From Agreia bicolorata (GTDB lineage: Bacteria; Actinomycetota; Actinomycetes; Actinomycetales; Microbacteriaceae): a DNA stretch of 64,000 nt. Shown piece after piece: positions 1-64,000 of this stretch. The stretch is taken from assembly GCF_000938265.1 (NCBI RefSeq), contig NZ_JYFC01000002.1, positions 1-64,000 on the forward strand, in the 5' to 3' direction. The notes beneath the pieces are model-generated. The model did no database searches and was not told where the DNA came from. It was given only the letters and a program-made list of their open reading frames with translations. Within the stretch, counting starts at the first letter, position 1. Each line of letters opens with the position of its first letter. The translations under genes and the position numbers were made by a program.

Positions 1-127
1 CTACCACCGCCGGAGGCGCCAACCCCGCCTGGGCCGTTTGACGCCCATCGAGTTCGAGACCATCATGAACACGACCGCCGCACTGGCGGCGTGACTACAA
101 CATGTCACCTACTCGTGCAGCAGACCC
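1..127 (+). mobile_element. Right end of an IS3-family insertion sequence
   Basis: The window opens inside the last codons of an IS3-type transposase. About 20 bp after its stop codon comes a segment, around ATGTCACC and ending in GCAGACCC near position 127, that resembles the right terminal inverted repeat of actinobacterial IS3 elements. The left end lies outside the window, so the exact boundary, the inverted-repeat match and any target duplication cannot be confirmed here. Confidence 0.6.
2..94 (+). CDS. IS3-family transposase (OrfB, integrase core), C-terminal fragment
   Basis: Reading from position 2 gives 30 residues ending in LTPIEFETIMNTTAALAA and a TGA. An arginine-rich stretch (YHRRRRQPRLGRLTP) precedes this. 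The pattern Y-x-RRR...LGxLTPxEFE is the hallmark C-terminus of the DDE integrase core of IS3-family OrfB proteins, just after the last catalytic Glu. The gene is cut by the window edge, so integrity upstream is unknown. It presumably catalyses cut-and-copy transposition of the element whose right end follows. Confidence 0.75.
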   Translation, partial: YHRRRRQPRLGRLTPIEFETIMNTTAALAA

Positions 128-219
128 TATCGACATCGCGGGTGTGTCGCAACGGGAGCGGGCTCACACGGTTCGTGACGATTTGTAGCCAAACCGCCCG
201 CAGCATCCGCTCTGTGCCC

Positions 220-303
220 TAGTCTGAGCCCGGGGGGAGCCCGGCCATCAGGTGCTGGGCGGTTCGACTCCGTCGTTGTTGCGCTAACCAAACGGGGTTC
301 CCG
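220..303 (+). promoter_or_regulatory. Possible promoter and leader of the cell-wall protein gene
   Basis: A TAGTCT hexamer at 220-225 could serve as a -10 box for the gene starting at 304. It would give a leader of about 70 nt rich in GC blocks (GCCCGGGGGGAGCCCGGC) able to fold. No convincing -35 box or strong ribosome-binding site was seen, and no known riboswitch class was recognised. Between the IS end and this point (128-219) nothing else is evident. Confidence 0.25.
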
Positions 304-2478
304 ATGTCATCAGCCCAGACTCTCGATCGCACGGGCTCTCGCCGCATCGCCGTTCTGCTCGGCGCCGCAGCGATCGCCATGGCAGGTCTCGCCATGCCTG
401 CCGGCCCCGCCTCCCCGGCCTTGGCTGACAGCGCGGGCGAGGTTGCGCACACGGTGACGTTCACGAGCGACGGATCGTGGACAGTTCCCGTGGCAGTAAG
501 CACGGTGACCGTCACGCTGACGGGCGCGGGCGGAGGGGTCGCCGGCGATGCGGCGGTCGGCGGAATGGGCGCGACGATCACCGGAGATCTGGCGGTCGTG
601 CCGGGTGACGTTTTCGCATTCGTGGTCGGCGGGGTGGGAGGCATCGGAAGAGAGCCCGGCTATGGCGCCAGCTATGGCGGGCAGGGCGGTGGCAGCGGAG
701 ACTGCGGGCAATCCGGAGGTGGTGGTGGCGGCTCGACGGGCTTCTGGGCGAAGCAGGCGCAGTTCGGCACACCGATCGCCGTCGCAGCTGCCGGGGGTGG
801 CGGTGGTGGCTGGGCCGGCGGGGCCGAGGGCGGATCAGGCGGCTGGGCCGATGTCGATAATGCGGGGTCAGGCCAATCCTCTCCCGGCGGCATGGGGACG
901 AACACCGGTGAGTTCTACGGCGAGGGCGGCCCTGGTGACAGCTCTTCGAGCTGCGCCGGTGGCGGTGGTGGCGGAGGCGGCTGGGACAGTGGCAACCACG
1001 TCGGCTTCGGCGGTGGGTCGGGCGGAAGCGCAAACTATCGCGACTCCGGTGGTGGTGGCGGCGGTGGCCAGAGCTTCATTTCGAGTGTCCTCTCCAACTC
1101 CGTGCTCGCCTCGACGACCGACGCGGGCGCCGGCGGCTCGGTTGTCATCAGCTACCTGCAGGGTCCCTACTCCACGACCGGATACGACGCCTCGGCATCG
1201 ACCCTGACCGTGTCGGTGGGCAATGACTTCGTGATCAGCCCCACGGTGGTGGCATCGGCCGGCGTGGCCAGCGGAACCGTGAGCCTGATCGATTCCGCGA
1301 CCGACAGCATCCTGCAGACCCAGAACCTGTCGGATGGGCCCTTCATCGTCGGCAGCCTGGCGGTGGGCACCGAAGCGGTGCATCTCGCGTTCGCCTCGGA
1401 CGACGAGACGGCCATTCCGTCGTCGGTCAGCACGGACTTCACCCTGACCACGACCATGGCCGTCGCGCCGATTCTGCTCACGGGTGACACCACCATCAAC
1501 GAAATCGGATTCAGCACAACAACGCTGACCGCCGAGCTCGACGGTGCCGCCGAGTGGCTGCCGATGCCCACCGGCACGGTCAACTTCTTCAACGGCACCT
1601 ACCCGCTGGGCGAGGTGACCCTCGATGCCGGGTCGGAAGCGACGCTCTCGACTAACCTGCCGGACGGCGCAAACCTCATTACCGTCGTCTACGGCGGTGA
1701 CTCCGTGTATACGTCGTCGACCTCCGATGTGCTGACCGTTCAGATAGCGCCCGCGCCTATTCTCGTGCCCACCTACCCCGATGGTGAGTCGCTGACGGCC
1801 GGGTCACCCTTCGACATCGTCGTCGGCGGTCCGAGCACGCCGCTTCCGAAGGGAACCGTGCGGTTCCTCTTCAACGGCGTGGTCATGGGGCAGTCCGCTC
1901 ATGACGACGCCGACGGGTCGCGGCACTTCACGGTGCCGGGCAGGCTAGTGACGGCGGGCGAGCACGTCATCACCGTCGAGTATTCGCGCGACGGCGTCAA
2001 CGTAGACACCGTCTCTGCACCCCTGCGCGTGGCCGTGCGCAAGGCGGTGGCACTGCACGCCCTGAGCATCTCGACCGCGGCCGACGGCGGCGCCGAGGCC
2101 GTGCACGCCCGGGTCGACGGCGGAAATTCGGCGCTTGATCCGACCGGATGGGTGACGTTCAGTGTCGACGGTGTGGCGCTGAGCCCCGTGGCTGTCGGAG
2201 CGGATGGCGCGGCCCATCTGTCGGTGGTCACACTCCCGAAGGGTCGGCATGAGATCGGGGCCGTGTACTCCGGTGACGCCGACTTCGAACCCGCCACCGC
2301 CGATGCGGTCGTGCTGACCGCAGGCTCGTCGTCAGCAGCACGCGCGTCGACGCTGGCTGCGACCGGGGTGGATACCGATGGTGCGGCGCTCGTCGCCGGT
2401 TCGGCATTGCTGGGCGGCTTCGCCCTGGTGGTGCTGGCCGGGGCGCGTAGGCGCCGGATTCCACAGGATCGCCTCTAG
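304..2478 (+). CDS. Secreted Gly-rich, Ig-like repeat protein with LAATG cell-wall sorting signal
   Basis: The 724-residue protein has an N-terminal signal peptide (RR at 13-14, hydrophobic core 15-36, likely cleavage after ALA at 41). Next comes a low-complexity glycine-rich region (about 75-275) with many GGGGG runs, then two or three bacterial Ig-like repeats (about 400-670). These carry the GTVxF...G...LxxGxHxIxxxYxGD pattern of Ig-like domain repeat proteins. The C-terminus has LAATG at 684-688, a hydrophobic helix and a final RRRR cluster, the layout of a sortase substrate; the LAxTG form points to class E sortase of actinobacteria. It is probably a surface adhesin or coat protein anchored to peptidoglycan. 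It stands alone, next to an IS end. Ligand unknown. Confidence 0.8.
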   Translation: MSSAQTLDRTGSRRIAVLLGAAAIAMAGLAMPAGPASPALADSAGEVAHTVTFTSDGSWTVPVAVSTVTVTLTGAGGGVAGDAAVGGMGATITGDLAVVPGDVFAFVVGGVGGIGREPGYGASYGGQGGGSGDCGQSGGGGGGSTGFWAKQAQFGTPIAVAAAGGGGGGWAGGAEGGSGGWADVDNAGSGQSSPGGMGTNTGEFYGEGGPGDSSSSCAGGGGGGGGWDSGNHVGFGGGSGGSANYRDSGGGGGGGQSFISSVLSNSVLASTTDAGAGGSVVISYLQGPYSTTGYDASASTLTVSVGNDFVISPTVVASAGVASGTVSLIDSATDSILQTQNLSDGPFIVGSLAVGTEAVHLAFASDDETAIPSSVSTDFTLTTTMAVAPILLTGDTTINEIGFSTTTLTAELDGAAEWLPMPTGTVNFFNGTYPLGEVTLDAGSEATLSTNLPDGANLITVVYGGDSVYTSSTSDVLTVQIAPAPILVPTYPDGESLTAGSPFDIVVGGPSTPLPKGTVRFLFNGVVMGQSAHDDADGSRHFTVPGRLVTAGEHVITVEYSRDGVNVDTVSAPLRVAVRKAVALHALSISTAADGGAEAVHARVDGGNSALDPTGWVTFSVDGVALSPVAVGADGAAHLSVVTLPKGRHEIGAVYSGDADFEPATADAVVLTAGSSSAARASTLAATGVDTDGAALVAGSALLGGFALVVLAGARRRRIPQDRL

Positions 2479-2656
2479 CGCTGCCCGGCCATCACGGCGC
2501 CATTGAAGCGGCAGAGCCTATTTCGGTACGCCGTCGGCGACGGTCTCAGTGCAGCAGACGAGCATTCGGGGCACGACTGACGGACTGAGCATCACTGCCC
2601 AGGGCCGGTGCTGAGCCCATGAGATCAGCGACCCAATAGGCCGAAAGAGAGTCGCT

Positions 2657-2708
2657 GTTATTTCGGCTTGTTGTTGCTAAACCGAAGTAACGCGATCATA
2701 ATTTCGGT
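2657..2708 (+). promoter_or_regulatory. Promoter and inverted-repeat operator of the Fic gene (leaderless)
   Basis: TTGCTA at 2674-2679 and CATAAT at 2697-2702 are separated by exactly 17 bp. The expected transcription start falls on or next to the ATG at 2709, so the mRNA would be leaderless. An inverted repeat GTTATTTCGG (2657-2666) / CCGAAGTAAC (2682-2691), with one mismatch, brackets the -35 and spacer. A third TTTCGGT copy lies at 2703-2708 directly before ATG, and another at 2521-2527. This arrangement suggests a repressor site, perhaps autoregulation by the Fic protein's own C-terminal winged helix (inference). Confidence 0.6.
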
Positions 2709-3911
2709 ATGAACGCTTCCCCGGTCGGTTCCCCCTGGCCCGAACACGGACTTGAAAGCCTTGCGTGGCAGCAGGCGACCCGGGCCGGAACCCGCGACGA
2801 CAGAATGGTGCGCTCGATCGACGCCACTGTGCCGCCGTTCATCGAACACCTCGACTATGTACCGTCGCTAGCGCTCATGTCCGCGACCGAGAGTGCGCTC
2901 ATCGCAATAGCCCAAGCTGACACCGACGCAGCGGGGCACTCTGCTGCGCTCAGTAGATTCATGATCCGCACGGAGTCTGTGGCTTCTTCCAAGATCGAGC
3001 GGATAACCGCCAATGCTGAGGATTTTGCGCGAGCGATCGCCGGCAATCGAAGCAACTCGTCGGCCGTGAGTATGGTCGCTGCGAGCAACGCGCTGCATGA
3101 GCTGGTGACGACCGTCGGTGACCGCGGTGCCTTCGAGCTCGCCGATCTGCTCGCCGCACACCAAGCGCTCATGCGAGATGACCCGTTCGAGGCCCCCTAC
3201 GCGGGTCGATTGCGCGACATGCAGAATTGGATCGGCGGATCGGACTACTCGCCGAGAGGAGCCCTGCATATTCCTCCGGCACTCGAACGGGTCGAGTCGT
3301 TGATGCGCGATCTTCTCGGCTATCTCAACCGCGACGACATTCCTGCCCTTGTCCAGGCCTCGATCGCCCATGCTCAGTTCGAGTCGATCCATCCCTTCAC
3401 CGACGGCAACGGACGCATCGGCCGAGCACTCGTCGCGGCTTCGCTGAGGCGACGCGGAGTGACGATGCACGCGGTGATCCCGTTGGCGTCGGGGATCCTG
3501 GCGCGGAGGAATGATTACTTCGGTGCGCTGGGAACGTACCGCAGAGGCGATCCCGCTCCGATCATCGGGCTGTTCACTCGGGCGGCGCATGTCGCAGCTC
3601 TGGAGTCGCGTAGATCGATCGATCGGATCAAGGCTCTCCCCGCCGAATGGGTCGACGAGGTGAAGCCGAGGAGAGGGTCGGCGGTCGCCAGCTTGTTGCC
3701 CGTCTTTTTCGACCATCCCGTTATGACTGCCGACGACGTCGAGCGATACTCGGGCGCCAAGACGGTACAGGCGTACGCGGCAATCGGTCGGCTCGTCGAA
3801 GCGGGTGTGATCCGCGAGATCACCGGACGCAAGAGGGATCGAGTGTGGGTTGCATCCGACCTGCTCGCCGAACTCGATGAGCTCGACCGTCGCATTCAAG
3901 CGGTGATGTAG
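2709..3911 (+). CDS. Fic family protein (AMP-transferase fold) with C-terminal winged helix
   Basis: This 400-residue protein carries the Fic core motif HPFTDGNGRIGR, with the catalytic His at 228. It would transfer AMP (or another nucleotide part) to a hydroxyl side chain of a target protein. An N-terminal extension, as in class II Fic enzymes, contains S-S-K-I-E-R at 93-98. That matches the inhibitory S/TxxxE core, but with Arg where G or N is usual, so the E97 lid may be altered. The last 80 or so residues resemble a winged-helix DNA-binding domain, typical of stand-alone Fic/DUF4172-like proteins that self-regulate. There is no antitoxin gene next to it. The start is fixed by a leaderless promoter immediately upstream. 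Target unknown. Confidence 0.88.
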   Translation: MNASPVGSPWPEHGLESLAWQQATRAGTRDDRMVRSIDATVPPFIEHLDYVPSLALMSATESALIAIAQADTDAAGHSAALSRFMIRTESVASSKIERITANAEDFARAIAGNRSNSSAVSMVAASNALHELVTTVGDRGAFELADLLAAHQALMRDDPFEAPYAGRLRDMQNWIGGSDYSPRGALHIPPALERVESLMRDLLGYLNRDDIPALVQASIAHAQFESIHPFTDGNGRIGRALVAASLRRRGVTMHAVIPLASGILARRNDYFGALGTYRRGDPAPIIGLFTRAAHVAALESRRSIDRIKALPAEWVDEVKPRRGSAVASLLPVFFDHPVMTADDVERYSGAKTVQAYAAIGRLVEAGVIREITGRKRDRVWVASDLLAELDELDRRIQAVM

Positions 3912-3946
3912 CGGGCTACGTCAATGGCCGCCGTCGGCAAACCGAA

Positions 3947-4210
3947 TTAGACGACGAGGTCGAGGGTTGTCTTGCCTGACAACGGCTGCAGGTAACCTTC
4001 GACGTCGGTGTTGCGGTCTGCTAGCAGGTCGGGGTAGTCGGCTTGATATGCCTCGGTGAGCGGTAGAACGAGGTCGATTCTGTCGATAGCGGTGAGCCCA
4101 ACGGCTTCTCTGAGGAATCGCCGGTAAGCATCGATGCGAACACCATCGCCCATCGAGGAGACCGGACCGGTGGGTGGGATGGCGGGCAGAATCGATGCCA
4201 GCCATATCGG
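3947..4210 (-). pseudogene. Short hypothetical reading frame, possible gene remnant
   Basis: An 88-codon open frame in the same frame as, and directly after, the TGA that ends the membrane protein gene upstream. The only ATG (4151-4153) gives a 68-residue peptide beginning MGDGVRIDAYRRFLREAVG and ending TTLDLVV, with amphipathic, protein-like composition. There is no ribosome-binding site. It may be a 3' remnant of a lost gene or a readthrough tail. I do not recognise it. Confidence 0.3.
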
Positions 4211-4705
4211 TCACAGCGCCGTCAGCACCGCTCGCGCATCGGTCGACCAACGTTGGTTGAGGTTGTCGGCGAATTCGATGCTCTCGATCTGGTAGTCGTC
4301 CGTGTTCATATACGGCTGAAGGACTCCGGCGCAGGCCTCGACGGGGAGGGGGAAGTCCCAGATGAACTTGCCCTTCGGAGTGTGGGCGACGAAATATGTT
4401 CCCGGGGGAAGGATTTTCAAACTAATAGGCCACGGCACCCGTGTGCCGTCGATCTTGACCGTGATCTTCACGTCGTGGAACGTTGACCCCGACGAATTGG
4501 ACATGACCACACCAAGAACCTTCGGGTTGTGAGTCTCGATGTCGCTGACGGTCCAAGCGGTCAGGCCGGTGGCTTGAGCCTTCGATTCGCGTGCCTCTTC
4601 GATCGCTCGCAGCCTCTTGTCGGCGGCAAACTGAAGGGCAGCAATGCCTACCGCGCCCGCAGTGATCCACGTTGGAAGATCGCCCAGCCACTGATACTGA
4701 TCCAT
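4211..4705 (-). CDS. Hypothetical protein with one N-terminal membrane helix
   Basis: The protein has 164 residues from the ATG at 4705, chosen because AAGGGA lies about 8 nt upstream; an 18-residue upstream extension lacks such a site. Residues about 8-27 (LPTWITAGAVGIAALQFAAD) form a single membrane helix, followed by a charged, Ala/Glu-rich coiled segment. A beta-rich domain follows that probably sits in the cytosol (KVLGVVMSNSSGSTFHDVKITVKIDG). This looks like the actinobacterial family of small proteins with one helix, a short coiled coil and a beta-sandwich, whose function is unknown. It lies in a loosely packed stretch near the Fic gene and has no operon partner. Confidence 0.6.
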   Translation of the reverse strand: MDQYQWLGDLPTWITAGAVGIAALQFAADKRLRAIEEARESKAQATGLTAWTVSDIETHNPKVLGVVMSNSSGSTFHDVKITVKIDGTRVPWPISLKILPPGTYFVAHTPKGKFIWDFPLPVEACAGVLQPYMNTDDYQIESIEFADNLNQRWSTDARAVLTAL

Positions 4706-4864
4706 TCGGAGTCCCTTCGAGTGTCCCCCAACGGTCCGATGGTAGTTGGAATCGGGCACTTAGATCGGGTGCCAAGTGGACGCAGCGTCTCAACACGATG
4801 AGCGCCCGTCGAGTCGCGTCCTGCTGCGAATCGGATGGCCTAGGCCTCAATTGGGTCGACAGGG

Positions 4865-4933
4865 CACAACTCAGGGCGGAGCTGCCCAGGACGGTGTTTT
4901 CGCACGTAGGTTGTGCACTCTTCCTGAATTGTG
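4865..4933. repeat. Intergenic imperfect palindrome, family 1, copy 1
   Basis: CACAACTCAGG (4865-4875) pairs with CCTGAATTGTG (4923-4933). The midpoint falls on the TTTTCG at 4897-4902, flanked by GTG/CAC. Arms and core match the other five copies described at 5033, 11421, 25816, 37790 and 40721. Confidence 0.7.
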
Positions 4934-5032
4934 GCGGGGCCGAGATGCGCGCTGGTGGCGGGTGGTGAGAGCGCCGTTGCGCACGGCACGGCGCTCCGGG
5001 CGCTCCTCGCGCTTCGAGCTTCACCAGGTCGC

Positions 5033-5105
5033 GCTGCAATTCAGGAGCAATGGTGACCTCAGCGTGTTTTCGCACGCGGTGACCCGGTCGAACCTGAGTT
5101 GCAGC
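5033..5105. repeat. Intergenic imperfect palindrome, family 1, copy 2
   Basis: GCTGCAATTCAGG (5033-5045) pairs with CCTGAGTTGCAGC (5093-5105). The centre is a small hairpin GCGTG-TTTTCG-CACGC at about 5062-5077. It ends 8 bp after the stop codon of the LacI-type gene, so it could also act as a transcription terminator for the beta-glucoside operon. Confidence 0.75.
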
Positions 5106-5112
5106 GGCAGCC

Positions 5113-6201
5113 CTACGCCGACCCGCGCTCCACGAGTTCGATGGGAATCCACGTCTCGTGCTCGATCGCTTCTCCTGCGATCAACGCCAGCAGTGCCTTC
5201 ACCATCTCGGCACCCTTGTCAGAGGTGTGCAGGTCGACGGTCGTCAGCTGAGGCTTCGTGTCTGTAGAGAAGGAGTTGTTGTCGATCGTGCTTATGGCCA
5301 CATCGTGCGGAACCGAGAGCCCGTGCTCCCGCAGAACGGACAGAGCGCCCGACGCCATTTGGGCCGAGGCGACGAAGAGTCCGTCGAAGGGAACCCCGCG
5401 CGCGAGCAACCGCTCGGCGGCCGCCGCTCCGCTGGCCGGGGTGTAGTCGCCCTCTTCAACCAGCTCGAGAGCAGGATCGCCCACAAGCCCGGCCGCCTCA
5501 AGCGTGGCGCGCCACCCCGCCAGGCGATCCCGCCCGGCCGTAGCGGTGAGAGGCCCCGTGATCGTCGCGATTCGGGTGCACCCGCGGTCGATCAGACGCT
5601 GCGTTGCCAGCGCCGCGGCCGCCGCGTTGTCGACATCCACCGTGTGCGCCTCGAAGCCGATGTCGTCGAGGGGACGCACTCCGAAGACCACCGGCAGTGA
5701 GCGCGACAGCTCGAGGTAGGTCGCCGACGAGCTGTGGTGCGACAGCAGCAGGGCTCCGTCGACACTTCCGCTCTGCAGAAAGCGGTGAGTCTTCTCGGCG
5801 TCGGCCTCGCTCTCGATGAGCAGCGTGAGCGTGTAGTCGGTCGACGACGCGTACATGGCTGCGCCCTGAATCACCTCGGCGAAGTAGGGGTCGGCGAAGA
5901 ACGCCGCCGTGCGCTCGGGAATTACCATCGCGATCATCTGTGTGCGCCGGCGCACGAGGTTTCGTGCCGCCCGGTTGGGCACGTAGTGCAGCTGCGCGAT
6001 GGCCGCGTTCACTCGCATGATCGCCTGCTCGGTCACCCGCGGCGATCCGTTGATCACCCGCGACGCCGTCGACTTCGAGACACCGGCCAGCGCGGCCACG
6101 CCCTCGAGCGTCGCGACCGGCGCAACACGCATGCCCGGCGCAGCACCCGCGCCCGGCGCATCGCCGACGCCCGGGTCAACGCGGGGGATGTCGGTCGTCA
6201 C
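5113..6201 (-). CDS. cebR: LacI family transcriptional regulator, CebR-like
   Basis: The 362-residue repressor (GTG start; an internal ATG at 6132 would remove 23 low-complexity residues and is an equally good start) has a LacI helix-turn-helix at about 27-75, with AGVSKSTASRVINGSPRV as recognition region and hinge helix. A periplasmic-binding-like effector domain fills the rest. The helix-turn-helix resembles CebR/CelR, repressors of cellobiose uptake released by cello-oligosaccharides. It is the last gene of the operon it presumably controls. Matching GC-rich palindromes surround the promoter of the first gene (11170-11282). The symbol rests on helix-turn-helix and operator resemblance, so the effector is an inference. 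Confidence 0.85.
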   Translation of the reverse strand: MTTDIPRVDPGVGDAPGAGAAPGMRVAPVATLEGVAALAGVSKSTASRVINGSPRVTEQAIMRVNAAIAQLHYVPNRAARNLVRRRTQMIAMVIPERTAAFFADPYFAEVIQGAAMYASSTDYTLTLLIESEADAEKTHRFLQSGSVDGALLLSHHSSSATYLELSRSLPVVFGVRPLDDIGFEAHTVDVDNAAAAALATQRLIDRGCTRIATITGPLTATAGRDRLAGWRATLEAAGLVGDPALELVEEGDYTPASGAAAAERLLARGVPFDGLFVASAQMASGALSVLREHGLSVPHDVAISTIDNNSFSTDTKPQLTTVDLHTSDKGAEMVKALLALIAGEAIEHETWIPIELVERGSA

Positions 6202-6302
6202 GTGGGTGCCCTGCGATCTGTTGGTCGAGATGGTCGTTCAGCGCACACAAGAACGCTGGGATCACTTTATGTGGTGTTCCCTCGGGTGTCGCGCTGGGTG
6301 CC

Positions 6303-7790
6303 CTATTCAGGAATCACGTGCGAGCGAATGAGCTTCGAGAGCCATCGCCCGCTGTCCTTGACCGTGCGCTGCTGCGTCTCGTAGTCCACGTGCACGATGC
6401 CGAATCTCTTGCTGTATCCGTAGCCCCACTCGAAGTTGTCGAGTAGCGACCACACGAGGTAGCCGCGCAGATCGACCCCGCGCGCCAACGCCCGATGGGC
6501 CGCCGTGAAGTGCCGCCGCAGGTAGTCGAGCCGCTCGACGTCGTGCACCCTGGCGCCGTCGACAGCGCCCACGACTTCGCCCACGGCGCCGCCCACGACC
6601 TCGTCGTCGAACGCCGCACCGTTCTCGGTGATCATCAGCGGCAGCCCCGGGAACTGCGACGCCAGCGACACCAGCAGCTCCTCGAGACCGTCGGGGGCGA
6701 TGTTCCAGCCCATCGCCGTGAACGGCCCATCCTGCTGCACGAATTCGACGTCGCGGCTGCCCGGCCAGGGCGACCCACCGACATCCTTGTGCCCGTCGGC
6801 GTTCTCGCGCGGCGACGTGCCGTTCCACATGCGCACCCTGGCCGTGGAGTAGTAGTTGACCCCCAGAAAGTCGAGCGGCTGATGAATGATCGCCGCATCG
6901 CCAGCTCGCACGAACGACCAGTCGGTGACCTCGGCGGTGTCGGCGATGAGATCGGCGGGGTAGCCGCCCGCGAGCATCGGCCCGGTGAACGAGCGGTTGG
7001 CCAGCGCATCGATACGCCGGATGGCCTGCGGCGAGGTCTCGTCGTCGCCTCGAAGAACGTGAAAGTTCAGTGTCACCGAGATCTCTGCGTTCGGCACGAC
7101 CTCGCGCAATACCTGCACCGCGAGGCCGTGCGCGAGATTGAGGTGGTGCATCGCCGCGAGGGCATCGGCCCCAGACGTGCGGCCCGGCGCATGCGCACCC
7201 GAGCCATAGCCGAGAAACGCGCTGCACCACGGCTCATTCAACGTGGTCCAGACCTGCACCCGGTCGCCGAGTTCGGTCGCCACGAGCCGGGCGTACTCGG
7301 CGAAGCGATATGCGGTCTCGCGGTTCGTCCAGCCGCCCGCGTCTTCGAGCGCCTGCGGCAGATCCCAGTGATACAGCGTGGCGATGGGCCGGATGCCGCG
7401 GTCGAGCAATCCGTCGACCAGACGCCCGTAGAAGTCGAGCCCGTCTAAGTTGGCCGGCCCCGAGCCGAGAGGCTGGATGCGTGGCCAGGCGATCGAGAAT
7501 CGGTAGGCCTCGAGGCCGAGATCGGCCATCAGATCGAGGTCGTCTTCGAGCCTGTTGTAGTGGTCGTCGGCCACCTCGCCGGTGTCGCCGTTCACGATGG
7601 CGCCGGGTGTCGCGCTGAACGTATCCCAGATCGAGGGGCCGCGCCCGTCGGCCGTGACTGCTCCCTCTATCTGATACGCGGCGGTGGCCGAGCCGATCAC
7701 AAATGCCGTATCGAAGACGAGGCCGGAATCCCGGTAGTCGGGGTTGCCCTCGGGGCTCTGAATCGTTGTGGGCCGGATGTCGATGGTCAT
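6303..7790 (-). CDS. bglC: GH1 family beta-glucosidase
   Basis: A 495-residue glycoside hydrolase family 1 enzyme that hydrolyses imported cellobiose or other beta-glucosides in the cytoplasm by the retaining mechanism. The acid/base Glu is in TTLNEPWC (E186) and the nucleophile Glu in ITENG (E389). The N-terminal [12 protein letters not shown] and C-terminal [23 protein letters not shown] are classic GH1 segments. No signal peptide is present. ATG starts 1 bp after the stop of the upstream permease gene, so translation is probably coupled. The symbol follows the ceb cluster of Streptomyces by synteny. Confidence 0.93.
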
Positions 7791-7791
7791 G

Positions 7792-8703
7792 TCAGCCTTT
7801 CACCGCGCCTTGCATGATTCCCGCCACGAGCTGCTTGCCCGCGACGATGAACAGAATGAGAAGAGGAATCACCGAGAGCACGGCGCCCGCGAGAACCATG
7901 GAGTTGTCGGGAGTCTGCCCGCCACTGGCGCTGAGCGCGGCGAGCGCAGTCTGCACGCTCGGATTGCGCGGGCCGAGCACGAGCAGCGGCCAGAGGAAGT
8001 CGGTCCAGGCGGCCATGAATGTGAATAAGGCCAGCACGGCCATGGCGGGCCTCGCGGCCGGAACCGCGACGTGCCAGAACGTGCCCCACATGCTCGCGCC
8101 ATCCATTCGGGCGGCCTCGATGAGCTCGTCGGGAATCACGTCGACCAGGTACTGCCGCATAAAGAAAACGCCGAAGGCGGTCACGAGCCCGGGCACGATC
8201 ACGGCCTGCAGGGTGCCGATCCAGTGCCACTCTGCCATCAGCATAAAGAGAGGAATGATGCCGAGCTGGGTGGGAATCGCCATGGTCGCGATCACGGCGA
8301 GCAGCAGCCCGTTGCTGGCCCTGAAGCGCAGCTTGGCGAACGAGTAGCCCGCCAGCGTCGAGAAGAACACCACCGAGATGGTGATGGCGCCCGAGATGAT
8401 GATGCTGTTCGCCAGCGCCTGCCAGAACGGCACCGTCGCGAAGACCTCGGCGGCCTTGTCGAGAAAGTTCGGGCCGGGCAGGATGGCCGGGGGCACGAGA
8501 TTGGTATCGGATGACTGGCGGCTGCCGATGACGAATGACCACCAGAGAGGGAACGCCGATCCGGCGAAGAATGCCGCAAGCAGCGCGTACGTGAGCATGC
8601 CGGGGCGCTCGTAGGCCTTCTTTCGACGCGACCGACGCTCGGCCTCGAGAAGCCGCGGCGTCGCATCCGGTTCTGTATTCGGCCTGCTGATGAGCGCGGT
8701 CAT
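7792..8703 (-). CDS. cebG: Carbohydrate ABC transporter permease, MalG/CebG type
   Basis: A 303-residue inner-membrane permease with six predicted helices after an Arg-rich cytosolic N-terminus. It has the EAA loop ([18 protein letters not shown]) near 200-220 that contacts the ATPase. It belongs to the CUT1 family with the gene at 8700-9704, which its start overlaps by 4 bp (ATGA). No ATPase gene is present in the operon, as is usual for actinobacterial CUT1 importers that share an MsiK-type ATPase encoded elsewhere. Confidence 0.9.
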
Positions 8704-9704
8704 GACGCCGCTCCTTTCGCTCGCTGCGCGGCCGTGGGCCCGGATGCGATGGGCACGGGTTTCGCGTCGGCCGTGCGGATGGCGCGGGTGATGGCGAAGT
8801 TGATGAGCCCGGCCAGGATGATGATGAGGAAGAGAATCCAGGCGGTGGCGGATGCCCGACCGAAGTCTCGGCGGGGGAAGGCGAGCTCGTAGAGGTAGAG
8901 CACGATCGTCTGGAACTGGCGGTCGCTGCCTCCGTTCGTGCGGCCGTCGAAGAGCTTCGGCTCGGTGAAGATCTGCAGCCCGCCGATGGTAGAGGTGATG
9001 ACCACGAAGATGAGCGTGGGCCTGATCATGGGAACGGTGATCGACCAGAACCGTCTGATCTTGTTGGCGCCGTCGAGCGCGGCGGATTCGTAGACGTCGC
9101 GCGGGATGGCCTGCATGGCGGCGAGCAGGATGAGGGCGTTGTAGCCCGTCCAGCGCCAGTTGACCATGCTCGCGATCGCGAAGTGCGAGGGCAGAACGTC
9201 GAACGCCCAGCGGATGGGCTCGAGCCCGAAGGCCTCGAGGAGCCCGGCGACAGGGCCGTGGTACTGGTTGAAGATCTGCGCGAAGATCACGGCGACGGCG
9301 ACCGGGGCCACGATGTACGGCAACAGGATGCTCATGCGCCAGAAGGTCTTGCCGCGCAGCGCCTGGTCGAGAAGGGCCGCAAGACCCGTGGCGATGATCA
9401 GCTGGGGGATGGCGGACAGCAGGAAGATGCTGATGGTGTTGCGGAACGCGTTCCAGAAGAACGGGTCGCTGAGCACAGAGACGTAGTTGTTGAGCCCGAC
9501 GAAGTCGCCCTGGCCCTTGAGTAGGTGCCAGTCGTAGAGCGAGACGTTGAGCGTGTACGCGATCGGGAAGATACCGATGAGCGCGAAGAGAATGAAGAAC
9601 GGCGCTATATAGAGGTAGGGGGAGACCCTGTAGTCGAAGCGGGCGAGCTTCTGCTTGAAGGTCAGATCGACACGAGCGGGTCGTGTGAGGGTGGAGCTGG
9701 TCAT
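8700..9704 (-). CDS. cebF: Carbohydrate ABC transporter permease, MalF/CebF type
   Basis: A 334-residue permease. A cytosolic N-terminus is followed by six membrane segments, starting with the YLYIAPFFILFALIG helix. The EAA motif is YESAALDGANKIRRFWSITVP near 215-235. It pairs with the downstream MalG-type permease to form the membrane channel of the same CUT1 importer. A long stem-loop lies between it and the binding-protein gene upstream, probably separating the expression levels of the two. Confidence 0.9.
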   Translation of the reverse strand: MTSSTLTRPARVDLTFKQKLARFDYRVSPYLYIAPFFILFALIGIFPIAYTLNVSLYDWHLLKGQGDFVGLNNYVSVLSDPFFWNAFRNTISIFLLSAIPQLIIATGLAALLDQALRGKTFWRMSILLPYIVAPVAVAVIFAQIFNQYHGPVAGLLEAFGLEPIRWAFDVLPSHFAIASMVNWRWTGYNALILLAAMQAIPRDVYESAALDGANKIRRFWSITVPMIRPTLIFVVITSTIGGLQIFTEPKLFDGRTNGGSDRQFQTIVLYLYELAFPRRDFGRASATAWILFLIIILAGLINFAITRAIRTADAKPVPIASGPTAAQRAKGAAS

Positions 9705-9748
9705 CTTTGAGCCAATCCGAAAGGCGACGCGGGGTGCAGGTGGTGGAT

Positions 9749-9820
9749 GGGGCGGCTCGACAGGCCCGCGACAGATGTGCGGTTCACCTGTCGGTCCTGT
9801 TGAGCCTGTCGAGCCGCCCC
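9749..9820 (-). other. Intercistronic stem-loop between binding protein and permease genes
   Basis: GGGGCGGCTCGACAGGC (9749-9765) is exactly complementary to 9804-9820, a 17-bp perfect stem with a 38-nt loop that contains a second short stem (CGACAG/CTGTCG). There is no T-run. In binding-protein operons such structures commonly protect the 5' mRNA and cut down readthrough, so the binding protein is made in excess over the permeases. Confidence 0.65.
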
Positions 9821-9836
9821 GGGGTTGAGCGGGAAG

Positions 9837-11138
9837 CTAGCCGACGATCTGGTTGAGCAGCTTCATGGCTTCCTTCCAGGCGGTCTCACCGTCGGTGATC
9901 TCGCCCTGGCTCACTCGGTCGAAGATCGGGCCGAACACGTTGTCTTGAATGTTCGAGTCCTCCGGTCCCTTCACCTGAGCGATGACACCCTCGGAGCGGG
10001 CGGCGAAGATCTCACCGATGGGAGCGTCGTTGAAGAATGCGCTCTTCGTGTCGGCGACGAGCTTCTGGCCCTCGACGGTGCTCGGGTAGGGGCCGGCCAG
10101 CTCGAACGATGCAGCCTGCTGCTCGGGAGCGGCGAGCCAGAGGGCCAGCTTCGCGGCCTCCTCCTTGTGCTCGCTCGACTCGGAGACGCCGAGGAAGGCG
10201 CCGCCCCAGTTGGCCGATCCGCCGGGAAGAACGTCGGCGAAGTCCCAGCCGCTGTCGGTGGTTCCCTCGTCGTAGTAGCCCTGCACGATTCCGAGCATCC
10301 AACTCGGGCACATGTACACGGCGTACTTGCCTTCCTTGGCCTCGGGGCCGACGTCCCATCCGGGAAGTCCGGCGCCGAGTCCGGCCTTCTCAGCCTCGAC
10401 GATCTTCACGAACTGGTCTTTCAGAACGTCGTTGCCCTCGATGTTGAGGGTCTCGCCGTCTTTCTTGTAGTAGCCCTCCTTCTGCTGGTTCACGAAGGAG
10501 TTCCAGAAGAATCGTGGGCTGTGATAGAACGCTTTGCCGCTCTTGTCCTTGTACTCCTGGCCCACCTCGAAGAAGCGATCCCACGTGGCGTTTTCGCCGC
10601 CGAAGTATTCGGCGACTGCGGTGCGCTCGCTCGGAAGGCCCGCGGCCTCGAAGAGGTCGCCGCGGTAGCAGAGGCCCTGCGGGCCGATGTCGAGACCGGC
10701 GCCGATGACCCGGCCATCGGCATCCGTGCCCTGCTCGTACTTCCAGTCGAGCCAGGTGTCTTTTTTGTCTTCGATTCCGTAGTCGCGCAGGTCGACGAAC
10801 GAGTCGGAGACCTCGGCGATCGTGCCGAGCCAGCCCTCTTCGATGGCCACGATGTCGCTGAGGCCGGTGCCGGCCGCGATCTTGGCGTAGGCGTCGTCGC
10901 GAGCCGCGCCGCCGCCCTCGAGGTTCGTGGCCTCGATGGTGACGTTGGGGTTCTCCTCCATGTACTTCTTGTAGTTGGCGTCGACGCCCATGGTGCCGAA
11001 CGTGGTGATCGACAGGGTGACCTTGTCGCCCTTGTCACCGCCGTCAGACGAACCGGATGCCGCGCATCCCGTTGCGAGTAATGCCAGTGTTGCGACGCCG
11101 GCGACAGATGCGGCGATTCTTCGTCGTGAGGTTTTCAC
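9837..11138 (-). CDS. cebE: Extracellular sugar-binding lipoprotein of a CUT1 ABC importer
   Basis: The GTG at 11138 is preferred because AAAGGAG sits 5 nt before it; the longer frame from 11183 would start inside a repressor box. The 433-residue product opens with KTSRRR, a hydrophobic stretch and the lipobox LLATGC, so it is a lipid-anchored solute-binding protein (SBP family 1, MalE-like). It captures a sugar, by context cellobiose or cello-oligosaccharides, and delivers it to the two permeases. It is the first gene of the five-gene operon (binding protein, two permeases, GH1, LacI). Confidence 0.9.
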   Translation of the reverse strand: MKTSRRRIAASVAGVATLALLATGCAASGSSDGGDKGDKVTLSITTFGTMGVDANYKKYMEENPNVTIEATNLEGGGAARDDAYAKIAAGTGLSDIVAIEEGWLGTIAEVSDSFVDLRDYGIEDKKDTWLDWKYEQGTDADGRVIGAGLDIGPQGLCYRGDLFEAAGLPSERTAVAEYFGGENATWDRFFEVGQEYKDKSGKAFYHSPRFFWNSFVNQQKEGYYKKDGETLNIEGNDVLKDQFVKIVEAEKAGLGAGLPGWDVGPEAKEGKYAVYMCPSWMLGIVQGYYDEGTTDSGWDFADVLPGGSANWGGAFLGVSESSEHKEEAAKLALWLAAPEQQAASFELAGPYPSTVEGQKLVADTKSAFFNDAPIGEIFAARSEGVIAQVKGPEDSNIQDNVFGPIFDRVSQGEITDGETAWKEAMKLLNQIVG

Positions 11139-11169
11139 GGTCACTCCTTTGTGTGCGTGGGCAGGGCAA

Positions 11170-11282
11170 GAGAGCGCTCTCATTTATGGCCGTTCATAGG
11201 CCGTGGAAGCGCTCCCATGGGTTTCGAGAAACACTAGGTCGAGGTGTGCTGGGAGTCAAGAGTTTTCGTGGAACCGTTCCCA
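11170..11282 (-). promoter_or_regulatory. Promoter and three CebR-like operators of the beta-glucoside operon
   Basis: On the minus strand TTGACT (11254-11259) and TAGTGT (11231-11236) are spaced 17 bp. Three palindromes lie around them: TGGAACCGTTCCCA (11269-11282) just upstream of -35, TGGAAGCGCTCCCA (11204-11217) in the early transcribed region, and GAGAGCGCTCTC (11170-11181) in the leader. The middle one differs by one base from TGGGAGCGCTCCCA, the CebR/CelR box of Streptomyces and Thermobifida. The layout predicts repression, possibly by looping, relieved by cello-oligosaccharide. Confidence 0.82.
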
Positions 11283-11335
11283 TGAATGTCGAATCGTGAC
11301 CTGTGCGGCGGTGGCGAAGGCGTCCGCGCCGGTTG

Positions 11336-11396
11336 GGAGCATCCGCGCCTGGTCGTCGGGGCGCGGGTGTGCCGAACAGCAGCGGATGCGCCCATC
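11336..11396. repeat. Degenerate copy of intergenic palindrome family 2
   Basis: This stretch contains GCATCCGCGCC, then GGGGCGCGGG, then GCCGAACAGCAGCGGATGCGCC. The same blocks are found in similar order in the copies at 47145-47211 and 62382-62456. It lies between the ceb promoter and the ABC gene and has no coding character of its own. Confidence 0.4.
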
Positions 11397-11420
11397 GACT
11401 CTGTCCTCGTGGGTGCCGCC

Positions 11421-11494
11421 GCTGCAACTCAGGAGCGATCGACCAGAGAGGAGGTTTTCGTGCGCCGCCTGCCTCTTTTTCATGAAGAGGAGCG
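11421..11494. repeat. Intergenic imperfect palindrome, family 1, copy 3 (one arm decayed)
   Basis: The left arm GCTGCAACTCAGG (11421-11433) and core GGTTTTCG (11453-11460) match copy 2. The right arm, expected near 11482-11494, has decayed (ATGAAGAGGAGCG). The element lies within the promoter region of the ABC ATPase gene at 11514. Confidence 0.55.
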
Positions 11495-11513
11495 CTGCGC
11501 AATACTGAAGAGC

Positions 11514-12188
11514 GTGACCAGCGCTGTCGAAGTCGAAGAATGTGCTCTGTCGATCGATCAGGTGGCCCTTCTTGAGCCGGTCTCGTTCTCTCTTGCGGCT
11601 GGGGAGTCCCTTGCGGTCACCGGTTCGAACGGATCAGGCAAGACCACCCTGCTGCGGATCCTCGCCGGTCTCGCGCGACCGACTTCGGGGGCGGCGCGCA
11701 TCCACGGGGCGCCGATCGACGAGCGAAGCCCTGCGTTTCGGCGGGCGGTGAGCGGCTCGATCGGACGGCCTCCCGTGGCTCGCGACCTTACGCTCGAAGA
11801 GCACCTCGCACTGGTCGCGGCGTCGTGGGGATCGTCAGTCGAGAATGCACGGCAGCGCGCCGCCGCAGAGCTCGAGCGGTGGCAGCTGGGCGCGCTTCGA
11901 CGGAGGTTTCCGCACGAGCTCTCGTCGGGGCAGTCGCAGCTGTTCGCGCTGGCGCTCGCGGTGGTGCGTCCGTATGAGGTGCTGGTGCTCGACGAGCCCG
12001 AGCAGCGGCTCGACCCCGACCGGCTCGGCATCGTGATCGAGGTTCTGCGCCAGGAGATCGCGGCCGGGCGCACGGTGGTGTTCGCGACGCACAGTGTGGT
12101 GCTCAGGGAGGCGGTGGCGAGTCGTTCGATTCAGCTGGGCGGCGACGCGGGAGACGCGGGCTCCGACCCTTCGGGCTTCGACGCGTGA
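11514..12188 (+). CDS. ABC transporter ATP-binding protein (exporter type)
   Basis: A small ABC ATPase of 224 residues from GTG 11514. It has Walker A GSNGSGKTT (about 38-46), the signature LSSGQSQ, Walker B EVLVLDEPE and the switch His in FATHS. The open frame extends further upstream to 11286, but it would cross a repeat and lacks a start signal. At 11514 AATACT (11501-11506) lies 7 nt before GTG, and GAAGAG could also serve as ribosome-binding site. The stop overlaps the start of the polytopic partner (GTGA). Substrate unknown. Confidence 0.82.
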   Translation: MTSAVEVEECALSIDQVALLEPVSFSLAAGESLAVTGSNGSGKTTLLRILAGLARPTSGAARIHGAPIDERSPAFRRAVSGSIGRPPVARDLTLEEHLALVAASWGSSVENARQRAAAELERWQLGALRRRFPHELSSGQSQLFALALAVVRPYEVLVLDEPEQRLDPDRLGIVIEVLRQEIAAGRTVVFATHSVVLREAVASRSIQLGGDAGDAGSDPSGFDA

Positions 12189-13741
12189 GTCGCGAGACTG
12201 CCGTCGCCCTGCGGGCCGTGCGCTCGATCAGGCGGGAGCGCGCCGAGGGCAACTCGCGCGGCGACGTGGCCTACGCCGTCTATGCCGGAATCATGGTCGC
12301 GGCGATCGTGGTGGTGCCCATTCTGCGGGCCGTCGTTCTGTATCTGGCCGAGCCCGCGGCATCCGCTGTGCTTGTTGCCGTCGGGCCTGCCGTGAGCGGC
12401 ACCGTCTTCGCGCTCGCGTGCGCCGCATTTGTGGCGCTCGGCGGCGTTCGCGGGCCGGCCCTGCTGTCGCCGTTTCTCGTGTTTGCGGTGGCTGGCAATG
12501 GGCATCCGCGGCGCCGTACCCTGCTGAGACCGGTGGCGCGAAGCGTGCTTGCGCTTGCGGTGGCTGGGGCGGGAATCGCGCTGCTCGTTGCGCTCGTTCT
12601 CGTTGCCGTGGGCACCACCTCGGTGGCCGGCGCGATCGTGTTCGCGGTTGCGGGGGCGCTCATCGGCGTGGTGTGCGGCGGATGCTGGCTGCTCGGCCAG
12701 CGCGCGTCGGCTGCGGTTCGCGCATGGATCGTCGTTGGCGTTCTGGCGACGTGGGCCGCGTGGGTGGTGGTGCCCGGGAGCGCCAGTGTGCTGCCGTGGG
12801 GATGGTTCGCTTCCCTGTTTCCGGCGGCAGCTGACGTGGCTGACGCCGGCCTCTCTCTGGGCGGACTCGGGCTTCTGGCCGCGGCGGCGCTCGCGGTGAT
12901 TCCGATGCTGCTCGACGGGCTTCGCGGGCCCGCGCTGCTCGCCCAGGCTCAGCGCTGGCAGACCGCCGGAACGCTCGCCTTCACGGGAGATCTGGCGATG
13001 GCGATGGGGGAGTTCAGGGCCGTTCCGCGGCGCGGGCGCGGGCTGTCGGCGATGGGCCGAGGTGGCCGTGGTGGCGGTCGGTGGGGTGGCTTGGTGTGGG
13101 TATTCGCGCGGCGCGATCTCGTGGGCTCGCTGCGCACGCCGGCGCGCTTCGTTCTGGCGTGCGCCGGATGCCTCGGGTTCGGTCTGCTGATCGTGGTGGC
13201 GGTCGGCGCATCCGGGGTCGCGGTGTGGATCGCAGCCTGCGCCGCGGCGATCGTGGGGTTCCTCGCGCTGGGGGTGTGGAGCGACGGATTCCGCCACGTG
13301 GCCGAGGTCGCGGCGGCGCCCCCGCTGTATGGCGTCTCGACGCTGAGGCTCGTCGGGTTGCACACGGTGCTGCCGGTGGTCGGGGGCGTGGTGTTCTCCG
13401 CTGCGGGAGTCGTTGTGGGTGTTCTACTGTGGGGCGCCGTTGTGTGGCCCGCGCTCGCGGCGGCCGTGCTGAGCGTGCTGCTGCTCGTTCTCGTGCGCGT
13501 GTATGACTCGGCGAAGGGCCCGCTGCCGCTGACGTTGATGGCTCCGGTACCGACGCCCGCGGGGGATGCATCGGCTCTTGTGGTGGCCGCGTGGCAGGCC
13601 GATGCGGTGATTCTTGCTGGGGTTGCCGTCGGCTTGACCGTTGTGAGCTTCGCCGGTGGGGTGGGCGGGGGCGTGCTTGTCGCGGTGGGGCTCGGGTTAG
13701 TCGTGGTGTGGATGGCACGGCGGCGGATCCTGGCCGACTGA
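12185..13741 (+). CDS. Polytopic membrane protein, partner of the upstream ABC ATPase (DUF6297-like)
   Basis: A 518-residue, strongly hydrophobic protein (Ala/Val/Gly-rich) with about 12 predicted helices in two halves joined by a basic loop near 275-305 (RAVPRRGRGLSAMGRGGRG). Translation is coupled to the ATPase gene (overlapping GTGA). It should form the membrane part of a small exporter. It resembles the actinobacterial DUF6297 family found beside short ABC ATPases, but this is from memory of layout, not a search. No substrate can be inferred. Confidence 0.7.
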   Translation: MSRETAVALRAVRSIRRERAEGNSRGDVAYAVYAGIMVAAIVVVPILRAVVLYLAEPAASAVLVAVGPAVSGTVFALACAAFVALGGVRGPALLSPFLVFAVAGNGHPRRRTLLRPVARSVLALAVAGAGIALLVALVLVAVGTTSVAGAIVFAVAGALIGVVCGGCWLLGQRASAAVRAWIVVGVLATWAAWVVVPGSASVLPWGWFASLFPAAADVADAGLSLGGLGLLAAAALAVIPMLLDGLRGPALLAQAQRWQTAGTLAFTGDLAMAMGEFRAVPRRGRGLSAMGRGGRGGGRWGGLVWVFARRDLVGSLRTPARFVLACAGCLGFGLLIVVAVGASGVAVWIAACAAAIVGFLALGVWSDGFRHVAEVAAAPPLYGVSTLRLVGLHTVLPVVGGVVFSAAGVVVGVLLWGAVVWPALAAAVLSVLLLVLVRVYDSAKGPLPLTLMAPVPTPAGDASALVVAAWQADAVILAGVAVGLTVVSFAGGVGGGVLVAVGLGLVVVWMARRRILAD

Positions 13742-13744
13742 TGC

Positions 13745-14359
13745 TCAGTCGGCATCCCCCGGAGCTGCGGATCCGGGAATAAGGGCGGCCAGAAGCGCGT
13801 CGATCGTACCCGCCATGTCGATCTCGGGGTCGAGCATCCATTGGGCCTGCAGACCGTCGGTCACCGCTTGGACGATCGCGGCGAACTGCTCGGGACGCAT
13901 TCCTGCGGGGCCAGTCTCGCCCTCCCATGCCGTGCGCGCGATATCGGAGAGCATGCCGCGCAAGCCGACGCCCCGCTCGCGGAAGTATGCATGTGCCGGG
14001 TGTTCCGGTGATGCAGCATCGACGTTCATGCGTGCGAAGAGGTGCACGAGCCCGAGAACCTGCGCGTTGTACCGGACGACCGCAAGGTAGCTTCGTCGGA
14101 ACGCCGTCGGGTCGACCATGGATTCGGGTTCGGCGAACGCTGCTTGGTCGTGCTTGTCACGTGTGCGGAGGATCTCGGCGAAGAGTTCCTCTTTGCTCGT
14201 GAAGTAGTGCAGCAGGCCGGCCTGGCTGAGACTGACCGCCTCGGCGATCTCCTTGACGGACGCTCCCTGGTAGCCGTGCTGTGCGACGACCTCCAGGGCA
14301 CGCTCCAGGATCTCCTCGCGCTTGGCGACGCCCTTGGCGTACGAACCTCGTTTTGACAT
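13745..14359 (-). CDS. TetR/AcrR family transcriptional regulator
   Basis: A 204-residue regulator. The TetR helix-turn-helix is at about 10-57 (REEILERALEVVAQHGYQGASVKEIAEAVSLSQAGLLHYFTSKEELF) and is followed by an alpha-helical ligand domain. The start ATG 14359 has GAGG just upstream, and a possible -10 TTTACT 6 nt away. It is divergent from the MFS/GH3 pair and likely represses it in the absence of a beta-glucoside or aryl-glucoside. Its 3' end lies 3 bp from the stop of the convergent ABC membrane gene. Confidence 0.9.
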   Translation of the reverse strand: MSKRGSYAKGVAKREEILERALEVVAQHGYQGASVKEIAEAVSLSQAGLLHYFTSKEELFAEILRTRDKHDQAAFAEPESMVDPTAFRRSYLAVVRYNAQVLGLVHLFARMNVDAASPEHPAHAYFRERGVGLRGMLSDIARTAWEGETGPAGMRPEQFAAIVQAVTDGLQAQWMLDPEIDMAGTIDALLAALIPGSAAPGDAD

Positions 14360-14459
14360 GCCTCGAGTAAACAGCAATCGCCACTTGTCCACGAACACCG
14401 AATGCCATATGGTTTTCACGACGTCAACGAAGACGTCCTTCACCCGAAGGCGAATACCC
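14360..14459. promoter_or_regulatory. Divergent control region between TetR and MFS/GH3 genes
   Basis: This 100-bp divergent spacer contains the palindrome CCATATGG (14405-14412) with flanking AA/TT symmetry and two GACGTC sites separated by 6 bp (14420-14425 and 14432-14437). TTGACG on the minus strand overlaps the first GACGTC and is a plausible -35 for tetR. These are the best operator candidates; precise promoters are not clear. Confidence 0.45.
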
Positions 14460-15764
14460 ATGACACTGTCGTCCAATTCCGTTCCTCCACAGAGCTCGCC
14501 GATCACAAAGGGCACGTTCGTCGCCACAGCGAGTGGCTCCGACGATCCGCCCCCGCCCGTGCGAGGAACAGTGAACCGCCTCCTCTGGTGGATCATCCCC
14601 GCCAACTTCTCGATCTTCGTGATCTGGGGAGCCATTCCCGGCATCCTGCTGCCGCAGCAGATCGCCAACCTCGACTCCGAGAACAAGGTGGCCAACCTCG
14701 CCATCGCCGCCACGATCGGCGCGCTCGCCGCGATGATCGCCCAGCCGATCGCGGGGCAGCTTTCCGACCGCACCCGCTCGCGTTTCGGGCGACGTGCACC
14801 CTGGATGTTCCTCGGCGTGCTCGCGGGCGGCCTCGCGCTCGTCGGCCTCGCGTTCGCGAACTCGCTCGTCGGGATCACGATCGCGTGGACGCTCGTGCAG
14901 ATCTCGTACAACTTCGCGCAGGGACCATTGAGCGCGATCATGCCCGACCGGGTGCCCGTGCGCCGACGCGGCACGTTTGCCGCGCTCAGCGGCATCGGCC
15001 TCATGGTGGGCGCGCTCGGCGGGCAGATCCTCGCGTCGATGTTCCTCGGCAGCATCGCGGCCGGCTACATCGTCTTCGCCGTCTTCGCTGTCGTGATGCT
15101 CGCCATCTTCATCGCCGTCAACCCCGACCACTCCAGTCGCGACATCGTCGTCGAGCCCTTCCGGCTGCGCGACTTTGTCGGTACGTTCTGGATCAACCCG
15201 GTTGTACACCGCGACTTCTTCTGGGCCTTCACCGGTCGCCTGCTGCTCTACACGGGCTACTTCTCCGTCACCGGCTACCAGTTCTTCCTGCTGACTGACT
15301 ACTTCCACGTTGCCGACCCGGCCACGGTCATCCCGGTCTTGGGCCTGCTGAGCCTCGCCGGCATCCTCGTCTCGACGATCCTCGCGGGTCCTTTGTCGGA
15401 CAAGCTCGGCCGCCGCAAGATCTTCGTGTTCGCCTCATCGACCGTTGTGGGCATCGCCCTGCTGCTGCCGTGGATCTGGCCCACTATCGAGGTCTGGATG
15501 GTGTTCTCGTTGATCTCCGGCCTCGGCTTCGGCATGTTCCAGGCCGTCGACACCGCGCTTGTCAGCGAGGTGCTGCCGTCTGCCAAGTCGTTCGCGAAAG
15601 ACCTCGGCGTCGTCAACATCGCCGCGACCCTGCCGCAGACCCTCGCCCCCGGTGTCGGAGGTCTCATCGTTCTCGCATTCGGCTACGCGGGCCTGTTCCC
15701 GGTCGGCATCGCGCTGAGCGTGCTCGGTGCCTTTGCCGTATGGCCCATCAAAGCAGTCCGCTGA
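14460..15764 (+). CDS. MFS transporter, probably glycoside uptake
   Basis: The 434-residue protein starts at ATG 14460 (GAAGGCG about 9 nt upstream). Twelve predicted membrane helices run from about residue 42 (WWIIPANFSIFVIWGAIPGILLP). MFS signature loops are QLSDRTRSRFGRRAPW after helix 2 and SDKLGRRKIF in the second half. The form resembles sugar-cation symporters. It is 23 bp upstream of the GH3 gene and probably supplies its substrate, a beta-glucoside or oligosaccharide, to the cytosol. TetR encoded divergently should regulate it. Confidence 0.85.
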   Translation: MTLSSNSVPPQSSPITKGTFVATASGSDDPPPPVRGTVNRLLWWIIPANFSIFVIWGAIPGILLPQQIANLDSENKVANLAIAATIGALAAMIAQPIAGQLSDRTRSRFGRRAPWMFLGVLAGGLALVGLAFANSLVGITIAWTLVQISYNFAQGPLSAIMPDRVPVRRRGTFAALSGIGLMVGALGGQILASMFLGSIAAGYIVFAVFAVVMLAIFIAVNPDHSSRDIVVEPFRLRDFVGTFWINPVVHRDFFWAFTGRLLLYTGYFSVTGYQFFLLTDYFHVADPATVIPVLGLLSLAGILVSTILAGPLSDKLGRRKIFVFASSTVVGIALLLPWIWPTIEVWMVFSLISGLGFGMFQAVDTALVSEVLPSAKSFAKDLGVVNIAATLPQTLAPGVGGLIVLAFGYAGLFPVGIALSVLGAFAVWPIKAVR

Positions 15765-15787
15765 TCCCTCCCAATGAAAGGCCCGTC

Positions 15788-18064
15788 GTGACCGACTCCA
15801 CCTCTCCCACTGCCGCCGCCGACCTCACGCTCGAGGAGAAGGCATCGCTGACCAGCGGTGCCGACTTCTGGACAACGAAGGCCATCGAGCGCGCCGGCAT
15901 CCCCTCGATCTTCGTGACCGACGGGCCCCACGGCGTGCGCAAGCAGGTCGGATCGACCGACCATCTCGGAATCGCCGAGAGCGTTCCGGCGACCTGTTTT
16001 CCGCCCGCCGTCGGGCTCGGATCCTCGTTCGATCCCGAGCTCGCCGAGCGTGTCGGCGTCGCCCTCGGGGTGGAGTCGGCCATAGAGGACGTCGCGGTGC
16101 TCCTCGGGCCTGGGGTCAACATCAAGCGCTCGCCGCTGTGCGGACGCAACTTCGAATACTTCTCGGAGGACCCCATCGTCGCCGGTGTCCTGGGGGCGGC
16201 TCTCGTGCGCGGCATCCAGTCGCAGGGGGTCGGCACCTCGCTCAAGCACTTCGCCGCGAATAACCAAGAGACCGACCGGATGCGTGTTTCCAGCGACATC
16301 GACCCTCGGCCGTTGCGCGAGATCTACCTGCGCGCGTTCCAGCGCGTCGTGGAGGACGCGCAGCCGTGGACGGTCATGTGCTCCTACAACCGCATCAACG
16401 GCGTGTACGCCTCTGAAGATCCGTGGCTGCTGACGCAGGTGCTGCGCGACGAGTGGGGTTTCGAGGGCCTTGTGGTCTCGGACTGGGGTGCGGTCAACGA
16501 CCGGGTCGCCGCCCTCGCCGCCGGTCTCGACCTCGAGATGCCGGCGAGCGGCGGCGTTACAGACGCGCAACTGGTCGCGGCTGTACAGGATGGCTCCGTG
16601 CCCGAGGCGACGCTGGATGTCGCCGCGGCACGCATCCTCGATCTCGTGGGCAAGGCGCAGGTCCGTCCGGCGGCGCCCGGCCCGCTCGACGTCGACGCGC
16701 ATCACGCGCTTGCGCGCGAAGCGGCGGGTCGTTCGATCGTGCTGCTGAAGAATGACGACGCGGTTTTGCCGCTGAGCAGGGATGCCCGCATCGCCGTCAT
16801 CGGCGAGTTCGCTCGCACACCCCGCTACCAGGGTGCGGGATCGTCGCTCATCAACCCCACGCGCCTGGATGCCGCGCTCGATGAGATCCGTGCGCTCGCG
16901 ACGGGCGAGGTCGTCTTCGCGCCGGGCTTCACGCTTGGAGGCTCGGGCGATGCCGACGCCGATGTCGACGCGCTGCGCGCGGAGGCGGTCGCTGCGGCTG
17001 CAGCTGCGGAGGTGGCCGTCGTCTTCCTCGGGCTTCCGGCCCGCGACGAGTCGGAGGGCTACGACCGCGAGCACATCGACCTGCCTGTCGAGCAGCTCGC
17101 TGTGGTCGACGCGGTGCGTGCGGTCAACCCTCGCACCGTCGTCGTCCTCTCCCACGGAGGCGCGGTCGCGCTGCCGTTCGCCTCCGAGGTGCCGGCGATC
17201 CTCGACGGGTGGCTGCTCGGGCAGGCCGGCGGCGGAGCGACGGCGGACGTTCTCTACGGTGTCGTGAACCCCTCGGCCAAGCTCACAGAGACGATCCCGC
17301 TGCGGCTTTCAGACAACCCCTCGTTCGGCAACTTCCCCGGCGAGCTCGGGCACGTGCGTTACGGCGAGGGCATTCTTGTGGGCTACCGCGCGTATGACGC
17401 CCGATCGCAGGATGTCGCGTTCCCGTTTGGGCACGGACTCTCGTACACGACGTTCGCCTATGGCCAGGTCGCCGCGAGCGAGACGGCCGATGGCGACATC
17501 GAGGTGCGCGTGCCCGTCACGAACACCGGGTCGGTTGCAGGACGCGAGGTCGTGCAGGTCTACACCTCGCTCGCCTCGTCTATCGTTCAGCGTGCACCGC
17601 GAGAGCTGAAGGCGTTCGCCAACGTCGCGCTCGAGCCCGGCGAGACGCGCGAGGTTGTGCTGCTCGTCCGCCGCGCTGACCTCGCGTACTGGGACGTGCG
17701 AGTGGATCAGTGGATCGTCGAATCGGGCGAGTACACCGTGGAGGCTGCCGCCTCCAGCCGTGACATTCGGTCGACGGCCACGCTCGCCGTTGCGGGAGAC
17801 GCCGTTGTGCTGCCCCTCACGATGAACTCCTCGATCGGCGAGGTGCTTGCGCACCCCGTGGCAGGCCCGCTCGTGGCACAGGCGTTCGAGCAGCTGACCG
17901 AGACGTTGGGCGGCGCGGCCTCCGCGCTGATGCCGGACGATGAGGCGATGCAGAAGATGATGGGCGCGTTCCCGATCGGTCGGATTGCCGGATTCCCGGG
18001 GATGCCGATCGACCGGGCGATGGTCGAGGGACTCCTCGCCGCGGCGAACGCTCCCCAGCACTGA
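15788..18064 (+). CDS. GH3 family beta-glucosidase
   Basis: A 758-residue cytosolic glycoside hydrolase family 3 enzyme. It has an N-terminal barrel with the nucleophile Asp in GLVVSDWGA (D232) and the substrate-binding segment SLKHFAANNQETDR. An alpha/beta sandwich follows, and then a fibronectin III-like domain (EVRVPVTNTGSVAGREVVQVY, about 570-640). The C-terminal 80 or so residues (ending in IGRIAGFPGMP...) match the extension seen in GH3 enzymes of the BglX/BglB type from actinobacteria. GTG 15788 is chosen because GAAAGG lies 8 nt upstream; the open frame before it is inside the MFS gene. No signal peptide. Confidence 0.92.
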   Translation: MTDSTSPTAAADLTLEEKASLTSGADFWTTKAIERAGIPSIFVTDGPHGVRKQVGSTDHLGIAESVPATCFPPAVGLGSSFDPELAERVGVALGVESAIEDVAVLLGPGVNIKRSPLCGRNFEYFSEDPIVAGVLGAALVRGIQSQGVGTSLKHFAANNQETDRMRVSSDIDPRPLREIYLRAFQRVVEDAQPWTVMCSYNRINGVYASEDPWLLTQVLRDEWGFEGLVVSDWGAVNDRVAALAAGLDLEMPASGGVTDAQLVAAVQDGSVPEATLDVAAARILDLVGKAQVRPAAPGPLDVDAHHALAREAAGRSIVLLKNDDAVLPLSRDARIAVIGEFARTPRYQGAGSSLINPTRLDAALDEIRALATGEVVFAPGFTLGGSGDADADVDALRAEAVAAAAAAEVAVVFLGLPARDESEGYDREHIDLPVEQLAVVDAVRAVNPRTVVVLSHGGAVALPFASEVPAILDGWLLGQAGGGATADVLYGVVNPSAKLTETIPLRLSDNPSFGNFPGELGHVRYGEGILVGYRAYDARSQDVAFPFGHGLSYTTFAYGQVAASETADGDIEVRVPVTNTGSVAGREVVQVYTSLASSIVQRAPRELKAFANVALEPGETREVVLLVRRADLAYWDVRVDQWIVESGEYTVEAAASSRDIRSTATLAVAGDAVVLPLTMNSSIGEVLAHPVAGPLVAQAFEQLTETLGGAASALMPDDEAMQKMMGAFPIGRIAGFPGMPIDRAMVEGLLAAANAPQH

Positions 18065-18070
18065 GGTGTC

Positions 18071-18109
18071 GGGGTCAGGCGCCAGGCGCCAGGCTTGGAG
18101 CCTGACCCC
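18071..18109. terminator. Bidirectional terminator hairpin
   Basis: GGGGTCAGGC (18071-18080) pairs perfectly with GCCTGACCCC (18100-18109). The loop holds direct repeats of CAGGCGC. It lies between the convergent GH3 and VOC genes, 7 bp after the GH3 stop codon. There is no T-tract, as is common in high-GC actinobacteria. Confidence 0.7.
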
Positions 18110-18139
18110 GTAACGCTCTCAGGGCGCGGGCAGAGATAG

Positions 18140-18592
18140 CTACTCGGTTGGTGCAGCGCTCTTCTGCAGCTCCTGCGCGAGCATCACGATGATGCCGCTG
18201 GGGCCTCGCACGTAGGTGAGCTTGTAGATGTCCGCGTAGGTCGCCACCCCGCGAAGCGGGGTGCATCCATGTTTCGCCGCGATCGCGAGCGACTCATCGA
18301 TGTCGTCGACCGAGAACGCGACCCGGTGCATGCCGATCTCGTTCGGCAGGGTGGGCGACGTCTCGATGGCGTCGGGGTTGATGTACTCGAAGAGCTCGAT
18401 TCGGCCGTTGCCGTCGGGGGTCTGCAGCAGTGCGATCTTCGCGTGGTTGCCGTCGAGGCCGACGGCGGTGTCGGCCCACTCCCCGCTGACCTCGTCTCGG
18501 CCGAGGAGTGTGAGGCCGAGGTCGGTGAAGAAGGCGATCGTGGCGTCGAGGTCGGTCACGGCGATGCCGACGTTCTCCAGTTTTATGGGCAT
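18140..18592 (-). CDS. VOC (glyoxalase/bleomycin-resistance fold) family protein
   Basis: A 150-residue protein with two beta-alpha-beta-beta-beta units of the vicinal oxygen chelate fold. The first is LENVGIAVTDLDATIAFFTDLGLTLLGR and the second starts at IGMHRVAFSVDDIDESLAIAAKHG. Metal-ligand candidates are the His of MHRV and Glu near IELFEY and the C-terminus. It resembles methylmalonyl-CoA epimerase/glyoxalase-like enzymes; substrate unknown. TAGCAT (18600-18605, minus strand) lies 7 nt before ATG, suggesting a leaderless transcript. No operon partner. Confidence 0.85.
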   Translation of the reverse strand: MPIKLENVGIAVTDLDATIAFFTDLGLTLLGRDEVSGEWADTAVGLDGNHAKIALLQTPDGNGRIELFEYINPDAIETSPTLPNEIGMHRVAFSVDDIDESLAIAAKHGCTPLRGVATYADIYKLTYVRGPSGIIVMLAQELQKSAAPTE

Positions 18593-18764
18593 GGTTCTGA
18601 TGCTAGCCAGGGTCGGGCGATGTGGCTCGGCGGGCGTGCGCGTGGTTGGGCGTCCCGTACTCCACAGGGGGATGGTTGGGTGAGTTATCCACAGGTATAT
18701 GTCCTGATCAAAGCTGTTTTGATGGCTCGAACCTAATGTCAGTGGCTGCTGTTTGAATTCTCGT

Positions 18765-20234
18765 ATGGATCTTCACGACGCATCGCTCGGCGACATTGCC
18801 GCGCGTCTGCGTGAGCTGCTCGACGAGCAGCGCGGTGCGGGGTCGGCTGCCGTGTCGGGCGATGGCCTACTCGAGGCGGTGCACGCGTGGGAAGAGATTG
18901 GCCGGGCCGGTGATGCAGCCCGCATGTGGGTGGCAGCAGAGGTCGAGCACGAGTCGCGCCGTGAGCTCGAGGGCTCCGGCCTGGCATACCGACACGGGTT
19001 TGCGACTGCCAAGAAGCTGGTCGCGGCCACCGCGAACATATCTGAGCGCACGGCCGCGGGGCGCATGATTCTGGGGCGGCAGGTGCGTTCCTCGATCTCT
19101 CCTACGGGGCTATCACTGCCGAGCAGATTCCCCGAGGTCGAGCGGGCCGTGTTCTCGGGGGCTCTCGGAGTCGATGCGGCATCCATCATCTGCCGCACTC
19201 TTTCCGAGGTGGTGTCGCGTGTCACATGGTCCGAGGCGGTCGACGAGGCCGAACGATGCCTGGTCGACGCCGCCACTGAGGTTGTTGAAGGCGATAGTCA
19301 CGAGATGGGCTTGCCGGCGCCCCGCCACACGGTCGACGGCCTCGCTCGCCTTGCCAGTCGCATCCGTGAGTATCTCGACCCTGACGGGGCCGAACCTCGG
19401 GATGCTGTCAAGCAGCAATTGCGCGGGTTCAGCTACCCGAAGGTGGGGGCTGATGGAATGGCTCGCGGGCGGTACGCGTTTCCCCCTCTGCAGCTGGGCA
19501 TGTTCCTTGCGGCGGTCGACTCGATTCTGAGCCCGCGCACCGCTGATCCGGAGGCGCCGAGGTTCGGCGATGGCGGTGTTGGCGAACGTGACAGCGCGGT
19601 CGTGCATGGAACCACCGACCCGGATGGCCTCGTGGTGGTCGATTCGCGCACGTCAGAGCAGAAGCTTCTCGATGCGGTGATGGCTCTCATCGAGATGGCG
19701 GCTGCGTCGCCGGCGGCATCTCGACTGAACGGCTCCGCGCCCACAGCCAACGTGCACGTCACGGTGAGCGACCTCGAAGCGGGGAGCGGCGTCGGGTGGA
19801 TAGACGGCAGCACAGAACCGATTCCGATGAGCACGATCCAGATGCTCGGGTGCGATGCAGACCTCACAGCGACCGTCTTCGGCTCGTCTGGTCAGGTGTT
19901 GAGCCAGGGCAAGACCAAGCGGCTGGCCAGTCGCCGACAACGAAGAGCCCTCGCCGCGCGCGACGGGGGCTGTGTGATTCCCGGATGTACGGTGCCGCCA
20001 TCGCGATGTCAGGCGCACCATGTCGTGCCGTGGGTCAGCAGCACTTTTCTTCTCGGTCGTACCGATATCGACAACCTGGCGTTGCTATGCCCGTTCCATC
20101 ACGCCACGATCCATACCTCGGCCTGGCAACTCGTGATGATCAACGGCAAGCCGCACGTGCGTGAGCCCGGATGGCGCGGTCGGCGGAGTCCGGCCCGGGC
20201 AGCGGGGCAGCAGAGAGCGGGGTGGGGTTGGTAA
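18765..20234 (+). CDS. DUF222 and HNH endonuclease domain protein (13E12 repeat type)
   Basis: A 489-residue protein. The helical DUF222 region covers about 30-330 and an HNH nuclease domain lies at about 385-450 (RDGGCVIPGC...QAHHVVPW...NLALLCPFHHATIH), with paired Cys as zinc ligands and the AHH and FHH histidines for catalysis and metal binding. The family is highly repeated in actinobacterial genomes and its role is unclear; a mobile or DNA-processing nuclease is likely. The ATG at 18765 is used; a TTG 12 bp upstream is possible. TAATGT at 18734-18739 may be the -10 box. Confidence 0.88.
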   Translation: MDLHDASLGDIAARLRELLDEQRGAGSAAVSGDGLLEAVHAWEEIGRAGDAARMWVAAEVEHESRRELEGSGLAYRHGFATAKKLVAATANISERTAAGRMILGRQVRSSISPTGLSLPSRFPEVERAVFSGALGVDAASIICRTLSEVVSRVTWSEAVDEAERCLVDAATEVVEGDSHEMGLPAPRHTVDGLARLASRIREYLDPDGAEPRDAVKQQLRGFSYPKVGADGMARGRYAFPPLQLGMFLAAVDSILSPRTADPEAPRFGDGGVGERDSAVVHGTTDPDGLVVVDSRTSEQKLLDAVMALIEMAAASPAASRLNGSAPTANVHVTVSDLEAGSGVGWIDGSTEPIPMSTIQMLGCDADLTATVFGSSGQVLSQGKTKRLASRRQRRALAARDGGCVIPGCTVPPSRCQAHHVVPWVSSTFLLGRTDIDNLALLCPFHHATIHTSAWQLVMINGKPHVREPGWRGRRSPARAAGQQRAGWGW

Positions 20235-20330
20235 TGAGCTGATACTGGAGAGTCAAACATCGATTGTTTTGGTGCAGGACTTCGCGTCGGCCGCCCTGTG
20301 ATGGGTGTCGGGCGAGTGTCGCGACCATGA

Positions 20331-20897
20331 CTACCGAATTAGGCGGTCGACGAACTCGTCAATAGCGGCGTCAATGGACAGCCCGGTGTCGATTGGTGCG
20401 GTGAGTTTGTCGAGCATCAGTCCGTCGATGGCGTAGTGGAACAAGGCGATTTCGGTCTGTCCCCCGGGCAGGCCGGAGCCTTCGTTGAATGCGACGTCAT
20501 CCTGGAATGCTCGCTGTCGCCACGCCCCGAGCGCCTCGGCCACGGCGGGGCGTCGCGCAGCCTCTAGGCGCAGTTCGAAGAGAGCTAGTGACACATGCGG
20601 GTCGGCGCTGAGTCTCCGCACGACGTCACGCAGGTAGTCGGCGAACAACTTTCGGTCGGGGAGCCGGGCTGAGCGCGAAGAAACTGCCTCGGGATGAGGT
20701 GTGAGTCGCTCTCCGATGCGGTCGACCAGTGCAGAGATGAGATCGTCGCGGGTGGGGAAGTAGTTCGAAGCGGTGCCGCGTGGCGTGCCCGCCGCAGAGT
20801 CGACGGCTCGGTGGGTGAGACCCCGGGCTCCTTCCTCGGCGAGCACGCGGATCCCGGCATCGGCCAGAGCGGAGCGTCGTTCATCGTTGCGTGCCAT
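20331..20897 (-). CDS. TetR family transcriptional regulator
   Basis: A 188-residue repressor from ATG 20897 (MARNDERRS). TAGCAT (20905-20910, minus strand) sits 7 nt upstream and marks a leaderless start; longer frames to 20948 would run into the operator. The helix-turn-helix lies at about 10-55 (ADAGIRVLAEEGARGLTHRAVDSAAGTPRGTASNYFPTRDDL), the TetR_C-type layout of regulators of reductases and efflux pumps. It is divergent from the RibD/DHFR-like reductase gene, which it very likely represses through the palindrome at 20927-20947. Confidence 0.9.
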   Translation of the reverse strand: MARNDERRSALADAGIRVLAEEGARGLTHRAVDSAAGTPRGTASNYFPTRDDLISALVDRIGERLTPHPEAVSSRSARLPDRKLFADYLRDVVRRLSADPHVSLALFELRLEAARRPAVAEALGAWRQRAFQDDVAFNEGSGLPGGQTEIALFHYAIDGLMLDKLTAPIDTGLSIDAAIDEFVDRLIR

Positions 20898-20926
20898 ATG
20901 AATCATGCTAGCCAAACCACGACCGC

Positions 20927-20947
20927 TGTTGTAGTTTAACCACAACA
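20927..20947. promoter_or_regulatory. Palindromic TetR operator between the divergent genes
   Basis: A 21-bp near-perfect palindrome: TGTTGTxGTT, central T, AACxACAACA. Only the base pair at arm position 7 and the centre deviate. It covers the expected -35 region of tetR and lies 22 bp before the reductase start, so one bound repressor could block both directions. TetR-family operators are typically of this size and symmetry. Confidence 0.82.
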
Positions 20948-20968
20948 AATGTCGTGATTGGAGACATA

Positions 20969-21553
20969 ATGCGAGAACTCATCTATTACATCGCCGCGAG
21001 TATCGACGGGTACATAGCCGACCCGACTGGCGGGTTCGACGCGTTCCTCGTTGAAGGCGACCACGCGTCCGTGGTGTTCGGCGAGTACGCGGATGCGCTG
21101 CCAGGCCACGCGCATGCGGCGCTGGGAATCGAGCCGCCGAAGACGCGATTCGATACGGTGATCATGGGGTGGAACACCCTCGCCCCTGCGCTTGAAATCG
21201 GTATCACCAGCCCCTACCCGCACCTGAAGCAAATTGTGGCGAGCCGCCATTCACGCGCAGTCGATCCGGCGATCACCCTCACTGATGATCCACTTGCCTT
21301 GGTTCGCAGCTTGAAACGAGAAGATGGTCTGGATATCTGGCTCTGTGGTGGTGGCGAGTTGGCAGGCACACTTCTGCCTGAGATCGACCGCCTCGTTCTG
21401 AAACGAAATCCTGTCGTCTTCGGCTCTGGAATCGACATGTTCGGCAATACTCCCTACAAGCCGCGGACCTTTACTTTGACCAGAACCCGATCGTTCGATT
21501 CAGGTGTCGTGATCGAGGAGTACACCTGCCGTAGTGGAGCGTTGCTGCCGTAG
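20969..21553 (+). CDS. Dihydrofolate reductase family protein (RibD C-terminal fold)
   Basis: A 194-residue oxidoreductase of the DHFR/RibD-C superfamily. The N-terminus MRELIYYIAASIDGYIADPTG, the TVIMGWNT motif and the WLCGGGELAGTLLPEIDRLVL segment (NADPH-binding glycine turn) are diagnostic. It probably reduces a small heterocycle with NADPH; substrate unknown. ATG 20969 is chosen over GTG 20954 because TTGGAG lies 7 nt upstream. It is divergent from and likely controlled by the TetR at 20331. The stop codon TAG falls inside the hexamer repeat that follows. Confidence 0.88.
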   Translation: MRELIYYIAASIDGYIADPTGGFDAFLVEGDHASVVFGEYADALPGHAHAALGIEPPKTRFDTVIMGWNTLAPALEIGITSPYPHLKQIVASRHSRAVDPAITLTDDPLALVRSLKREDGLDIWLCGGGELAGTLLPEIDRLVLKRNPVVFGSGIDMFGNTPYKPRTFTLTRTRSFDSGVVIEEYTCRSGALLP

Positions 21554-21588
21554 CCGTAGCCGTAGCCGTAGCCGTAGCCGTAGCCGTA
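21547..21588. repeat. Hexanucleotide tandem repeat (GCCGTA x7)
   Basis: Seven perfect GCCGTA units plus a partial one, beginning 4 bases before the reductase stop codon. On the complementary strand one frame reads as alternating Gly-Tyr, but that frame has no gene support. The repeat separates the convergent reductase and response regulator genes, and its copy number is probably variable. Confidence 0.9.
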
Positions 21589-21655
21589 GCCGGCGTTGGC
21601 GTTGTTCGTTCGTTGGCTTCGGGATGGCAGCGCGTTACTCACCGTGCGATCGGGC

Positions 21656-22312
21656 TCACGCGTGCACCCGCAGGTAGCGATGCTCGGGGCGACCGGTCGT
21701 GCCATAACGCAACCGCACATCGACCACTCCGCGCCCGGCCATCGCCGACAGATGCCGCTGCGCGGTGGCCCGCGAAACTCCGGCGCGGTCGGCGATCTCC
21801 GAGGCCGACGACTCGGCATCTCCGAGCGCCTCGAGAAGCACCTGCTCGGTCGCGGAACGAGAGACCGAGAGTGTGTCGCCGCCCGCTCGGAGGATCGCCA
21901 GCGCGCGATCGATGTCTTCTTGGGCGACTGGGCGGTCGTCGTCGAGAATGTTGCGAAAGCGCAGATAACGATCCAGCAAGTCGGTAAGCGCAGACCGTGC
22001 AAACGGTTTGACCAGATAACCGAGCGCACCCGAGCGCAGCGCACGCCGCACGGTGCGTGCGTCGGTCGCAGCCGAGAGCACGAACGCATCGACGCCGACA
22101 TCGCGAATGAAAGCGACCCCGTCGCCATCGGGCAAAAATGCGTCGACAAGCAGCAGGTCAGGATGCTCCGCGCGAACCGTCGTCATCGCCTCGGCCAGCG
22201 TCCGGGCCGGCTCGAGGGCCAGGTAACCGGGCCGCTCGTCGACGATGTCGCGGTGCAGTCCTGCGACGCGAAAGTCGTCTTCGATAACAAGGACGCGAAC
22301 AGGTGCGGTCAT
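21656..22312 (-). CDS. Response regulator, CitB/DcuR type
   Basis: A 218-residue two-component regulator. The receiver domain is at about 5-120 (LVIEDD acidic pair, phospho-acceptor Asp in LLLVDAFLPDGDG, conserved Lys in YLVKPF). A helix-turn-helix of the CitB/DcuR/IclR-like winged type follows at the C-terminus (SASEIADRAGVSRATAQRHLSAMAGRGVVDVRLRYG). Its start overlaps the kinase stop by 4 bp (ATGA). By analogy to CitAB/DpiAB it should activate the divergent CitMHS transporter when citrate or another di/tricarboxylate is present. Confidence 0.92.
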   Translation of the reverse strand: MTAPVRVLVIEDDFRVAGLHRDIVDERPGYLALEPARTLAEAMTTVRAEHPDLLLVDAFLPDGDGVAFIRDVGVDAFVLSAATDARTVRRALRSGALGYLVKPFARSALTDLLDRYLRFRNILDDDRPVAQEDIDRALAILRAGGDTLSVSRSATEQVLLEALGDAESSASEIADRAGVSRATAQRHLSAMAGRGVVDVRLRYGTTGRPEHRYLRVHA

Positions 22313-24093
22313 GGAGCAACGTCCTTTGCGGGGTGAGCGGTCTCAAGGGGTGCGGTCTCGAGCGATGTGACCTCAAGTGGTGTGGTCTCGAGCACATCGC
22401 GCAGGCGTGCTCCGAAGACGGCACCCGAGGCGACCCGGTCAGTGCCCGAGGCGCCCCGGTCAGCAGCCGAGCCCGCAGCCTGGGCGGAACCCGGGCCTGG
22501 CTGGTCGGCATCCGGTCTGCCTGATTCGATGAGCCAGACGTCGCCGCCGCGACGGCGGGCGAGCTCTCGCGACAGAGGCAGACCGACTCCCAGCCCATGG
22601 ATGCGGTCTGTTTCGCCACGAGAGCTGTCGTCACGAGAGCTCTCGCGGCGATGGAAGAGGCCGACGTCGCTCGCGACGCCCGGCCCGGAGTCGGAGACGG
22701 TCAGCACGAGGTCGGGCCCGTCGCCGTAACAGCCGACGCTCACGCTGCGCGGCTCGCTCCCTGCGACCGCGGCCCGCACGGCGTTGTCGACGAGGTTGCC
22801 GAGCACGGCGGCCACGTCTTCGACCTCGCGCAGCGGTGACAGCAGCAGCGAGTCGGCAGCGACAGAGAGGCGTACGCCGCGCTCGCCCGCTTCCAGCGCA
22901 TGCGCGCCGATGAGCGCGTGCAGCAGCGCGTCGCCGATCAGATCGATGTTCTCCACGGGGTAGTCAACCGGACCGCGTTGCAGCTGTTCGCCGAGGAACT
23001 CTCGCGCCTCGGGCCCGCGACCTGCGTCGAGAAGGCCGACCGCCACGTGCAGACGGTTGGCGAACTCATGTCGCTGCACCCGCAACGCGCTCGTCATCGC
23101 ACGCACTGTCTCGAGGCGTTCGCTCAGCGCCATCAGGTCGGTGCGATCGCGCACGATCAGCACCGTGCCGAGATCGCGCCCATCGCGTCGCACCGGTTGC
23201 GCATCGACATAGAGCACCCGACCTCCCGACACGATGCCGTCTCCCGCCGTTCCCTCGCGCACGGCCACAAGGATGTCCGGTGCGACGCCGAGAGCGGCGA
23301 GGCTCTTGCCCTCCGGATCGGCGAGGTCGAGCAGCTCGCGGGCGGTTTCGTTGCACAGACGCACCATGCCGTCGGCGTCGAGTGCCACGACGCCGTCGCC
23401 GACGCCGTCGAGCACCGCTGCCTGATTCTGCACGAGCGCCACGAGTTCTTCGGGCTGCAGGCCGAGCGTCAGGCGCTCCCATCGTCGTCGTAAGAGCATC
23501 GCGGAGAGTGCCGCCAGCAGCAGAGCGACACCGGCCGCGGCGACGATTCCGCCGATCAGTGTAGGGAGATCGGAGAAGACGCTCGACGGCTCGAACCCCA
23601 CGCTCACTTCGCCGACGGGTGCAGTGCCCTCGCCGTCGGGAGGCAGCACGGGCACCTTCGCCCGCGCCGAAACACCCAAGGTGCCTTGCTCCCAGGTCAC
23701 CACCTCTTTTCCGGCGAGCACCTCGCGGTAATCGGTGCTGACGGGCTGGCCGAGAGCGTCTGCGTCGGGGTGGGCGAGGCGAATCCCGTGATCGTCGGTG
23801 ATCACAACGAACAGCGTGCCGGTGCGTTCGGTCACCGCGCCGGCCAGTCGTTGCAGTTCGCCGTCTCGAAGCTCGGCCGCGCTGGGCGTGCCCGGGTCGG
23901 CGCTCATCTCGGTCACGTCGGCGCGCACCTGCGGGTCGACGGCGAGAGTGCGAGCGATGTTGAGAGCAGAAGTCTCGGCCTCGGCTCGCAACTGCTGAAT
24001 GCCGAGGAGCAGGAAGACCACGGCGCAGACCGCGACCACGGCGACGGCCGTCGCCGTCTGCAACAGCACCACCCGGGTTGCGAACCTCATCAT
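22309..24093 (-). CDS. Sensor histidine kinase, CitA/DcuS type
   Basis: A 594-residue membrane kinase. Helix 1 is at about 5-30; an extracytoplasmic PAS-like citrate/dicarboxylate sensor domain (SALNIARTLAVDPQV...VVITDDHGIRLAHPDADALG) is followed by helix 2 at about 175-195. A cytosolic PAS domain, the SPOB-type helical hairpin with the phospho-His in QRHEFANRLHVAVGLL, and a HATPase domain (GNLVDNAVRAA, SDSGPGV, GLGVGLPLSRELA) complete it. Unusual is a roughly 70-residue Ala/Ser/Thr/Glu-rich tail with LETTPLEVTSLETAPLETA repeats. The start is one of two tandem ATGs (24093 or 24090) after GGTGGAGG; the second has better spacing. Confidence 0.92.
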   Translation of the reverse strand: MMRFATRVVLLQTATAVAVVAVCAVVFLLLGIQQLRAEAETSALNIARTLAVDPQVRADVTEMSADPGTPSAAELRDGELQRLAGAVTERTGTLFVVITDDHGIRLAHPDADALGQPVSTDYREVLAGKEVVTWEQGTLGVSARAKVPVLPPDGEGTAPVGEVSVGFEPSSVFSDLPTLIGGIVAAAGVALLLAALSAMLLRRRWERLTLGLQPEELVALVQNQAAVLDGVGDGVVALDADGMVRLCNETARELLDLADPEGKSLAALGVAPDILVAVREGTAGDGIVSGGRVLYVDAQPVRRDGRDLGTVLIVRDRTDLMALSERLETVRAMTSALRVQRHEFANRLHVAVGLLDAGRGPEAREFLGEQLQRGPVDYPVENIDLIGDALLHALIGAHALEAGERGVRLSVAADSLLLSPLREVEDVAAVLGNLVDNAVRAAVAGSEPRSVSVGCYGDGPDLVLTVSDSGPGVASDVGLFHRRESSRDDSSRGETDRIHGLGVGLPLSRELARRRGGDVWLIESGRPDADQPGPGSAQAAGSAADRGASGTDRVASGAVFGARLRDVLETTPLEVTSLETAPLETAHPAKDVAP

Positions 24094-24238
24094 TCCTCCA
24101 CCGTGAGCATAATGCGCTGAACTCGCGCTTCGCGCAGAAGGTCCGCCAATGAGAGATAGCGCGCGTGGCAGGCGAGAAGTCCCTAGATTCACTGGATCCG
24201 GTCGACGATGTGCGTAGACCGCAGACAAAGGAGTCGAG

Positions 24239-25780
24239 ATGCCCCCGGTTCTCACTGGCCTCGCGGCCGCCGCCGCAGAGGAGGAGGGCTACGACCTGGC
24301 CTTCACTCCATCGGACGGCACGCTGGTCGCCCTCGGATTCGCGATGGTCCTCGCGTTCATGGCGCTCATCATGACCCGTCGACTGACCCCGATGGTCGCG
24401 CTGATCGTTGTGCCCACCATATTCGGCCTCTTTGCGGGCGCGGGGTTCGGACTCGGAGACATGGTGATCGACGCGATCAAGTCCATGGCGCCGACAGCCG
24501 CGTTGCTGATGTTCGCGATCATGTACTTCGGCATCATGATCGACGTCGGTCTCTTCGATCCGCTCATCCGGCTGATCACTCGCCTGCTCGGCGACGACCC
24601 GGCGAAGGTGGTGCTGGGCACCGCGCTGCTGGCAGGAGCGGTCTCTCTCGACGGCGATGGATCGACGACGTTCATCATCACGACCTCGGCCATGCTGCCC
24701 ATCTACCTGAGGCTGGGAATGAGCCCGGTGGTGCTCACCTGCGTGGCGGGTCTGATGAACGGCACCCTCAACATCGTGCCCTGGGGCGGCCCGACGGTGC
24801 GCGCGGCATCCGCCCTCTCGCTGGAGCCGACGGCGATCTTCGTTCCCATGCTGCCCTCCCTGGGCGCGGGGCTCATCATCACCCTCGCCTTCGCCTGGTT
24901 CCTCGGCTTGGGCGAGCGTCGACGGCTGGCAGGGTCGATCGACACCACGCGCATCGATGGAACCCGCGGCGACGGCATCTTCGGCGCTCCCCGCCTGTTC
25001 CGCGGCGCCGGGTCGAAGCCGGGCGCGGCCGTGACACTGCACACCGGCAACTTCGTCGCCGTGCGCGGCGCCCGTGGCGCGGTCGCGGCGACGTCGCTGG
25101 TGGATGCCGCAGACACGGCCATGGCAGACACGATGCTCGACCCGAACCGGGCGACGCTGCGCCCGAAGCTCATCTGGTTCAACCTCATTCTGACGGTCGC
25201 CGTTATGGTGCTGCTCGTTCTCGATCTCTTTCCGCTGGCGTTCGTCTTCATGGTGGGTGCATCCATCGCGCTGATCGTGAACTTTCCGAAGCTCAAGAGT
25301 CAGGCCGACGAGATCGTGGCCCACGCGCCGTCGATCGTCGGCGTGGTCTCGATGGTTCTCGCGGCCGGAGTGCTGGTCGGCGTTCTCAATGGCACCGGAA
25401 TGGTGACTGCGATGGCTTCCTGGATCACCGAAGGGATCCCGGCGGAGATGGGTCCCTTCCTCGCCGTCATCACCGGTGTGCTGTCGATCCCGTTCACGTT
25501 CTTTATGTCGAACGACGCGTTCTATTTCGGCATACTGCCCGTTCTCGCCGAGAGCGCGTCGCACTTCGGCATCACCCCGGTCGAAATGGCCCGCGCGTCG
25601 ATCACCGGCCAGCCCGTGCATCTGCAGAGCCCGCTCGTGCCGGCGATCCTGCTGCTCGTCTCGCTCGCCAACGTCAACCTCGGCGATCACCACAAGAAAG
25701 TGCTGTGGCGGGCCGTGGTCGTCTCGCTCGCCATGCTCGCGGTCGGAGTGCTGGTGGGGTCGATCCCTCTGCGGGCCTGA
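24239..25780 (+). CDS. CitMHS family citrate-metal:H+ symporter
   Basis: A 513-residue transporter with about 12 helices, after an N-terminus that is short and acidic. The CitMHS repeats are visible in both halves (MYFGIMIDVGLFDPLIRLI, SLDGDGSTTFIITTSAMLPIY, LNIVPWGGPTVRAAS). A long cytosolic loop (about 225-305) joins them. It imports citrate complexed with Mg2+ or Ca2+. AAAGGAG is 5 nt before ATG 24239, and TAGATT at 24184-24189 is a likely -10. It is divergent from the CitA/CitB-type system, the usual arrangement for citrate-induced uptake. Confidence 0.92.
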   Translation: MPPVLTGLAAAAAEEEGYDLAFTPSDGTLVALGFAMVLAFMALIMTRRLTPMVALIVVPTIFGLFAGAGFGLGDMVIDAIKSMAPTAALLMFAIMYFGIMIDVGLFDPLIRLITRLLGDDPAKVVLGTALLAGAVSLDGDGSTTFIITTSAMLPIYLRLGMSPVVLTCVAGLMNGTLNIVPWGGPTVRAASALSLEPTAIFVPMLPSLGAGLIITLAFAWFLGLGERRRLAGSIDTTRIDGTRGDGIFGAPRLFRGAGSKPGAAVTLHTGNFVAVRGARGAVAATSLVDAADTAMADTMLDPNRATLRPKLIWFNLILTVAVMVLLVLDLFPLAFVFMVGASIALIVNFPKLKSQADEIVAHAPSIVGVVSMVLAAGVLVGVLNGTGMVTAMASWITEGIPAEMGPFLAVITGVLSIPFTFFMSNDAFYFGILPVLAESASHFGITPVEMARASITGQPVHLQSPLVPAILLLVSLANVNLGDHHKKVLWRAVVVSLAMLAVGVLVGSIPLRA

Positions 25781-25815
25781 CCCCGGCGAGCGTCGTTCCC
25801 GGGATGCGCGCTGCT

Positions 25816-25878
25816 CTGCAGGAAAAACAGGCGTTATGAGCGAGTTTCGTACGCGAGAGGCTCGTTTCTCCTGAAAAC
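25816..25878. repeat. Intergenic imperfect palindrome, family 1, copy 4
   Basis: CTGCAGGAAAAAC (25816-25828) faces TTTCTCCTGAAAAC near 25865-25878, centred on GAGTTTCG at about 25843-25849. The arms are closest to those of the copy at 40721. It lies 36 bp after the CitMHS stop. Confidence 0.65.
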
Positions 25879-25889
25879 GGGCGCCGGAT

Positions 25890-25935
25890 GCCGACGGCCG
25901 GCCCTGCGGCTGGCCATCTGCGGCTGGCCGTCGGC
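25890..25935. terminator. Bidirectional terminator hairpin with internal direct repeat
   Basis: GCCGACGGCC (25890-25899) pairs exactly with GGCCGTCGGC (25926-25935). The loop contains CTGCGGCTGGCC twice. It lies 18 bp from the stop codon of gluconokinase and after the CitMHS gene, so it probably ends transcription from both sides. Confidence 0.7.
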
Positions 25936-25953
25936 GGCTGCGGCGCTGGAGTG

Positions 25954-26484
25954 TCAGGCGGGGCGCACCACGCGGAATGCCGCGGTGACGATGTCGTCGA
26001 TGTCTGCGTCGACCGAGACATCGGCGCCCGTCTCGCCCGGCTCGAGCGGTTCGAACGCCGCGAGTTGCGAGTCGAGCAGGGATGCCGGCATGAAGTGCTC
26101 GGTGCGCGCGTTCATGCGGGCCGCGATCAGCTCGCGAGGCCCGGAGAGGGTGATGAAGATCGTCGACGGCTCAACCGAGCGGATGGTGTCGCGGTAGCGA
26201 CGCTTGAGCGCCGAGCACGCGAGTACCAGGCCCGAGGAGTCGTGCTCCGCCAGAACCTCGCCGATGCGCACCAGCCAGGGCTCGCGGTCGATGTCATCCA
26301 GGGGCAGGCCGGCCGCCATCTTGGCGACATTCGCCTCGGGGTGCAGCGAGTCGGCGTCGATGAAGGGCACCTCGAGGCGCTGGGCGAGCAGTGCTCCGAC
26401 GGTCGACTTTCCCGACCCGGAGACGCCGCCCACGATCACGAGTTCGCGGCCCGAGCCGGTGCCGCCGGCGCTCGCGCCGGCCAT
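25954..26484 (-). CDS. gntK: Gluconokinase
   Basis: A 176-residue P-loop kinase that phosphorylates gluconate to 6-phosphogluconate. Walker A is GVSGSGKSTVG (about 19-29). The typical GntK segments FIDADSLHPEANVAKMAAGLPLDD, ACSALKRRYRD and ARTEHFMPASLLDSQLAAFEPLEPGE follow. The start ATG 26484 overlaps the stop of the upstream monooxygenase gene (TGATG). The product feeds the pentose phosphate pathway. No gluconate permease gene is adjacent. Confidence 0.94.
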   Translation of the reverse strand: MAGASAGGTGSGRELVIVGGVSGSGKSTVGALLAQRLEVPFIDADSLHPEANVAKMAAGLPLDDIDREPWLVRIGEVLAEHDSSGLVLACSALKRRYRDTIRSVEPSTIFITLSGPRELIAARMNARTEHFMPASLLDSQLAAFEPLEPGETGADVSVDADIDDIVTAAFRVVRPA

Positions 26485-26801
26485 CAGAGCTTGCCCTGGT
26501 AGCTGCTTCCCGCAGGAATCGGCGACAGCAGGGTGATCTCGGGTGCGGACTCGAGCAGACCGACGAGCGTCGCGTTCATGCGCGCCACGATGTCGCCTTT
26601 GCTGTGGGCATCGAGATCCTCGGCCGAGCTCCACTTCTCGAGCATGATGATCGTTCCGTCGGGAGCGTCGTGAATCGCGTAGAGCTCGCATCCCGTCTCG
26701 GTGTGCACCTCGGCGATGCCCGCCGAGAGGGCCTTCACGAGTTCGTCACGCGCACCGGCGACGGGGCGGAACGTGACGGTGACGACGACTGCTTCAGACA
26801 T
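26484..26801 (-). CDS. Antibiotic biosynthesis monooxygenase (ABM) domain protein
   Basis: A 105-residue single ferredoxin-like domain of the ABM/quinol monooxygenase (YgiN-like) family: VVVTVTFRPVAGARDELVKAL...ETGCELYAIHDAPDGTIIMLEKWSSAEDLDAHSK. The family acts on quinol-like or heme-like substrates, or acts as a stress protein. The start ATG 26801 has GGAGA 5 nt upstream. It is the first gene of a two-gene unit with gluconokinase; the functional link is not obvious. Confidence 0.87.
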   Translation of the reverse strand: MSEAVVVTVTFRPVAGARDELVKALSAGIAEVHTETGCELYAIHDAPDGTIIMLEKWSSAEDLDAHSKGDIVARMNATLVGLLESAPEITLLSPIPAGSSYQGKL

Positions 26802-26885
26802 GGTTCTCCACTGGATCGAGGGCGGTGATACAAGTCTGCCCTGCCCGAGGCCAAATGGGAGGCGGAGTACCAAGACCACATCCGC

Positions 26886-26920
26886 TTGCCAAAAACCGAG
26901 CGCTCGCTAGGATTTGAGCC
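26886..26920 (+). promoter_or_regulatory. Leaderless promoter of the DUF1593 gene
   Basis: TTGCCA (26886-26891) and TAGGAT (26908-26913) are spaced 16 bp. ATG starts 7 nt after the -10 box, so transcription should begin at or next to the start codon. There is no Shine-Dalgarno sequence. Confidence 0.6.
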
Positions 26921-28411
26921 ATGACCCTCAGCGTTGATGTCTCCTCCGTCGGCCCCGCCCGCGCCCGCACCATCGTAACGGCCGACCCGGAGCTCGACGA
27001 CCTCAACTCGATGATCCGCTTTCTGCTCTACACGAACGAGCTCGACGTCGCGGGCCTCGTCTACGCCAGCAGCCGCTTCCACTGGTCGGGCGACGGAAAG
27101 ACGCCGTTCTTCCTGCCCGACCGCGAGTACACCGAGCCGCAGCTGTCGTGGCGCTGGGCTCCCGGCGAACGGTTCATCGACGACGCGATCGACGCCTACG
27201 AGCAGGTGCACCCGAACCTCCTCGTTCATGACCCCCGGTACCCGAGCGCCGATGCCCTGCGAGCAGTCGTGCGCATGGGCAACGTCGAGTTCGAGGGAGA
27301 CGTCTCCGAAGAGACTCCGGGCTCCCGGCTGATCGCCGAAACGCTGCTCGACGACGACGACCGACCCGTTCACCTGCAGGTGTGGGCCGGAACGAGCACC
27401 ATCGCGCGCGCCCTGATGTCGATCGAAGAGCAGTTCGCCGATTCACCCGAGTGGCCCGAGATCCACGCCGCCGTCTCGCGCAAGGCCGTGATCACCAAGT
27501 TCGCGTCGCAAGACGGCACCTACGACAGCTATATCCGTCCGGTCTGGCCCGACATCCGGGTCACCGATGTGGCCACCATGGCCTGGGGCTATCTCGCACG
27601 CCGGGTCATCGAGCCGCCCGAGTTGCAGTATCTCGGGGCCGAATGGATGCGCGACCACGTCACATCCGTCGGGCCGCTCGGCGCGCTCTACCGCACCTGG
27701 GGCGACGGGCGCCAGATGGTGCCGGGCGACTTCACTGACTACTTTCACCTGAGCGGACTGAGCGCCGACGAGCTGCGAGAGCTCGGCTACGCCGTGTGGG
27801 TCGACCCGCAGCCGCTCGGCGAGTGGATCTCCGAGGGCGACACGACCAACATGCTCAACCTGCTGGTTCCCGGGCTGCGCGGCCACGAGCATCCGGGGCA
27901 CGGCGGATGGGGCGGCCGGGCGCGACGCGTCGACGACGGCCCCGATATGTGGGAGACGCATGGCGCGAACGACACGCGCGCCGATGGCGCGGCGCCCAAT
28001 GAAGCAGCATTTGATGAGTACTCAGTGACGAGGTGGTTCGCCGATGCCCAGAACGACTTCGCGGCGCGACTGCAGTGGAGCGTTCAGCCCACTTTCGGCG
28101 GGGCGAATCATGCTCCCGTCGTGACGGTCGAGCGGGTCGATCTGAACGTACGGGCAGGTGAGCAGCTCGAGCTGTCGGCGGTTGTCTCGGATCCCGATGG
28201 CGACGCCGTGGCGGTGCGATGGTGGCACTACCGAGAGGCGGGCAGCTACGACGGAGTTGTCGAGCTCTCGCGCGAAGGCTCAACGGCGACCGTCGTCGAG
28301 ATTCCCGGCGATGCGGTCGCCGGGCAGACGATCCACGCGATCGTCGAGGCGGTCGACGGCGGGGTTCCAGCGCTGAAGGGGTACCAGCGGGTCATTCTGA
28401 CCGTCGTGTAG
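26921..28411 (+). CDS. DUF1593 domain protein, nucleoside-hydrolase-like
   Basis: A 496-residue protein. Residues about 17-330 form the DUF1593 domain, whose fold is related to nucleoside hydrolases: VTADPELDDLNSMIRFLLYTNELDVAGLVYASSR is the Asp-rich metal-binding motif (TxxDxxxDD-like). A C-terminal Ig-like domain (APVVTVERVDLNVRAGEQLELSAVVSDPDGDAVAVRWW, about 390-496) follows. The family occurs with polysaccharide utilisation genes and probably cleaves a glycosidic bond. No signal peptide. The stop codon sits in a 17-bp tandem duplication. Substrate unknown. Confidence 0.85.
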   Translation: MTLSVDVSSVGPARARTIVTADPELDDLNSMIRFLLYTNELDVAGLVYASSRFHWSGDGKTPFFLPDREYTEPQLSWRWAPGERFIDDAIDAYEQVHPNLLVHDPRYPSADALRAVVRMGNVEFEGDVSEETPGSRLIAETLLDDDDRPVHLQVWAGTSTIARALMSIEEQFADSPEWPEIHAAVSRKAVITKFASQDGTYDSYIRPVWPDIRVTDVATMAWGYLARRVIEPPELQYLGAEWMRDHVTSVGPLGALYRTWGDGRQMVPGDFTDYFHLSGLSADELRELGYAVWVDPQPLGEWISEGDTTNMLNLLVPGLRGHEHPGHGGWGGRARRVDDGPDMWETHGANDTRADGAAPNEAAFDEYSVTRWFADAQNDFAARLQWSVQPTFGGANHAPVVTVERVDLNVRAGEQLELSAVVSDPDGDAVAVRWWHYREAGSYDGVVELSREGSTATVVEIPGDAVAGQTIHAIVEAVDGGVPALKGYQRVILTVV

Positions 28412-28430
28412 CCCTGACCGTCGTGTAGCC
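28397..28430. repeat. Perfect 17-bp tandem duplication across a stop codon
   Basis: CTGACCGTCGTGTAGCC occurs twice head to tail (28397-28413 and 28414-28430). The first copy encodes the last residues Leu-Thr-Val-Val and the TAG stop of the DUF1593 gene. The duplicate lies in the short spacer before the convergent MFS gene. Confidence 0.95.
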
Positions 28431-28435
28431 GCAGG

Positions 28436-29689
28436 TCAGGCGGCGAGCTGCTTGCTTCGCACCACGAACGTCACCAGCACGAGCGAGAGTCCCATGATCG
28501 CCGCTCCCCAGTAGGCCACGCCGAGAATTGCGCCTCCGCCGATGATGGCTCCGCCGATGATCGCGCCTGCCGCTATGCCGAGGGCGATCACCGACGAGTT
28601 GAGGGCGACGACGAGCTGGCCGAAGCGTCCGGCGAGCTGAATGAGCATTCCCTGCAGAGGGGCGTTACCTGCCCAGGCAAGAAAGCCCCACGCGGCGAAG
28701 ACGATGGCGGAGCCGAGAACGGTCGCCCCGGCGACGGGAAGCAGAACGAGTGCAACCGTGCACCCGAAGAAGCACAGCCACAGGGTGCGCGCCGCCCCCA
28801 GCCGGTCGGCCATGCGGCCACCGGCGATGTTGCCGAGAACGCCAGCGACTCCATATGAGAGCAGCAGTGCGCTGAGCGAGACGCCGTCGGCACCCGAGAT
28901 GGCCGTCAACAGCGGCGACGCGTACGTCTGCACCGTGAAGGCCGCGATCGTCTCGACCATCGACACGAGAAGAACGAGCGCAACGAGCGGAGAGGGCAGA
29001 CCGCGTCGCCCCGACGCAGCGGCCGGTGACCGGCTCGGGGTCGAGACAGAGGTACCTGCCGGCGCCACCGTCTCGACTCCGGGCGGACTCATGCTGACCG
29101 TTGCTGGCGCATCCACCGGCCCGAGCCGAGAACGATCGACCAGCAGCATCACGGCGAGAAAGGCGATCACCGCGAGACCCGCGGTCATGAGGTAGACGCC
29201 GCGGTAGCCGATCGCCGGGCCCAGGATGTTGCCGGCCGGCGCCGCGACGACGGTCGCGGTGGTCAGCCCGCCGAACACGGTGGCCAGTGCCTGCCCGCGC
29301 ATGGCGGGGGCCGAGAGCTGTGACGCCAGCACGGTGGCCGTCGGGGTGAAGCCTCCCGCGGCGATCGCGCTGAGCGCGCGGATCACGGAGAGGGTCTCGT
29401 AGTCGGTGGCCAGCGCCGTTGCGACGCTTGCAGCGGCGAAGAGGGCGAGGGCTGTGAGCATCAGCGCCCGCCGCGGCAGTCGCTCTCCGAAGAGCGCGAC
29501 GAGCGGAGTCGAGATGGCGTAGGCGATGCCATAGAAACTCACCAGCCGTCCGACATCGGCGAAGCCCACGTGGAGCTCCGTCGACATCGAAGGCAGGAGG
29601 CCTGTGACGACGTTGGAACCGAAGCCGATCGCGAACGTTCCGAGAGCCAGCGGCCAGAGTCGAGGGCGCCGCTCGCGAGCGTCAGTCAT
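28436..29689 (-). CDS. MFS transporter, AraJ/drug-efflux type
   Basis: A 417-residue protein with 12 predicted helices and a loop of about 55 residues rich in Pro, Thr and Ser between helices 6 and 7. The MFS motif A region is FYGIAYAISTPLVALFGERLPRRALM. It resembles the DHA1 (AraJ/YdhP) exporters. It is the last gene of a long minus-strand operon (binding protein, ABC ATPase, two permeases, isochorismatase-fold hydrolase). It could export a breakdown product or toxic intermediate of that pathway (inference). Confidence 0.85.
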   Translation of the reverse strand: MTDARERRPRLWPLALGTFAIGFGSNVVTGLLPSMSTELHVGFADVGRLVSFYGIAYAISTPLVALFGERLPRRALMLTALALFAAASVATALATDYETLSVIRALSAIAAGGFTPTATVLASQLSAPAMRGQALATVFGGLTTATVVAAPAGNILGPAIGYRGVYLMTAGLAVIAFLAVMLLVDRSRLGPVDAPATVSMSPPGVETVAPAGTSVSTPSRSPAAASGRRGLPSPLVALVLLVSMVETIAAFTVQTYASPLLTAISGADGVSLSALLLSYGVAGVLGNIAGGRMADRLGAARTLWLCFFGCTVALVLLPVAGATVLGSAIVFAAWGFLAWAGNAPLQGMLIQLAGRFGQLVVALNSSVIALGIAAGAIIGGAIIGGGAILGVAYWGAAIMGLSLVLVTFVVRSKQLAA

Positions 29690-29721
29690 GCCATAAAACG
29701 ATGCGGATGTGCGGGGTCACC

Positions 29722-30354
29722 TCAGCGAAGCAGCTCGTGCACGAGCGGAGCGGGCTCGGGCGTCTCGAGCGTGTCGAGCCAGCCGTTCACGTCGGCAGCC
29801 GTCACCAGCGAATCCCTCTGCAGATAGTGCATCGCCTGGAGGGCGTTGTCGTGCGCCTGCTGCGTCGACCCTCCGACGCAGTCTGTGAGCACGCGGAAAC
29901 GGTAGTCGTGCTGGTGCGCGTCGACGGCGGTGTAGTGCACGCACACATCGGTCAGCCCGCCGATGAGCAGAAGGGTCTCGGCCTTGTACGCCTTCAGCAC
30001 GATCTCGAGCTCGGTGCCGAAGAAGGCCGAGTAGCGCCGCTTCTTGATCAGAAACTCGCCCGGCTGGGGGTCGATGCCCGGGGCGAGTTCCGTCTCTTCC
30101 CACCCCTCGATGCAGTGCGGCCCTTCGGCGCCGTCGAGCTCACGGCCGATGTCGATGAGCGAGGGCTTGTGCACCTCCTGGATGAACACCACGGGAATGC
30201 CCTTTTCGCGGCTGTGGCGAATGATCTCCCGCACGCGGGGTGCCCGCTCCGTTCGTCCTCCCATGTAGGGGATCTCGGTGCGTGACTCCTCACGCGGAAT
30301 CTCGCCGCCCTGAATGTCGACGACGATGAGGACGGTGTTTCCAACGATGTTCAT
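29722..30354 (-). CDS. Isochorismatase-family cysteine hydrolase
   Basis: A 210-residue enzyme with the Asp-Lys-Cys triad of the family: D13 in LIVVDIQGGE, Lys in FLIKKRRYSAFFGTEL and Cys in LTDVCVHYTAVDAHQHDY. Relatives hydrolyse amides, carbamates or ureas (nicotinamidase, N-carbamoylsarcosine amidase, biuret hydrolase) as well as isochorismate. Placed 43 bp after the last ABC permease gene and upstream of the MFS gene, it probably cleaves an amide-type compound brought in by the importer. Confidence 0.88.
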   Translation of the reverse strand: MNIVGNTVLIVVDIQGGEIPREESRTEIPYMGGRTERAPRVREIIRHSREKGIPVVFIQEVHKPSLIDIGRELDGAEGPHCIEGWEETELAPGIDPQPGEFLIKKRRYSAFFGTELEIVLKAYKAETLLLIGGLTDVCVHYTAVDAHQHDYRFRVLTDCVGGSTQQAHDNALQAMHYLQRDSLVTAADVNGWLDTLETPEPAPLVHELLR

Positions 30355-30397
30355 TATTTCCTTTCGAAGCGGGCGATGCCCGTTGTGGTGCGGCTGA

Positions 30398-31396
30398 TCA
30401 GCTGAGGACGAGGCGGCGGTCAGCAGCCACTTGCAGCAGATCGACGAGAGTGTTGAGCACGACGTAGACGACTCCGAGGAGCAGGGCGACGCCGGCTATG
30501 CCGGGAAAGTCGCTGGCCTGCACCGACTTGTCGAGATAGCTTCCGACCCCCGGCCACGAGACGATCTTCTCGACCACCACAAGGCCGCCGAGCAGGAGGC
30601 CGGCCTGGATGCCGATCATCGAGAGGGTGGCGCCGAGGGAATTGCGCACCGCGTGCCGCAGCATCACGAGCCCCTCTGGCATGCCCGCGGAGCGCGCGGT
30701 GCGAGCGTGATCGGAGACGAGATTGATCCGCAGCCCGTCGACCAGAACGCGGCCGATAGCGACGGCCGGCGAGATCGCCACGCACGCGGCGGGCAGGATG
30801 AGGTGCCAGATCGCATCCGTCGCCACGTCGACTCGACCGGCCAGCAGCCCGTCGAGAACGAACAGCCCCGTGGGGCCGGGCGAGGTCGACCCGAACGACG
30901 AGCGTCCGCCGGAGGGCAACAGACCCAACTGGCCGTAGAAGAAGAGAAGCCCGAGCATGGTGAGGAGGAAGGTGGGCGCGGAGGCGCCCGAGAGCAGCAC
31001 GACGCGCACGATGCCCGCGCCCTTCCAGCGCGTCACGGTGAGAACCGCGAAGATCGAGCCCAGAACGAGCGCGAGGCCCAGCGACCACAGAGCGAGTTCG
31101 ACCGTGGCGGGGAAGGCGGTGGAGAGGCCTTCGGCGACGGGCGTGCGGGTGCGGAGCGAGTTCTGGAGATCACCGTGCAACAGGCCGCCGAGGTAGTCGA
31201 AATAGCGCACGATCGCGGGCTGGTCGAGGCCGAGCTGCACGCGGGTGCGCTCCAGAGCCTCGGCCGACGCGTTCGCTCCCACATAGGCGCGCGCGGGATC
31301 GACGCCGCTGAGCTCTTGCAGACCGAACAGGGCCACGGTGAGGGCGAACAGCACGCCGAGCATCGACGCGATGCGACGAATGATGAACATGATCAT
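30398..31396 (-). CDS. Peptide-type ABC transporter permease, DppB-like
   Basis: A 332-residue permease with six predicted helices, starting with MIMFIIRRIASMLGVLFALTVALFGLQEL, the typical DppB/OppB N-terminus. A large extracytoplasmic loop is followed by the binding-protein-dependent transport motif (RTARSAGMPEGLVMLRHAVRNSL) near 240-262. It pairs with the DppC-like permease. An 81-bp gap separates it from that gene; nothing else is seen in the gap. Confidence 0.9.
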   Translation of the reverse strand: MIMFIIRRIASMLGVLFALTVALFGLQELSGVDPARAYVGANASAEALERTRVQLGLDQPAIVRYFDYLGGLLHGDLQNSLRTRTPVAEGLSTAFPATVELALWSLGLALVLGSIFAVLTVTRWKGAGIVRVVLLSGASAPTFLLTMLGLLFFYGQLGLLPSGGRSSFGSTSPGPTGLFVLDGLLAGRVDVATDAIWHLILPAACVAISPAVAIGRVLVDGLRINLVSDHARTARSAGMPEGLVMLRHAVRNSLGATLSMIGIQAGLLLGGLVVVEKIVSWPGVGSYLDKSVQASDFPGIAGVALLLGVVYVVLNTLVDLLQVAADRRLVLS

Positions 31397-31477
31397 GTCA
31401 GCGACAGTCCTTCGTGCTCGATGGGGTTCGGATGCTGTGGGCGGGCCCGGCGAGTGAGCCGGCCCGGTCGTTCTCGC

Positions 31478-32347
31478 TCAACGTCGGCTCAGCAGATCGC
31501 GCACGGCGTCGCCGGCGAGGTTCGCCAGAAGTGCGAGCACGAGAACTCCGAGCCCCGGGATGACGGGGATCCACCAGAACTGGAGCAGATACTCCATTCC
31601 CTGTGCGGCCATGGATCCGAGCTCCGGTGCGGGAGCGGGCGAGCCCAACCCGATGAATGACAGGCCCGACATGGCGACGACGAGACCGCCGACGTCGAGG
31701 CTCGCGGTCACGATGACCGTGCTGGTCACCCCGGGCAGAAGGTGCCGGCGAACCCGGCGAGACCACGGCACACCCGCCAGGATGGCAGCCTCGAGATGCG
31801 GGCGGGCCGCCCACGATCGCACCTCGCCTCGGATCAAGCGCGCATACATGGGCCACCAGACCACGGCCACGCCGATGAGCGCGCTCGAGAAGCTGGCGCC
31901 GAGAGCGGCGGCGACGGCCATGGCGATGACGATGCCGGGGAAGGCCAGAAACAGGTCGGTGAGTCTCATGAGGCCGTTGTCGACCCAGCCGCCGAGCGAG
32001 CCGGCGAGCACTCCGACGATTCCGCCGATGATGACGCCTGACGTGATCACGATCGCGGCAGAGGCGATGCTCGACCGCAGACCGAAGAGCATGCGCGAGA
32101 GAATGTCGTAGCCGACGCCGTCCGTGCCGAGCAGGTGGCCGGGGCTGCCCGGGGGCAGGAACGTCTCGCCGGCGCGGAGGATCGGGCTGTACGGAGCGAG
32201 CATCGGGGCCAACAGGGCGATGAGCACGAGCAGGGCCAGGCCGACGAGGCCGACCATGTCGACAGCCGTGGTGTGGCGTCGCAGCTCCGTCATTCTGGCC
32301 CACTTCTTCGAGCTTCGGGCCGTGCTGGGTGTCTCGATGGCGGTCAC
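31478..32347 (-). CDS. Peptide-type ABC transporter permease, DppC-like
   Basis: A 289-residue permease. The first helix is at about 28-52 (VDMVGLVGLALLVLIALLAPMLAPYSP), followed by the DppC loop FLPPGSPGHLLGTDGVGYDILSRMLFGLRSS that defines the family. The EAA-like loop (EAAILAGVPWSRRVRRHLLPG) lies near 190-210. Start overlaps the stop of the fused ATPase gene by 4 bp. It forms the channel with the DppB-like permease. Confidence 0.92.
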   Translation of the reverse strand: MTAIETPSTARSSKKWARMTELRRHTTAVDMVGLVGLALLVLIALLAPMLAPYSPILRAGETFLPPGSPGHLLGTDGVGYDILSRMLFGLRSSIASAAIVITSGVIIGGIVGVLAGSLGGWVDNGLMRLTDLFLAFPGIVIAMAVAAALGASFSSALIGVAVVWWPMYARLIRGEVRSWAARPHLEAAILAGVPWSRRVRRHLLPGVTSTVIVTASLDVGGLVVAMSGLSFIGLGSPAPAPELGSMAAQGMEYLLQFWWIPVIPGLGVLVLALLANLAGDAVRDLLSRR

Positions 32348-33993
32348 GCGCCGCCCTCCTCGTTGTGGGTGTCGGTCAGGCTTCGCGTCGGGCGCCTGAG
32401 CTCTGTTCCGGGGATCGCCGACAGCAGTGCACGGGTGTAGTCGTTCTGCGGGTCCGCGCAGACCGCCTCCGCATCACCGATCTCCACGATGCGTCCGCCG
32501 TTCATCACCGCGACTCGATCGGCGATGAGACGGGCTGCGGCCAGGTCGTGGGTCACGAAGAGCACAGACATGCCGAGCTCCCGGCGAAGGCGACCCAGAA
32601 GGTTGAGAACGGTAGCGGCGAGCGAGACATCGAGGGCGCTGGTCGGCTCGTCGCAGAGCAGAACCGTCGGCGGCACGATGACGGCCCGACCGATCGCGAC
32701 GCGCTGCCGTTGTCCGCCCGAGAGGCTTGCGCCGCGCACGCGCGCGACCTCGGGGGAGAGCCCAACGCGCTCGAGCGTCTCCGCGATCTGGCGATCGATC
32801 TGGGGTCGCGTGATCCCAGGGACTGCCGCTCTGAGCCGCTCGCCGAGTAACTCGCCGACGGTGAGCCAGGGGGTCAACGAGCTGCCGGCATCCTGAAAGA
32901 TCATCTGCGGCCCGACGTCACCGGCCACGGTGACGGAGCCCGACGTCGGCGAGTCGAGGCCGGCCACCAGCCGGAGCAGCGTGGACTTGCCGCATCCGCT
33001 TTCGCCCACCAGGGCGACCGACTCGCCCTGCGCGATCTCGAGCGACACCCCGCGAACGGCCTCGAGGTGCCTCCGCTTCCAGATCGGACCGCTGCTGAAC
33101 GTGCGGTGCACGTCGACCACGGAGACGGCGGGGGTACCCATGACGACGGGAGGCCAGACCTCGGGAAGATGGTCGGCCGAACCTGCGCCGTGCGCACTCG
33201 ACACGGGGCGATCACGGGGTGTGTCGAGATCGATCTTCGACGCGAGCAGCCCCTTCGTGTAGTCGTGCTGGGGCTGCCCGAGAACTGCTTCGACATCGCC
33301 CGATTCGACGATGCGCCCCTGGTACATCACCGCGATCCTGTCGCAGATCTGGGCGGCCACCCCGAGGTCGTGTGTCACGAAGACCACGCTGCAGCCCCTG
33401 GTCTCGCGCAGCTCGAGGAGCAGGTCGAGTATCTGAGCCTGCACCGTCACATCGAGGGCGGTCGTCGGTTCGTCGGCGATGATGAGCGAGGGGTTGCGTG
33501 CCAGCGAGAGAGCGATCATCACGCGCTGGCGAAGGCCGCCCGAGAGCTGATGGGGGAACGCCTCCAGACGCGTCTCCGGGTCGGCGATCCCCACGTCGGC
33601 CAGCAGCTTGACGATCTCACGCTTGTCGCTCGTGACCTCGCCGAGCTGCTTGCCGATCGTCATGGTGGGGTCGAGCGAGGTCATCGGATCTTGAAAGACG
33701 GCTCCGATGTGTTTCTTGCGCAGAAGTCGATCGTCGTTCGCGCTCGTTCCCACCATGTCTGTTCCGAGAACCCGGATGCGGCCGGTCACGATCGGCCTGG
33801 CCGATGCGGGCAGCAGGGCCATCAGACTCAGGCCGAGCACGCTCTTGCCCGATCCGGATTCACCGACGATGCCGAGGATCTCGCCGCGGCCCACCTGCAG
33901 GGAGACGCCGCGAACGGCTTCTACCTCGGTGGCGCCGCGGCGGAGAGTGACTCTGAGGTCATCGACGTCGACCACGGGAACTGGAGCGCTCAT
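32344..33993 (-). CDS. Fused dual ABC ATPase of a peptide-type importer (DppD-DppF)
   Basis: A 549-residue protein carrying both ATPase units in one chain. Domain 1 (about 5-255) has Walker [12 protein letters not shown], signature LSGGLRQRV and Walker [14 protein letters not shown]. Domain 2 (about 288-535) has [20 protein letters not shown] and [12 protein letters not shown]. In most peptide importers these are separate proteins; fusions occur in actinobacteria. It powers uptake through the two downstream permeases. The gap to the upstream binding-protein gene is only 9 bp. Confidence 0.93.
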
Positions 33994-34002
33994 CGTGTGC
34001 CG

Positions 34003-35610
34003 TTACGCGTTTCCGAGGGCCGCGAAGTGCAGAACGTTGTACTCGAGCAGGTTGCGGGCGTCATCGATGCCCGTGAGGCCGGAGCGTGTGATCGTCGTCG
34101 TCTGCAGCGAGCCGATGGAGTACCAGTACTTCGAGTCGATGACCTTCTTCGCGATTGCTCCGTAGGGCTCGTTGTCGCTGGCGAGGAGCGCGGCATCGAG
34201 GTCGTCGGTGAGCCCTGGAACCTCGGCGGCCATCACGTCGAGGCCGCCCTTCGGCGTGTACAGGATGCGGGCCCAGGCGTCGACGTGGGCCGCGTCGGGG
34301 AAGACCGACATCACCACGATGTCGGGGGCCGCCGCGAGGTCGTCTGCCAGTCCGTAGATCGTGCCCGCGCCGTAGGAGATCGACTCCGCCGGCAGGCCCG
34401 CGCTCGACAGGTTGGCGCCGAGCTCGTCGGCGACGGCCTTTCCGTCAGGAGAGCTGCCCGCGTATCCGATGCGGATGGTCTTGCCGGCGGCGATGCCCGA
34501 GGCGGCGAGCGAGGCGAGGGCGTTCGGGTCGTACTCCACGCCCTGGCTGTCGAGCGATTCGTCGAGCATGCCGGCGGGGAACAGCTGCGTCGTCGGCACC
34601 TCGAGCTCGCCCATCGACGACTCGAGGATCGTCTTGGTGTCGATGGCCGAGAAGAGCGCGGCCCGATTCTCGGTTGTTGTGAAGATCGCCGACTGCGGAT
34701 TCATAAAGACCGTCTGGGTCGTGAAGTTCGCGAAGGTCGACGCATCGAGATCGGCGTTCGAGGAGTAGTCCTCGAAGCTCGTCTTGTTGACGTCACCGAG
34801 TACCGCGTCGATCTCGCCCCGCTCGAGCTGGAGCTGAACGGCGGATGCGTTCTCAGACAGTGTGAGGTCGACGGTCGTGAACTCAGGCTTGTCACCCCAG
34901 TACTTGTCGTAGGCGGTGAGCTGGTACGACTGGCCCGTCGTAACGGAGCCCAGTTCGTACGGCCCTGTGCCGGCATCGGCGTCGGTGAGGTAGGTCTGCG
35001 CGAAGTCGTCGCCGGCCTGCTCGGACAGAACCGTGGGGCTGATCATCTTCACACCGAAGGGCGAGGCGAGGTAGTCGAGAAAGGCCGAGTTGGGTGCGGC
35101 CAGGGTGACCTCGACGGTGTAGTCGTCGATCGCGGTGACGCCCGTGACGTCGCCGACCATGTAGGCGGGTCCGGCATCCACCGACGTGCGACGAGCGAAG
35201 GATGCGATGACCGCGTCGGCCGTGAAGTCGGTGCCGTCGTGGAAAGTCACGCCCTTGCGCAGATCGAATGTGTACGTGAGCGAGTCGTCCGAGACCGTCC
35301 AGTCGGTGGCGAGTTTCGGAACGATCGTGGCCGTCGTCGATCCGTCTTCGTAGGCGACGAGACCCTCGTAGGTGTTCTGGATGATGTTGAGGCCGGGGCC
35401 GTCGTAGTTGACGTCGGGGTCGGGCGGCGTGGAGTAGGCGCCGAGAAGAACGACCTTGAAGGTGTCGCCGGAGGCGAACGCGTCGCCGCCTGTGCTCGGC
35501 GCGCACGCCGTCAACGCCAGGGCGGATGCGGCGACGAGGGCCGCGGCGGTGAGCACTCGTGTGCGTAGTCTGGTCGGGCGGGCGCGGCGCGGGGTGGGGC
35601 TCTGGATCAT
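34003..35610 (-). CDS. Extracellular solute-binding lipoprotein, family 5 (peptide type)
   Basis: A 535-residue lipoprotein from ATG 35610. The Arg-rich n-region, hydrophobic stretch and lipobox ALALTAC give a lipid-anchored protein. The longer frame begins with a TTG at 35685 inside the operator. SBP_bac_5 features include GLVAYEDGSTTATIVPKLATDWTVS and YTFDLRKGVTFHDGTDFTADAV near the N-terminal third. The family binds peptides, but also opines, nickel or glycosides. First gene of a six-gene operon. Its promoter region shares a 14-bp direct repeat with the divergent amidohydrolase gene. Confidence 0.88.
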   Translation of the reverse strand: MIQSPTPRRARPTRLRTRVLTAAALVAASALALTACAPSTGGDAFASGDTFKVVLLGAYSTPPDPDVNYDGPGLNIIQNTYEGLVAYEDGSTTATIVPKLATDWTVSDDSLTYTFDLRKGVTFHDGTDFTADAVIASFARRTSVDAGPAYMVGDVTGVTAIDDYTVEVTLAAPNSAFLDYLASPFGVKMISPTVLSEQAGDDFAQTYLTDADAGTGPYELGSVTTGQSYQLTAYDKYWGDKPEFTTVDLTLSENASAVQLQLERGEIDAVLGDVNKTSFEDYSSNADLDASTFANFTTQTVFMNPQSAIFTTTENRAALFSAIDTKTILESSMGELEVPTTQLFPAGMLDESLDSQGVEYDPNALASLAASGIAAGKTIRIGYAGSSPDGKAVADELGANLSSAGLPAESISYGAGTIYGLADDLAAAPDIVVMSVFPDAAHVDAWARILYTPKGGLDVMAAEVPGLTDDLDAALLASDNEPYGAIAKKVIDSKYWYSIGSLQTTTITRSGLTGIDDARNLLEYNVLHFAALGNA

Positions 35611-35670
35611 CGTGGGTACGGACCTCTCGGGAGCGGACGTGTCGGCGCCGAATGAGGTGCCGTTGCGAAT

Positions 35671-35752
35671 ATCTATCGCTGACAAAAACTAACGCGCGGG
35701 TATTTCGCGCCCGTTGCCCCGTGTTACGCGAGTGTAAAATCTATCGTTGACA
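35671..35752. promoter_or_regulatory. Divergent operator region: duplicated ATCTATCGyTGACA element
   Basis: ATCTATCGCTGACA (35671-35684) and ATCTATCGTTGACA (35739-35752) are direct repeats 68 bp apart, 13 of 14 bases identical. Each has partial dyad symmetry (CTnTCnnnGAnAG). The second contains TTGACA, a perfect -35 for the amidohydrolase gene; the first reads TTGTCA on the other strand, close to the binding-protein promoter. They are the natural targets for the TetR encoded at 37035-37778. Confidence 0.65.
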
Positions 35753-35796
35753 GGTATTTGCTACATTGGACATGTCCCGCTACGAAAGTCGAGTCC

Positions 35797-37038
35797 ATGT
35801 CTGCACTCCTCCTCTCTCATGCACGATTGATCGACGGCCTCGGCGGAGCGCCCCGCGATGCGTGCGACGTTCTGGTAGACGACGGAGTGATCGCGGCCAT
35901 CGCACCCACCGGCCGCCTTTCGCTGCCCGACGTGACGGACCGCATCCGGAGCATCGACGCCCGCGGGCTGACGCTGATGCCCGGCTTCTTCGACTGCCAC
36001 ATTCACGCCAGCACTGATCCCGATCAGAGTGCTCTCGAGGCGATCACCGAGGTCGAGAGCGCGAAGACACTGCGCGCGGTTCCGAACCTTCGCGCAACGC
36101 TGCTCGCGGGAGTCACGACCGCGCGCGACCTGGCCGGCGCCGACTCGGGTTTTCGGGATTCGATCGACCGGGGCGTCATCGACGGTCCGAGACTTCTGGT
36201 CGCTCTGCGCATCCTGAGCATTACGGGCGGTCATGGCGACCCGCGTGCCATCAACGGACTGGCTCTCGACTCCGGCCCCGGCGCAGGGGCCATCGCCGAT
36301 TCACCAGACGGATTCGTGCGGATCACGAGGGAGGCCATTCGAGAGGGGGCCGACTGGATCAAGATCGCCGCGACGGGTGGCATGGGCAGTCCGCGCAGCC
36401 ATCCCGAGGGTGGCGGGCTGAGTGAGGCCGAGATGCGCGCCGTCGTCGATGAGGCGAACAGGCACGGGATCGCGGGCGTTGCGGCTCATGCCATCGGAGC
36501 CGACGGTATCGCCGCCGCGGTGAGAGCAGGCGTGCGCAGCATCGAGCACGGCTACCTCATCGAGGACGCCACGATCGAGATGATGATCGAGCGGGGCACG
36601 GTTCTGGTTCCGACGCTCTCGACGCTCACACGTGAGGTGTCGTCGAATGCCGCGCCCTGGGTGCGTGCCAAGCGCCAGAAAACCATCGAGAGGGCGGGCG
36701 AACGGCTGCGGGCCGCGATCTCCGCCGGCGTGACTGTGGCGCTGGGAACCGACGCCGGCATCGTCACGCACGGCGGCAACCTGCGCGAACTCGGGCTCCT
36801 CGTGGACTTCGGCCTCACGCCCATGCAGGCGATTCTCGCCGGAACAGCGAACGCGGCCCGGCTCAATCGCCTCGACGATGAAGTGGGCACCATCGAGGTG
36901 GGCAAGCGCGCCGACCTCGTGGCGACGAGCGTCGATCCCCTCCTCGACATCCACGCGCTCGCGCGGCCGCGCGCGATGTCGGTGATAGTGCAAGCTGGAA
37001 ATCTGATCACACAACCCACGGAGGCGTTCCCGCGATGA
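35797..37038 (+). CDS. Amidohydrolase family protein (imidazolonepropionase/Xaa-Pro dipeptidase-like)
   Basis: A 413-residue metal-dependent hydrolase of the amidohydrolase superfamily. Visible ligands are H-x-H in FFDCHIHAS (about residue 66-68), Lys in DWIKIAATGG (probable carboxylated bridging Lys), the His of AAHAIG, the His of SIEHGY and Asp of ALGTDAG. The small beta-sandwich at both ends is typical. Relatives cleave N-acyl or Xaa-Pro peptides, carbamates and cyclic imides. ATG 35797 is preferred because the earlier frame would cross the promoter. It is cotranscribed with the downstream TetR (ATGA overlap). Confidence 0.88.
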   Translation: MSALLLSHARLIDGLGGAPRDACDVLVDDGVIAAIAPTGRLSLPDVTDRIRSIDARGLTLMPGFFDCHIHASTDPDQSALEAITEVESAKTLRAVPNLRATLLAGVTTARDLAGADSGFRDSIDRGVIDGPRLLVALRILSITGGHGDPRAINGLALDSGPGAGAIADSPDGFVRITREAIREGADWIKIAATGGMGSPRSHPEGGGLSEAEMRAVVDEANRHGIAGVAAHAIGADGIAAAVRAGVRSIEHGYLIEDATIEMMIERGTVLVPTLSTLTREVSSNAAPWVRAKRQKTIERAGERLRAAISAGVTVALGTDAGIVTHGGNLRELGLLVDFGLTPMQAILAGTANAARLNRLDDEVGTIEVGKRADLVATSVDPLLDIHALARPRAMSVIVQAGNLITQPTEAFPR

Positions 37039-37778
37039 CTGCTGACGCACACGCTCCCTTGCCCAGCGATGGCCGGCCCGCCGTGCGCCGCCGGCCAGGA
37101 CGCCCGCGTTCCGCGCCTCAGGCTGAGCCGGACACGAACACGCGAGACGAGATTCTCGATGTGGCCGCGCGCCTGTTCGCGAAGCAGGGCTACGAGGGCA
37201 CCACCACCCGGCAGATCGCCCAGGTCGTCGGCATCAAACAGGCCTCGCTCTACTATCACTTCGCCGACAAGAGCAGCATCGTGGTGGCGCTGCTCGATGG
37301 AACAGTGTCGCCATCGGTCAGCTTCTCTGAGTGGCTCAGGGCGGTAGCGGCGGAGCCCGAGACGAAGCTGTATGCGCTGGCCGCCTACGATCTCGACGTC
37401 ATCTTGAACGATCCGTGGAGCATGCACGTGCTCTCTCGGATTCCCGATGTTGCGGCGAAAGAGGAGGAGAGCGGCCGACCCGAACTCACCACTCTTCAGG
37501 GTCGCTACCTCGAACTCGCGCGCAGCTGTGCCGAGGCCCGTGCCATCGACGGCGAGTCGCTTTCGGTGCCCGAAACAGACTTTTCCCTGGTGTTCGGTCT
37601 CGTCGAGAGCATCGTCGCGCAGCGATACTGGGGCGGTCTCGAGACGCGTGCTCAATATGCCGCGACGGTGCCCCGCGGCTGCCTGCGTTTGCTCGGAGTG
37701 CCAGAGGCCGCGATCGGGGTTGCTGCCGATCAGGCTGCGCGACTCATCGCCGACTACCCGGGGGCACAGGCGCGCTGA
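37035..37778 (+). CDS. TetR family transcriptional regulator
   Basis: A 247-residue regulator with a disordered Pro/Arg-rich N-terminus (about 1-35) and then the TetR helix-turn-helix at about 38-84 (RDEILDVAARLFAKQGYEGTTTRQIAQVVGIKQASLYYHFADKSSIV). The ligand-binding part is helical. Start overlaps the amidohydrolase stop by 4 bp, so both are one unit. It is the only regulator in the cluster and presumably controls both divergent operons through the repeats at 35671-35752. Confidence 0.9.
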   Translation: MTADAHAPLPSDGRPAVRRRPGRPRSAPQAEPDTNTRDEILDVAARLFAKQGYEGTTTRQIAQVVGIKQASLYYHFADKSSIVVALLDGTVSPSVSFSEWLRAVAAEPETKLYALAAYDLDVILNDPWSMHVLSRIPDVAAKEEESGRPELTTLQGRYLELARSCAEARAIDGESLSVPETDFSLVFGLVESIVAQRYWGGLETRAQYAATVPRGCLRLLGVPEAAIGVAADQAARLIADYPGAQAR

Positions 37779-37789
37779 CCGGCGCTCGT

Positions 37790-37855
37790 CTGCAGGAAGA
37801 ACCGTGCCGGGAGGCGGTTTTCGCGCGCGATGAGCCGGTTCTTCCTGAATTGCAG
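37790..37855. repeat. Intergenic imperfect palindrome, family 1, copy 5
   Basis: CTGCAGGAAGAACCG (37790-37804) pairs with CGGTTCTTCCTGAATTGCAG (37836-37855), the right arm holding 5 extra bases (ATTCA-type insert). The core is GCGGTTTTCGCGC around 37815-37826. It begins 12 bp after the TetR stop, which again suits a terminator role. Confidence 0.8.
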
Positions 37856-37882
37856 CAACGCGGCTTCGGTAAGGTGCAAGTC

Positions 37883-38308
37883 ATGAGCTTCACGACCACA
37901 CCGCCGCGCATGTCTTTCGGCGCCGCCATCAGCACCGGCTTTCGCAAGTACGCAGATTTCGCCGGGCGGGCCGGTGTCGCCGAATTCTGGTGGTTCATTC
38001 TCTTCATCGTGCTGGTGAATGCCAGCGCCCAGGTTCTTGACGGCATGCTGCCGGTGCCCGTGCACTCGCTCGGGTGGACGCATTGGCGCGGCTACGGCTC
38101 GAGCGACGGCCCACTCACCACCCTGTGGGCACTCGGAACGCTCGTTCCGGTTCTGGCCGTGGCAGTGCGCCGCCTGCGCGACGGCGGCAATCGATGGACC
38201 CAGCTCTTCTGGCTCCTCCTGCCGATCGTCGGACTCATTCTCACGGCCATTCGCATGTGCGACCCGTCGAAGCCTGAGGTGTCGAATCAGGATGCGCCGG
38301 TCATCTGA
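37883..38308 (+). CDS. DUF805 family membrane protein
   Basis: A 141-residue protein with the DUF805 signature: FGAAISTGFRKYADFAGRAGVAEFWWFILF near the N-terminus, and VRRLRDGGNRWTQLFWLLLPIVGLILTAIRMCDPSKP near the C-terminus. Three or four membrane helices are predicted. The function of the family (YhaH-like) is unknown. ATG 37883 is the only sensible start; AAGG lies about 10 nt upstream. Not clearly in an operon. Confidence 0.9.
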   Translation: MSFTTTPPRMSFGAAISTGFRKYADFAGRAGVAEFWWFILFIVLVNASAQVLDGMLPVPVHSLGWTHWRGYGSSDGPLTTLWALGTLVPVLAVAVRRLRDGGNRWTQLFWLLLPIVGLILTAIRMCDPSKPEVSNQDAPVI

Positions 38309-38452
38309 ACGGTAGGCCGCACGGCGTCGCCCGTTGCGCAATGCCCCGGACGGGGGACTGTTACATACCGTCACGACTTCGCTAGCCTCGGTCAACACCC
38401 CGGATCGGCATCGCATCGACGCGGATGACCGGCGTGCATCAGGGGGATTGCT

Positions 38453-39094
38453 GTGGCGCATTCGCGTGTTCGAACGATTGTTTTCTGTCTTGCGCTCACG
38501 GCAACCGTTTTTACGACGGTGTCGTGCGCATCCGGAACGCCCGCGAGAGGTGCAGCCGAGCCCGCGGGATTCGCGGCGAAGTCGAGCGCGAGCGCCACGC
38601 CGACCGTGACCCCAACGCCGAAGCCCGTCGTTGTCGTCAAGAACGTCGATGTGGCGGAGCCCATCCCGTTCGGCGCAGTGTCGATCGACGACGGCAATCT
38701 CGACGTCGGTCAGAGCGTGATCTCGACGAACGGGGTGAACGGCACGAAGGTCACCACCTGGGCCGTGACGACTGTCGACGGCGTGGAGACGGGCCGCACC
38801 GCGGTGTCGAGCGTGACGAGTGTCGCCCCTGTCGATCAGGTGACGTCGGTGGGCACGCGGGTGCCGCCGCCGGCGCCCGAGCCTGCTCCCGAACCGGCTC
38901 CCGTCGCCGACAGTGGTGGCGGTGGTGGCTGCGACCCGAACTACTCGGGGCCGTGCGTTCCGATCGCCTCTGACGTGGACTGCGCGGGTGGCTCGGGCAA
39001 CGGGCCCGCGTACGTTGCGGGGCCGGTGTACGTGGTCGGCTCCGACATCTACGACCTCGACAGAGACGGCGACGGGGTCGCCTGCGACAAGTAG
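38453..39094 (+). CDS. Lipoprotein with G5 and excalibur calcium-binding domains
   Basis: A 213-residue secreted lipoprotein: signal peptide with lipobox FTTVSC (Cys about 25), a Thr/Ser/Pro linker, a G5-type domain at about 60-135 (VVVVKNVDVAEPIPFG...GTKVTTWAVTTVDGVETGRT) thought to bind N-acetylglucosamine-containing polymers, a PAPEPAPEPAP wall spacer, and a C-terminal excalibur-type motif DLDRDGDGVACDK. Likely a peptidoglycan-associated surface protein. GTG start follows AGGGGG at good spacing. Confidence 0.85.
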   Translation: MAHSRVRTIVFCLALTATVFTTVSCASGTPARGAAEPAGFAAKSSASATPTVTPTPKPVVVVKNVDVAEPIPFGAVSIDDGNLDVGQSVISTNGVNGTKVTTWAVTTVDGVETGRTAVSSVTSVAPVDQVTSVGTRVPPPAPEPAPEPAPVADSGGGGGCDPNYSGPCVPIASDVDCAGGSGNGPAYVAGPVYVVGSDIYDLDRDGDGVACDK

Positions 39095-39114
39095 GGCCCG
39101 TCGGCTGGCGTGCG

Positions 39115-39609
39115 TCAGCGCCAGAAGCCTCGGTGGGGCTCGGCGGCCTGCTCTTCGAGGGCGGGCCCGGCGACCACCACAGCGCGCTGACCGCGGGCCA
39201 GCACTTCTCTGCTCGGCAGGTCGAGGGTCGGATTCTCGGGGTCGTCTCCGGTGAGTGGGATGAGCTCTTGCTCGGGCAGCGCGTAGACCATGCGCCCGAT
39301 TCCGGCCCAGTAGATCGCGCCGGAACACATGGCGCAGGGCTCGCAGCTCGTGTAGAGCGTGAAGCCGCGCAGCTGCTCGAGCGAGTACTGCTTCGTGGCG
39401 AGCCGCACGAGATTGGTCTCGGCGTGCCCCGTGGCATCGGAGTGCGTGACGACCGTGTTCTCGGCGGCCAGTACCTCGGCACCGTGTTCGTCGACGAGCA
39501 CGGCTCCGAACGGGTGATTTCCGTGCTGCTTCGCCTCGATCGAGACAAAGATCGCGCGGCGCAGGTGCGAGAGGTCGGAGTCGGAGACGGTGGTCGAGAA
39601 GGTCGGCAT
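39115..39609 (-). CDS. Nucleoside/cytosine deaminase family protein
   Basis: A 164-residue zinc-dependent deaminase. H-A-E in DATGHAETNLVRL and the PCAMC motif in YTSCEPCAMCSGAIYWAGI supply the zinc ligands and proton-shuttling Glu. The shape is closer to guanine deaminase/CodA-like small deaminases than to the tRNA-editing enzyme TadA, but this is not decided. TACATT on the minus strand (39616-39621) is 6 nt before ATG, so a leaderless transcript is likely. Confidence 0.88.
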   Translation of the reverse strand: MPTFSTTVSDSDLSHLRRAIFVSIEAKQHGNHPFGAVLVDEHGAEVLAAENTVVTHSDATGHAETNLVRLATKQYSLEQLRGFTLYTSCEPCAMCSGAIYWAGIGRMVYALPEQELIPLTGDDPENPTLDLPSREVLARGQRAVVVAGPALEEQAAEPHRGFWR

Positions 39610-39664
39610 GAGATCAATGTATGGGATGTGATCTCTGTACGCGGAACGAACCGACTATCGAGAC

Positions 39665-40690
39665 CTACTCCGCGACGTCGATGAGCACCTTGCCGACGAC
39701 TCCCGACTCCACCGCGTCGTGTGCAGCGGCGGTCTCGGCCAGCGCGAAGCGCGTAATCGGCAGCCCCGTCTCTTCTCGGGCACCCAGCACACCCGCGGCC
39801 AACGCCTCGGAGACCGAGGCAATCGCATCCTGTTTCTCGTCGTCGCTCACCGTGTAGGTGAGCAGAAATCGCAGGCGCACATTGCGGCCCATGGCCGGGC
39901 CGATCGGCAGCGACACCCGGTCGTCGCCGTCGGAGGCGTAGCTCACGATGGTTCCGCCGCGCGTGATGACCTTCTCGTCGAGTTCGGCGTTGGCCTGAAG
40001 GTTCACCTCGACGATCGTGTCGACGCCCTTCGGCGCGAGCTTCTTGACGGCCGCCGCCACGTCGTCGGTCGTGTAGTTGAGAATGTGCTCTGCTCCGGCC
40101 CGGCGGGCGAGCTCGGCCTTCTCGTCGGAGGAGACGGTGGTGATGACCGTCGCGCCCGCCCAGGTGGCGAGCTGGATGGCGGCGTGGCCCACCGCGCCCG
40201 CTCCGCCCGAGACCAGGATGACGCGCCCCTCGAGCGAACCCGGCGACAGGCGGCCGGGCAGCTTCTCGTTGGCGGCGAGCGCCAGTGCCGCTGTGAGGGC
40301 CGGGATGCCGAGGCTCGCGCCGTCGTCGAACGTCGCGTTCTCGGGCAGCGCGACAGCGTGCGTCGCCGGCAGGGTCACGAACTCCTGGGCGGTGCCGATG
40401 CTCGTGCCGAAGGCCACATCCCACAGCCAGACACGGTCGCCCACCGAGAACTGCGTCACTCCCTCGCCGACCGCGTCGACGACGCCCGCGCCGTCCTGGT
40501 TCGGAACCTTCGGCTCGTCGAAGTCGCCGCTGCGTGCGCCCGCGCCCGCGCGGGACTTCCAGTCGGTGGGGTTCACGCCGGAGACGACGACTCGCACGCG
40601 CACCTCGCCGGCGCCCGGCTCGGTCTTCTCTCGTTCCGTAAGAGCGAGAACGCTCGAATCTCCGGTGCGGTCATAGGTGATTGCGCGCAT
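39665..40690 (-). CDS. NADPH:quinone reductase-like medium-chain oxidoreductase
   Basis: A 341-residue zinc-independent member of the medium-chain dehydrogenase/reductase family (quinone oxidoreductase group). The N-terminal GroES-like domain has VVVSGVNPTDWKSRAG. The Rossmann domain has the AGAVGHAAIQLA nucleotide-binding turn near 160. The catalytic zinc ligands are missing. It probably reduces quinones or enones with NADPH. Start ATG with AGAGG 7 nt upstream. It is divergent from the PucR-type gene, with a palindromic repeat in the spacer. Confidence 0.9.
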   Translation of the reverse strand: MRAITYDRTGDSSVLALTEREKTEPGAGEVRVRVVVSGVNPTDWKSRAGAGARSGDFDEPKVPNQDGAGVVDAVGEGVTQFSVGDRVWLWDVAFGTSIGTAQEFVTLPATHAVALPENATFDDGASLGIPALTAALALAANEKLPGRLSPGSLEGRVILVSGGAGAVGHAAIQLATWAGATVITTVSSDEKAELARRAGAEHILNYTTDDVAAAVKKLAPKGVDTIVEVNLQANAELDEKVITRGGTIVSYASDGDDRVSLPIGPAMGRNVRLRFLLTYTVSDDEKQDAIASVSEALAAGVLGAREETGLPITRFALAETAAAHDAVESGVVGKVLIDVAE

Positions 40691-40720
40691 GGTGTGCCTC
40701 TTTCTGTCGTAACGTCGCCA

Positions 40721-40784
40721 CTGCGCAGGAAAAACTGGGGTGGCATCGACGAAAACCGCTCAGCTGCGACGTTATTCCTGAAAA
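40721..40784. repeat. Intergenic imperfect palindrome, family 1, copy 6 (core reversed)
   Basis: CTGCGCAGGAAAAAC (40721-40735) faces GTTATTCCTGAA (40771-40782). The core lies at 40750-40755 and reads CGAAAA, the reverse orientation of TTTTCG. It lies between the divergent quinone reductase and PucR genes, so it overlaps their control region. Confidence 0.65.
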
Positions 40785-40825
40785 CGGGCGAGCAGTAGTC
40801 CCCTGCTGGTCGCAGCGACCACCGG

Positions 40826-40837
40826 TACTCTCGAGAA
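40826..40837 (+). promoter_or_regulatory. -10 box of the PucR-type gene (leaderless)
   Basis: TACTCT at 40826-40831 is followed by 6 nt and the ATG at 40838. Transcription would begin within 1-2 nt of the start codon. A clear -35 box was not found. Confidence 0.45.
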
Positions 40838-42370
40838 ATGCCCACCTCGCTCCGCACTCTGCTCGCGGACGAACGCTTTCATCTGCGCCTGCTCGCGGGC
40901 TCGAGGCTCGCCCAGCTCGACGCGCCGATCTCCTGGGTGCACAGCTCCGACTTCCCCGATCCCACGCCCTGGCTCGAGGCGGGGCAGGTGCTGCTGACCG
41001 ACGGCGACCAGATGCGCCCCGGCACGGCGGAGGCCGACATCGACGCCTATGTGGCCCGACTCTGTGATCGGGGGATCCTCGGCCTCGGATTCGCAACGGG
41101 CATCATTCACGACGACGTGCCCGCCGCCCTGGTGCGGTCGTGCGAGGCCCGCGGTATCCCTCTCTTCGACGTCGCCGACCGCACCCCGTTCATCGCCATC
41201 ATCCGCGCCGTAGCCGACGTGATCGCCCTCGATCAGCGGGAGCGGCTCGAGTGGTCGCTCGACGCACAGCGCTCAATAGCGCTCGCGGCCCTGCGGCCTG
41301 ACGGGCTCGACGCCATCCTCGCCGAGCTCGAGCGTCGACTCGGCTGCTGGGTCGTGCTGTTCGACAGCCTGGGCGACGAGGCGCGCTCGTCGCCCGACAG
41401 GCGCATGCCGGCGTCGCTGCAGCAGCGGGTTCAGGATGCGGTGGGCCAGGTTCTCGCCAAAGGATCGCGGGCGGGCGCCCGGCTGAGCGCCGCCGACGGC
41501 AGCGTGATTCTGCAGACGCTGGGAACGGGTGGCAGCCTGCGCGGGGTACTTGCTCTCGGAACGCCGGCACCGCTCGATGGAGCGGGCACCGACCTGGTGA
41601 CGAGTGTGATCGCGTTGGCCTCGATCGCGCTCGAACAGAGCCGCGCGCTCGAAGGAGCTCGACGCGATCTGCGCAGCGGGCTCTTCGAGCTGCTCCTCGA
41701 GGGCAACGTGGCCGTGGCTCAGCGAACGGCCGAGCGACTGTGGGGAGAGCTGCCGGCTGAACCGCTGACCATCACGATCGCGGCGGCTGCCGACGTTCCC
41801 GAGTCTCTGCTCACGGAGTTGGAACTGATGGCCGAGCGGCGACGCGGGGCGGTCTTCTTCGCCGAGCGCGATGACGACGTCGTGCTCGTGTCTGCTGCGG
41901 GCGAAGGGGTGCTGCCCGCGCAGCTCGAACGCCGCTCGATCCGCTCGGGAACCTCCGGGCCGATCGGCTGGACGCAGCTGGGCCGCGGACTCGTCGAGGC
42001 CCGACGAGCGCTCGCCTCGACCACGCAGGAGCGCCCGAGCGTATCGTTCGTCGAGCTCGCGGGCAGCGGTGTTCTGGGCTTCCTCGCCCAGGCCGGGGCC
42101 GGGGATGTCGCGGCGCGCGTGCTCGAGCCGCTCACGGCATCCGGTCGGCCCGATGTCGAGCTGCTGCTCACGAGCGCGGCGACCTGGCTGAACGCGAACG
42201 GTGCGTGGGATCCGGCGGCCAAGGCTCTGGGTGTGCATCGGCACACACTGAGGGCGCGACTGGCAATCGTGCAGCAGCTGCTCGGGCTAGACCTCGACCG
42301 CTTCGCAGACAGGGCGGAGTTGTGGGCCGCGCTCACCTTCGCCGACGTGCGAGCGCAGCCAGAACCTTAG
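40838..42370 (+). CDS. PucR family transcriptional regulator
   Basis: A 510-residue regulator. The N-terminal PucR domain is at about 1-125 (LRTLLADERFHLRLLAGSR...VHSSDFPDPTPWLEAGQVLLTDG). A GAF-like/GGDEF-like middle follows, and a C-terminal helix-turn-helix of the HTH_30 type (TWLNANGAWDPAAKALGVHRHTLRARLAIVQQLLGLDL, about 455-495). PucR regulators often govern nitrogen or amine catabolism. Here it is convergent with methylmalonate-semialdehyde dehydrogenase (stop codons overlap by 4 bp), suggesting but not proving control of that gene. Confidence 0.9.
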   Translation: MPTSLRTLLADERFHLRLLAGSRLAQLDAPISWVHSSDFPDPTPWLEAGQVLLTDGDQMRPGTAEADIDAYVARLCDRGILGLGFATGIIHDDVPAALVRSCEARGIPLFDVADRTPFIAIIRAVADVIALDQRERLEWSLDAQRSIALAALRPDGLDAILAELERRLGCWVVLFDSLGDEARSSPDRRMPASLQQRVQDAVGQVLAKGSRAGARLSAADGSVILQTLGTGGSLRGVLALGTPAPLDGAGTDLVTSVIALASIALEQSRALEGARRDLRSGLFELLLEGNVAVAQRTAERLWGELPAEPLTITIAAAADVPESLLTELELMAERRRGAVFFAERDDDVVLVSAAGEGVLPAQLERRSIRSGTSGPIGWTQLGRGLVEARRALASTTQERPSVSFVELAGSGVLGFLAQAGAGDVAARVLEPLTASGRPDVELLLTSAATWLNANGAWDPAAKALGVHRHTLRARLAIVQQLLGLDLDRFADRAELWAALTFADVRAQPEP

Positions 42371-43875
42371 TTCTGCGGGAACCCCAGGTTGATTCCGCCG
42401 TGCGACGGGTCGAGCCAGCGACTGGTGACGGCCTTCTCGCGGGTGAAGAAGTCGAAGCCGTGCACTCCGTAGGCCTTGTTCGAACCGAAGATCGAGTCTT
42501 TGAATCCGCCGAACGAGTAGTACGCCACGGGAACGGGAATCGGCACGTTGATGCCGATCATGCCCACCTCGATCTCGTTCTGGAACCGACGAGCGGCGCC
42601 TCCGTCGTTCGTGAAGATCGCCGTGCCGTTGCCGAATGCGCCGTTGTTGATCAGCGCGACGCCCTCTTCGTACGACGACACACGCACCACAGACAGCACC
42701 GGGCCGAAGATCTCCTCGGTGTAGGCGCGGGATGTCACGGGCACGTTGTCGAGGAGCGTCGGGCCGAGCCAAAACCCCTCGGCAGCGCCGTCGACCTCGA
42801 TGCCGCGACCGTCGACGACGACGGTCGCGCCGTCGGTGGCCGCGATGTCGATGTAGCCGGCGACCTTGTCGCGGTGCGCTTCGGTGACGAGTGGACCCAT
42901 GTCACAGTTGCGGCGGCCGTCGCCCGTTTTCAAGCCCTTCATGCGCTGCGTGATCTTCTCGATCAGCTCGTCGGCCACGGGCTCGACCGCCACGACAACG
43001 GAGATGGCCATGCAGCGCTCTCCGGCCGAGCCGAAGCCTGCGTTGATCGCCGCGTCGGCCGTGAGGTCGAGGTCGGCGTCGGGCAGCACCAACATGTGGT
43101 TCTTCGCGCCGCCGAGGGCCTGAACGCGCTTGCCGTTCTTCGCGGCCGTCTCGTAGATGTACTGCGCGATCGGGGTCGATCCCACGAACGAGATGCTCTT
43201 CACGTCGGGGTGCTCGAGCAGCCCGTCGACCGCGACCTTGTCTCCGTGCAGCACGTTGATAACGCCGTCGGGCAGGCCGGCCTCGGTGAAGAGAGCCGCG
43301 AGCCAGTTCGCCGCCGAGGGGTCTTTCTCGCTCGGCTTCAGCACCACCGAGTTGCCGGCCGCGATCGCGATCGGAAAGAACCACATCGGCACCATCGCCG
43401 GAAAGTTGAAGGGGCTGATCACGCCGACGACACCGAGCGGCTGACGCAGTGAGTACACGTCGACGCCGGTAGAGACGTTCTCGGAGTACTCGCCCTTGAT
43501 CAGGTGCGGAAACCCGGTCGCGAGCTCGACGACCTCGAGGCCGCGGGTGATCTCGCCCATCGCGTCGGAGAGCACCTTGCCGTGCTCGGAGGTGAGGATC
43601 TCGGCCAGCTCGGCCTTGCGAGAGGCCAGCAGCTCGCGGAACGTGAACAGAACCTGCTGCCGCTTCGTGATCGACGTGTCGCGCCAGCCCGGGAAGGCGG
43701 CCTTGGCGCTCGCCACGGCCGCGTCGATCTCGGCCTGATCGGCCAGGGCGACCTGCTTGGTCGCGATGCCGAGGGCCGGGTCGTACACGGGCGCGGTGCG
43801 ACCGGATGCCGACACATACTCGGCGCCGTCGACCCAGTGCTGCACAATGGGCTGCTTCTCGGTGGTGTCGGTCAT
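42367..43875 (-). CDS. mmsA: CoA-acylating methylmalonate-semialdehyde dehydrogenase
   Basis: A 502-residue aldehyde dehydrogenase that oxidises methylmalonate semialdehyde (or malonate semialdehyde) to propionyl-CoA (or acetyl-CoA) in valine, beta-alanine or inositol breakdown. The catalytic Cys288 is in GSAGERCMAISV; the NAD-binding segment is PFNFPAMVPMWFFPIAIA, and SFVGSTPIAQYIY follows. ERCMA is typical of MMSDH rather than general ALDHs. ATG 43875 with GAGGAG upstream is preferred over the frame's first codon at 43890. No other genes of the pathway are adjacent. Confidence 0.92.
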   Translation of the reverse strand: MTDTTEKQPIVQHWVDGAEYVSASGRTAPVYDPALGIATKQVALADQAEIDAAVASAKAAFPGWRDTSITKRQQVLFTFRELLASRKAELAEILTSEHGKVLSDAMGEITRGLEVVELATGFPHLIKGEYSENVSTGVDVYSLRQPLGVVGVISPFNFPAMVPMWFFPIAIAAGNSVVLKPSEKDPSAANWLAALFTEAGLPDGVINVLHGDKVAVDGLLEHPDVKSISFVGSTPIAQYIYETAAKNGKRVQALGGAKNHMLVLPDADLDLTADAAINAGFGSAGERCMAISVVVAVEPVADELIEKITQRMKGLKTGDGRRNCDMGPLVTEAHRDKVAGYIDIAATDGATVVVDGRGIEVDGAAEGFWLGPTLLDNVPVTSRAYTEEIFGPVLSVVRVSSYEEGVALINNGAFGNGTAIFTNDGGAARRFQNEIEVGMIGINVPIPVPVAYYSFGGFKDSIFGSNKAYGVHGFDFFTREKAVTSRWLDPSHGGINLGFPQN

Positions 43876-43968
43876 GGATCTGCTCCTCACGTCGAAAGAG
43901 GGCCGCGGCCGTAGCCGCCCCTGGAGTCACGCTACCGCTGAATCCGGCACGACCGCTGCGAAAATCTG

Positions 43969-44015
43969 TCTATAAAGTCGCGTGCGTCCTGACAGATTGT
44001 CGGGAGTCAGTCAGG
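43969..44015. promoter_or_regulatory. Promoter and possible operator upstream of mmsA
   Basis: TATAGA on the minus strand (43969-43974) is a likely -10 for mmsA. Upstream of it CCTGAC (43988-43993) and GTCAGG (44010-44015) form an inverted repeat with a 16-nt spacer that would cover the -35 zone. It is a candidate regulator site, perhaps for PucR. Confidence 0.45.
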
Positions 44016-44111
44016 TTGTTTGCCGCATTCCCGGGGGCGCTGACCCCCGTCAGGCACGGAGCAGCAACGAGGTGTAATCTCTGCGACTGGTGCGTGCCTA
44101 AAATGAGGGGC

Positions 44112-46406
44112 ATGTGGTCAGAAGCCGAATCGGGGAACGTCGGCCCCTCGGTGAGCACTGGCCCGTCTGCGAGCCAGGGCCGCGGCCTCTCCTCGGCATC
44201 CGGGGCACGAATCTGCGCATCGTGCGCCACACCATCGACCGACGCCGCGAATTTCTGCTCCCAGTGCGGGGCAGCGCTGCCCGGTGTATCTGAACCCCAA
44301 CGGGCCGAACGGCGCTACACCAGCATTCTGTTCGCCGACCTCGTGGGCTTCACCGAGCTTGCCGAGCGCACCGATGCCGAAGACATGCGCGAGCTGCTGT
44401 CGGGCTACTTCGCTCTCTGTCGCAGCACCATCGAGTCGCTCGGAGGGGTCGTCGAGAAGTTCATCGGCGACGCCGTGATGGCGGTCTGGGGTGCCACCCG
44501 CACCCGTGAAGACGACGCCGAACGCGCCGTTCGGGCGGCTCTTGAGCTGACGAAGGTGGTGGGCGACTACGGGCGGGCATCCGCTCTGGGGGCGTTCGCC
44601 GTGCGCGTGGGCGTCGTGACCGATGAGGTCGCTGTCGTGCTCGGAGCCGCCGGCGAGGGAATGGTCACCGGAGCCGCCGTCAACCTGGCCGCGCGCCTGC
44701 AAGCGGCAGCGGCGCCTGCAACGGTGCTCACGGATGCTCACACGCGTACGCTCACTGTCGACCGCATCGACTTCGGGCGAGAGACGCGCATCGACCTCAA
44801 GGGCATCGCCGACGAGGTTTCGGCCTACCCCGCGCTGCGCGTTATCTCCGAGACGGGGTCGGGCGCTGCTCCTGCGGCCGAGATTCTCACAAACCTCGTC
44901 GGCCGCGATGCCGAGCGTGATGTGCTCATCGAATCGTTCGACCGGGTGGTGGCCACGGGCAGGCCGCACCTTGCGGTGGTCTCGGGCAGCGCCGGTGTCG
45001 GCAAGAGCCGTCTGGTGCTCGAGCTGCGCGACCACCTCGACCACGTGCCGATGGCCATCATGTGGCACTCGGCACGCTGTCTCTCATACGGCGACGGCGT
45101 CGCGTACTCGGCGCTCTCGTCGGCCGTGCGTTCGCGCATCGGAGCCGTCGAAGGCGAGAGCGAGACTGTGGCCCTCGGCAGGCTGCGCACCAAGCTCGTG
45201 AGCTGGACCTCGGCGGGCGATGCGCAGACGGCAGACCTCGACTGGATGTGCGAGCGCATCGCCCCGCTGCTGGGCGCCGACGTGGCGGGCGCTCCTCTGC
45301 TGAATTCCAGCTCCGCCGGGTACGGGCGCCACGAGTTCTTCGCCGCGTGGTCGCTCTGGTTTGAGCGGATGTCCGCCGGCGAGAACGCTCCTGTCGTCTG
45401 GGTGATCGAAGACGCGCACTGGGCCGATGACAGCCTGCTCGACTTCGTTCAGCATCTGCAGCGCACGAATCCGGCCCCCATTCTCATCGTGATCGTCACC
45501 CGCCCCGAACTGCTCGTGCGCCGTCCAGACCTCGGAGCGGGCGATGGCGCCACGCAGCTCGAGCTCGGCCCGCTCGACGAGGAGTCGATCGTGGCGCTCA
45601 TCGCGGGCCTCGCGCCCGAGCTGCCCCGCGACATCCTGCGTCTTCTGTCGGCGCGGGTCGGCGGGGTGCCGCTGTACGCGAGAGAGCTTCTGCGCAGTCT
45701 CGTCGACGATGGCCTGCTGCAGGACACCGCCGACGGACTGAGACTGGCTCCCGGGGTGAGCGCCGGCACACTCGCCATGGCGGAGCCGCCCGCCAGCCTG
45801 AGAGTGCTCATCGCGTCGCGCCTCGACTCGCTCGAGTCGGGCCCGCGGCTCGTGGCCCAGCTGGCCTCGGTGCTCGGCTTCTCGTTCTCGATGTCCGCCC
45901 TGGCGGCCGTGTCGAGGCGGTCGGCGCGAGAGCTTGCCGGCGATGTCTCCACGCTCGAGACCCGCGGCATCCTGATCTCGATCACCGACCCGCTGTCATC
46001 GGAGCGCGGCCAGTACGTGTTCAGCCACCCGCTCATTCGGCAGGTCGCCTACGAGATGCAGTCGCGCAGGTCGCGCAGCGAGCGGCACCTCGCCACGGTC
46101 GACTTTCTCGAGTCCTCGCCCGACGAGGGTTCGCGGTCTGCGGCGGTCATCGCCCAGCACCTCGTCGACGCGCTGCACTTGCAGACCGCGCCCTCGGCAT
46201 CCACCGAGTCGGCGGCTCGACGTGCCGTTCACTGGCTGCTGGCCGCTGCCGATTCTGCCCGCCGACTCGGAGCTGCGACGGCGGCTCGTCGTCTGTACGA
46301 GCAGGCCATCGACATGTGGCCGCTGGCGAATCCGGCCGGCCGCGACGCCGACGGGCGAACCGTGCGCGACCTCGAGGAGCTCGCGCGCGAGGTGACCACG
46401 TCGTAG
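44112..46406 (+). CDS. Adenylate/guanylate cyclase with zinc ribbon and AAA-type ATPase domain
   Basis: A 764-residue signalling protein. It has an N-terminal zinc ribbon (CASCATPSTDAANFCSQCG, about 34-52), then a class III cyclase domain (about 65-240: metal-binding Asp in SILFADLVGFTELAERTD and GDAVMAVWG) and a STAND/AAA ATPase domain (about 262-600: Walker A GSAGVGKSRL, Walker B VVWVIEDAHWADD). It likely makes cAMP. Family members normally continue with a long TPR region; this one ends about 150 residues after the ATPase part, so it is short. TAAAAT at 44099-44104 lies 7 nt before ATG 44112; an ATG at 44103 would overlap it. Confidence 0.87.
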   Translation: MWSEAESGNVGPSVSTGPSASQGRGLSSASGARICASCATPSTDAANFCSQCGAALPGVSEPQRAERRYTSILFADLVGFTELAERTDAEDMRELLSGYFALCRSTIESLGGVVEKFIGDAVMAVWGATRTREDDAERAVRAALELTKVVGDYGRASALGAFAVRVGVVTDEVAVVLGAAGEGMVTGAAVNLAARLQAAAAPATVLTDAHTRTLTVDRIDFGRETRIDLKGIADEVSAYPALRVISETGSGAAPAAEILTNLVGRDAERDVLIESFDRVVATGRPHLAVVSGSAGVGKSRLVLELRDHLDHVPMAIMWHSARCLSYGDGVAYSALSSAVRSRIGAVEGESETVALGRLRTKLVSWTSAGDAQTADLDWMCERIAPLLGADVAGAPLLNSSSAGYGRHEFFAAWSLWFERMSAGENAPVVWVIEDAHWADDSLLDFVQHLQRTNPAPILIVIVTRPELLVRRPDLGAGDGATQLELGPLDEESIVALIAGLAPELPRDILRLLSARVGGVPLYARELLRSLVDDGLLQDTADGLRLAPGVSAGTLAMAEPPASLRVLIASRLDSLESGPRLVAQLASVLGFSFSMSALAAVSRRSARELAGDVSTLETRGILISITDPLSSERGQYVFSHPLIRQVAYEMQSRRSRSERHLATVDFLESSPDEGSRSAAVIAQHLVDALHLQTAPSASTESAARRAVHWLLAAADSARRLGAATAARRLYEQAIDMWPLANPAGRDADGRTVRDLEELAREVTTS

Positions 46407-46427
46407 GCCGCAAGCTGACGCGCGCGG

Positions 46428-47117
46428 CTACGGGCCTACGTAGCTCTTCAGCGCCGCCACATCGGTGAGCGTCACGCGCCGGCCGTCGACGGTGATGCGT
46501 CCGTCGCGGGTGAGGGTGCGCAGCGCAGTGTTGAGCGACTGGCGCGCGACCCCGAGCTGAGCGGCGATGCCGGCCTGGCTCATCGGCAGCTCGACGCTGA
46601 CCTGGTTCGCGTCGTGGCGCCACTCCGGAATATAGGTCAGCAGCAGCTTCGCTAGTCGCCTCGGCAGGTCGAGGAACACGAGGTCGCTCTGGGTTCCGGT
46701 GAGTCGCCGCACGATCGAGGCGAGCTCTTCGACCACCGACATCAGGGCCTCGGGCGAACTGGTCAACAGATTCCGGATGCGATCGGCTGGCACCGCGATC
46801 ACCTCGGCCTCGTCGATCGACTCGGCCGTCGCCGAGCGCGCGAGGCCATCCATCACCGAGAGATCTCCGATCGTTCCTCCGCCCTCGACGACGGAGAGGC
46901 CGAGCTCGTTTCCCTCGGGCGAGCGCCGCGCGATGCGGATGCGCCCCGAGCGCACGATATAGAAATGTGCGCTGGCCGTGCCTTCTTCGAACAGCAGTTC
47001 ACCGCGGCTGAGCGCCACCACGAAGCTGTGTGCGGCGAGGTCTTCAAGTTGCTCGTCGGTGAACGGCGCCATCAACGATGCGCCGCGCAGGTCGTAGATC
47101 GTTACTGCGGAGGCCAT
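46428..47117 (-). CDS. Crp/Fnr family transcriptional regulator
   Basis: A 229-residue regulator with a cyclic-nucleotide-binding domain (about 15-130: LSRGELLFEEGTASAHFYIVRSGRIRIARRS...GGTIGDLSVMDGLARSATAES) and a C-terminal winged helix (about 150-220: MSQAGIAAQLGVARQSLNTALRTLTRDGRI). No Cys cluster for an FeS centre, so it is Crp-like rather than Fnr-like. TAGCCT (47124-47129, minus strand) lies 6 nt before ATG, a leaderless start. It is convergent to the cyclase gene, 21 bp apart, which makes a cAMP link attractive (inference). Confidence 0.9.
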   Translation of the reverse strand: MASAVTIYDLRGASLMAPFTDEQLEDLAAHSFVVALSRGELLFEEGTASAHFYIVRSGRIRIARRSPEGNELGLSVVEGGGTIGDLSVMDGLARSATAESIDEAEVIAVPADRIRNLLTSSPEALMSVVEELASIVRRLTGTQSDLVFLDLPRRLAKLLLTYIPEWRHDANQVSVELPMSQAGIAAQLGVARQSLNTALRTLTRDGRITVDGRRVTLTDVAALKSYVGP

Positions 47118-47144
47118 TCCGGCAGGCTACCAGCGCGGCGAGGC

Positions 47145-47211
47145 GCATCCGCGCCCGTCCGGCGCATCCGCCATTGGCCGTCCAGCAGCTAATGCGCCGA
47201 ACAGGCGCGCA
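47145..47211. repeat. Intergenic G+C palindrome, family 2, copy 1
   Basis: Blocks ATCCGCGCCCGT, CGCATCCGCC, GGCCG, AGCAG, AATGCGCCG and GGCGCG recur in the same order and nearly the same spacing at 62382-62456. The outer blocks ATCCGCGCCC and the final GGCGCG are partly complementary, giving a long imperfect hairpin. Confidence 0.6.
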
Positions 47212-47223
47212 CACGTGGACGTG

Positions 47224-47514
47224 TCAGGAGGTCGCCGCGTTCAGGCTCTTGAGGCCCGCGAACTCCAGGTACTGCCGCCCATCGCGGCTGATGTATGTGA
47301 GCAGCGTATGCCCGCAGGAGCGGCACAGCACGATCACTCCCTCGGCATCCCGCTCGACGACCGCCTCGCTCAGCGCGGCAGCGGTGCCGCAGTGCCGGCA
47401 CGTGCCGATCGCCGTCGTGATGTCGAGGCGCAGAATCTCGCCGAGAGGACCTGCCGCGGCATTGCCGTCGACGCGGGTCACGGGCACGTTCACCTGATGC
47501 GCGTGCTCCGGCAT
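47224..47514 (-). CDS. Zinc-ribbon protein of the DUF6510 type
   Basis: A 96-residue soluble protein with four Cys in two pairs, CRHC (in AIGTCRHCGTAAAL) and CRSC (in VLCRSCGHTLLTYISRD), forming a zinc ribbon. It starts 1 bp after the flavin reductase stop codon and is the last gene in a trio with that reductase and a sulfite-oxidase-like molybdoenzyme. I recall this arrangement as DUF6510 in actinobacteria, but no search was done. Role unknown; a metallochaperone or electron-transfer scaffold is possible. Confidence 0.72.
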   Translation of the reverse strand: MPEHAHQVNVPVTRVDGNAAAGPLGEILRLDITTAIGTCRHCGTAAALSEAVVERDAEGVIVLCRSCGHTLLTYISRDGRQYLEFAGLKSLNAATS

Positions 47515-47515
47515 G

Positions 47516-48241
47516 TCATTTGCCTCCAAATCGCTCGGTCTTGATGCGTTCGGCCGGATGCCCCAGGTCGACCAGGATGCGCGCGACCGCCTCGACGAAA
47601 CCGGTCGGCCCGCAGACATAGACGAGCGGGTTGTCGGCGACGGGCAGGGTGGATGCCTCGATGTCGGCACGCGTGATGCGTCCGGCCGTGCGCGCGAACC
47701 CCTCCGGGGCGGTGCGGGTGTAGACCCAGTCGAGGGCGAAGCTGTCGTCGACGAGTTCTGCCAGCTCCGACGCGTAGTACGCGTCCTCCGGCGCCCGAAC
47801 CGAGTACAGCATCCGGAACTTCGCTGTGCTCGCGGCCGCCCGGTGGGCCCTGGCGATCGAGACGAGCGGAACGATGCCCGAGCCTCCCGCGATGAGCTGC
47901 ACCGGTTCGGTCTGGGAGTCGCGCCAGACGAAGAAGTTGCCGAGCGGCCCGCGCACCTCGAGCATGTCGCCTGGCTCGACGTCCTCGACGAGATACGGAG
48001 AGACCTCGCCATCGGGAAGCATGTCGACGGCGAGCTCGACGCTCGTGCCCTCGCCGAACGAGGCGATAGAGTACGAGCGCACGGCCTGGTAGCCGTCTTC
48101 GGCCGTGAGGCGCAGATCGAGGTGTTGCCCGGCCAGATTGCCGGGCCACTCGGGCACGTCGAGAACAAGAATCCGGCCCTGCGGCGTGACACGCATGGCC
48201 CGGGCCACCGTTCCTACAAGCCAGCCGGCGACGATCGCCAC
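47516..48241 (-). CDS. Flavin-dependent (ferredoxin reductase-type) oxidoreductase
   Basis: A 241-residue FNR-like reductase from GTG 48241, which overlaps the previous stop codon (TAGTG). The FAD-binding motif is RSYSIAS (about 63-69), then GGSGIVPLVSIARAH for NAD(P)H and the C-terminal VYVCGPTGFVEAVARIL. No [2Fe-2S] domain is present. It would pass electrons between NAD(P)H and the molybdopterin protein encoded just upstream, by context. Longer frames toward 48346 overlap the molybdoenzyme gene and are not used. Confidence 0.85.
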   Translation of the reverse strand: MAIVAGWLVGTVARAMRVTPQGRILVLDVPEWPGNLAGQHLDLRLTAEDGYQAVRSYSIASFGEGTSVELAVDMLPDGEVSPYLVEDVEPGDMLEVRGPLGNFFVWRDSQTEPVQLIAGGSGIVPLVSIARAHRAAASTAKFRMLYSVRAPEDAYYASELAELVDDSFALDWVYTRTAPEGFARTAGRITRADIEASTLPVADNPLVYVCGPTGFVEAVARILVDLGHPAERIKTERFGGK

Positions 48242-48834
48242 TACCAGTACCGCTGCTCTTTCCAGGGGTCGCCGTACATGTTGTAGCCGTTCTGCTCCCA
48301 GAATCCCGGGTCGTCGTCGGAGTGCATGCGGATGCCGTGCACCCACTTCGCGCTCTTCCAGAAGTACAGGTGAGGAACCAACAGGCGGGCGGGCCCACCG
48401 TGCTCGGGGTCGAGCGGCTCGCCGTCGAACTCGAACGCGATCCAGGCCTTGCCATCGAGAAGGTCTTCGAGCGGCACGTTCGTCGTGTACCCGCCGTACG
48501 ACTCGATCATCGTGTACGCATCCGAGGTGTCGATGTCTGCGAAGAGGGTGTCGAGCGAGACGCCGCGCCAGCTCGTGCCGAGCTTCGACCAGCGCGTCAC
48601 GCAGTGGATGTCGGTGTGCACGTCTTCGATGGGCAGAGCCATGAGCTCGTCCCAGCTCCAGGTCGTCACGGCACCGGATTCGGTGGTGATGCTGAAGCTC
48701 CAGTCGGCGGTGTCGATGCGGGGCGTGGGACCTGCCGACAGCACCGGGAAGTCTTCGGTGAGGTACTGGCCAGGAGGAAGCTCCGGGTCGGACTCGCGCC
48801 TGCGAGCCCCGAAACCGCGGGAGAAGACTGCCAT
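48241..48834 (-). CDS. Molybdopterin-dependent oxidoreductase, sulfite oxidase/MsrP fold
   Basis: A 197-residue single-domain molybdoenzyme of the SuoX/YedY family. Cys78 in TDIHCVTRWSKLGTSWRGV is the expected Mo ligand. The C-terminal WVHGIRMHSDDDPGFWEQNGYNMYGDPWKEQRYW is typical of the short actinobacterial members. There is no Tat signal or haem domain, so it is cytosolic and not the usual MsrPQ pair. First gene of a three-gene unit with the flavin reductase and zinc-ribbon protein. Substrate unknown. Confidence 0.9.
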   Translation of the reverse strand: MAVFSRGFGARRRESDPELPPGQYLTEDFPVLSAGPTPRIDTADWSFSITTESGAVTTWSWDELMALPIEDVHTDIHCVTRWSKLGTSWRGVSLDTLFADIDTSDAYTMIESYGGYTTNVPLEDLLDGKAWIAFEFDGEPLDPEHGGPARLLVPHLYFWKSAKWVHGIRMHSDDDPGFWEQNGYNMYGDPWKEQRYW

Positions 48835-48941
48835 GGTGTGCTCCTTGTTCTGGTGTGGGTGGGTATCGCAGGTGTCTCTATCGATTGTGCCCTAAACGCT
48901 GCGATTCGCAGCGGATGACAACTTCTATTGCCGGATCGAAT

Positions 48942-50156
48942 CTATTGCCGGATGGATGCCCGTGCCCGCCTACGCATGAGGGTTCCGGCCGTGACGGTGG
49001 CCGCGAGCACGAGCGCCACGAACACGAGCAGCACGGTGGTGGCGGGTGCGAAGGCGAGCGCTGCACCCACGATCAGCACCGGGATCGCGAGGCCTGCGTA
49101 GGCGACGAGAAACATAAGCGCGAGCGTCTCGCCCTTTCTCTTCGGATCGGCGAGCGACGCTGCCGTGCCGATGGCCCCCTTGAAAAGCAGGCCCACCCCG
49201 AGGCCGGCCACGACGCCACCCCCGATGAACAGCACGATCTGCGGCAGCACCGCGCCGAGCGCAATGAGCAGAAGACCCGTGGCGCACGCCGTGATGGCGA
49301 TAGTGAGCTGTCGGTGCATGGCTACCGGGGTGAGCAGGATCTGCCCAGCGGCCGCCGCGGCGAAGACGGCGAACGATGTGGCCCCGGCCAGAAGGTGGTC
49401 GCCGGCCTGAAAAGTCGTCGCCAGGAAGGTCGGCGCCAACGACGTGAAGAGCCCGAAGACCGCGAAGCCGGAGAATGCGCCGAACGCGGCGATCACGAAC
49501 GGTCGCTTCGCCCCTGGAGGAACCGAGAGCTTCTGCGGGCGATACGGGGGACGCTCATCGGGAACCTCGACCGTTTCGGGCACGAGCATCAGGGCGACCG
49601 CGGCCACGATCAACACGAGCAGGAAGACGAGGTGGGGAAGCACGAGCGGGTTGGGCAGGAACTCGGCGAAGAGGCCGCCGATGAGCGGCCCGAGAGACAG
49701 GCCGCCCAGGTTGGCCGCGCCCGATACGGATGCCGCGACCACGGTGTTCTCGTTCGGCCTGGCCGTCGCGCGCAACTCGCCGAGATGCGCCGTGGCCGTG
49801 GCGGTGAGCATGCCGATGCTCGCGCCGTTGACGAGCCGGGCGACGATGAGCCCCGGCACCTCGGGAAAGAGGAGGAAGAGTACGGCCGACAGGGCGGAGA
49901 TCAGCACCGCGACCACGAGCACGCGGCGGCGGCCCAGCCAGTCGCTGACATGCCCGGCGAGATACAGGCTCACGATCACGCCCACCGCATAGGCGGCGAA
50001 GATCATCGTGATCACGAACGCCGGGAAGCCGTCTCGTTGCTGATAAAGCGGGTACAGCGGTGTAGGAACGGTCGAGTAGGCCATGACCAGGAGAAATGTC
50101 ACCGCGACGATCCAGAAACCTGCTCCGTGTCGAACGGCGGGGATGCGACGGGGCAT
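48942..50156 (-). CDS. MFS transporter
   Basis: A 404-residue transporter with 12 helices. ATG 50156 is chosen because AAAGGAA lies about 11 nt upstream; a GTG 33 bp earlier is less likely. Motif A loop is SDWLGRRRVLVVAV after helix 2. The two six-helix halves are linked by a Pro-rich loop (ETVEVPDERPPYRPQKL). DHA-type exporter by layout; substrate unknown. It is divergent from the NarL-type two-component genes, with 137 bp between, holding no other clear feature. Confidence 0.85.
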   Translation of the reverse strand: MPRRIPAVRHGAGFWIVAVTFLLVMAYSTVPTPLYPLYQQRDGFPAFVITMIFAAYAVGVIVSLYLAGHVSDWLGRRRVLVVAVLISALSAVLFLLFPEVPGLIVARLVNGASIGMLTATATAHLGELRATARPNENTVVAASVSGAANLGGLSLGPLIGGLFAEFLPNPLVLPHLVFLLVLIVAAVALMLVPETVEVPDERPPYRPQKLSVPPGAKRPFVIAAFGAFSGFAVFGLFTSLAPTFLATTFQAGDHLLAGATSFAVFAAAAAGQILLTPVAMHRQLTIAITACATGLLLIALGAVLPQIVLFIGGGVVAGLGVGLLFKGAIGTAASLADPKRKGETLALMFLVAYAGLAIPVLIVGAALAFAPATTVLLVFVALVLAATVTAGTLMRRRARASIRQ

Positions 50157-50293
50157 GGGTGCGTCGGTTCCTTTCGGCGAGTGCGGCACGGCTCTTCCAG
50201 ATCGTCCAGTACACGCTATCCGTTCGTCGATGCGATCGTGCCTCCCTCTGCAGGCGGAGGTGGCGCGGCGCAGCGTTCGCTAGCGTGAGTGCT

Positions 50294-51613
50294 GTGACGA
50301 ACAGCAGGGTGGATGCGCTCGACGACGGATGGCTGCGCCCCCGACCGTCGCGGCGCGAGTACCGCGCCGACGCCATTCTTGCCATCGTGATCTTCGCGCT
50401 CAGCCTGGGCAGCCTCGAACTTTACGACTCGGCAGGCTTCTACACTGACCCGGCACCGCCCTGGCTCGGCGTGGTGATGGTGCTGCTTCAGAGCGTGGCT
50501 CTCGCGGTTCGGCGAAGGCTGCCTGTCACCGTTCTGATCGTCTGCGCCACCGTGTTCATGGGCATGCAGCTGCTGCACGTGCCCGAGATTCTCTTCACCA
50601 ACATCGCCTTCTTCATCGCCATGTACACGGCGGGTGCCTGGGGCAGGAACCGGCGACTCGCGATGGTCTCGCGACTCGTGGTGATCGTCGCCATGTTCGT
50701 GTGGCTGTTCAGCGCCCTGCTGGGCGCGACGTTCGCCGCGGCCTTCGCAGACAAGGATGCCGTGGGCTCGGTCTCGCCGGCCGTCGCCGTCGGGCTCGTG
50801 ACGATTCTGCAGAACCTGCTCTACTTCGGCGGCGCCTACTACTTCGGCAACAGGGCCTGGGTTGCGGCCCGCGAGCGCGCCGCTCTGCAGGTTCGAACCG
50901 AGCAGCTCGCCGAGGCGCGGGAGCGCACCGCTGCGCAGGCTGTGTCGCTCGAGCGCCTGCGCATCGCCCGCGAGCTGCACGACGTCGTCGCGCACCACGT
51001 CTCGGTGATGGGCGTTCAGGCGGGCGCCGCCCGTCGGGTGCTGCAGCGCGACCCTCAGCAGGCCGCCGAGTCGCTCTCGGCCATCGAGTCGAGCGCGCGC
51101 GAGGCCGTCGACGAGCTGCATCGTATGCTCACCACCCTGCGCGACGACAGCCGCCCGAGCAGCGGCTCGACGGTTCCGACAGACGAACCGAGCACGCACG
51201 GAGTCGAACAGCTCCACGATCTGCTCGACGATGCCCGCTCGGCGGGCCTCGCGGCACAACTCACCATCGTCGGCGAGCCGCGCCCACTGTCTGCGCTGGT
51301 CTCGATCACGGTCTATCGCGTGGTGCAGGAGGCGGTCACGAATGCCATCAAGCACGCGGGGCAGTCCGCCACCATCGACGTGCGGCTGCGCTACCGCGAG
51401 CTTTCGGTCGAGGTGGAGGTCACCGATTCCGGCGGCACGCCGGCGCGTGGCGGAGTACAGGGCTCCGGTCTCGGCATCGTGGGCATGCGCGAGCGGCTCG
51501 CGGCAGTTGGTGGCACCCTCCAGGCCGGACCTCGTGCACGCGGAGGCTATCTCGTGCGCGCCGACATCCCCGCCGGTGTGGCAGTCGCACGCTCGAGGGA
51601 GGCGGCACAGTGA
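50294..51613 (+). CDS. Sensor histidine kinase, NarL/DesK type
   Basis: A 439-residue membrane kinase. Helices span about 25-180. The dimerisation and phosphoacceptor domain follows (phospho-His in IARELHDVVAHHVSVMGVQAGAARR, HisKA_3 type, about 237), then HATPase (VQEAVTNAIKHAG, GSGLGIVGMRERLAAVGG). GTG 50294 is supported by TAGCGT (50281-50286) 7 nt upstream. The stop overlaps the response regulator start by 3 bp (GTGA). Such systems commonly control an adjacent ABC exporter in actinobacteria, here the NatAB-like pair. Confidence 0.9.
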   Translation: MTNSRVDALDDGWLRPRPSRREYRADAILAIVIFALSLGSLELYDSAGFYTDPAPPWLGVVMVLLQSVALAVRRRLPVTVLIVCATVFMGMQLLHVPEILFTNIAFFIAMYTAGAWGRNRRLAMVSRLVVIVAMFVWLFSALLGATFAAAFADKDAVGSVSPAVAVGLVTILQNLLYFGGAYYFGNRAWVAARERAALQVRTEQLAEARERTAAQAVSLERLRIARELHDVVAHHVSVMGVQAGAARRVLQRDPQQAAESLSAIESSAREAVDELHRMLTTLRDDSRPSSGSTVPTDEPSTHGVEQLHDLLDDARSAGLAAQLTIVGEPRPLSALVSITVYRVVQEAVTNAIKHAGQSATIDVRLRYRELSVEVEVTDSGGTPARGGVQGSGLGIVGMRERLAAVGGTLQAGPRARGGYLVRADIPAGVAVARSREAAQ

Positions 51614-52338
51614 CTGACACCGAGATCCGAGTGCTGCTCGTCGACGATCAGGATCTGCTGCGCAGCGGCATTCGCATCATTCTCGAGAGCGAACCGGGCA
51701 TCGTGGTCGTGGGCGAGGCCCGCGACGGGCACAGCGCTCTCGAGCGCATCCGGCAGGTCTCGCCCGACGTGGTCTGCCTCGACGTGCAGATGCCCGGCAT
51801 GGACGGGCTCACCGCGACGCGCCTGATCACGGCCCTCGAACATCCGCCCGCCGTGCTCGTTCTCACCACCTTCGATCGCGACGACTACCTCTTCGCGGCG
51901 CTCGAGGGCGGCGCGAGTGGCTTTCTGCTCAAGAACAGCACACCCGAGCAGCTCGTCGATGCGGTGCAGATCGTTGCGCGCGGTGACGCTCTGTTGAGCC
52001 CGGATGTCACGCGGCGGGTCATCGAGCGCTTCACGCAGGGCGGCGGCGATTGGGGTTCCTCGATCGAGGGGCAGGGCTCGGATGCCGCGGGCTCGGCCTC
52101 GGAGGCCACCCGCACCGCGGCCGCCGCGAAGGTCGCAGAACTCACGGCCAGAGAGAGCGACGTTCTGGGCCTCGTCGCGCGCGGAATGAGCAACGCTGAG
52201 ATCGCGTCGCAGCTGTTCCTGGGCGAGGCCACTGTGAAGACCCACGTCTCGAAGGTGCTGCAGAAGCTCGGGGTGCGCGATCGCATCCAGGCCGTGGTCT
52301 TCGCCTACGAGCACGGCATCGCGGTGCCCGGCGCCTGA
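51610..52338 (+). CDS. LuxR/NarL family response regulator
   Basis: A 242-residue regulator. The receiver domain is at about 5-122 (acidic pair LLVDDQD, phospho-Asp in VVCLDVQMPGMDG, Lys in FLLKNSTPEQL). A linker of about 35 low-complexity residues (GQGSDAAGSASEA) is followed by the LuxR-type helix-turn-helix (ELTARESDVLGLVARGMSNAEIASQLFLGEATVKTHVSKVLQKLGVRDR, about 180-228). It is translationally coupled to the kinase gene. Confidence 0.93.
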   Translation: MTDTEIRVLLVDDQDLLRSGIRIILESEPGIVVVGEARDGHSALERIRQVSPDVVCLDVQMPGMDGLTATRLITALEHPPAVLVLTTFDRDDYLFAALEGGASGFLLKNSTPEQLVDAVQIVARGDALLSPDVTRRVIERFTQGGGDWGSSIEGQGSDAAGSASEATRTAAAAKVAELTARESDVLGLVARGMSNAEIASQLFLGEATVKTHVSKVLQKLGVRDRIQAVVFAYEHGIAVPGA

Positions 52339-52363
52339 GAAGCCCCGCGGTAGGCGCTACTGT

Positions 52364-52381
52364 CTCCACCTCGGGGTGGAG
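52364..52381 (+). terminator. Short terminator hairpin
   Basis: CTCCACC (52364-52370) pairs perfectly with GGTGGAG (52375-52381) around a TCGG tetraloop. It lies 25 bp after the response regulator stop and could end that transcript or attenuate entry into the ABC genes. Confidence 0.5.
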
Positions 52382-52473
52382 GGCCGGCAGATATGTGGCG
52401 GAGGGTGCCCGCCTCTCGGGGGATGTGACCATGCGCGGGCCTGAATAGCGTGGAGGAAACGGAAGGATCCTTC

Positions 52474-53358
52474 ATGCTGCAGATCGACGGAGTCACCAAA
52501 CGCTACGGCGACCGCACCGCCCTCGATGCGGTGACGTTCGAGGTCGGCGATGGTCGTCTCACCGGATTCGTGGGAGGCAATGGCGCCGGCAAGACCACGA
52601 CCATGCGCATCATTCTGGGAGTGCTCAGCGCCGACTCCGGAACCGTGCGCCTGGGCGGCTCCACCCTTGGACCGGCCGATCGACGCCGTTTCGGATACAT
52701 GCCAGAGGAGCGCGGTCTCTACGCCAAGATGAAGGTCGCCGAGCAGCTCGTCTACCTCGCCCGGCTGCACGGGGTCTCGCGGCGCGACGCCGAGGCGAGC
52801 ACCGCGGATCTGCTCGAACGGCTCGAGCTGGCCGAGCGCCGCGACGACACTGTCGAAAGCCTGTCGCTCGGAAACCAGCAGCGCGCCCAGATCGCCGCGG
52901 CGCTGGTGCACTCGCCCGAGGTTCTCATTCTCGACGAGCCATTCTCGGGTCTCGACCCGATGGCCGTCGAGACGGTGCTCGGCGTGCTGCACGACGTGGC
53001 GAAGCGGGGCGCGCCCGTTCTGTTCTCGTCGCACCAGCTGGATGTCGTCGAGCGGCTCTGCGATGACGTGGTCGTGATCGCGAACGGCCAGATCAGGGCC
53101 AGCGGTTCGAAGCAGAAGCTGCACGACGACAACGCGGTGCGACAGTTCGAGCTGCTCGTCGCATCCGATGCCGCCTGGGTGCGCGAGATGCCGGGCGTCA
53201 CCGTTCTCGACTTCGACGGAGGCTACGCCCTCTTCGAGGCCGACGACGACGAGGCGGCCCAGGGCGTGCTGCGGCGCGCACTGCAGCAGGGCCCGGTCGC
53301 GAGCTTCGCGCCGAAACATCGATCACTCACCGAGATCTTCAAGGAGGTCGTGAAATGA
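52474..53358 (+). CDS. ABC transporter ATP-binding protein, NatA type
   Basis: A 294-residue ATPase. Walker A is VGGNGAGKTTTM (about 35-46), the signature SLGNQQRAQIAAAL deviates from LSGGQ, Walker B is EVLILDEPFSGLD, and H-loop is SSHQLD. A C-terminal DUF4162-like extension (about 215-290) is typical of NatA/YhaQ exporters. AAGGA lies 7 nt before ATG 52474. Stop overlaps the permease start by 4 bp (ATGA). Likely target of the NarL-type system upstream. Confidence 0.9.
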   Translation: MLQIDGVTKRYGDRTALDAVTFEVGDGRLTGFVGGNGAGKTTTMRIILGVLSADSGTVRLGGSTLGPADRRRFGYMPEERGLYAKMKVAEQLVYLARLHGVSRRDAEASTADLLERLELAERRDDTVESLSLGNQQRAQIAAALVHSPEVLILDEPFSGLDPMAVETVLGVLHDVAKRGAPVLFSSHQLDVVERLCDDVVVIANGQIRASGSKQKLHDDNAVRQFELLVASDAAWVREMPGVTVLDFDGGYALFEADDDEAAQGVLRRALQQGPVASFAPKHRSLTEIFKEVVK

Positions 53359-54452
53359 CCATCGCCGACACCCGGGCCAACACCTTTGGCCAGAGCGCGG
53401 CGCTCGTCGCCGGCCGCGAAGTGAGGATGCGCCTGCGCAGCAAAGCCTTCATCATCTCGTCGGTGATTCTGCTGCTCGCGGTCATCGCCTCGATCGTTGC
53501 CGGAAGCATCTTCGGCGCATCCGCCTCGAGCGCCACGACCCGCGTGGCCGTGGTCGGTGACGCCCAGGCGCTCGCGCAGGTCTCGTCGCTCGACGTCACC
53601 GAGGTCGGCAGCGTCGACGATGCCGAGCAGCTCGTGCGAGCCGGCGATGTCGAGGCCGCGATCGTTCCCGGGGAGGGGCCTACGGGCATCCGGATTCTCG
53701 CTCTCGACGAGGCACCCGGCAACCTCGTTCAGCTGCTGAGCGCCAGCCCAGAGGTGACGCTGCTCGAGCCCGCCGACCAGAACGGATCGCTCGCCTACCT
53801 CGTGGGCCTCGGCTTCGGAATCGTGTTCTTCATGGCCGCCACCCTGTTCGGCACGACGATCGCGCAGAGCGTCGTCGAAGAGAAGTCGACGAGGGTCGTC
53901 GAGATTCTGATGTCGGCGATCTCGGCGCGCGCGCTGCTGGCCGGCAAGGTGATCGGAAACACGATCCTCGCCTTAGGCCAGATCGTGCTGATTGCCCTGG
54001 CGGCGATCGTGGGGCTGGTGGTCACGGGCCAGGATGCGCTGCTCGGCGACCTGGGACCCTCGATCGTCTGGTTCGTCGTGTTCTTCGCCGTGGGCTTTGT
54101 GCTGCTCGCAGCCCTGTTCGCATCGGCCGCAGCGCTGGTGTCGCGGCAGGAGGACATCGGATCGGTGACCACCCCGGTGATGATGCTGGTCATGATTCCG
54201 TACTTCTTGATCGTGCTCGCCTGGGACAACGATCTGATTCTCACGATCATGTCGTACGTGCCGTTCTCGGCGCCGATCGGCATGCCCATGCGCATCTATC
54301 TCGGAACGGCCGAGTGGTGGGAGCCGCTGCTGTCGCTGCTCATCATTCTCGCCACGACCGTGGTGGTCGTGCTCTTCGGGTCGAAGATCTACGCGAACTC
54401 GCTGCTGCGCACGGGTGCCAGGGTGAAGATCATGGAGGCGCTGCGCGGCTGA
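53355..54452 (+). CDS. ABC transporter permease, NatB/ABC-2 type
   Basis: A 365-residue ABC-2 membrane protein. The first helix is at about 30-52, then a large extracytoplasmic domain (about 55-150), and five more helices from about 155 (YLVGLGFGIVFFMAATLFGTTIAQSVVEEKSTRVVEILMSA is the diagnostic ABC-2 segment). With the NatA-like ATPase it forms an exporter, perhaps for ions, peptides or drugs. The stop is 8 bp from that of the convergent kinase gene. Confidence 0.9.
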   Translation: MTIADTRANTFGQSAALVAGREVRMRLRSKAFIISSVILLLAVIASIVAGSIFGASASSATTRVAVVGDAQALAQVSSLDVTEVGSVDDAEQLVRAGDVEAAIVPGEGPTGIRILALDEAPGNLVQLLSASPEVTLLEPADQNGSLAYLVGLGFGIVFFMAATLFGTTIAQSVVEEKSTRVVEILMSAISARALLAGKVIGNTILALGQIVLIALAAIVGLVVTGQDALLGDLGPSIVWFVVFFAVGFVLLAALFASAAALVSRQEDIGSVTTPVMMLVMIPYFLIVLAWDNDLILTIMSYVPFSAPIGMPMRIYLGTAEWWEPLLSLLIILATTVVVVLFGSKIYANSLLRTGARVKIMEALRG

Positions 54453-54460
54453 GGGTCGGT

Positions 54461-55654
54461 CTAACGACCGCGCCGTGCGATCGCCGCGATGAAGCCGCCG
54501 ACGAAGGTGTCGCCCAGACCGATGGTGGTGGGTTGCGCGACCGTGAGCAGAAACGCGGGAACACAGCACACCTCGGCGCCCAGCCGGTCCCGGATGCCGT
54601 GGGCGAAGTCGGCGCCCAGCGGGTTGACCGGCAGCAGGCCCGTCTGCTCGTAGTTGCGCTCGGTGAAGCCGTCGCCGCGCACATAGCGCGTGCTGGCCAT
54701 CTGGATCGCACCGCGCAGCGCATCCTCGTAGTCGTCGGCGCGTGCACCCAACGCCAGCGACCAGAACTTGGTGTGCACCACGAGGAGGGCTGCGGGAATG
54801 AGCTCGCGGAGCTCGCCGAGCGCCACGGCCATCTCGTCGACATCGAGCAGATCGAGTGCGCGACCGACGTAGGCCTGCATCTCGTCTTCGTTCATGCTGT
54901 AGACGTCGATGCGCTCGAGCAGGGCCTCGCGCACGTGGCGGCTGAGGGTGGGCACGTGGAAGCCGGCGTCTTCGTAGAAGACCAGCGCGTCGTTCGGCAG
55001 GTGGCTCAGGTGTCGACGCATGTCGTCGAGCCGTCGCAGCAGCAGTTCCTCACTCTGGATGCTGTTGAACCCCGAGATCATAAAAAGCTCGGCCCGTTCG
55101 AGGCTGGCCCCGAGGTCGTCGCTGAGCACGAGCTCGGCATTCGGAGGATCGTTCGCGAAGATCACCCGATTGGCGTGCGGTGAGCGCAGTTCGAGTTCGC
55201 CCACGCGCACCCTGCTGCCCTCGACGAACTGAACGATGAGATGAGGGTCGAGCGTGTCGCGCTCGGCGCTCGAGATGTAGGCCGACTCGCGGGGGAGGAG
55301 CCTTCGCACATTGTCATCGATGCTCACGAGGTGCAGGGTGCACGAGACCCCCACGGCCTCCATGGCGTAGGCGGCCCGCACGCCCGTTCCGCCGAGGGTG
55401 ATGCGCCGCTCGAAGCGGGCGGCGAACTGCTCGACGGTGCGAGAGGAGGCGACGAATCGCTCTCCTCCCGCACCGTCTTTCACGAATGCGAGCAGCGCGA
55501 TGAGCAGATCGCGTTCGCTGCGGATCGCGATGAGGCGAGAGAGCTCCGACGCCTGGATGGCGTACTCGAGAACCAGATTGTCGATCACCCGGGAGTCCCA
55601 GACAATCTCGTAGTCCACGGTTCCGCCGAGGCCCAGTACGAGCTTCTCATTCAT
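54461..55654 (-). CDS. ADP-dependent glucokinase/phosphofructokinase family protein
   Basis: A 397-residue member of the ADP-dependent sugar kinase family (ribokinase-like fold). The catalytic Asp382 lies in the TIGLGDTFVGGF anion-hole motif near the C-terminus; RITLGGTGVRAAYAMEAVG forms the sugar-contact region. The mid-domain MISGFNSIQ is also typical of the family. The family uses ADP as phosphate donor in archaeal glycolysis and is sparse in bacteria. It is the last gene of an operon after a class II aldolase, so it may phosphorylate a sugar phosphate to the bisphosphate that the aldolase cleaves. Actual substrate unproven. Confidence 0.82.
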   Translation of the reverse strand: MNEKLVLGLGGTVDYEIVWDSRVIDNLVLEYAIQASELSRLIAIRSERDLLIALLAFVKDGAGGERFVASSRTVEQFAARFERRITLGGTGVRAAYAMEAVGVSCTLHLVSIDDNVRRLLPRESAYISSAERDTLDPHLIVQFVEGSRVRVGELELRSPHANRVIFANDPPNAELVLSDDLGASLERAELFMISGFNSIQSEELLLRRLDDMRRHLSHLPNDALVFYEDAGFHVPTLSRHVREALLERIDVYSMNEDEMQAYVGRALDLLDVDEMAVALGELRELIPAALLVVHTKFWSLALGARADDYEDALRGAIQMASTRYVRGDGFTERNYEQTGLLPVNPLGADFAHGIRDRLGAEVCCVPAFLLTVAQPTTIGLGDTFVGGFIAAIARRGR

Positions 55655-55694
55655 CGTGTTATCGCATTCCTTAGCTGGAGGGCGGGCAGTTCGA

Positions 55695-56555
55695 TCAGTA
55701 CAGTTTGGCCTTTCCGGCCGCGTTGAACAGATCGATCTTCTGAGCGGCTGTGACCTTCATGGCAGCGATCGACGGCGGCTGGATGGTGTTGGGCTCGCGA
55801 ACGCCCGCATCCGCCAGCACCTCCCGCATCTTGTTGTGGTAGCTCGCCTTGATGTCGGAAGAGATGTTGATCTTGTTCACGCCGAGCTTGACCGATTCGC
55901 CGATCTCATTGTCGGGGTTGTTCGATCCGCCGTGCAGCACGAGGGGGATGTTGACCTTCGCCTTGATGCGCTTGAGCAGCTCGAGCTTGAGCTCGGGCTT
56001 CATGCTCGCCGGGTAGATCCCGTGGCTGGTACCGATGGCGATGGCCAGGCTGTCGACGCCGGTGGACTCGACGAACGTCACCGCTTCGTCGGGCTCCGTG
56101 TAGATGATCGACGCGGCGCCGTCTTCAGCCTCGTTGTCGGTCTTGCCGATCGTGCCGAGCTCTCCCTCGACAGAGACGCCAACGGCGTGGGCGGTGTCGA
56201 CGACCTTCTTCGTGATGGCGATGTTCTCGTCGAACGGCAGCATCGAGCCGTCGATCATGACCGACGTGAAGCCGCTCTGAATCGCGAGCAGCACCTGCTC
56301 GTAGCTCGCGCCGTGGTCGAGGTGGATGGTCACCGGCACGCTAGAGCGGTTCGCCCGAGCGATGATCGCGGGCAGCACGTCGGTGCCGAGGTGGCTCAGC
56401 TCGTCGGGGTGGATGGCGATGAGCAGGGGCGACTGCTTCTCTTCGCTGATCTCGAAGAGGCCGTTCATCATGGCGTAGTCGCTGACGTTGAACGCCGGCA
56501 CAGCGAAGTTGTTCGCGTTGGCGACGTCGAGAAGGTCTTTTCCGGATACGAGCAT
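55695..56555 (-). CDS. Class II fructose/tagatose-bisphosphate aldolase family protein
   Basis: A 286-residue zinc aldolase of the GatY/KbaY/FbaA family. Zinc ligands are seen in THLDHGASYE, EGELGTIG (Glu), GTSHGIY and VLHGGSN. It cleaves a ketose 1,6-bisphosphate into dihydroxyacetone phosphate and glyceraldehyde 3-phosphate. ATG 56555 follows AAGGAG at 10 nt; the longer frame enters the permease gene. It sits between the sugar permeases and the ADP-dependent kinase, suggesting a sugar-specific aldolase (tagatose-type) rather than the housekeeping enzyme. Confidence 0.9.
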   Translation of the reverse strand: MLVSGKDLLDVANANNFAVPAFNVSDYAMMNGLFEISEEKQSPLLIAIHPDELSHLGTDVLPAIIARANRSSVPVTIHLDHGASYEQVLLAIQSGFTSVMIDGSMLPFDENIAITKKVVDTAHAVGVSVEGELGTIGKTDNEAEDGAASIIYTEPDEAVTFVESTGVDSLAIAIGTSHGIYPASMKPELKLELLKRIKAKVNIPLVLHGGSNNPDNEIGESVKLGVNKINISSDIKASYHNKMREVLADAGVREPNTIQPPSIAAMKVTAAQKIDLFNAAGKAKLY

Positions 56556-56620
56556 TGTGGGTTTTCTCCTTGTTTTGTGGTGAGGCAGTGTTGGCGAGGA
56601 AGTAGTGACGAGAAAGGGGG

Positions 56621-57547
56621 TCAGCTCTTGACGGCGCCGGCGGTCATACCGCCGATGAAATAGCGCTGGAAGAAGAGGAAGAGGATGAGCACGGGAATGC
56701 AGCCGAGGATGCTCATCGCCATCATTTCGTTCCACTGGTAGGAGTTCTGACCCATGAGCAGCTGGATGCCGATGGGCACCGTGCGCATGTCCTCCGTGCG
56801 GGTGAGCGTGAGGGCGAAGAGATACTCGTTCCACGCGATCATGAACGTGTAGACGCCCACCGAGACGATGCCGGGAATCGAGATCGGCACCAGGATGCGC
56901 CAGAGCACGGTGAGCGGGCCGGCCCCATCCATGCGGGCTGCTTCGTCGAGTTCCTTCGGCAGGGTGTTGAAGTAGCCGGTCATCATGATGATCGCGTAGG
57001 GAAGCGTGAACACCAGATAGGTGAGAATCAGGCCCTGATAGGTGTTGTAGAGGCCCAGCACCACCATGAGTCCGAAGAACGGAATCAGCAGCGTGATCGG
57101 CGGAACCGCCTGGATGCTCACGATGATCATGTTGATCGGGCGCTTGCCCTTGAACTCGTAGCGGCTGAACGCGTACGAGGCGAGGATCGCCACGATCAGC
57201 GTCAGAGCGGTGACCGCCAGTGAGACGACGTAGCTGTTGATGAAGAAGCGCACCTTCGTCGGGTCGGTGAGGATCGTGATGTAGGCGTCGAACGAGAAGG
57301 TCGAGGTGATCAGCTGCGGCGGGTACGCGAAGATCTCGGTGTTCGGCTTGAACGAGCTCGAGGCCATCCAGAGGATCGGGAAGGCGGCGAAGGCCGCACC
57401 CGTCAGCAGCAGCAGGATGATGACGACCTTCGCGAGTCGCTCCTTCGGCCGGCGCCGCGGCTTCTGCGCGAGCGGGCGTCGGGCGCCATCCGGTGAGTTG
57501 CGTACGGCCGAAGTCTGTTTCTGGGCGAATGTCGTCATGTCAGTCAC
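56621..57547 (-). CDS. Carbohydrate ABC transporter permease, MalG type
   Basis: A 308-residue CUT1 permease with six helices after a basic cytosolic N-terminus. The EAA loop is [24 protein letters not shown] (near 195-220). It pairs with the upstream MalF-type permease, whose stop it overlaps. The frame opens with a GTG at 57547; ATG 57538, which lies just after that stop codon, is an alternative start. Confidence 0.9.
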   Translation of the reverse strand: MTDMTTFAQKQTSAVRNSPDGARRPLAQKPRRRPKERLAKVVIILLLLTGAAFAAFPILWMASSSFKPNTEIFAYPPQLITSTFSFDAYITILTDPTKVRFFINSYVVSLAVTALTLIVAILASYAFSRYEFKGKRPINMIIVSIQAVPPITLLIPFFGLMVVLGLYNTYQGLILTYLVFTLPYAIIMMTGYFNTLPKELDEAARMDGAGPLTVLWRILVPISIPGIVSVGVYTFMIAWNEYLFALTLTRTEDMRTVPIGIQLLMGQNSYQWNEMMAMSILGCIPVLILFLFFQRYFIGGMTAGAVKS

Positions 57548-58475
57548 GCGCTTTCTGGTGACGCACGTAGAAGAACGCGAGCACCATGGTGAGAAGAAGG
57601 ATGAGCACGGCGCTCGCGGAGGCGACGGAGAACTCGTAGCGGCTGAAGGCGAGCTTGTAGGTGTAGGTGCTGAGCATCTCGGTGACGTTGACAGGGCCGC
57701 CGCCGGTGGTCATCCAGATGAGGGCGAACTGCTGCGAGGTCCAGATGATGTCGAGCACGCTCATGCTGATGATGATCGGCTTGAGCTGCGGCAGGGTCAC
57801 GTTCCAGAAACGCTGAAATGCGGATGCGCCGTCGACCCGGGCCGCCTCGTACAGGTCGGCGGGCACGCCCTGCAGACCGGCGAGGAGGGTGACCATGTAG
57901 AAGGAGTAGCCGGCCCAGATGTTGATGAACGTCACGGCGAGCAGCGCGGTCTCCGGAGACGACAGCCACTCGATGCCCTTGTCGGTCAGGCCGAGCGAGA
58001 TGAGAATGTAGTTGATGACGCCGTTCGGATTCAGCATCAGGCGCCAGAGCACCGCGATGATGGCGACCGTGAACAGCCACGGCAAGATGTAGACGACTCG
58101 GAAGAGCGCCTTGGTGACGTTGCCGACGAGCGGCGAGTTCAGCAGCATGGCGAAGCCGAGGCCCAGCAGCAGGTGCGCAGCGACGCTGACAAGCGTGAAG
58201 AAGAGGGTGTTGCCGGTCGCGGTGCGGAACACCGGGTCGTTCAGCACCTCGACGTAGTTGTCGATGCCGACGAACACCGGGTTCTTGTTCGTGATCACGT
58301 TGTCCATGAACGAATAGCCGATGACCATGATCACCGGAATGAGCATGAGCACGAGCATCACGATGACGGTCGGCGAGAGGAACGCGTAGGGGGTCAGCTT
58401 GCGTGCGGTGGGGGCCCACCTGGAGGTGCTGCGCTTCGTGCTGCCCGGTCTGACGACGGTGTTAGTCGCGGCCAC
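57540..58475 (-). CDS. Carbohydrate ABC transporter permease, MalF type
   Basis: A 311-residue permease from GTG 58475, chosen because AAAGG lies 8 nt upstream and the longer frame runs back into a stem-loop. Six helices start at about 28 (LTPYAFLSPTVIVMLVLMLIPVIMVIG). The EAA loop is YEAARVDGASAFQRFWNVTLPQLKP near 210-235. It is the first membrane subunit of a sugar importer whose binding protein is encoded upstream. No ATPase gene is in the operon. Confidence 0.9.
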   Translation of the reverse strand: MAATNTVVRPGSTKRSTSRWAPTARKLTPYAFLSPTVIVMLVLMLIPVIMVIGYSFMDNVITNKNPVFVGIDNYVEVLNDPVFRTATGNTLFFTLVSVAAHLLLGLGFAMLLNSPLVGNVTKALFRVVYILPWLFTVAIIAVLWRLMLNPNGVINYILISLGLTDKGIEWLSSPETALLAVTFINIWAGYSFYMVTLLAGLQGVPADLYEAARVDGASAFQRFWNVTLPQLKPIIISMSVLDIIWTSQQFALIWMTTGGGPVNVTEMLSTYTYKLAFSRYEFSVASASAVLILLLTMVLAFFYVRHQKARD

Positions 58476-58502
58476 TGCACTTGCCTTTCTGTTGGTGGGG
58501 GT

Positions 58503-58551
58503 GGCCGCGCCGCGGTAGTCCCTTTCTGTAAGGGCTGGCCGCGGCGCGGCC
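58503..58551 (-). other. Intercistronic stem-loop between binding protein and permease genes
   Basis: GGCCGCGCCGCGG (58503-58515) is perfectly complementary to 58539-58551. The loop contains a second stem CCCTT/AAGGG. It has the same placement as the stem-loop of the cebE-cebF spacer (9749-9820) and would give more binding protein than permease. Confidence 0.65.
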
Positions 58552-58583
58552 GTCAATCGACGGGTGTTTGTGAGGCGAAGAGG

Positions 58584-59876
58584 CTAGAACTCCCCGACCC
58601 ACGCATCCTGGGCCTTCTTGAGGCCGTCGTCGACCGATTCGTCTCCCTGCAGAATCGCCTGGAGCTGCTCATCGAAGAGGCGCATCAGCTGCTCTGCAAC
58701 CGGCAATCCGACGAACTCGTTGGCGGGCTTGCCCTTGGAGTAGATGTCGAAAGCCTGCTTGAACAGCGGGTCGCTCGACGAGAAGTCGGGCACGCTCTTC
58801 GTGTTGCCGGGGAACGCGTTGGCGAGGGTCGACAGCTTGGAGTTCGTCTTCTCGTTCATCAGGAACTGAACGAGCTTCCAGGACTCGGCGGGGTGCTTGC
58901 TGCTCGCCGACACTCCAATGCCCCACGAGGCGTAGGGGATGCCTCGTTCGCCCGTGAAACCGTCTTTTGCAGGAATCGCGGAGATGCTGAACTTGAGGTC
59001 GGGGTTCGACTTGCGGATCAGATCGATGTGCGACAGCGAGTCGATCATCATGCCGACGCGGCCGTTGGTGAACTCCTCGACCTTGTCCTGTTCCTTCATC
59101 GTGGCCGAACCGGGTGCGATCACGCCGGCGTCGTTCAGGCTCTTGATGTAGTCCACGGCGCTCGTGACATCTTTGTTGGTGACGTCAGGCTTGCCGTCTT
59201 TCAGCATGGTTCCGCCCGACGACCAGACCCACGACATCACGTCGTTCTGGATGCCGTTCGGGGCCTCGCTCGAAAGTGGCAGGACCCATCCGCTCGTGTT
59301 GTCGCCGAGCGCCGTCACGGCCTTCGCGGCGGTCTCGAACTCGGTTCGGGTCGACGGCGGGGCGGTGACTCCGGCCTTCGCCAGCAGGTCGTCGTTCGTG
59401 AAGAGCGGGTAGACGAAGTTGACCACGGGGATCATCTGCGTCTTGCCATCGACCTTGATCGTGCTGGCGAGTTCACTGTCGTCGTACTTGGCGTCCTTCA
59501 TCAGTGTGCTGAGGTCGGCGAGGGCGCCCTGCTTGGCGAAGTCGCTGACCCACGCGCCGTCGAGCCCGACGACGTCGGACATCGTGCCCGCCGCTGCGCC
59601 CGCGAAGAGCTGCTCTTTGGTGGAGGCGTAGGGACCGCTGAGCAGCTTGACCTTGATGCCGGGGTTCTCTGACTCGAAGGTGTCCATCAGGGCGCGCAGC
59701 GCGCCATCGGGCAGTTCCGGTTCCCACCACTGCGCGAGTTCGATGGTGACGTCGCCGCCACTCGAGGTGGACGTGTCAGTTCCGGCGCCTGACGAGCAGC
59801 CGGTGATGAGGGTGAGGGCCGCGGCGGCGGCCACGGCTGTGGTGATGCCTCTTCTAAAGCGAGCTTCTTTGCTCAT
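58584..59876 (-). CDS. Extracellular sugar-binding lipoprotein (SBP family 1)
   Basis: A 430-residue lipoprotein. A basic n-region, hydrophobic stretch and lipobox LITGC (Cys about 27) precede the MalE-like fold (TIELAQWWEPELPDGALRALMDTFESENPGIKVKLLSGPYAST). It is the first gene of a five-gene operon: binding protein, two permeases, aldolase, kinase. AGGAG sits 6 nt before ATG. The promoter is bracketed by two copies of the element that the divergent DeoR regulator probably binds. The sugar is unknown. Confidence 0.9.
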   Translation of the reverse strand: MSKEARFRRGITTAVAAAAALTLITGCSSGAGTDTSTSSGGDVTIELAQWWEPELPDGALRALMDTFESENPGIKVKLLSGPYASTKEQLFAGAAAGTMSDVVGLDGAWVSDFAKQGALADLSTLMKDAKYDDSELASTIKVDGKTQMIPVVNFVYPLFTNDDLLAKAGVTAPPSTRTEFETAAKAVTALGDNTSGWVLPLSSEAPNGIQNDVMSWVWSSGGTMLKDGKPDVTNKDVTSAVDYIKSLNDAGVIAPGSATMKEQDKVEEFTNGRVGMMIDSLSHIDLIRKSNPDLKFSISAIPAKDGFTGERGIPYASWGIGVSASSKHPAESWKLVQFLMNEKTNSKLSTLANAFPGNTKSVPDFSSSDPLFKQAFDIYSKGKPANEFVGLPVAEQLMRLFDEQLQAILQGDESVDDGLKKAQDAWVGEF

Positions 59877-59918
59877 GTCTCTCCTATGAGGTGCGGGATC
59901 GTGCTGTTGAATGCGCTT

Positions 59919-60080
59919 TTGTGCGCCTTATTGTTGTGACAGTAGTCCTATGCGAGGTTTAACGCAAGTAATCGCATCCGACTGCATTCTTGTGCGCCTT
60001 TCTCGCCTGTTATGGCAAAAGTGCCTTCGACGTCGGACAACCGGTTGCGTATTTCTGCAGTGTTCTGCTACAAATCAGAC
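59919..60080. promoter_or_regulatory. Divergent promoters and DeoR-type operators
   Basis: Minus strand: TTGCGT (59962-59967) and TACTGT (59939-59944), spacer 17 bp, for the sugar operon. Plus strand: TTGCGT (60045-60050) and TACAAA (60069-60074), spacer 18 bp, 6 nt before GTG 60081, for the regulator. TTGTGCGCCTT occurs at 59919-59929 and 59990-60000 as direct repeats flanking the minus promoter. They are candidates for DeoR binding. Confidence 0.7.
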
Positions 60081-60926
60081 GTGGCCGACTCATTTTCTCT
60101 CTCAGACGGCGACGATCAGCCCCTTCGGCTTCCTGCCGGGCGCAAGGCCGATCTCGCAGCTTACGTAAACGAGGTGGGCGAGGTCACGGTGTCGACGCTC
60201 GCCACCCGCTTCGGTGTTTCCGCCGATACGGTCCGGCGAGACCTCGATCGACTCGACGCCGACGGCTTTCTCGTGCGAACACACGGAGGCGCGGTGAGCA
60301 TCGCGGTGATGCCGTCGACCGAGAAGAAGCTCGACGTGCGCCTTCGCCTGCAGCGGTCGGCCAAGGAGAAGATCGGTGCCTTGGCGGCGGGTCTCGTTGA
60401 GAACGGGTCGGTCGTTATGATCAACGCAGGCACTACGACGCTCGCCGTGGTGAGGCATCTCGAAGATCATCGCGAGTTGACCATCGCCACGAATAACCTG
60501 CGCATCCCGACCGAGATCTCGCCCAAGGTCTGCCGAGACCTCTATGTCTTCGGCGGAGCAGTGAGACTGAGTGGGCAGGCAACGATCGGTCCGATCGGTT
60601 TTCAGTTCTCGGATTCGGGAAATGACCTCGATCTGCACTGCGACCTCGCCCTCATCTCGGTCGGCGCGGTCTCGGCCGAGAGCGGATTCTCGACCAGCAA
60701 CCTTGCAGAGGCGCTGATGATGAGCGAGATGATCTCGCGGGCCACGAAGGTCGCCATTCTGGCCGACTCCTCGAAGTTCGACCGTCGGCTCTTCGCGCAG
60801 GTGGCCGATCTGGCCAGCGTCGACTATTTCGTCACTGATGTGGCGCCGGCGGCAGAACTCGGCGACGCTCTCCGCGAGAACGGCGTCGAGGTTCTTCTGC
60901 CGCCGAGCGTCGATGCCGCAGACTGA
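60081..60926 (+). CDS. DeoR/GlpR family transcriptional regulator
   Basis: A 281-residue repressor from GTG 60081. The promoter TTGCGT/TACAAA lies directly before it and an ATG at 60012 would lie upstream of that promoter. The DeoR helix-turn-helix is at about 25-70 (VNEVGEVTVSTLATRFGVSADTVRRDLDRLDADGFLVRTHGGAV). The DeoRC sugar-phosphate-sensing domain follows (GTTTLAVVRHL, FGGAVR, ILADSSKFD). It is divergent from the sugar importer/aldolase/kinase operon, which it should repress until a sugar phosphate accumulates. Confidence 0.9.
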   Translation: MADSFSLSDGDDQPLRLPAGRKADLAAYVNEVGEVTVSTLATRFGVSADTVRRDLDRLDADGFLVRTHGGAVSIAVMPSTEKKLDVRLRLQRSAKEKIGALAAGLVENGSVVMINAGTTTLAVVRHLEDHRELTIATNNLRIPTEISPKVCRDLYVFGGAVRLSGQATIGPIGFQFSDSGNDLDLHCDLALISVGAVSAESGFSTSNLAEALMMSEMISRATKVAILADSSKFDRRLFAQVADLASVDYFVTDVAPAAELGDALRENGVEVLLPPSVDAAD

Positions 60927-60930
60927 GAAC

Positions 60931-61338
60931 ATGAGCAGTTTCAACGACCAGATCATTCAGGAGTTTCGCGACAATGGCGGCCACGTCGAGACCGCTGGCT
61001 TCGGCGACAAGCTGATTCTGCTGCACACGCGGGGTGCGCGCACCGGTGAGGAACGGGTGGCACCGACGATGGCGCTGCGCGATGAAGACTCCTGGGTCGT
61101 CTACGCGTCGAAGGCCGGAGCGCCGGAGCACCCGGCCTGGTATTTCAATCTCATCGAGAACCCCGACATCACCATCGAGACCCCGCAAGGCCTGGTCGAC
61201 GTCACGGCTCATGAACTGCACGGCGACGAGCGCGACGCCGCCTGGAACCAGGTCGTGGCGGTCGCACCCGGCTTCGCCGACTATCAGGTCAAGGCGGGCG
61301 AGCGCGTCATTCCGGTCTTCAGGCTCACTCCGCGGTAG
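60931..61338 (+). CDS. Deazaflavin (F420)-type nitroreductase family protein
   Basis: A 135-residue split beta-barrel protein of the DDN/F420-dependent oxidoreductase family. Diagnostic segments are KLILLHTRGARTGEERVAPTM and HPAWYFNLIENPDITIETPQG. Some members bind F420, others quinones or FMN; the cofactor here is not certain. ATG comes 5 bp after the DeoR stop codon, so the two are probably cotranscribed, although a functional link is not evident. Confidence 0.88.
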   Translation: MSSFNDQIIQEFRDNGGHVETAGFGDKLILLHTRGARTGEERVAPTMALRDEDSWVVYASKAGAPEHPAWYFNLIENPDITIETPQGLVDVTAHELHGDERDAAWNQVVAVAPGFADYQVKAGERVIPVFRLTPR

Positions 61339-61421
61339 CCGCCCGCGTTCCCTGAGTCTGCCGAAGAGCACCCCGCGCACCCCCATGTGACAGCGTGCGG
61401 CCGGGCTGGCACACTCGAGGA

Positions 61422-62372
61422 ATGAGATCGAGCTCCCGACCTGCGCATCGCATCCGATCCGGCGGTCTGGGGGTCGCGGCAGGCGTGGCCGTTCTCGTGC
61501 TGCTGGGCGGATGCGCGGCATCCGAGGCCCCAGCAGCATCGCAGACCGTGTCTGCGCCCGCGACCTCGGCGTCGCCGACAGCGCCGAGCGACCCCACGCC
61601 CGCCTTCGCGCAGCTCGAGCAGGAGTTCGACGCTCGCCTCGGCATCTACGCGCTCGATCCGGACACTCGAGCCGAGGTCGCCTATCGTGCCGATGAGAGG
61701 TTCGCCTACGCCTCGACCTTCAAGGCCCTCGCGGCCGGAATCCTCCTGAAGACGGTGTCCGACGATGAACTCGACGGACTCATCACCTACGACGCGGGTG
61801 ATCTGCTTCCGAACTCGCCGGTCACCGAGGCGAACGTCGACAACGGCATGACGCTGCGTGCGGTGGCCGAGGCCGCCGTGCGATTCAGTGACAACACCGC
61901 CGGCAACATCATGCTCGAACGCCTCGGCGGGCCTGAGGGATTCACCCAGGCTCTGCGTGAGCTCGGCGACACCACGAGCAGCTCCGACCGTATCGAGACA
62001 GAGCTCAACAGCGCGATCCCTGGCGACACCCGCGACACGACGACTCCGCGCGCGTTCGCGCTCGATCTCGCGACGCTCCTCACCACCGATGCTCTGGGGG
62101 CGGCGCAGCAGTCGCAGCTCATCGATTGGATGACCGGCAACGCCACCGGTGCCGAGTTGATCACCGCGGGTCTGGATGCCGGATGGTCGGTCGCAGACAA
62201 GTCGGGCGCCGGGGCGTATGGCACACGCAACGACATCGCACTTCTGTGGCCCCCGAGTGGTTCGCCGATCGTGCTCGTCGTGATGTCGAACCGCCCCACC
62301 GAAGATGCCGACTACGACAACGCTCTGATCGCACGTGCCGCGGAGGCGGCTCTCGCGGGCCTGGGCTACTGA
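61422..62372 (+). CDS. bla: Class A beta-lactamase, putative lipoprotein
   Basis: A 316-residue enzyme. A signal peptide with lipobox VLLGGC (Cys about 27) and an Ala/Thr/Pro linker (to about 62) suggest a lipid-anchored form. Catalytic motifs of serine beta-lactamases are all there: STFK (S98), SDN in VRFSDNTAGN, E-x-E-L-N in ETELNSAIPGDTRDTTTP (E166 equivalent) and KSG in VADKSGAGAYGTR. The arrangement matches actinobacterial class A enzymes. ATG 61422 is close to GAGG; a GTG 27 bp earlier is possible. Substrate range cannot be read from sequence. Confidence 0.93.
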   Translation: MRSSSRPAHRIRSGGLGVAAGVAVLVLLGGCAASEAPAASQTVSAPATSASPTAPSDPTPAFAQLEQEFDARLGIYALDPDTRAEVAYRADERFAYASTFKALAAGILLKTVSDDELDGLITYDAGDLLPNSPVTEANVDNGMTLRAVAEAAVRFSDNTAGNIMLERLGGPEGFTQALRELGDTTSSSDRIETELNSAIPGDTRDTTTPRAFALDLATLLTTDALGAAQQSQLIDWMTGNATGAELITAGLDAGWSVADKSGAGAYGTRNDIALLWPPSGSPIVLVVMSNRPTEDADYDNALIARAAEAALAGLGY

Positions 62373-62381
62373 GCCGCGCTA

Positions 62382-62456
62382 CGAATCCGCGCCCGTTCGG
62401 TACGGATGCCGCCAGTCGGCCGGCAGCGAATGCGCCGCAGGGGCGCGGATGCCGGG
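62382..62456. repeat. Intergenic G+C palindrome, family 2, copy 2
   Basis: It matches the copy at 47145-47211 block by block: ATCCGCGCCCGT, CGGATGCCGCCA, GGCCG, GCAGCGAATGCGCCG and GGGGCGCGG. The ends ATCCGCGCCC and GGGGCGCGGAT are nearly complementary, so it folds as a long hairpin. It separates the convergent beta-lactamase and phosphatase genes and may also serve as terminator. Confidence 0.65.
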
Positions 62457-62468
62457 TGAGGCCGGGGA

Positions 62469-63137
62469 TCACGCCACAGGCTCGCCCTGCCAGGTCTCCA
62501 CGTGCCATCCCGCGGTGGGGCTGCCGGTGAGCACCACGATGCCCGTGTTCGCCAGGCCGTGGGTCGATGTGAACTCGGGGCCGAGATTGTCTGCTCGGCC
62601 GGCCACCCACACGCGGATCGCGGCGTCGTGGTCGACGATCGCGACCGTGTCGCCATCCGGTCGGTCGCCCGATGAAGTCTGGTGAGACTGCCAGATCTCG
62701 GCGATGCCGCGGTCGAAGCGCTCGAAGAAGTGGTCGCCACTGAATCCGCCGGGAACGGTGGCCGTGAAGTCGCCCTGCGCCCAGACCTGCATTGGCAGCG
62801 CGTATGCCGACATCGCCTCGTGGTCGCTGCGGTCTTCGAGGTCGCCCGCCTCGATCTCGTGGATGCCCCCGATCACCGTCACGGACAGGCCCGTCTGGCG
62901 CGCCAGGGGCTCGGCCGTGAGCTGGGTGCGGTGAAGAGTGGATGCGTAGAGGCCGTCGAGAGGCACGTCACGCAGCGCGTCGGCGAGGGCTTCGGCCTGT
63001 TCGCGGCCACGAGCGGTGAGTTCGGGGCCGGGCTGGGTCGTCGACAGGATGCCGGATTCGTTCGCAGTGGACTCGGCGTGCCGAATGAGGAGGATTCGAA
63101 TCAAGGAGTTCTCTATTGAATTCCATGTGTGCGACAT
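62469..63137 (-). CDS. Histidine phosphatase family protein (phosphoglycerate mutase-like)
   Basis: A 222-residue enzyme with the phosphohistidine motif LLIRHAES (RHA in place of the usual RHG), then LTARGREQAEALADAL and YASTLHRTQLTAEPLARQTG. The second catalytic His lies in VAIVDHDAAIRVWVAG. It may act on small phosphoesters. The frame starts at ATG 63137 with TAGGCT 6 nt upstream (63144-63149, minus strand), so it could be leaderless; a TTG at residue 12 is an alternative. It is divergent from the formaldehyde dehydrogenase gene. Confidence 0.87.
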   Translation of the reverse strand: MSHTWNSIENSLIRILLIRHAESTANESGILSTTQPGPELTARGREQAEALADALRDVPLDGLYASTLHRTQLTAEPLARQTGLSVTVIGGIHEIEAGDLEDRSDHEAMSAYALPMQVWAQGDFTATVPGGFSGDHFFERFDRGIAEIWQSHQTSSGDRPDGDTVAIVDHDAAIRVWVAGRADNLGPEFTSTHGLANTGIVVLTGSPTAGWHVETWQGEPVA

Positions 63138-63192
63138 AGACTCAGCCTAGCGATGCCCCTCGTTTCGGGGCACACGATCAAAGGAGATCCGC

Positions 63193-64000
63193 ATGGCAGG
63201 AAACAGAGCAGTCGCATACAAAGGACCGGGCGAAGTCGAGGTCATCGACATCGACTATCCCGTCTTCGAGTTGAAAGACGGGCCAGGGGTGAACCCCGCG
63301 AACGTCGGTCGCAAGGTGCCGCACGGAGCGATCATCAGAACGATCGCCACGAACATCTGCGGCTCGGATCAGCACATGGTTCGAGGCCGCACGACCGCCC
63401 CCGTGAACCTCGTTCTCGGTCACGAGATCACCGGCGAAGTCGTCGAAGTCGGCCCCGGGGTCGAGTTCATCAAGGTCGGCGACATCGTGAGTGTTCCTTT
63501 CAACATCGCCTGCGGTCGCTGTCGAAACTGCAAGGAGCGCAAGACGGGCATCTGCCTCAATGTGAACCCCGACCGGCCCGGTAGCGCCTACGGCTACGTC
63601 GACATGGGCGGATGGGTCGGCGGGCAGGCAGAGTTCGTTCTGGTTCCCTATGCCGACTGGAACCTGCTGAAGTTCCCCGATCGCGATCAGGCGCTCGAGA
63701 AGATCATGGACCTCACGATGCTGTCGGACATCTTCCCGACCGGATTCCACGGAGCGGTCACGGCGGGCGTCGGAGTGGGCTCGACCGTGTACGTCGCGGG
63801 CGCCGGCCCTGTCGGGCTCGCAGCCGCGACGAGCGCTCTGCTTCTCGGAGCGGCGGCGGTGATCGTCGGCGACTTCAACGACGATCGCCTGGCGCAGGCG
63901 CGCAGCTTCGGATGCGAGACGGTCAATCTGGGCGCCGGCGAGCTCGTCGACCAGATCGAGCAGATCCTCGGCGTTCCCGAGGTCGACTGCGGTGTCGATG
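63193..64000 (+). CDS. fdhA: Formaldehyde dehydrogenase, glutathione-independent (partial, 3' cut)
   Basis: The first 269 residues of a zinc-dependent medium-chain dehydrogenase, running off the window edge. Zinc and NAD segments are NICGSDQHMVRGR (catalytic Cys), GHEITGEVVEVGPGVE, CGRCRNCKERKTGIC (structural zinc), DMGGWVGGQAEFV and VAGAGPVGLAAATSALLLGA. These match the PFDH subgroup that dismutates formaldehyde to formate and methanol or uses NAD. AAGGAG lies 6 nt before ATG 63193. It probably detoxifies formaldehyde. Confidence 0.93.
   Translation, partial: MAGNRAVAYKGPGEVEVIDIDYPVFELKDGPGVNPANVGRKVPHGAIIRTIATNICGSDQHMVRGRTTAPVNLVLGHEITGEVVEVGPGVEFIKVGDIVSVPFNIACGRCRNCKERKTGICLNVNPDRPGSAYGYVDMGGWVGGQAEFVLVPYADWNLLKFPDRDQALEKIMDLTMLSDIFPTGFHGAVTAGVGVGSTVYVAGAGPVGLAAATSALLLGAAAVIVGDFNDDRLAQARSFGCETVNLGAGELVDQIEQILGVPEVDCGVD

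What the first reader, a model, noticed from the sequence alone, without database searches (positions are those of the whole stretch)
54461..60926. Sugar operon ending in an ADP-dependent kinase and class II aldolase
A CUT1 sugar importer is followed by a GatY/FbaA-type aldolase and a protein with the ADP-dependent glucokinase/phosphofructokinase motif GLGDTF. Such ADP-using kinases are best known from archaea. There is no ATP hexokinase or isomerase in the operon. The combination suggests a short route, sugar to sugar bisphosphate to trioses, with an unusual phosphate donor, under DeoR control.
Basis: partly seen in the sequence, partly recalled or inferred. Interest (0 to 1): 0.6.

Follow-up and report, generated by a model that had tools for sequence, protein, structure and literature searches.

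The report
Bacterial ADP-type sugar kinase operon
A bacterium carries a sugar-uptake operon ending in a kinase of the ADP-using family best known from archaea, paired with an aldolase, and the two together look built to split an unphosphorylated sugar by a short route without the usual sugar bisphosphate.

Summary
[quoted passage not shown] model pLDDT 93; the 22 best Foldseek matches are ADP-kinases, Z up to 37), with a divergent DeoR regulator. Aldolase and kinase are neighbours in 57 of 57 related loci, four of them Chloroflexota; the transporter genes join in 55. It is not housekeeping: the genome has its own PfkA and another class II aldolase. The kinase lacks the three-residue fructose-6-phosphate signature, and the aldolases lack the Arg of the DPR motif that binds fructose bisphosphate. 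A sister kinase (KIN2) comes with DPR aldolases (5 of 5; without KIN2, 0 of 82). Best reading: ketose to ketose-1-phosphate to DHAP plus a free aldehyde. Many relatives add a mannose-isomerase-like gene, and three operons end in DhaK-DhaL, which could finish glyceraldehyde. ADP use, the phosphorylated carbon and the sugar are inferred, not shown. A new variant of a known family, in a new setting.

The parts
54461..55654 (-). KIN: ADP-dependent sugar kinase family member, 397 aa
   Evidence: PF04587 E 6e-28; AlphaFold model pLDDT 93.4 and fold matches; catalytic residues invariant in 69 of 69 rows
55695..56555 (-). ALD: class II (zinc) aldolase, 286 aa, PRK08185-like, EPN instead of DPR
   Evidence: PF01116 E 9e-91; PRK08185 393.6 bits, cut-off 405; residues
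56621..57547 (-). PERM2: CUT1-type permease
   Evidence: PF00528 E 9e-22
57540..58556 (-). PERM1: CUT1-type permease
   Evidence: PF00528 E 2e-19
58584..59876 (-). SBP: sugar-binding lipoprotein-like protein of the importer
   Evidence: PF01547 E 9e-35; best PDB relatives GacH and other maltose-type binders
59909..60000 (.). two 21-nt direct repeats (59909-59929, 59980-60000), candidate DeoR operators
   Evidence: core TTGTGCGCCTT kept once in each of five Agreia loci and in the same intergenic stretch of L137
60012..60926 (+). DeoR-family regulator, divergent; the true start may lie further in, as the HTH begins at residue 44
   Evidence: PF00455 and PF08220

Best explanation
A self-contained route for an unphosphorylated ketose. 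The importer brings the sugar in (an aldose, perhaps, in strains that add the mannose-isomerase-like enzyme). KIN phosphorylates the free ketose at C1, most likely with ADP, giving ketose-1-phosphate and AMP. ALD splits the 1-phosphate into DHAP and an unphosphorylated aldehyde, glyceraldehyde if the sugar is a hexulose. The aldehyde is rescued by a DhaK/DhaL-type kinase, which is in the operon in three relatives and elsewhere in this genome. DeoR represses the operon until the sugar is present. It works like liver fructose breakdown or the E. coli YdjH/YdjI pair, with a kinase of the ADP family. Shown: gene content, conservation, family, fold, residue changes and their covariation. Inferred: donor, phosphorylated carbon, sugar, fate of the aldehyde, repression.
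For: Family and fold. Essential Arg (R206 in PMC7948494, here R163), N-x-x-E and the catalytic Asp invariant in 69 of 69 rows. F6P signature replaced: K179 to D136 (Asp in 61 of 69), N181 to H138 (69 of 69), R212 to D169 (66 of 69); E90, kept in glucokinases, is E65 (69 of 69). Aldolase DPR Arg lost in 67 of 67 rows, kept in E. coli GatY, KbaY and FbaA; segment deleted in YdjI, annotated as a 1-phosphate aldolase. Covariation: KIN2 loci carry a DPR aldolase in 5 of 5, loci with KIN alone in 0 of 82 scorable; it held in nine loci fetched afterwards. DhaK-DhaL follows in L126, L130 and L157. Housekeeping PfkA and a second class II aldolase exist.
Against: No substrate, donor or position is measured. 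Sugar-site positions are mapped by alignment at about 20% identity, not by superposed coordinates. Lys 236, at the place of the second FBP-binding Arg of Giardia (R259), is kept in 67 of 67 aldolases, as in GatY and KbaY, so a basic residue remains near the tail. The N34 position is Thr in 59 and Asn in 5 of 69, so that contact is not lost everywhere; Q244 was not mapped. DhaK-DhaL is linked in only three loci, from two genera of one family in the order. The isomerase-like gene fits a 6-phosphate substrate equally well.
Confidence: 0.5

Rival explanations
1. Hexokinase-like: KIN phosphorylates an imported aldose such as mannose at O6 with ADP; the isomerase-like enzyme of relatives makes the ketose-6-phosphate; housekeeping PfkA adds the second phosphate; ALD cleaves a bisphosphate.
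For: The sugar-site signature is glucokinase-like (E65, H138, D169); the neighbour gene in 39 of 57 loci resembles mannose-6-phosphate isomerase; PfkA is present.
Against: The aldolases lack the bisphosphate Arg in 67 of 67 rows and that residue changes with the kinase type. Asn32 and Gln116, shared by archaeal enzymes, are Gly and Thr here. The window genome has no relative of the isomerase-like protein (best E 0.26).
Confidence: 0.2
2. Same route, but the donor is ATP, PPi or another nucleotide rather than ADP.
For: The donor cannot be read from sequence with certainty. [quoted passage not shown] The His of the HXE motif is lost in 69 of 69 rows.
Against: Whole-length fold of the ADP type: Z 37.0 against at most 23.7 for ATP-type chains. 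The Arg that contacts the ADP beta-phosphate is invariant.
Confidence: 0.17
3. One reading: KIN is a phosphofructokinase-like enzyme making a ketose-1,6-bisphosphate, cleaved to two triose phosphates.
For: Closest folds include ADP-PFK (1u2x, E 1.6e-22); the aldolase belongs to the FBP/TBP family; Lys 236 kept.
Against: The residues tested in both enzymes speak against a 6-phosphate; no PTS or sugar-6-kinase is in the operon; the importer is an ABC type, which delivers free sugar (general knowledge).
Confidence: 0.08

Closest known systems
Archaeal and animal ADP-dependent sugar kinases (ADP-GK, ADP-PFK; PF04587)
   Same: Family, whole-length fold, GXGD, N-x-x-E, essential Arg
   Different: About 20% identity; sugar-site Asn and Gln replaced; His of HXE lost; in a dedicated bacterial operon with a matched aldolase
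E. coli YdjH/YdjI (octuluronate kinase and 1-phosphate aldolase)
   Same: Sugar kinase beside a class II aldolase that acts on a 1-phosphate (annotation; PMC11194214, passage)
   Different: From memory YdjH is of the PfkB type; the KIN family is PF04587; no uronate enzymes here
Sulfo-EMP and sulfo-EMP2 sulfoquinovose pathways
   Same: Ketose kinased at C1, then DHAP-forming aldolase; sulfo-EMP2 uses a PF01116 aldolase (PMC9594981, passages)
   Different: Kinases are PF00294 or PF00365; no sulfoquinovosidase or sulfolactaldehyde enzyme in this operon
Animal fructolysis (ketohexokinase, aldolase B, triokinase; recalled)
   Same: Logic: free ketose, 1-phosphate, DHAP plus glyceraldehyde, triokinase
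   Different: Class I aldolase and ATP kinase there; the substrate here is unknown

Membership tests
ADP-dependent sugar kinase family (PF04587) | Score over the curated cut-off | tested here: met
   98.1 bits, cut-off 27
ADP-dependent sugar kinase family (PF04587) | ADP-kinase fold over the whole length | tested here: met
   Foldseek ranks 1-22; Z 37.0, 391 aligned
ADP-dependent sugar kinase family (PF04587) | GXGD, N-x-x-E, essential Arg (R206), Glu of HXE | tested here: met
   D382, N255-E258, R163, E228 in 69 of 69 rows
ADP-dependent sugar kinase family (PF04587) | His of the HXE motif | tested here: not met
   Position 226 is Tyr, Phe, Val, Ile, Leu or Met; no His in 69 rows
ADP-dependent sugar kinase family (PF04587) | ADP as phosphate donor | not testable with these tools
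   Needs an assay
Specific ADP-phosphofructokinase | Lys, Asn, Arg at K179, N181, R212 | tested here: not met
   Asp, His, Asp in the window (family counts)
Specific ADP-glucokinase | Glu at E90, His at the N181 position, no Arg at R212 | tested here: met
   E65, H138, D169
Specific ADP-glucokinase | Family-wide sugar contacts N32 and Q116 | tested here: not met
   Gly 65 of 69 at N32; Thr 68 of 69 at Q116
Class II FBP/TBP aldolase | Zinc and catalytic residues | tested here: met
   D80, H81, E132, H178, H208, N230 in 67 of 67 rows
Class II FBP/TBP aldolase | Arg of DPR (Giardia R280) | tested here: not met
   Asn 61, Ser 3, Leu 2, Asp 1 of 67 rows
Sulfo-EMP2 sulfoglycolysis | PF00365 kinase SqiK | tested here: not met
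   Kinase is PF04587

The most novel reading that the evidence does not exclude
Bacteria hold a radiation of ADP-dependent ketose-1-kinases, each tied to its own class II aldolase and importer: the window's branch for neutral sugars, ended by a DhaK/DhaL-type triokinase, and a sister branch (KIN2, DPR aldolase, short-chain dehydrogenase, sulfatase) for sugars with an anionic C6 group such as hexose 6-sulfates. ADP, not ATP, would pay for sugar entry in mesophilic bacteria.
Probability: 0.33. Interest if true: 0.78.

Novelty: new variant of a known kind. Interest (0 to 1): 0.62.

Why it matters
ADP-dependent sugar kinases are known mainly from archaeal and animal hexose metabolism. Here a divergent branch sits in mesophilic actinobacteria and Chloroflexota, outside central glycolysis, in a dedicated operon with a matched aldolase. 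If confirmed, it would add a third substrate class to the family, open the question why a cell with ATP spends ADP on sugar entry, and give a testable two-enzyme specificity code (kinase type with aldolase EPN or DPR).

Tried and rejected
Substrate from the binding protein: PDB relatives are GacH and maltose-type binders and the sulfoquinovosyl-glycerol binder SmoF, not decisive. Sulfoquinovose: set aside for this operon; no sulfoquinovosidase or sulfolactaldehyde enzyme among its genes. Plasmid carriage: no match in 72,556 plasmid records. Neighbour genes outside the core: 20 proteins from 11 actinobacterial loci and 10 from four loci are mostly unrelated; DUF4432 was the exception. L089 (Chloroflexota; CUT2 importer, cupin isomerase, hexulose-phosphate synthase, ROK kinase) was taken up as a possible PFK-type control and did not serve as one: its kinase also has His and Asp, its aldolase EPF. 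Two loci with a close aldolase and no kinase (L131, L135) showed no replacement kinase among the seven neighbours scanned. Six kinase-less sister loci (L145-L150) have an FGGY kinase nearby and aldolases reading EPL or EPH, so EPx is not exclusive to the ADP-kinase. Whether the isomerase-like enzyme acts on free sugars was not tested; its phosphate-site residues were not mapped. In nine genomes searched with it, five had a match, one of them (L024's) strong but on another contig, four (Chloroflexota) weak. Promoter scan: none found, 0.8 expected. Structure searches list families among Foldseek's best 1000 chains only. Literature: searches gave no paper on these operons; only open-licence papers are held.

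Rows dropped: the aldolases of L025 and L054 (partial). The 69 kinase rows are 63 distinct sequences and the 67 aldolase rows 61, since six genomes appear under two names. Alignment A1 holds the window and 40 of 57 named loci; L061 was dropped for an internal stop, the rest left out to save length. In one search, 99 loci had a hit; the aldolase tail could not be scored in L054, L151 and L152, and L091 (KIN2-like) has no aldolase on its 3.5 kb contig.
Full report
What is there. The window is part of contig C12 of a 3.92 Mb genome; the nearest named kinases are from Agreia (90-94% identity). On the minus strand lie a binding protein (59876-58584), two permeases (58556-57540, 57547-56621, overlapping by 8 bp), a class II aldolase (56555-55695) and a kinase (55654-54461); a DeoR-type regulator is divergent at 60012-60926. 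The other gaps are 27, 65 and 40 bp. There is no transporter ATPase in the operon.

The kinase is a real member of the ADP-dependent family. PF04587 gives 98 bits (cut-off 27). NCBIfam's nearest models are ADP-dependent glucokinases, far below cut-off (57.5 of 387 bits), so it is a divergent branch. A profile of 41 sequences finds 14 PDB sequences at E up to 0.01, all ADP-kinases or their reconstructed ancestors. The AlphaFold model (pLDDT 93.4, pTM 0.91) has ADP-kinases as Foldseek ranks 1-22 (best E 1.6e-22; rank 23, a ribokinase, E 3.1e-10). By VIA-align Z is 37.0 to Thermococcus litoralis ADP-glucokinase (rmsd 2.8, 391 aligned), and at most 23.7 for other ribokinase-like chains.

It is not housekeeping. 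The genome has one other class II aldolase, one PfkA, two Dak1 genes and a single PF04587 gene. The family is patchy: 11 of 60 relatives, this genome included; 33 of 396 in an order-wide draw, included; 1 of 396 in a phylum-wide draw, this genome itself; 4 of 301 Chloroflexota. Of 14 control genomes two ring, both archaeal.

The unit is conserved. In 57 named loci found with the kinase (42-94% identity) an aldolase precedes the kinase in 57, SBP-PERM1-PERM2 are present in 55, DeoR in 51. L025 is cut by its contig end; L054 lacks the first half of the aldolase and everything upstream (break or deletion, not followed up); DeoR is missing in the four Chloroflexota loci. A mannose-6-phosphate-isomerase-like gene lies in the fetched stretch in 39 of 57, mostly right after the kinase, in three loci behind DeoR. 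Its PDB relatives are 1qwr and 1zx5; it is far below the manA cut-off. DUF4432, recalled to be mutarotase-like, is in 5 of 57 and in L130, L157 and L163. The window has neither, and this genome has no relative of the isomerase-like protein (best E 0.26).

Residues against a 6-phosphate in the kinase. PMC7948494 (passages) says that K179, N181 and R212 are conserved only in ADP-PFK and bifunctional enzymes, E90 only in glucokinases and bifunctional ones, that T. litoralis glucokinase has His for N181, and that R206 is essential. By alignment these are D136, H138, D169, E65 and R163; the spacings from R206 agree (25 to N181, 6 to R212). Over 69 rows (63 distinct) E65, H138, R163, N255-E258 and D382 are invariant, D169 is Asp in 66, D136 Asp in 61. 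N32 is Gly in 65, Q116 Thr in 68, N34 Thr in 59 and Asn in 5. So it is not a phosphofructokinase by these marks, and not a standard glucokinase.

The aldolase agrees. PMC6692403 (passages) names R259 and R280 of Giardia FBPA as FBP-binding. At R280, E. coli GatY, KbaY and FbaA have Arg (DPR); 67 rows here (61 distinct) have Asn 61, Ser 3, Leu 2, Asp 1. An HPDE loop stands at FbaA's SNGG, whose Ser is recalled as a C6-phosphate ligand. Zinc and catalytic residues are intact. At R259 a Lys is kept in all 67, as in GatY and KbaY, so the tail site is not stripped of charge. YdjI, annotated as a 1-phosphate aldolase, lacks the DPR segment.

A test by covariation. An aldolase search of 198 order-level genomes (49 with a match) brought in sister cassettes. 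L143 and L144 have the same importer type and an aldolase at 54%, with a second ADP-kinase subfamily (KIN2; PF04587 E 3e-13 in L143) and a short-chain dehydrogenase; L136 has both kinases and both aldolases in one run. The KIN2-linked aldolases read DPR. I then fetched nine more kinase loci: the two with KIN2 each have one DPR and one EPN aldolase, the seven without have EPN, EPL or EPD. In all: KIN2 with an aldolase present, DPR in 5 of 5; KIN or a KIN-like kinase without KIN2, DPR in 0 of 82 (some genomes appear twice, relatedness is not corrected for, and the kinase-less loci also read EPx). A sulfatase lies beside DeoR in 4 of the 5 KIN2 loci; among the other stretches searched the only match was a 21% one in L065. 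This fits an anionic sugar for the sister branch and a neutral one here. KIN2's own sugar site aligns too loosely to be read.

The far end. In L126 DhaK and DhaL follow the kinase; in L130 and L157 the order is SBP-PERM1-PERM2-ALD-KIN-DUF4432-isomerase-DhaK-DhaL (domains confirmed). A kinase for dihydroxyacetone or glyceraldehyde is what a 1-phosphate split would need. This genome has a DhaK 72% identical to that of L126 on contig C19.

Mechanism. Shown: order, conservation, family, fold, residue losses, covariation. Inferred: ADP as donor, phosphorylation at C1, products DHAP and a free aldehyde, the sugar, repression by DeoR. A ketohexose is the simplest candidate; pentuloses and heptuloses are not excluded. 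The main rival is an O6-phosphorylating enzyme feeding PfkA; the missing DPR Arg speaks against it.

Known and new. PMC7948494 states that bacterial members have been reported (abstract). In the passages of a 2025 review (PMC12965863) ADP use by bacterial PFK is listed for PFK-A enzymes, and ADP-PFK of the PFK-B type under Archaea; its glucokinase table was seen only in part. Searches found no paper on these operons. I file it as a new variant: a known enzyme family in a new pathway setting with changed sugar-site residues.

Regulation. Two 21-nt direct repeats lie between DeoR and the binding protein. Their 11-nt core occurs once in each of five Agreia loci and once in L137, there too between SBP and DeoR. 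It also occurs once in an E. coli stretch, as chance would allow.

Noticed in passing
L136, L143, L144, L155, L156: Sister cassette: same importer type, DPR aldolase, second ADP-kinase subfamily (KIN2), short-chain dehydrogenase, and a sulfatase beside DeoR in 4 of 5; may serve sulfated sugars.
   Followed up: partly
L145-L150: Another sister cassette: importer and EPL/EPH aldolase with an FGGY kinase and a second, more distant class II aldolase nearby, no ADP-kinase.
   Followed up: partly
L089:880-12048: Chloroflexota operon: RpiR regulator, CUT2 importer, cupin glucose-6-phosphate isomerase, hexulose-6-phosphate synthase, SIS protein, ROK kinase, divergent ADP-kinase (26%) and EPF aldolase (56%).
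   Followed up: partly
L061:7107-8282: The matched kinase stretch of a Propionibacteriaceae MAG holds an internal stop codon; decay or assembly error.
   Followed up: no
L054:8554-10179: Kinase with only the second half of the aldolase and no importer upstream in a Microbacterium contig whose name mentions Halomonas; break or deletion.
   Followed up: no
L131:5955-7543, L135:3616-4656: Aldolases 66-70% identical to the window's without kinase or importer nearby; in L131 a HAD-type hydrolase gene overlaps the aldolase start.
   Followed up: no
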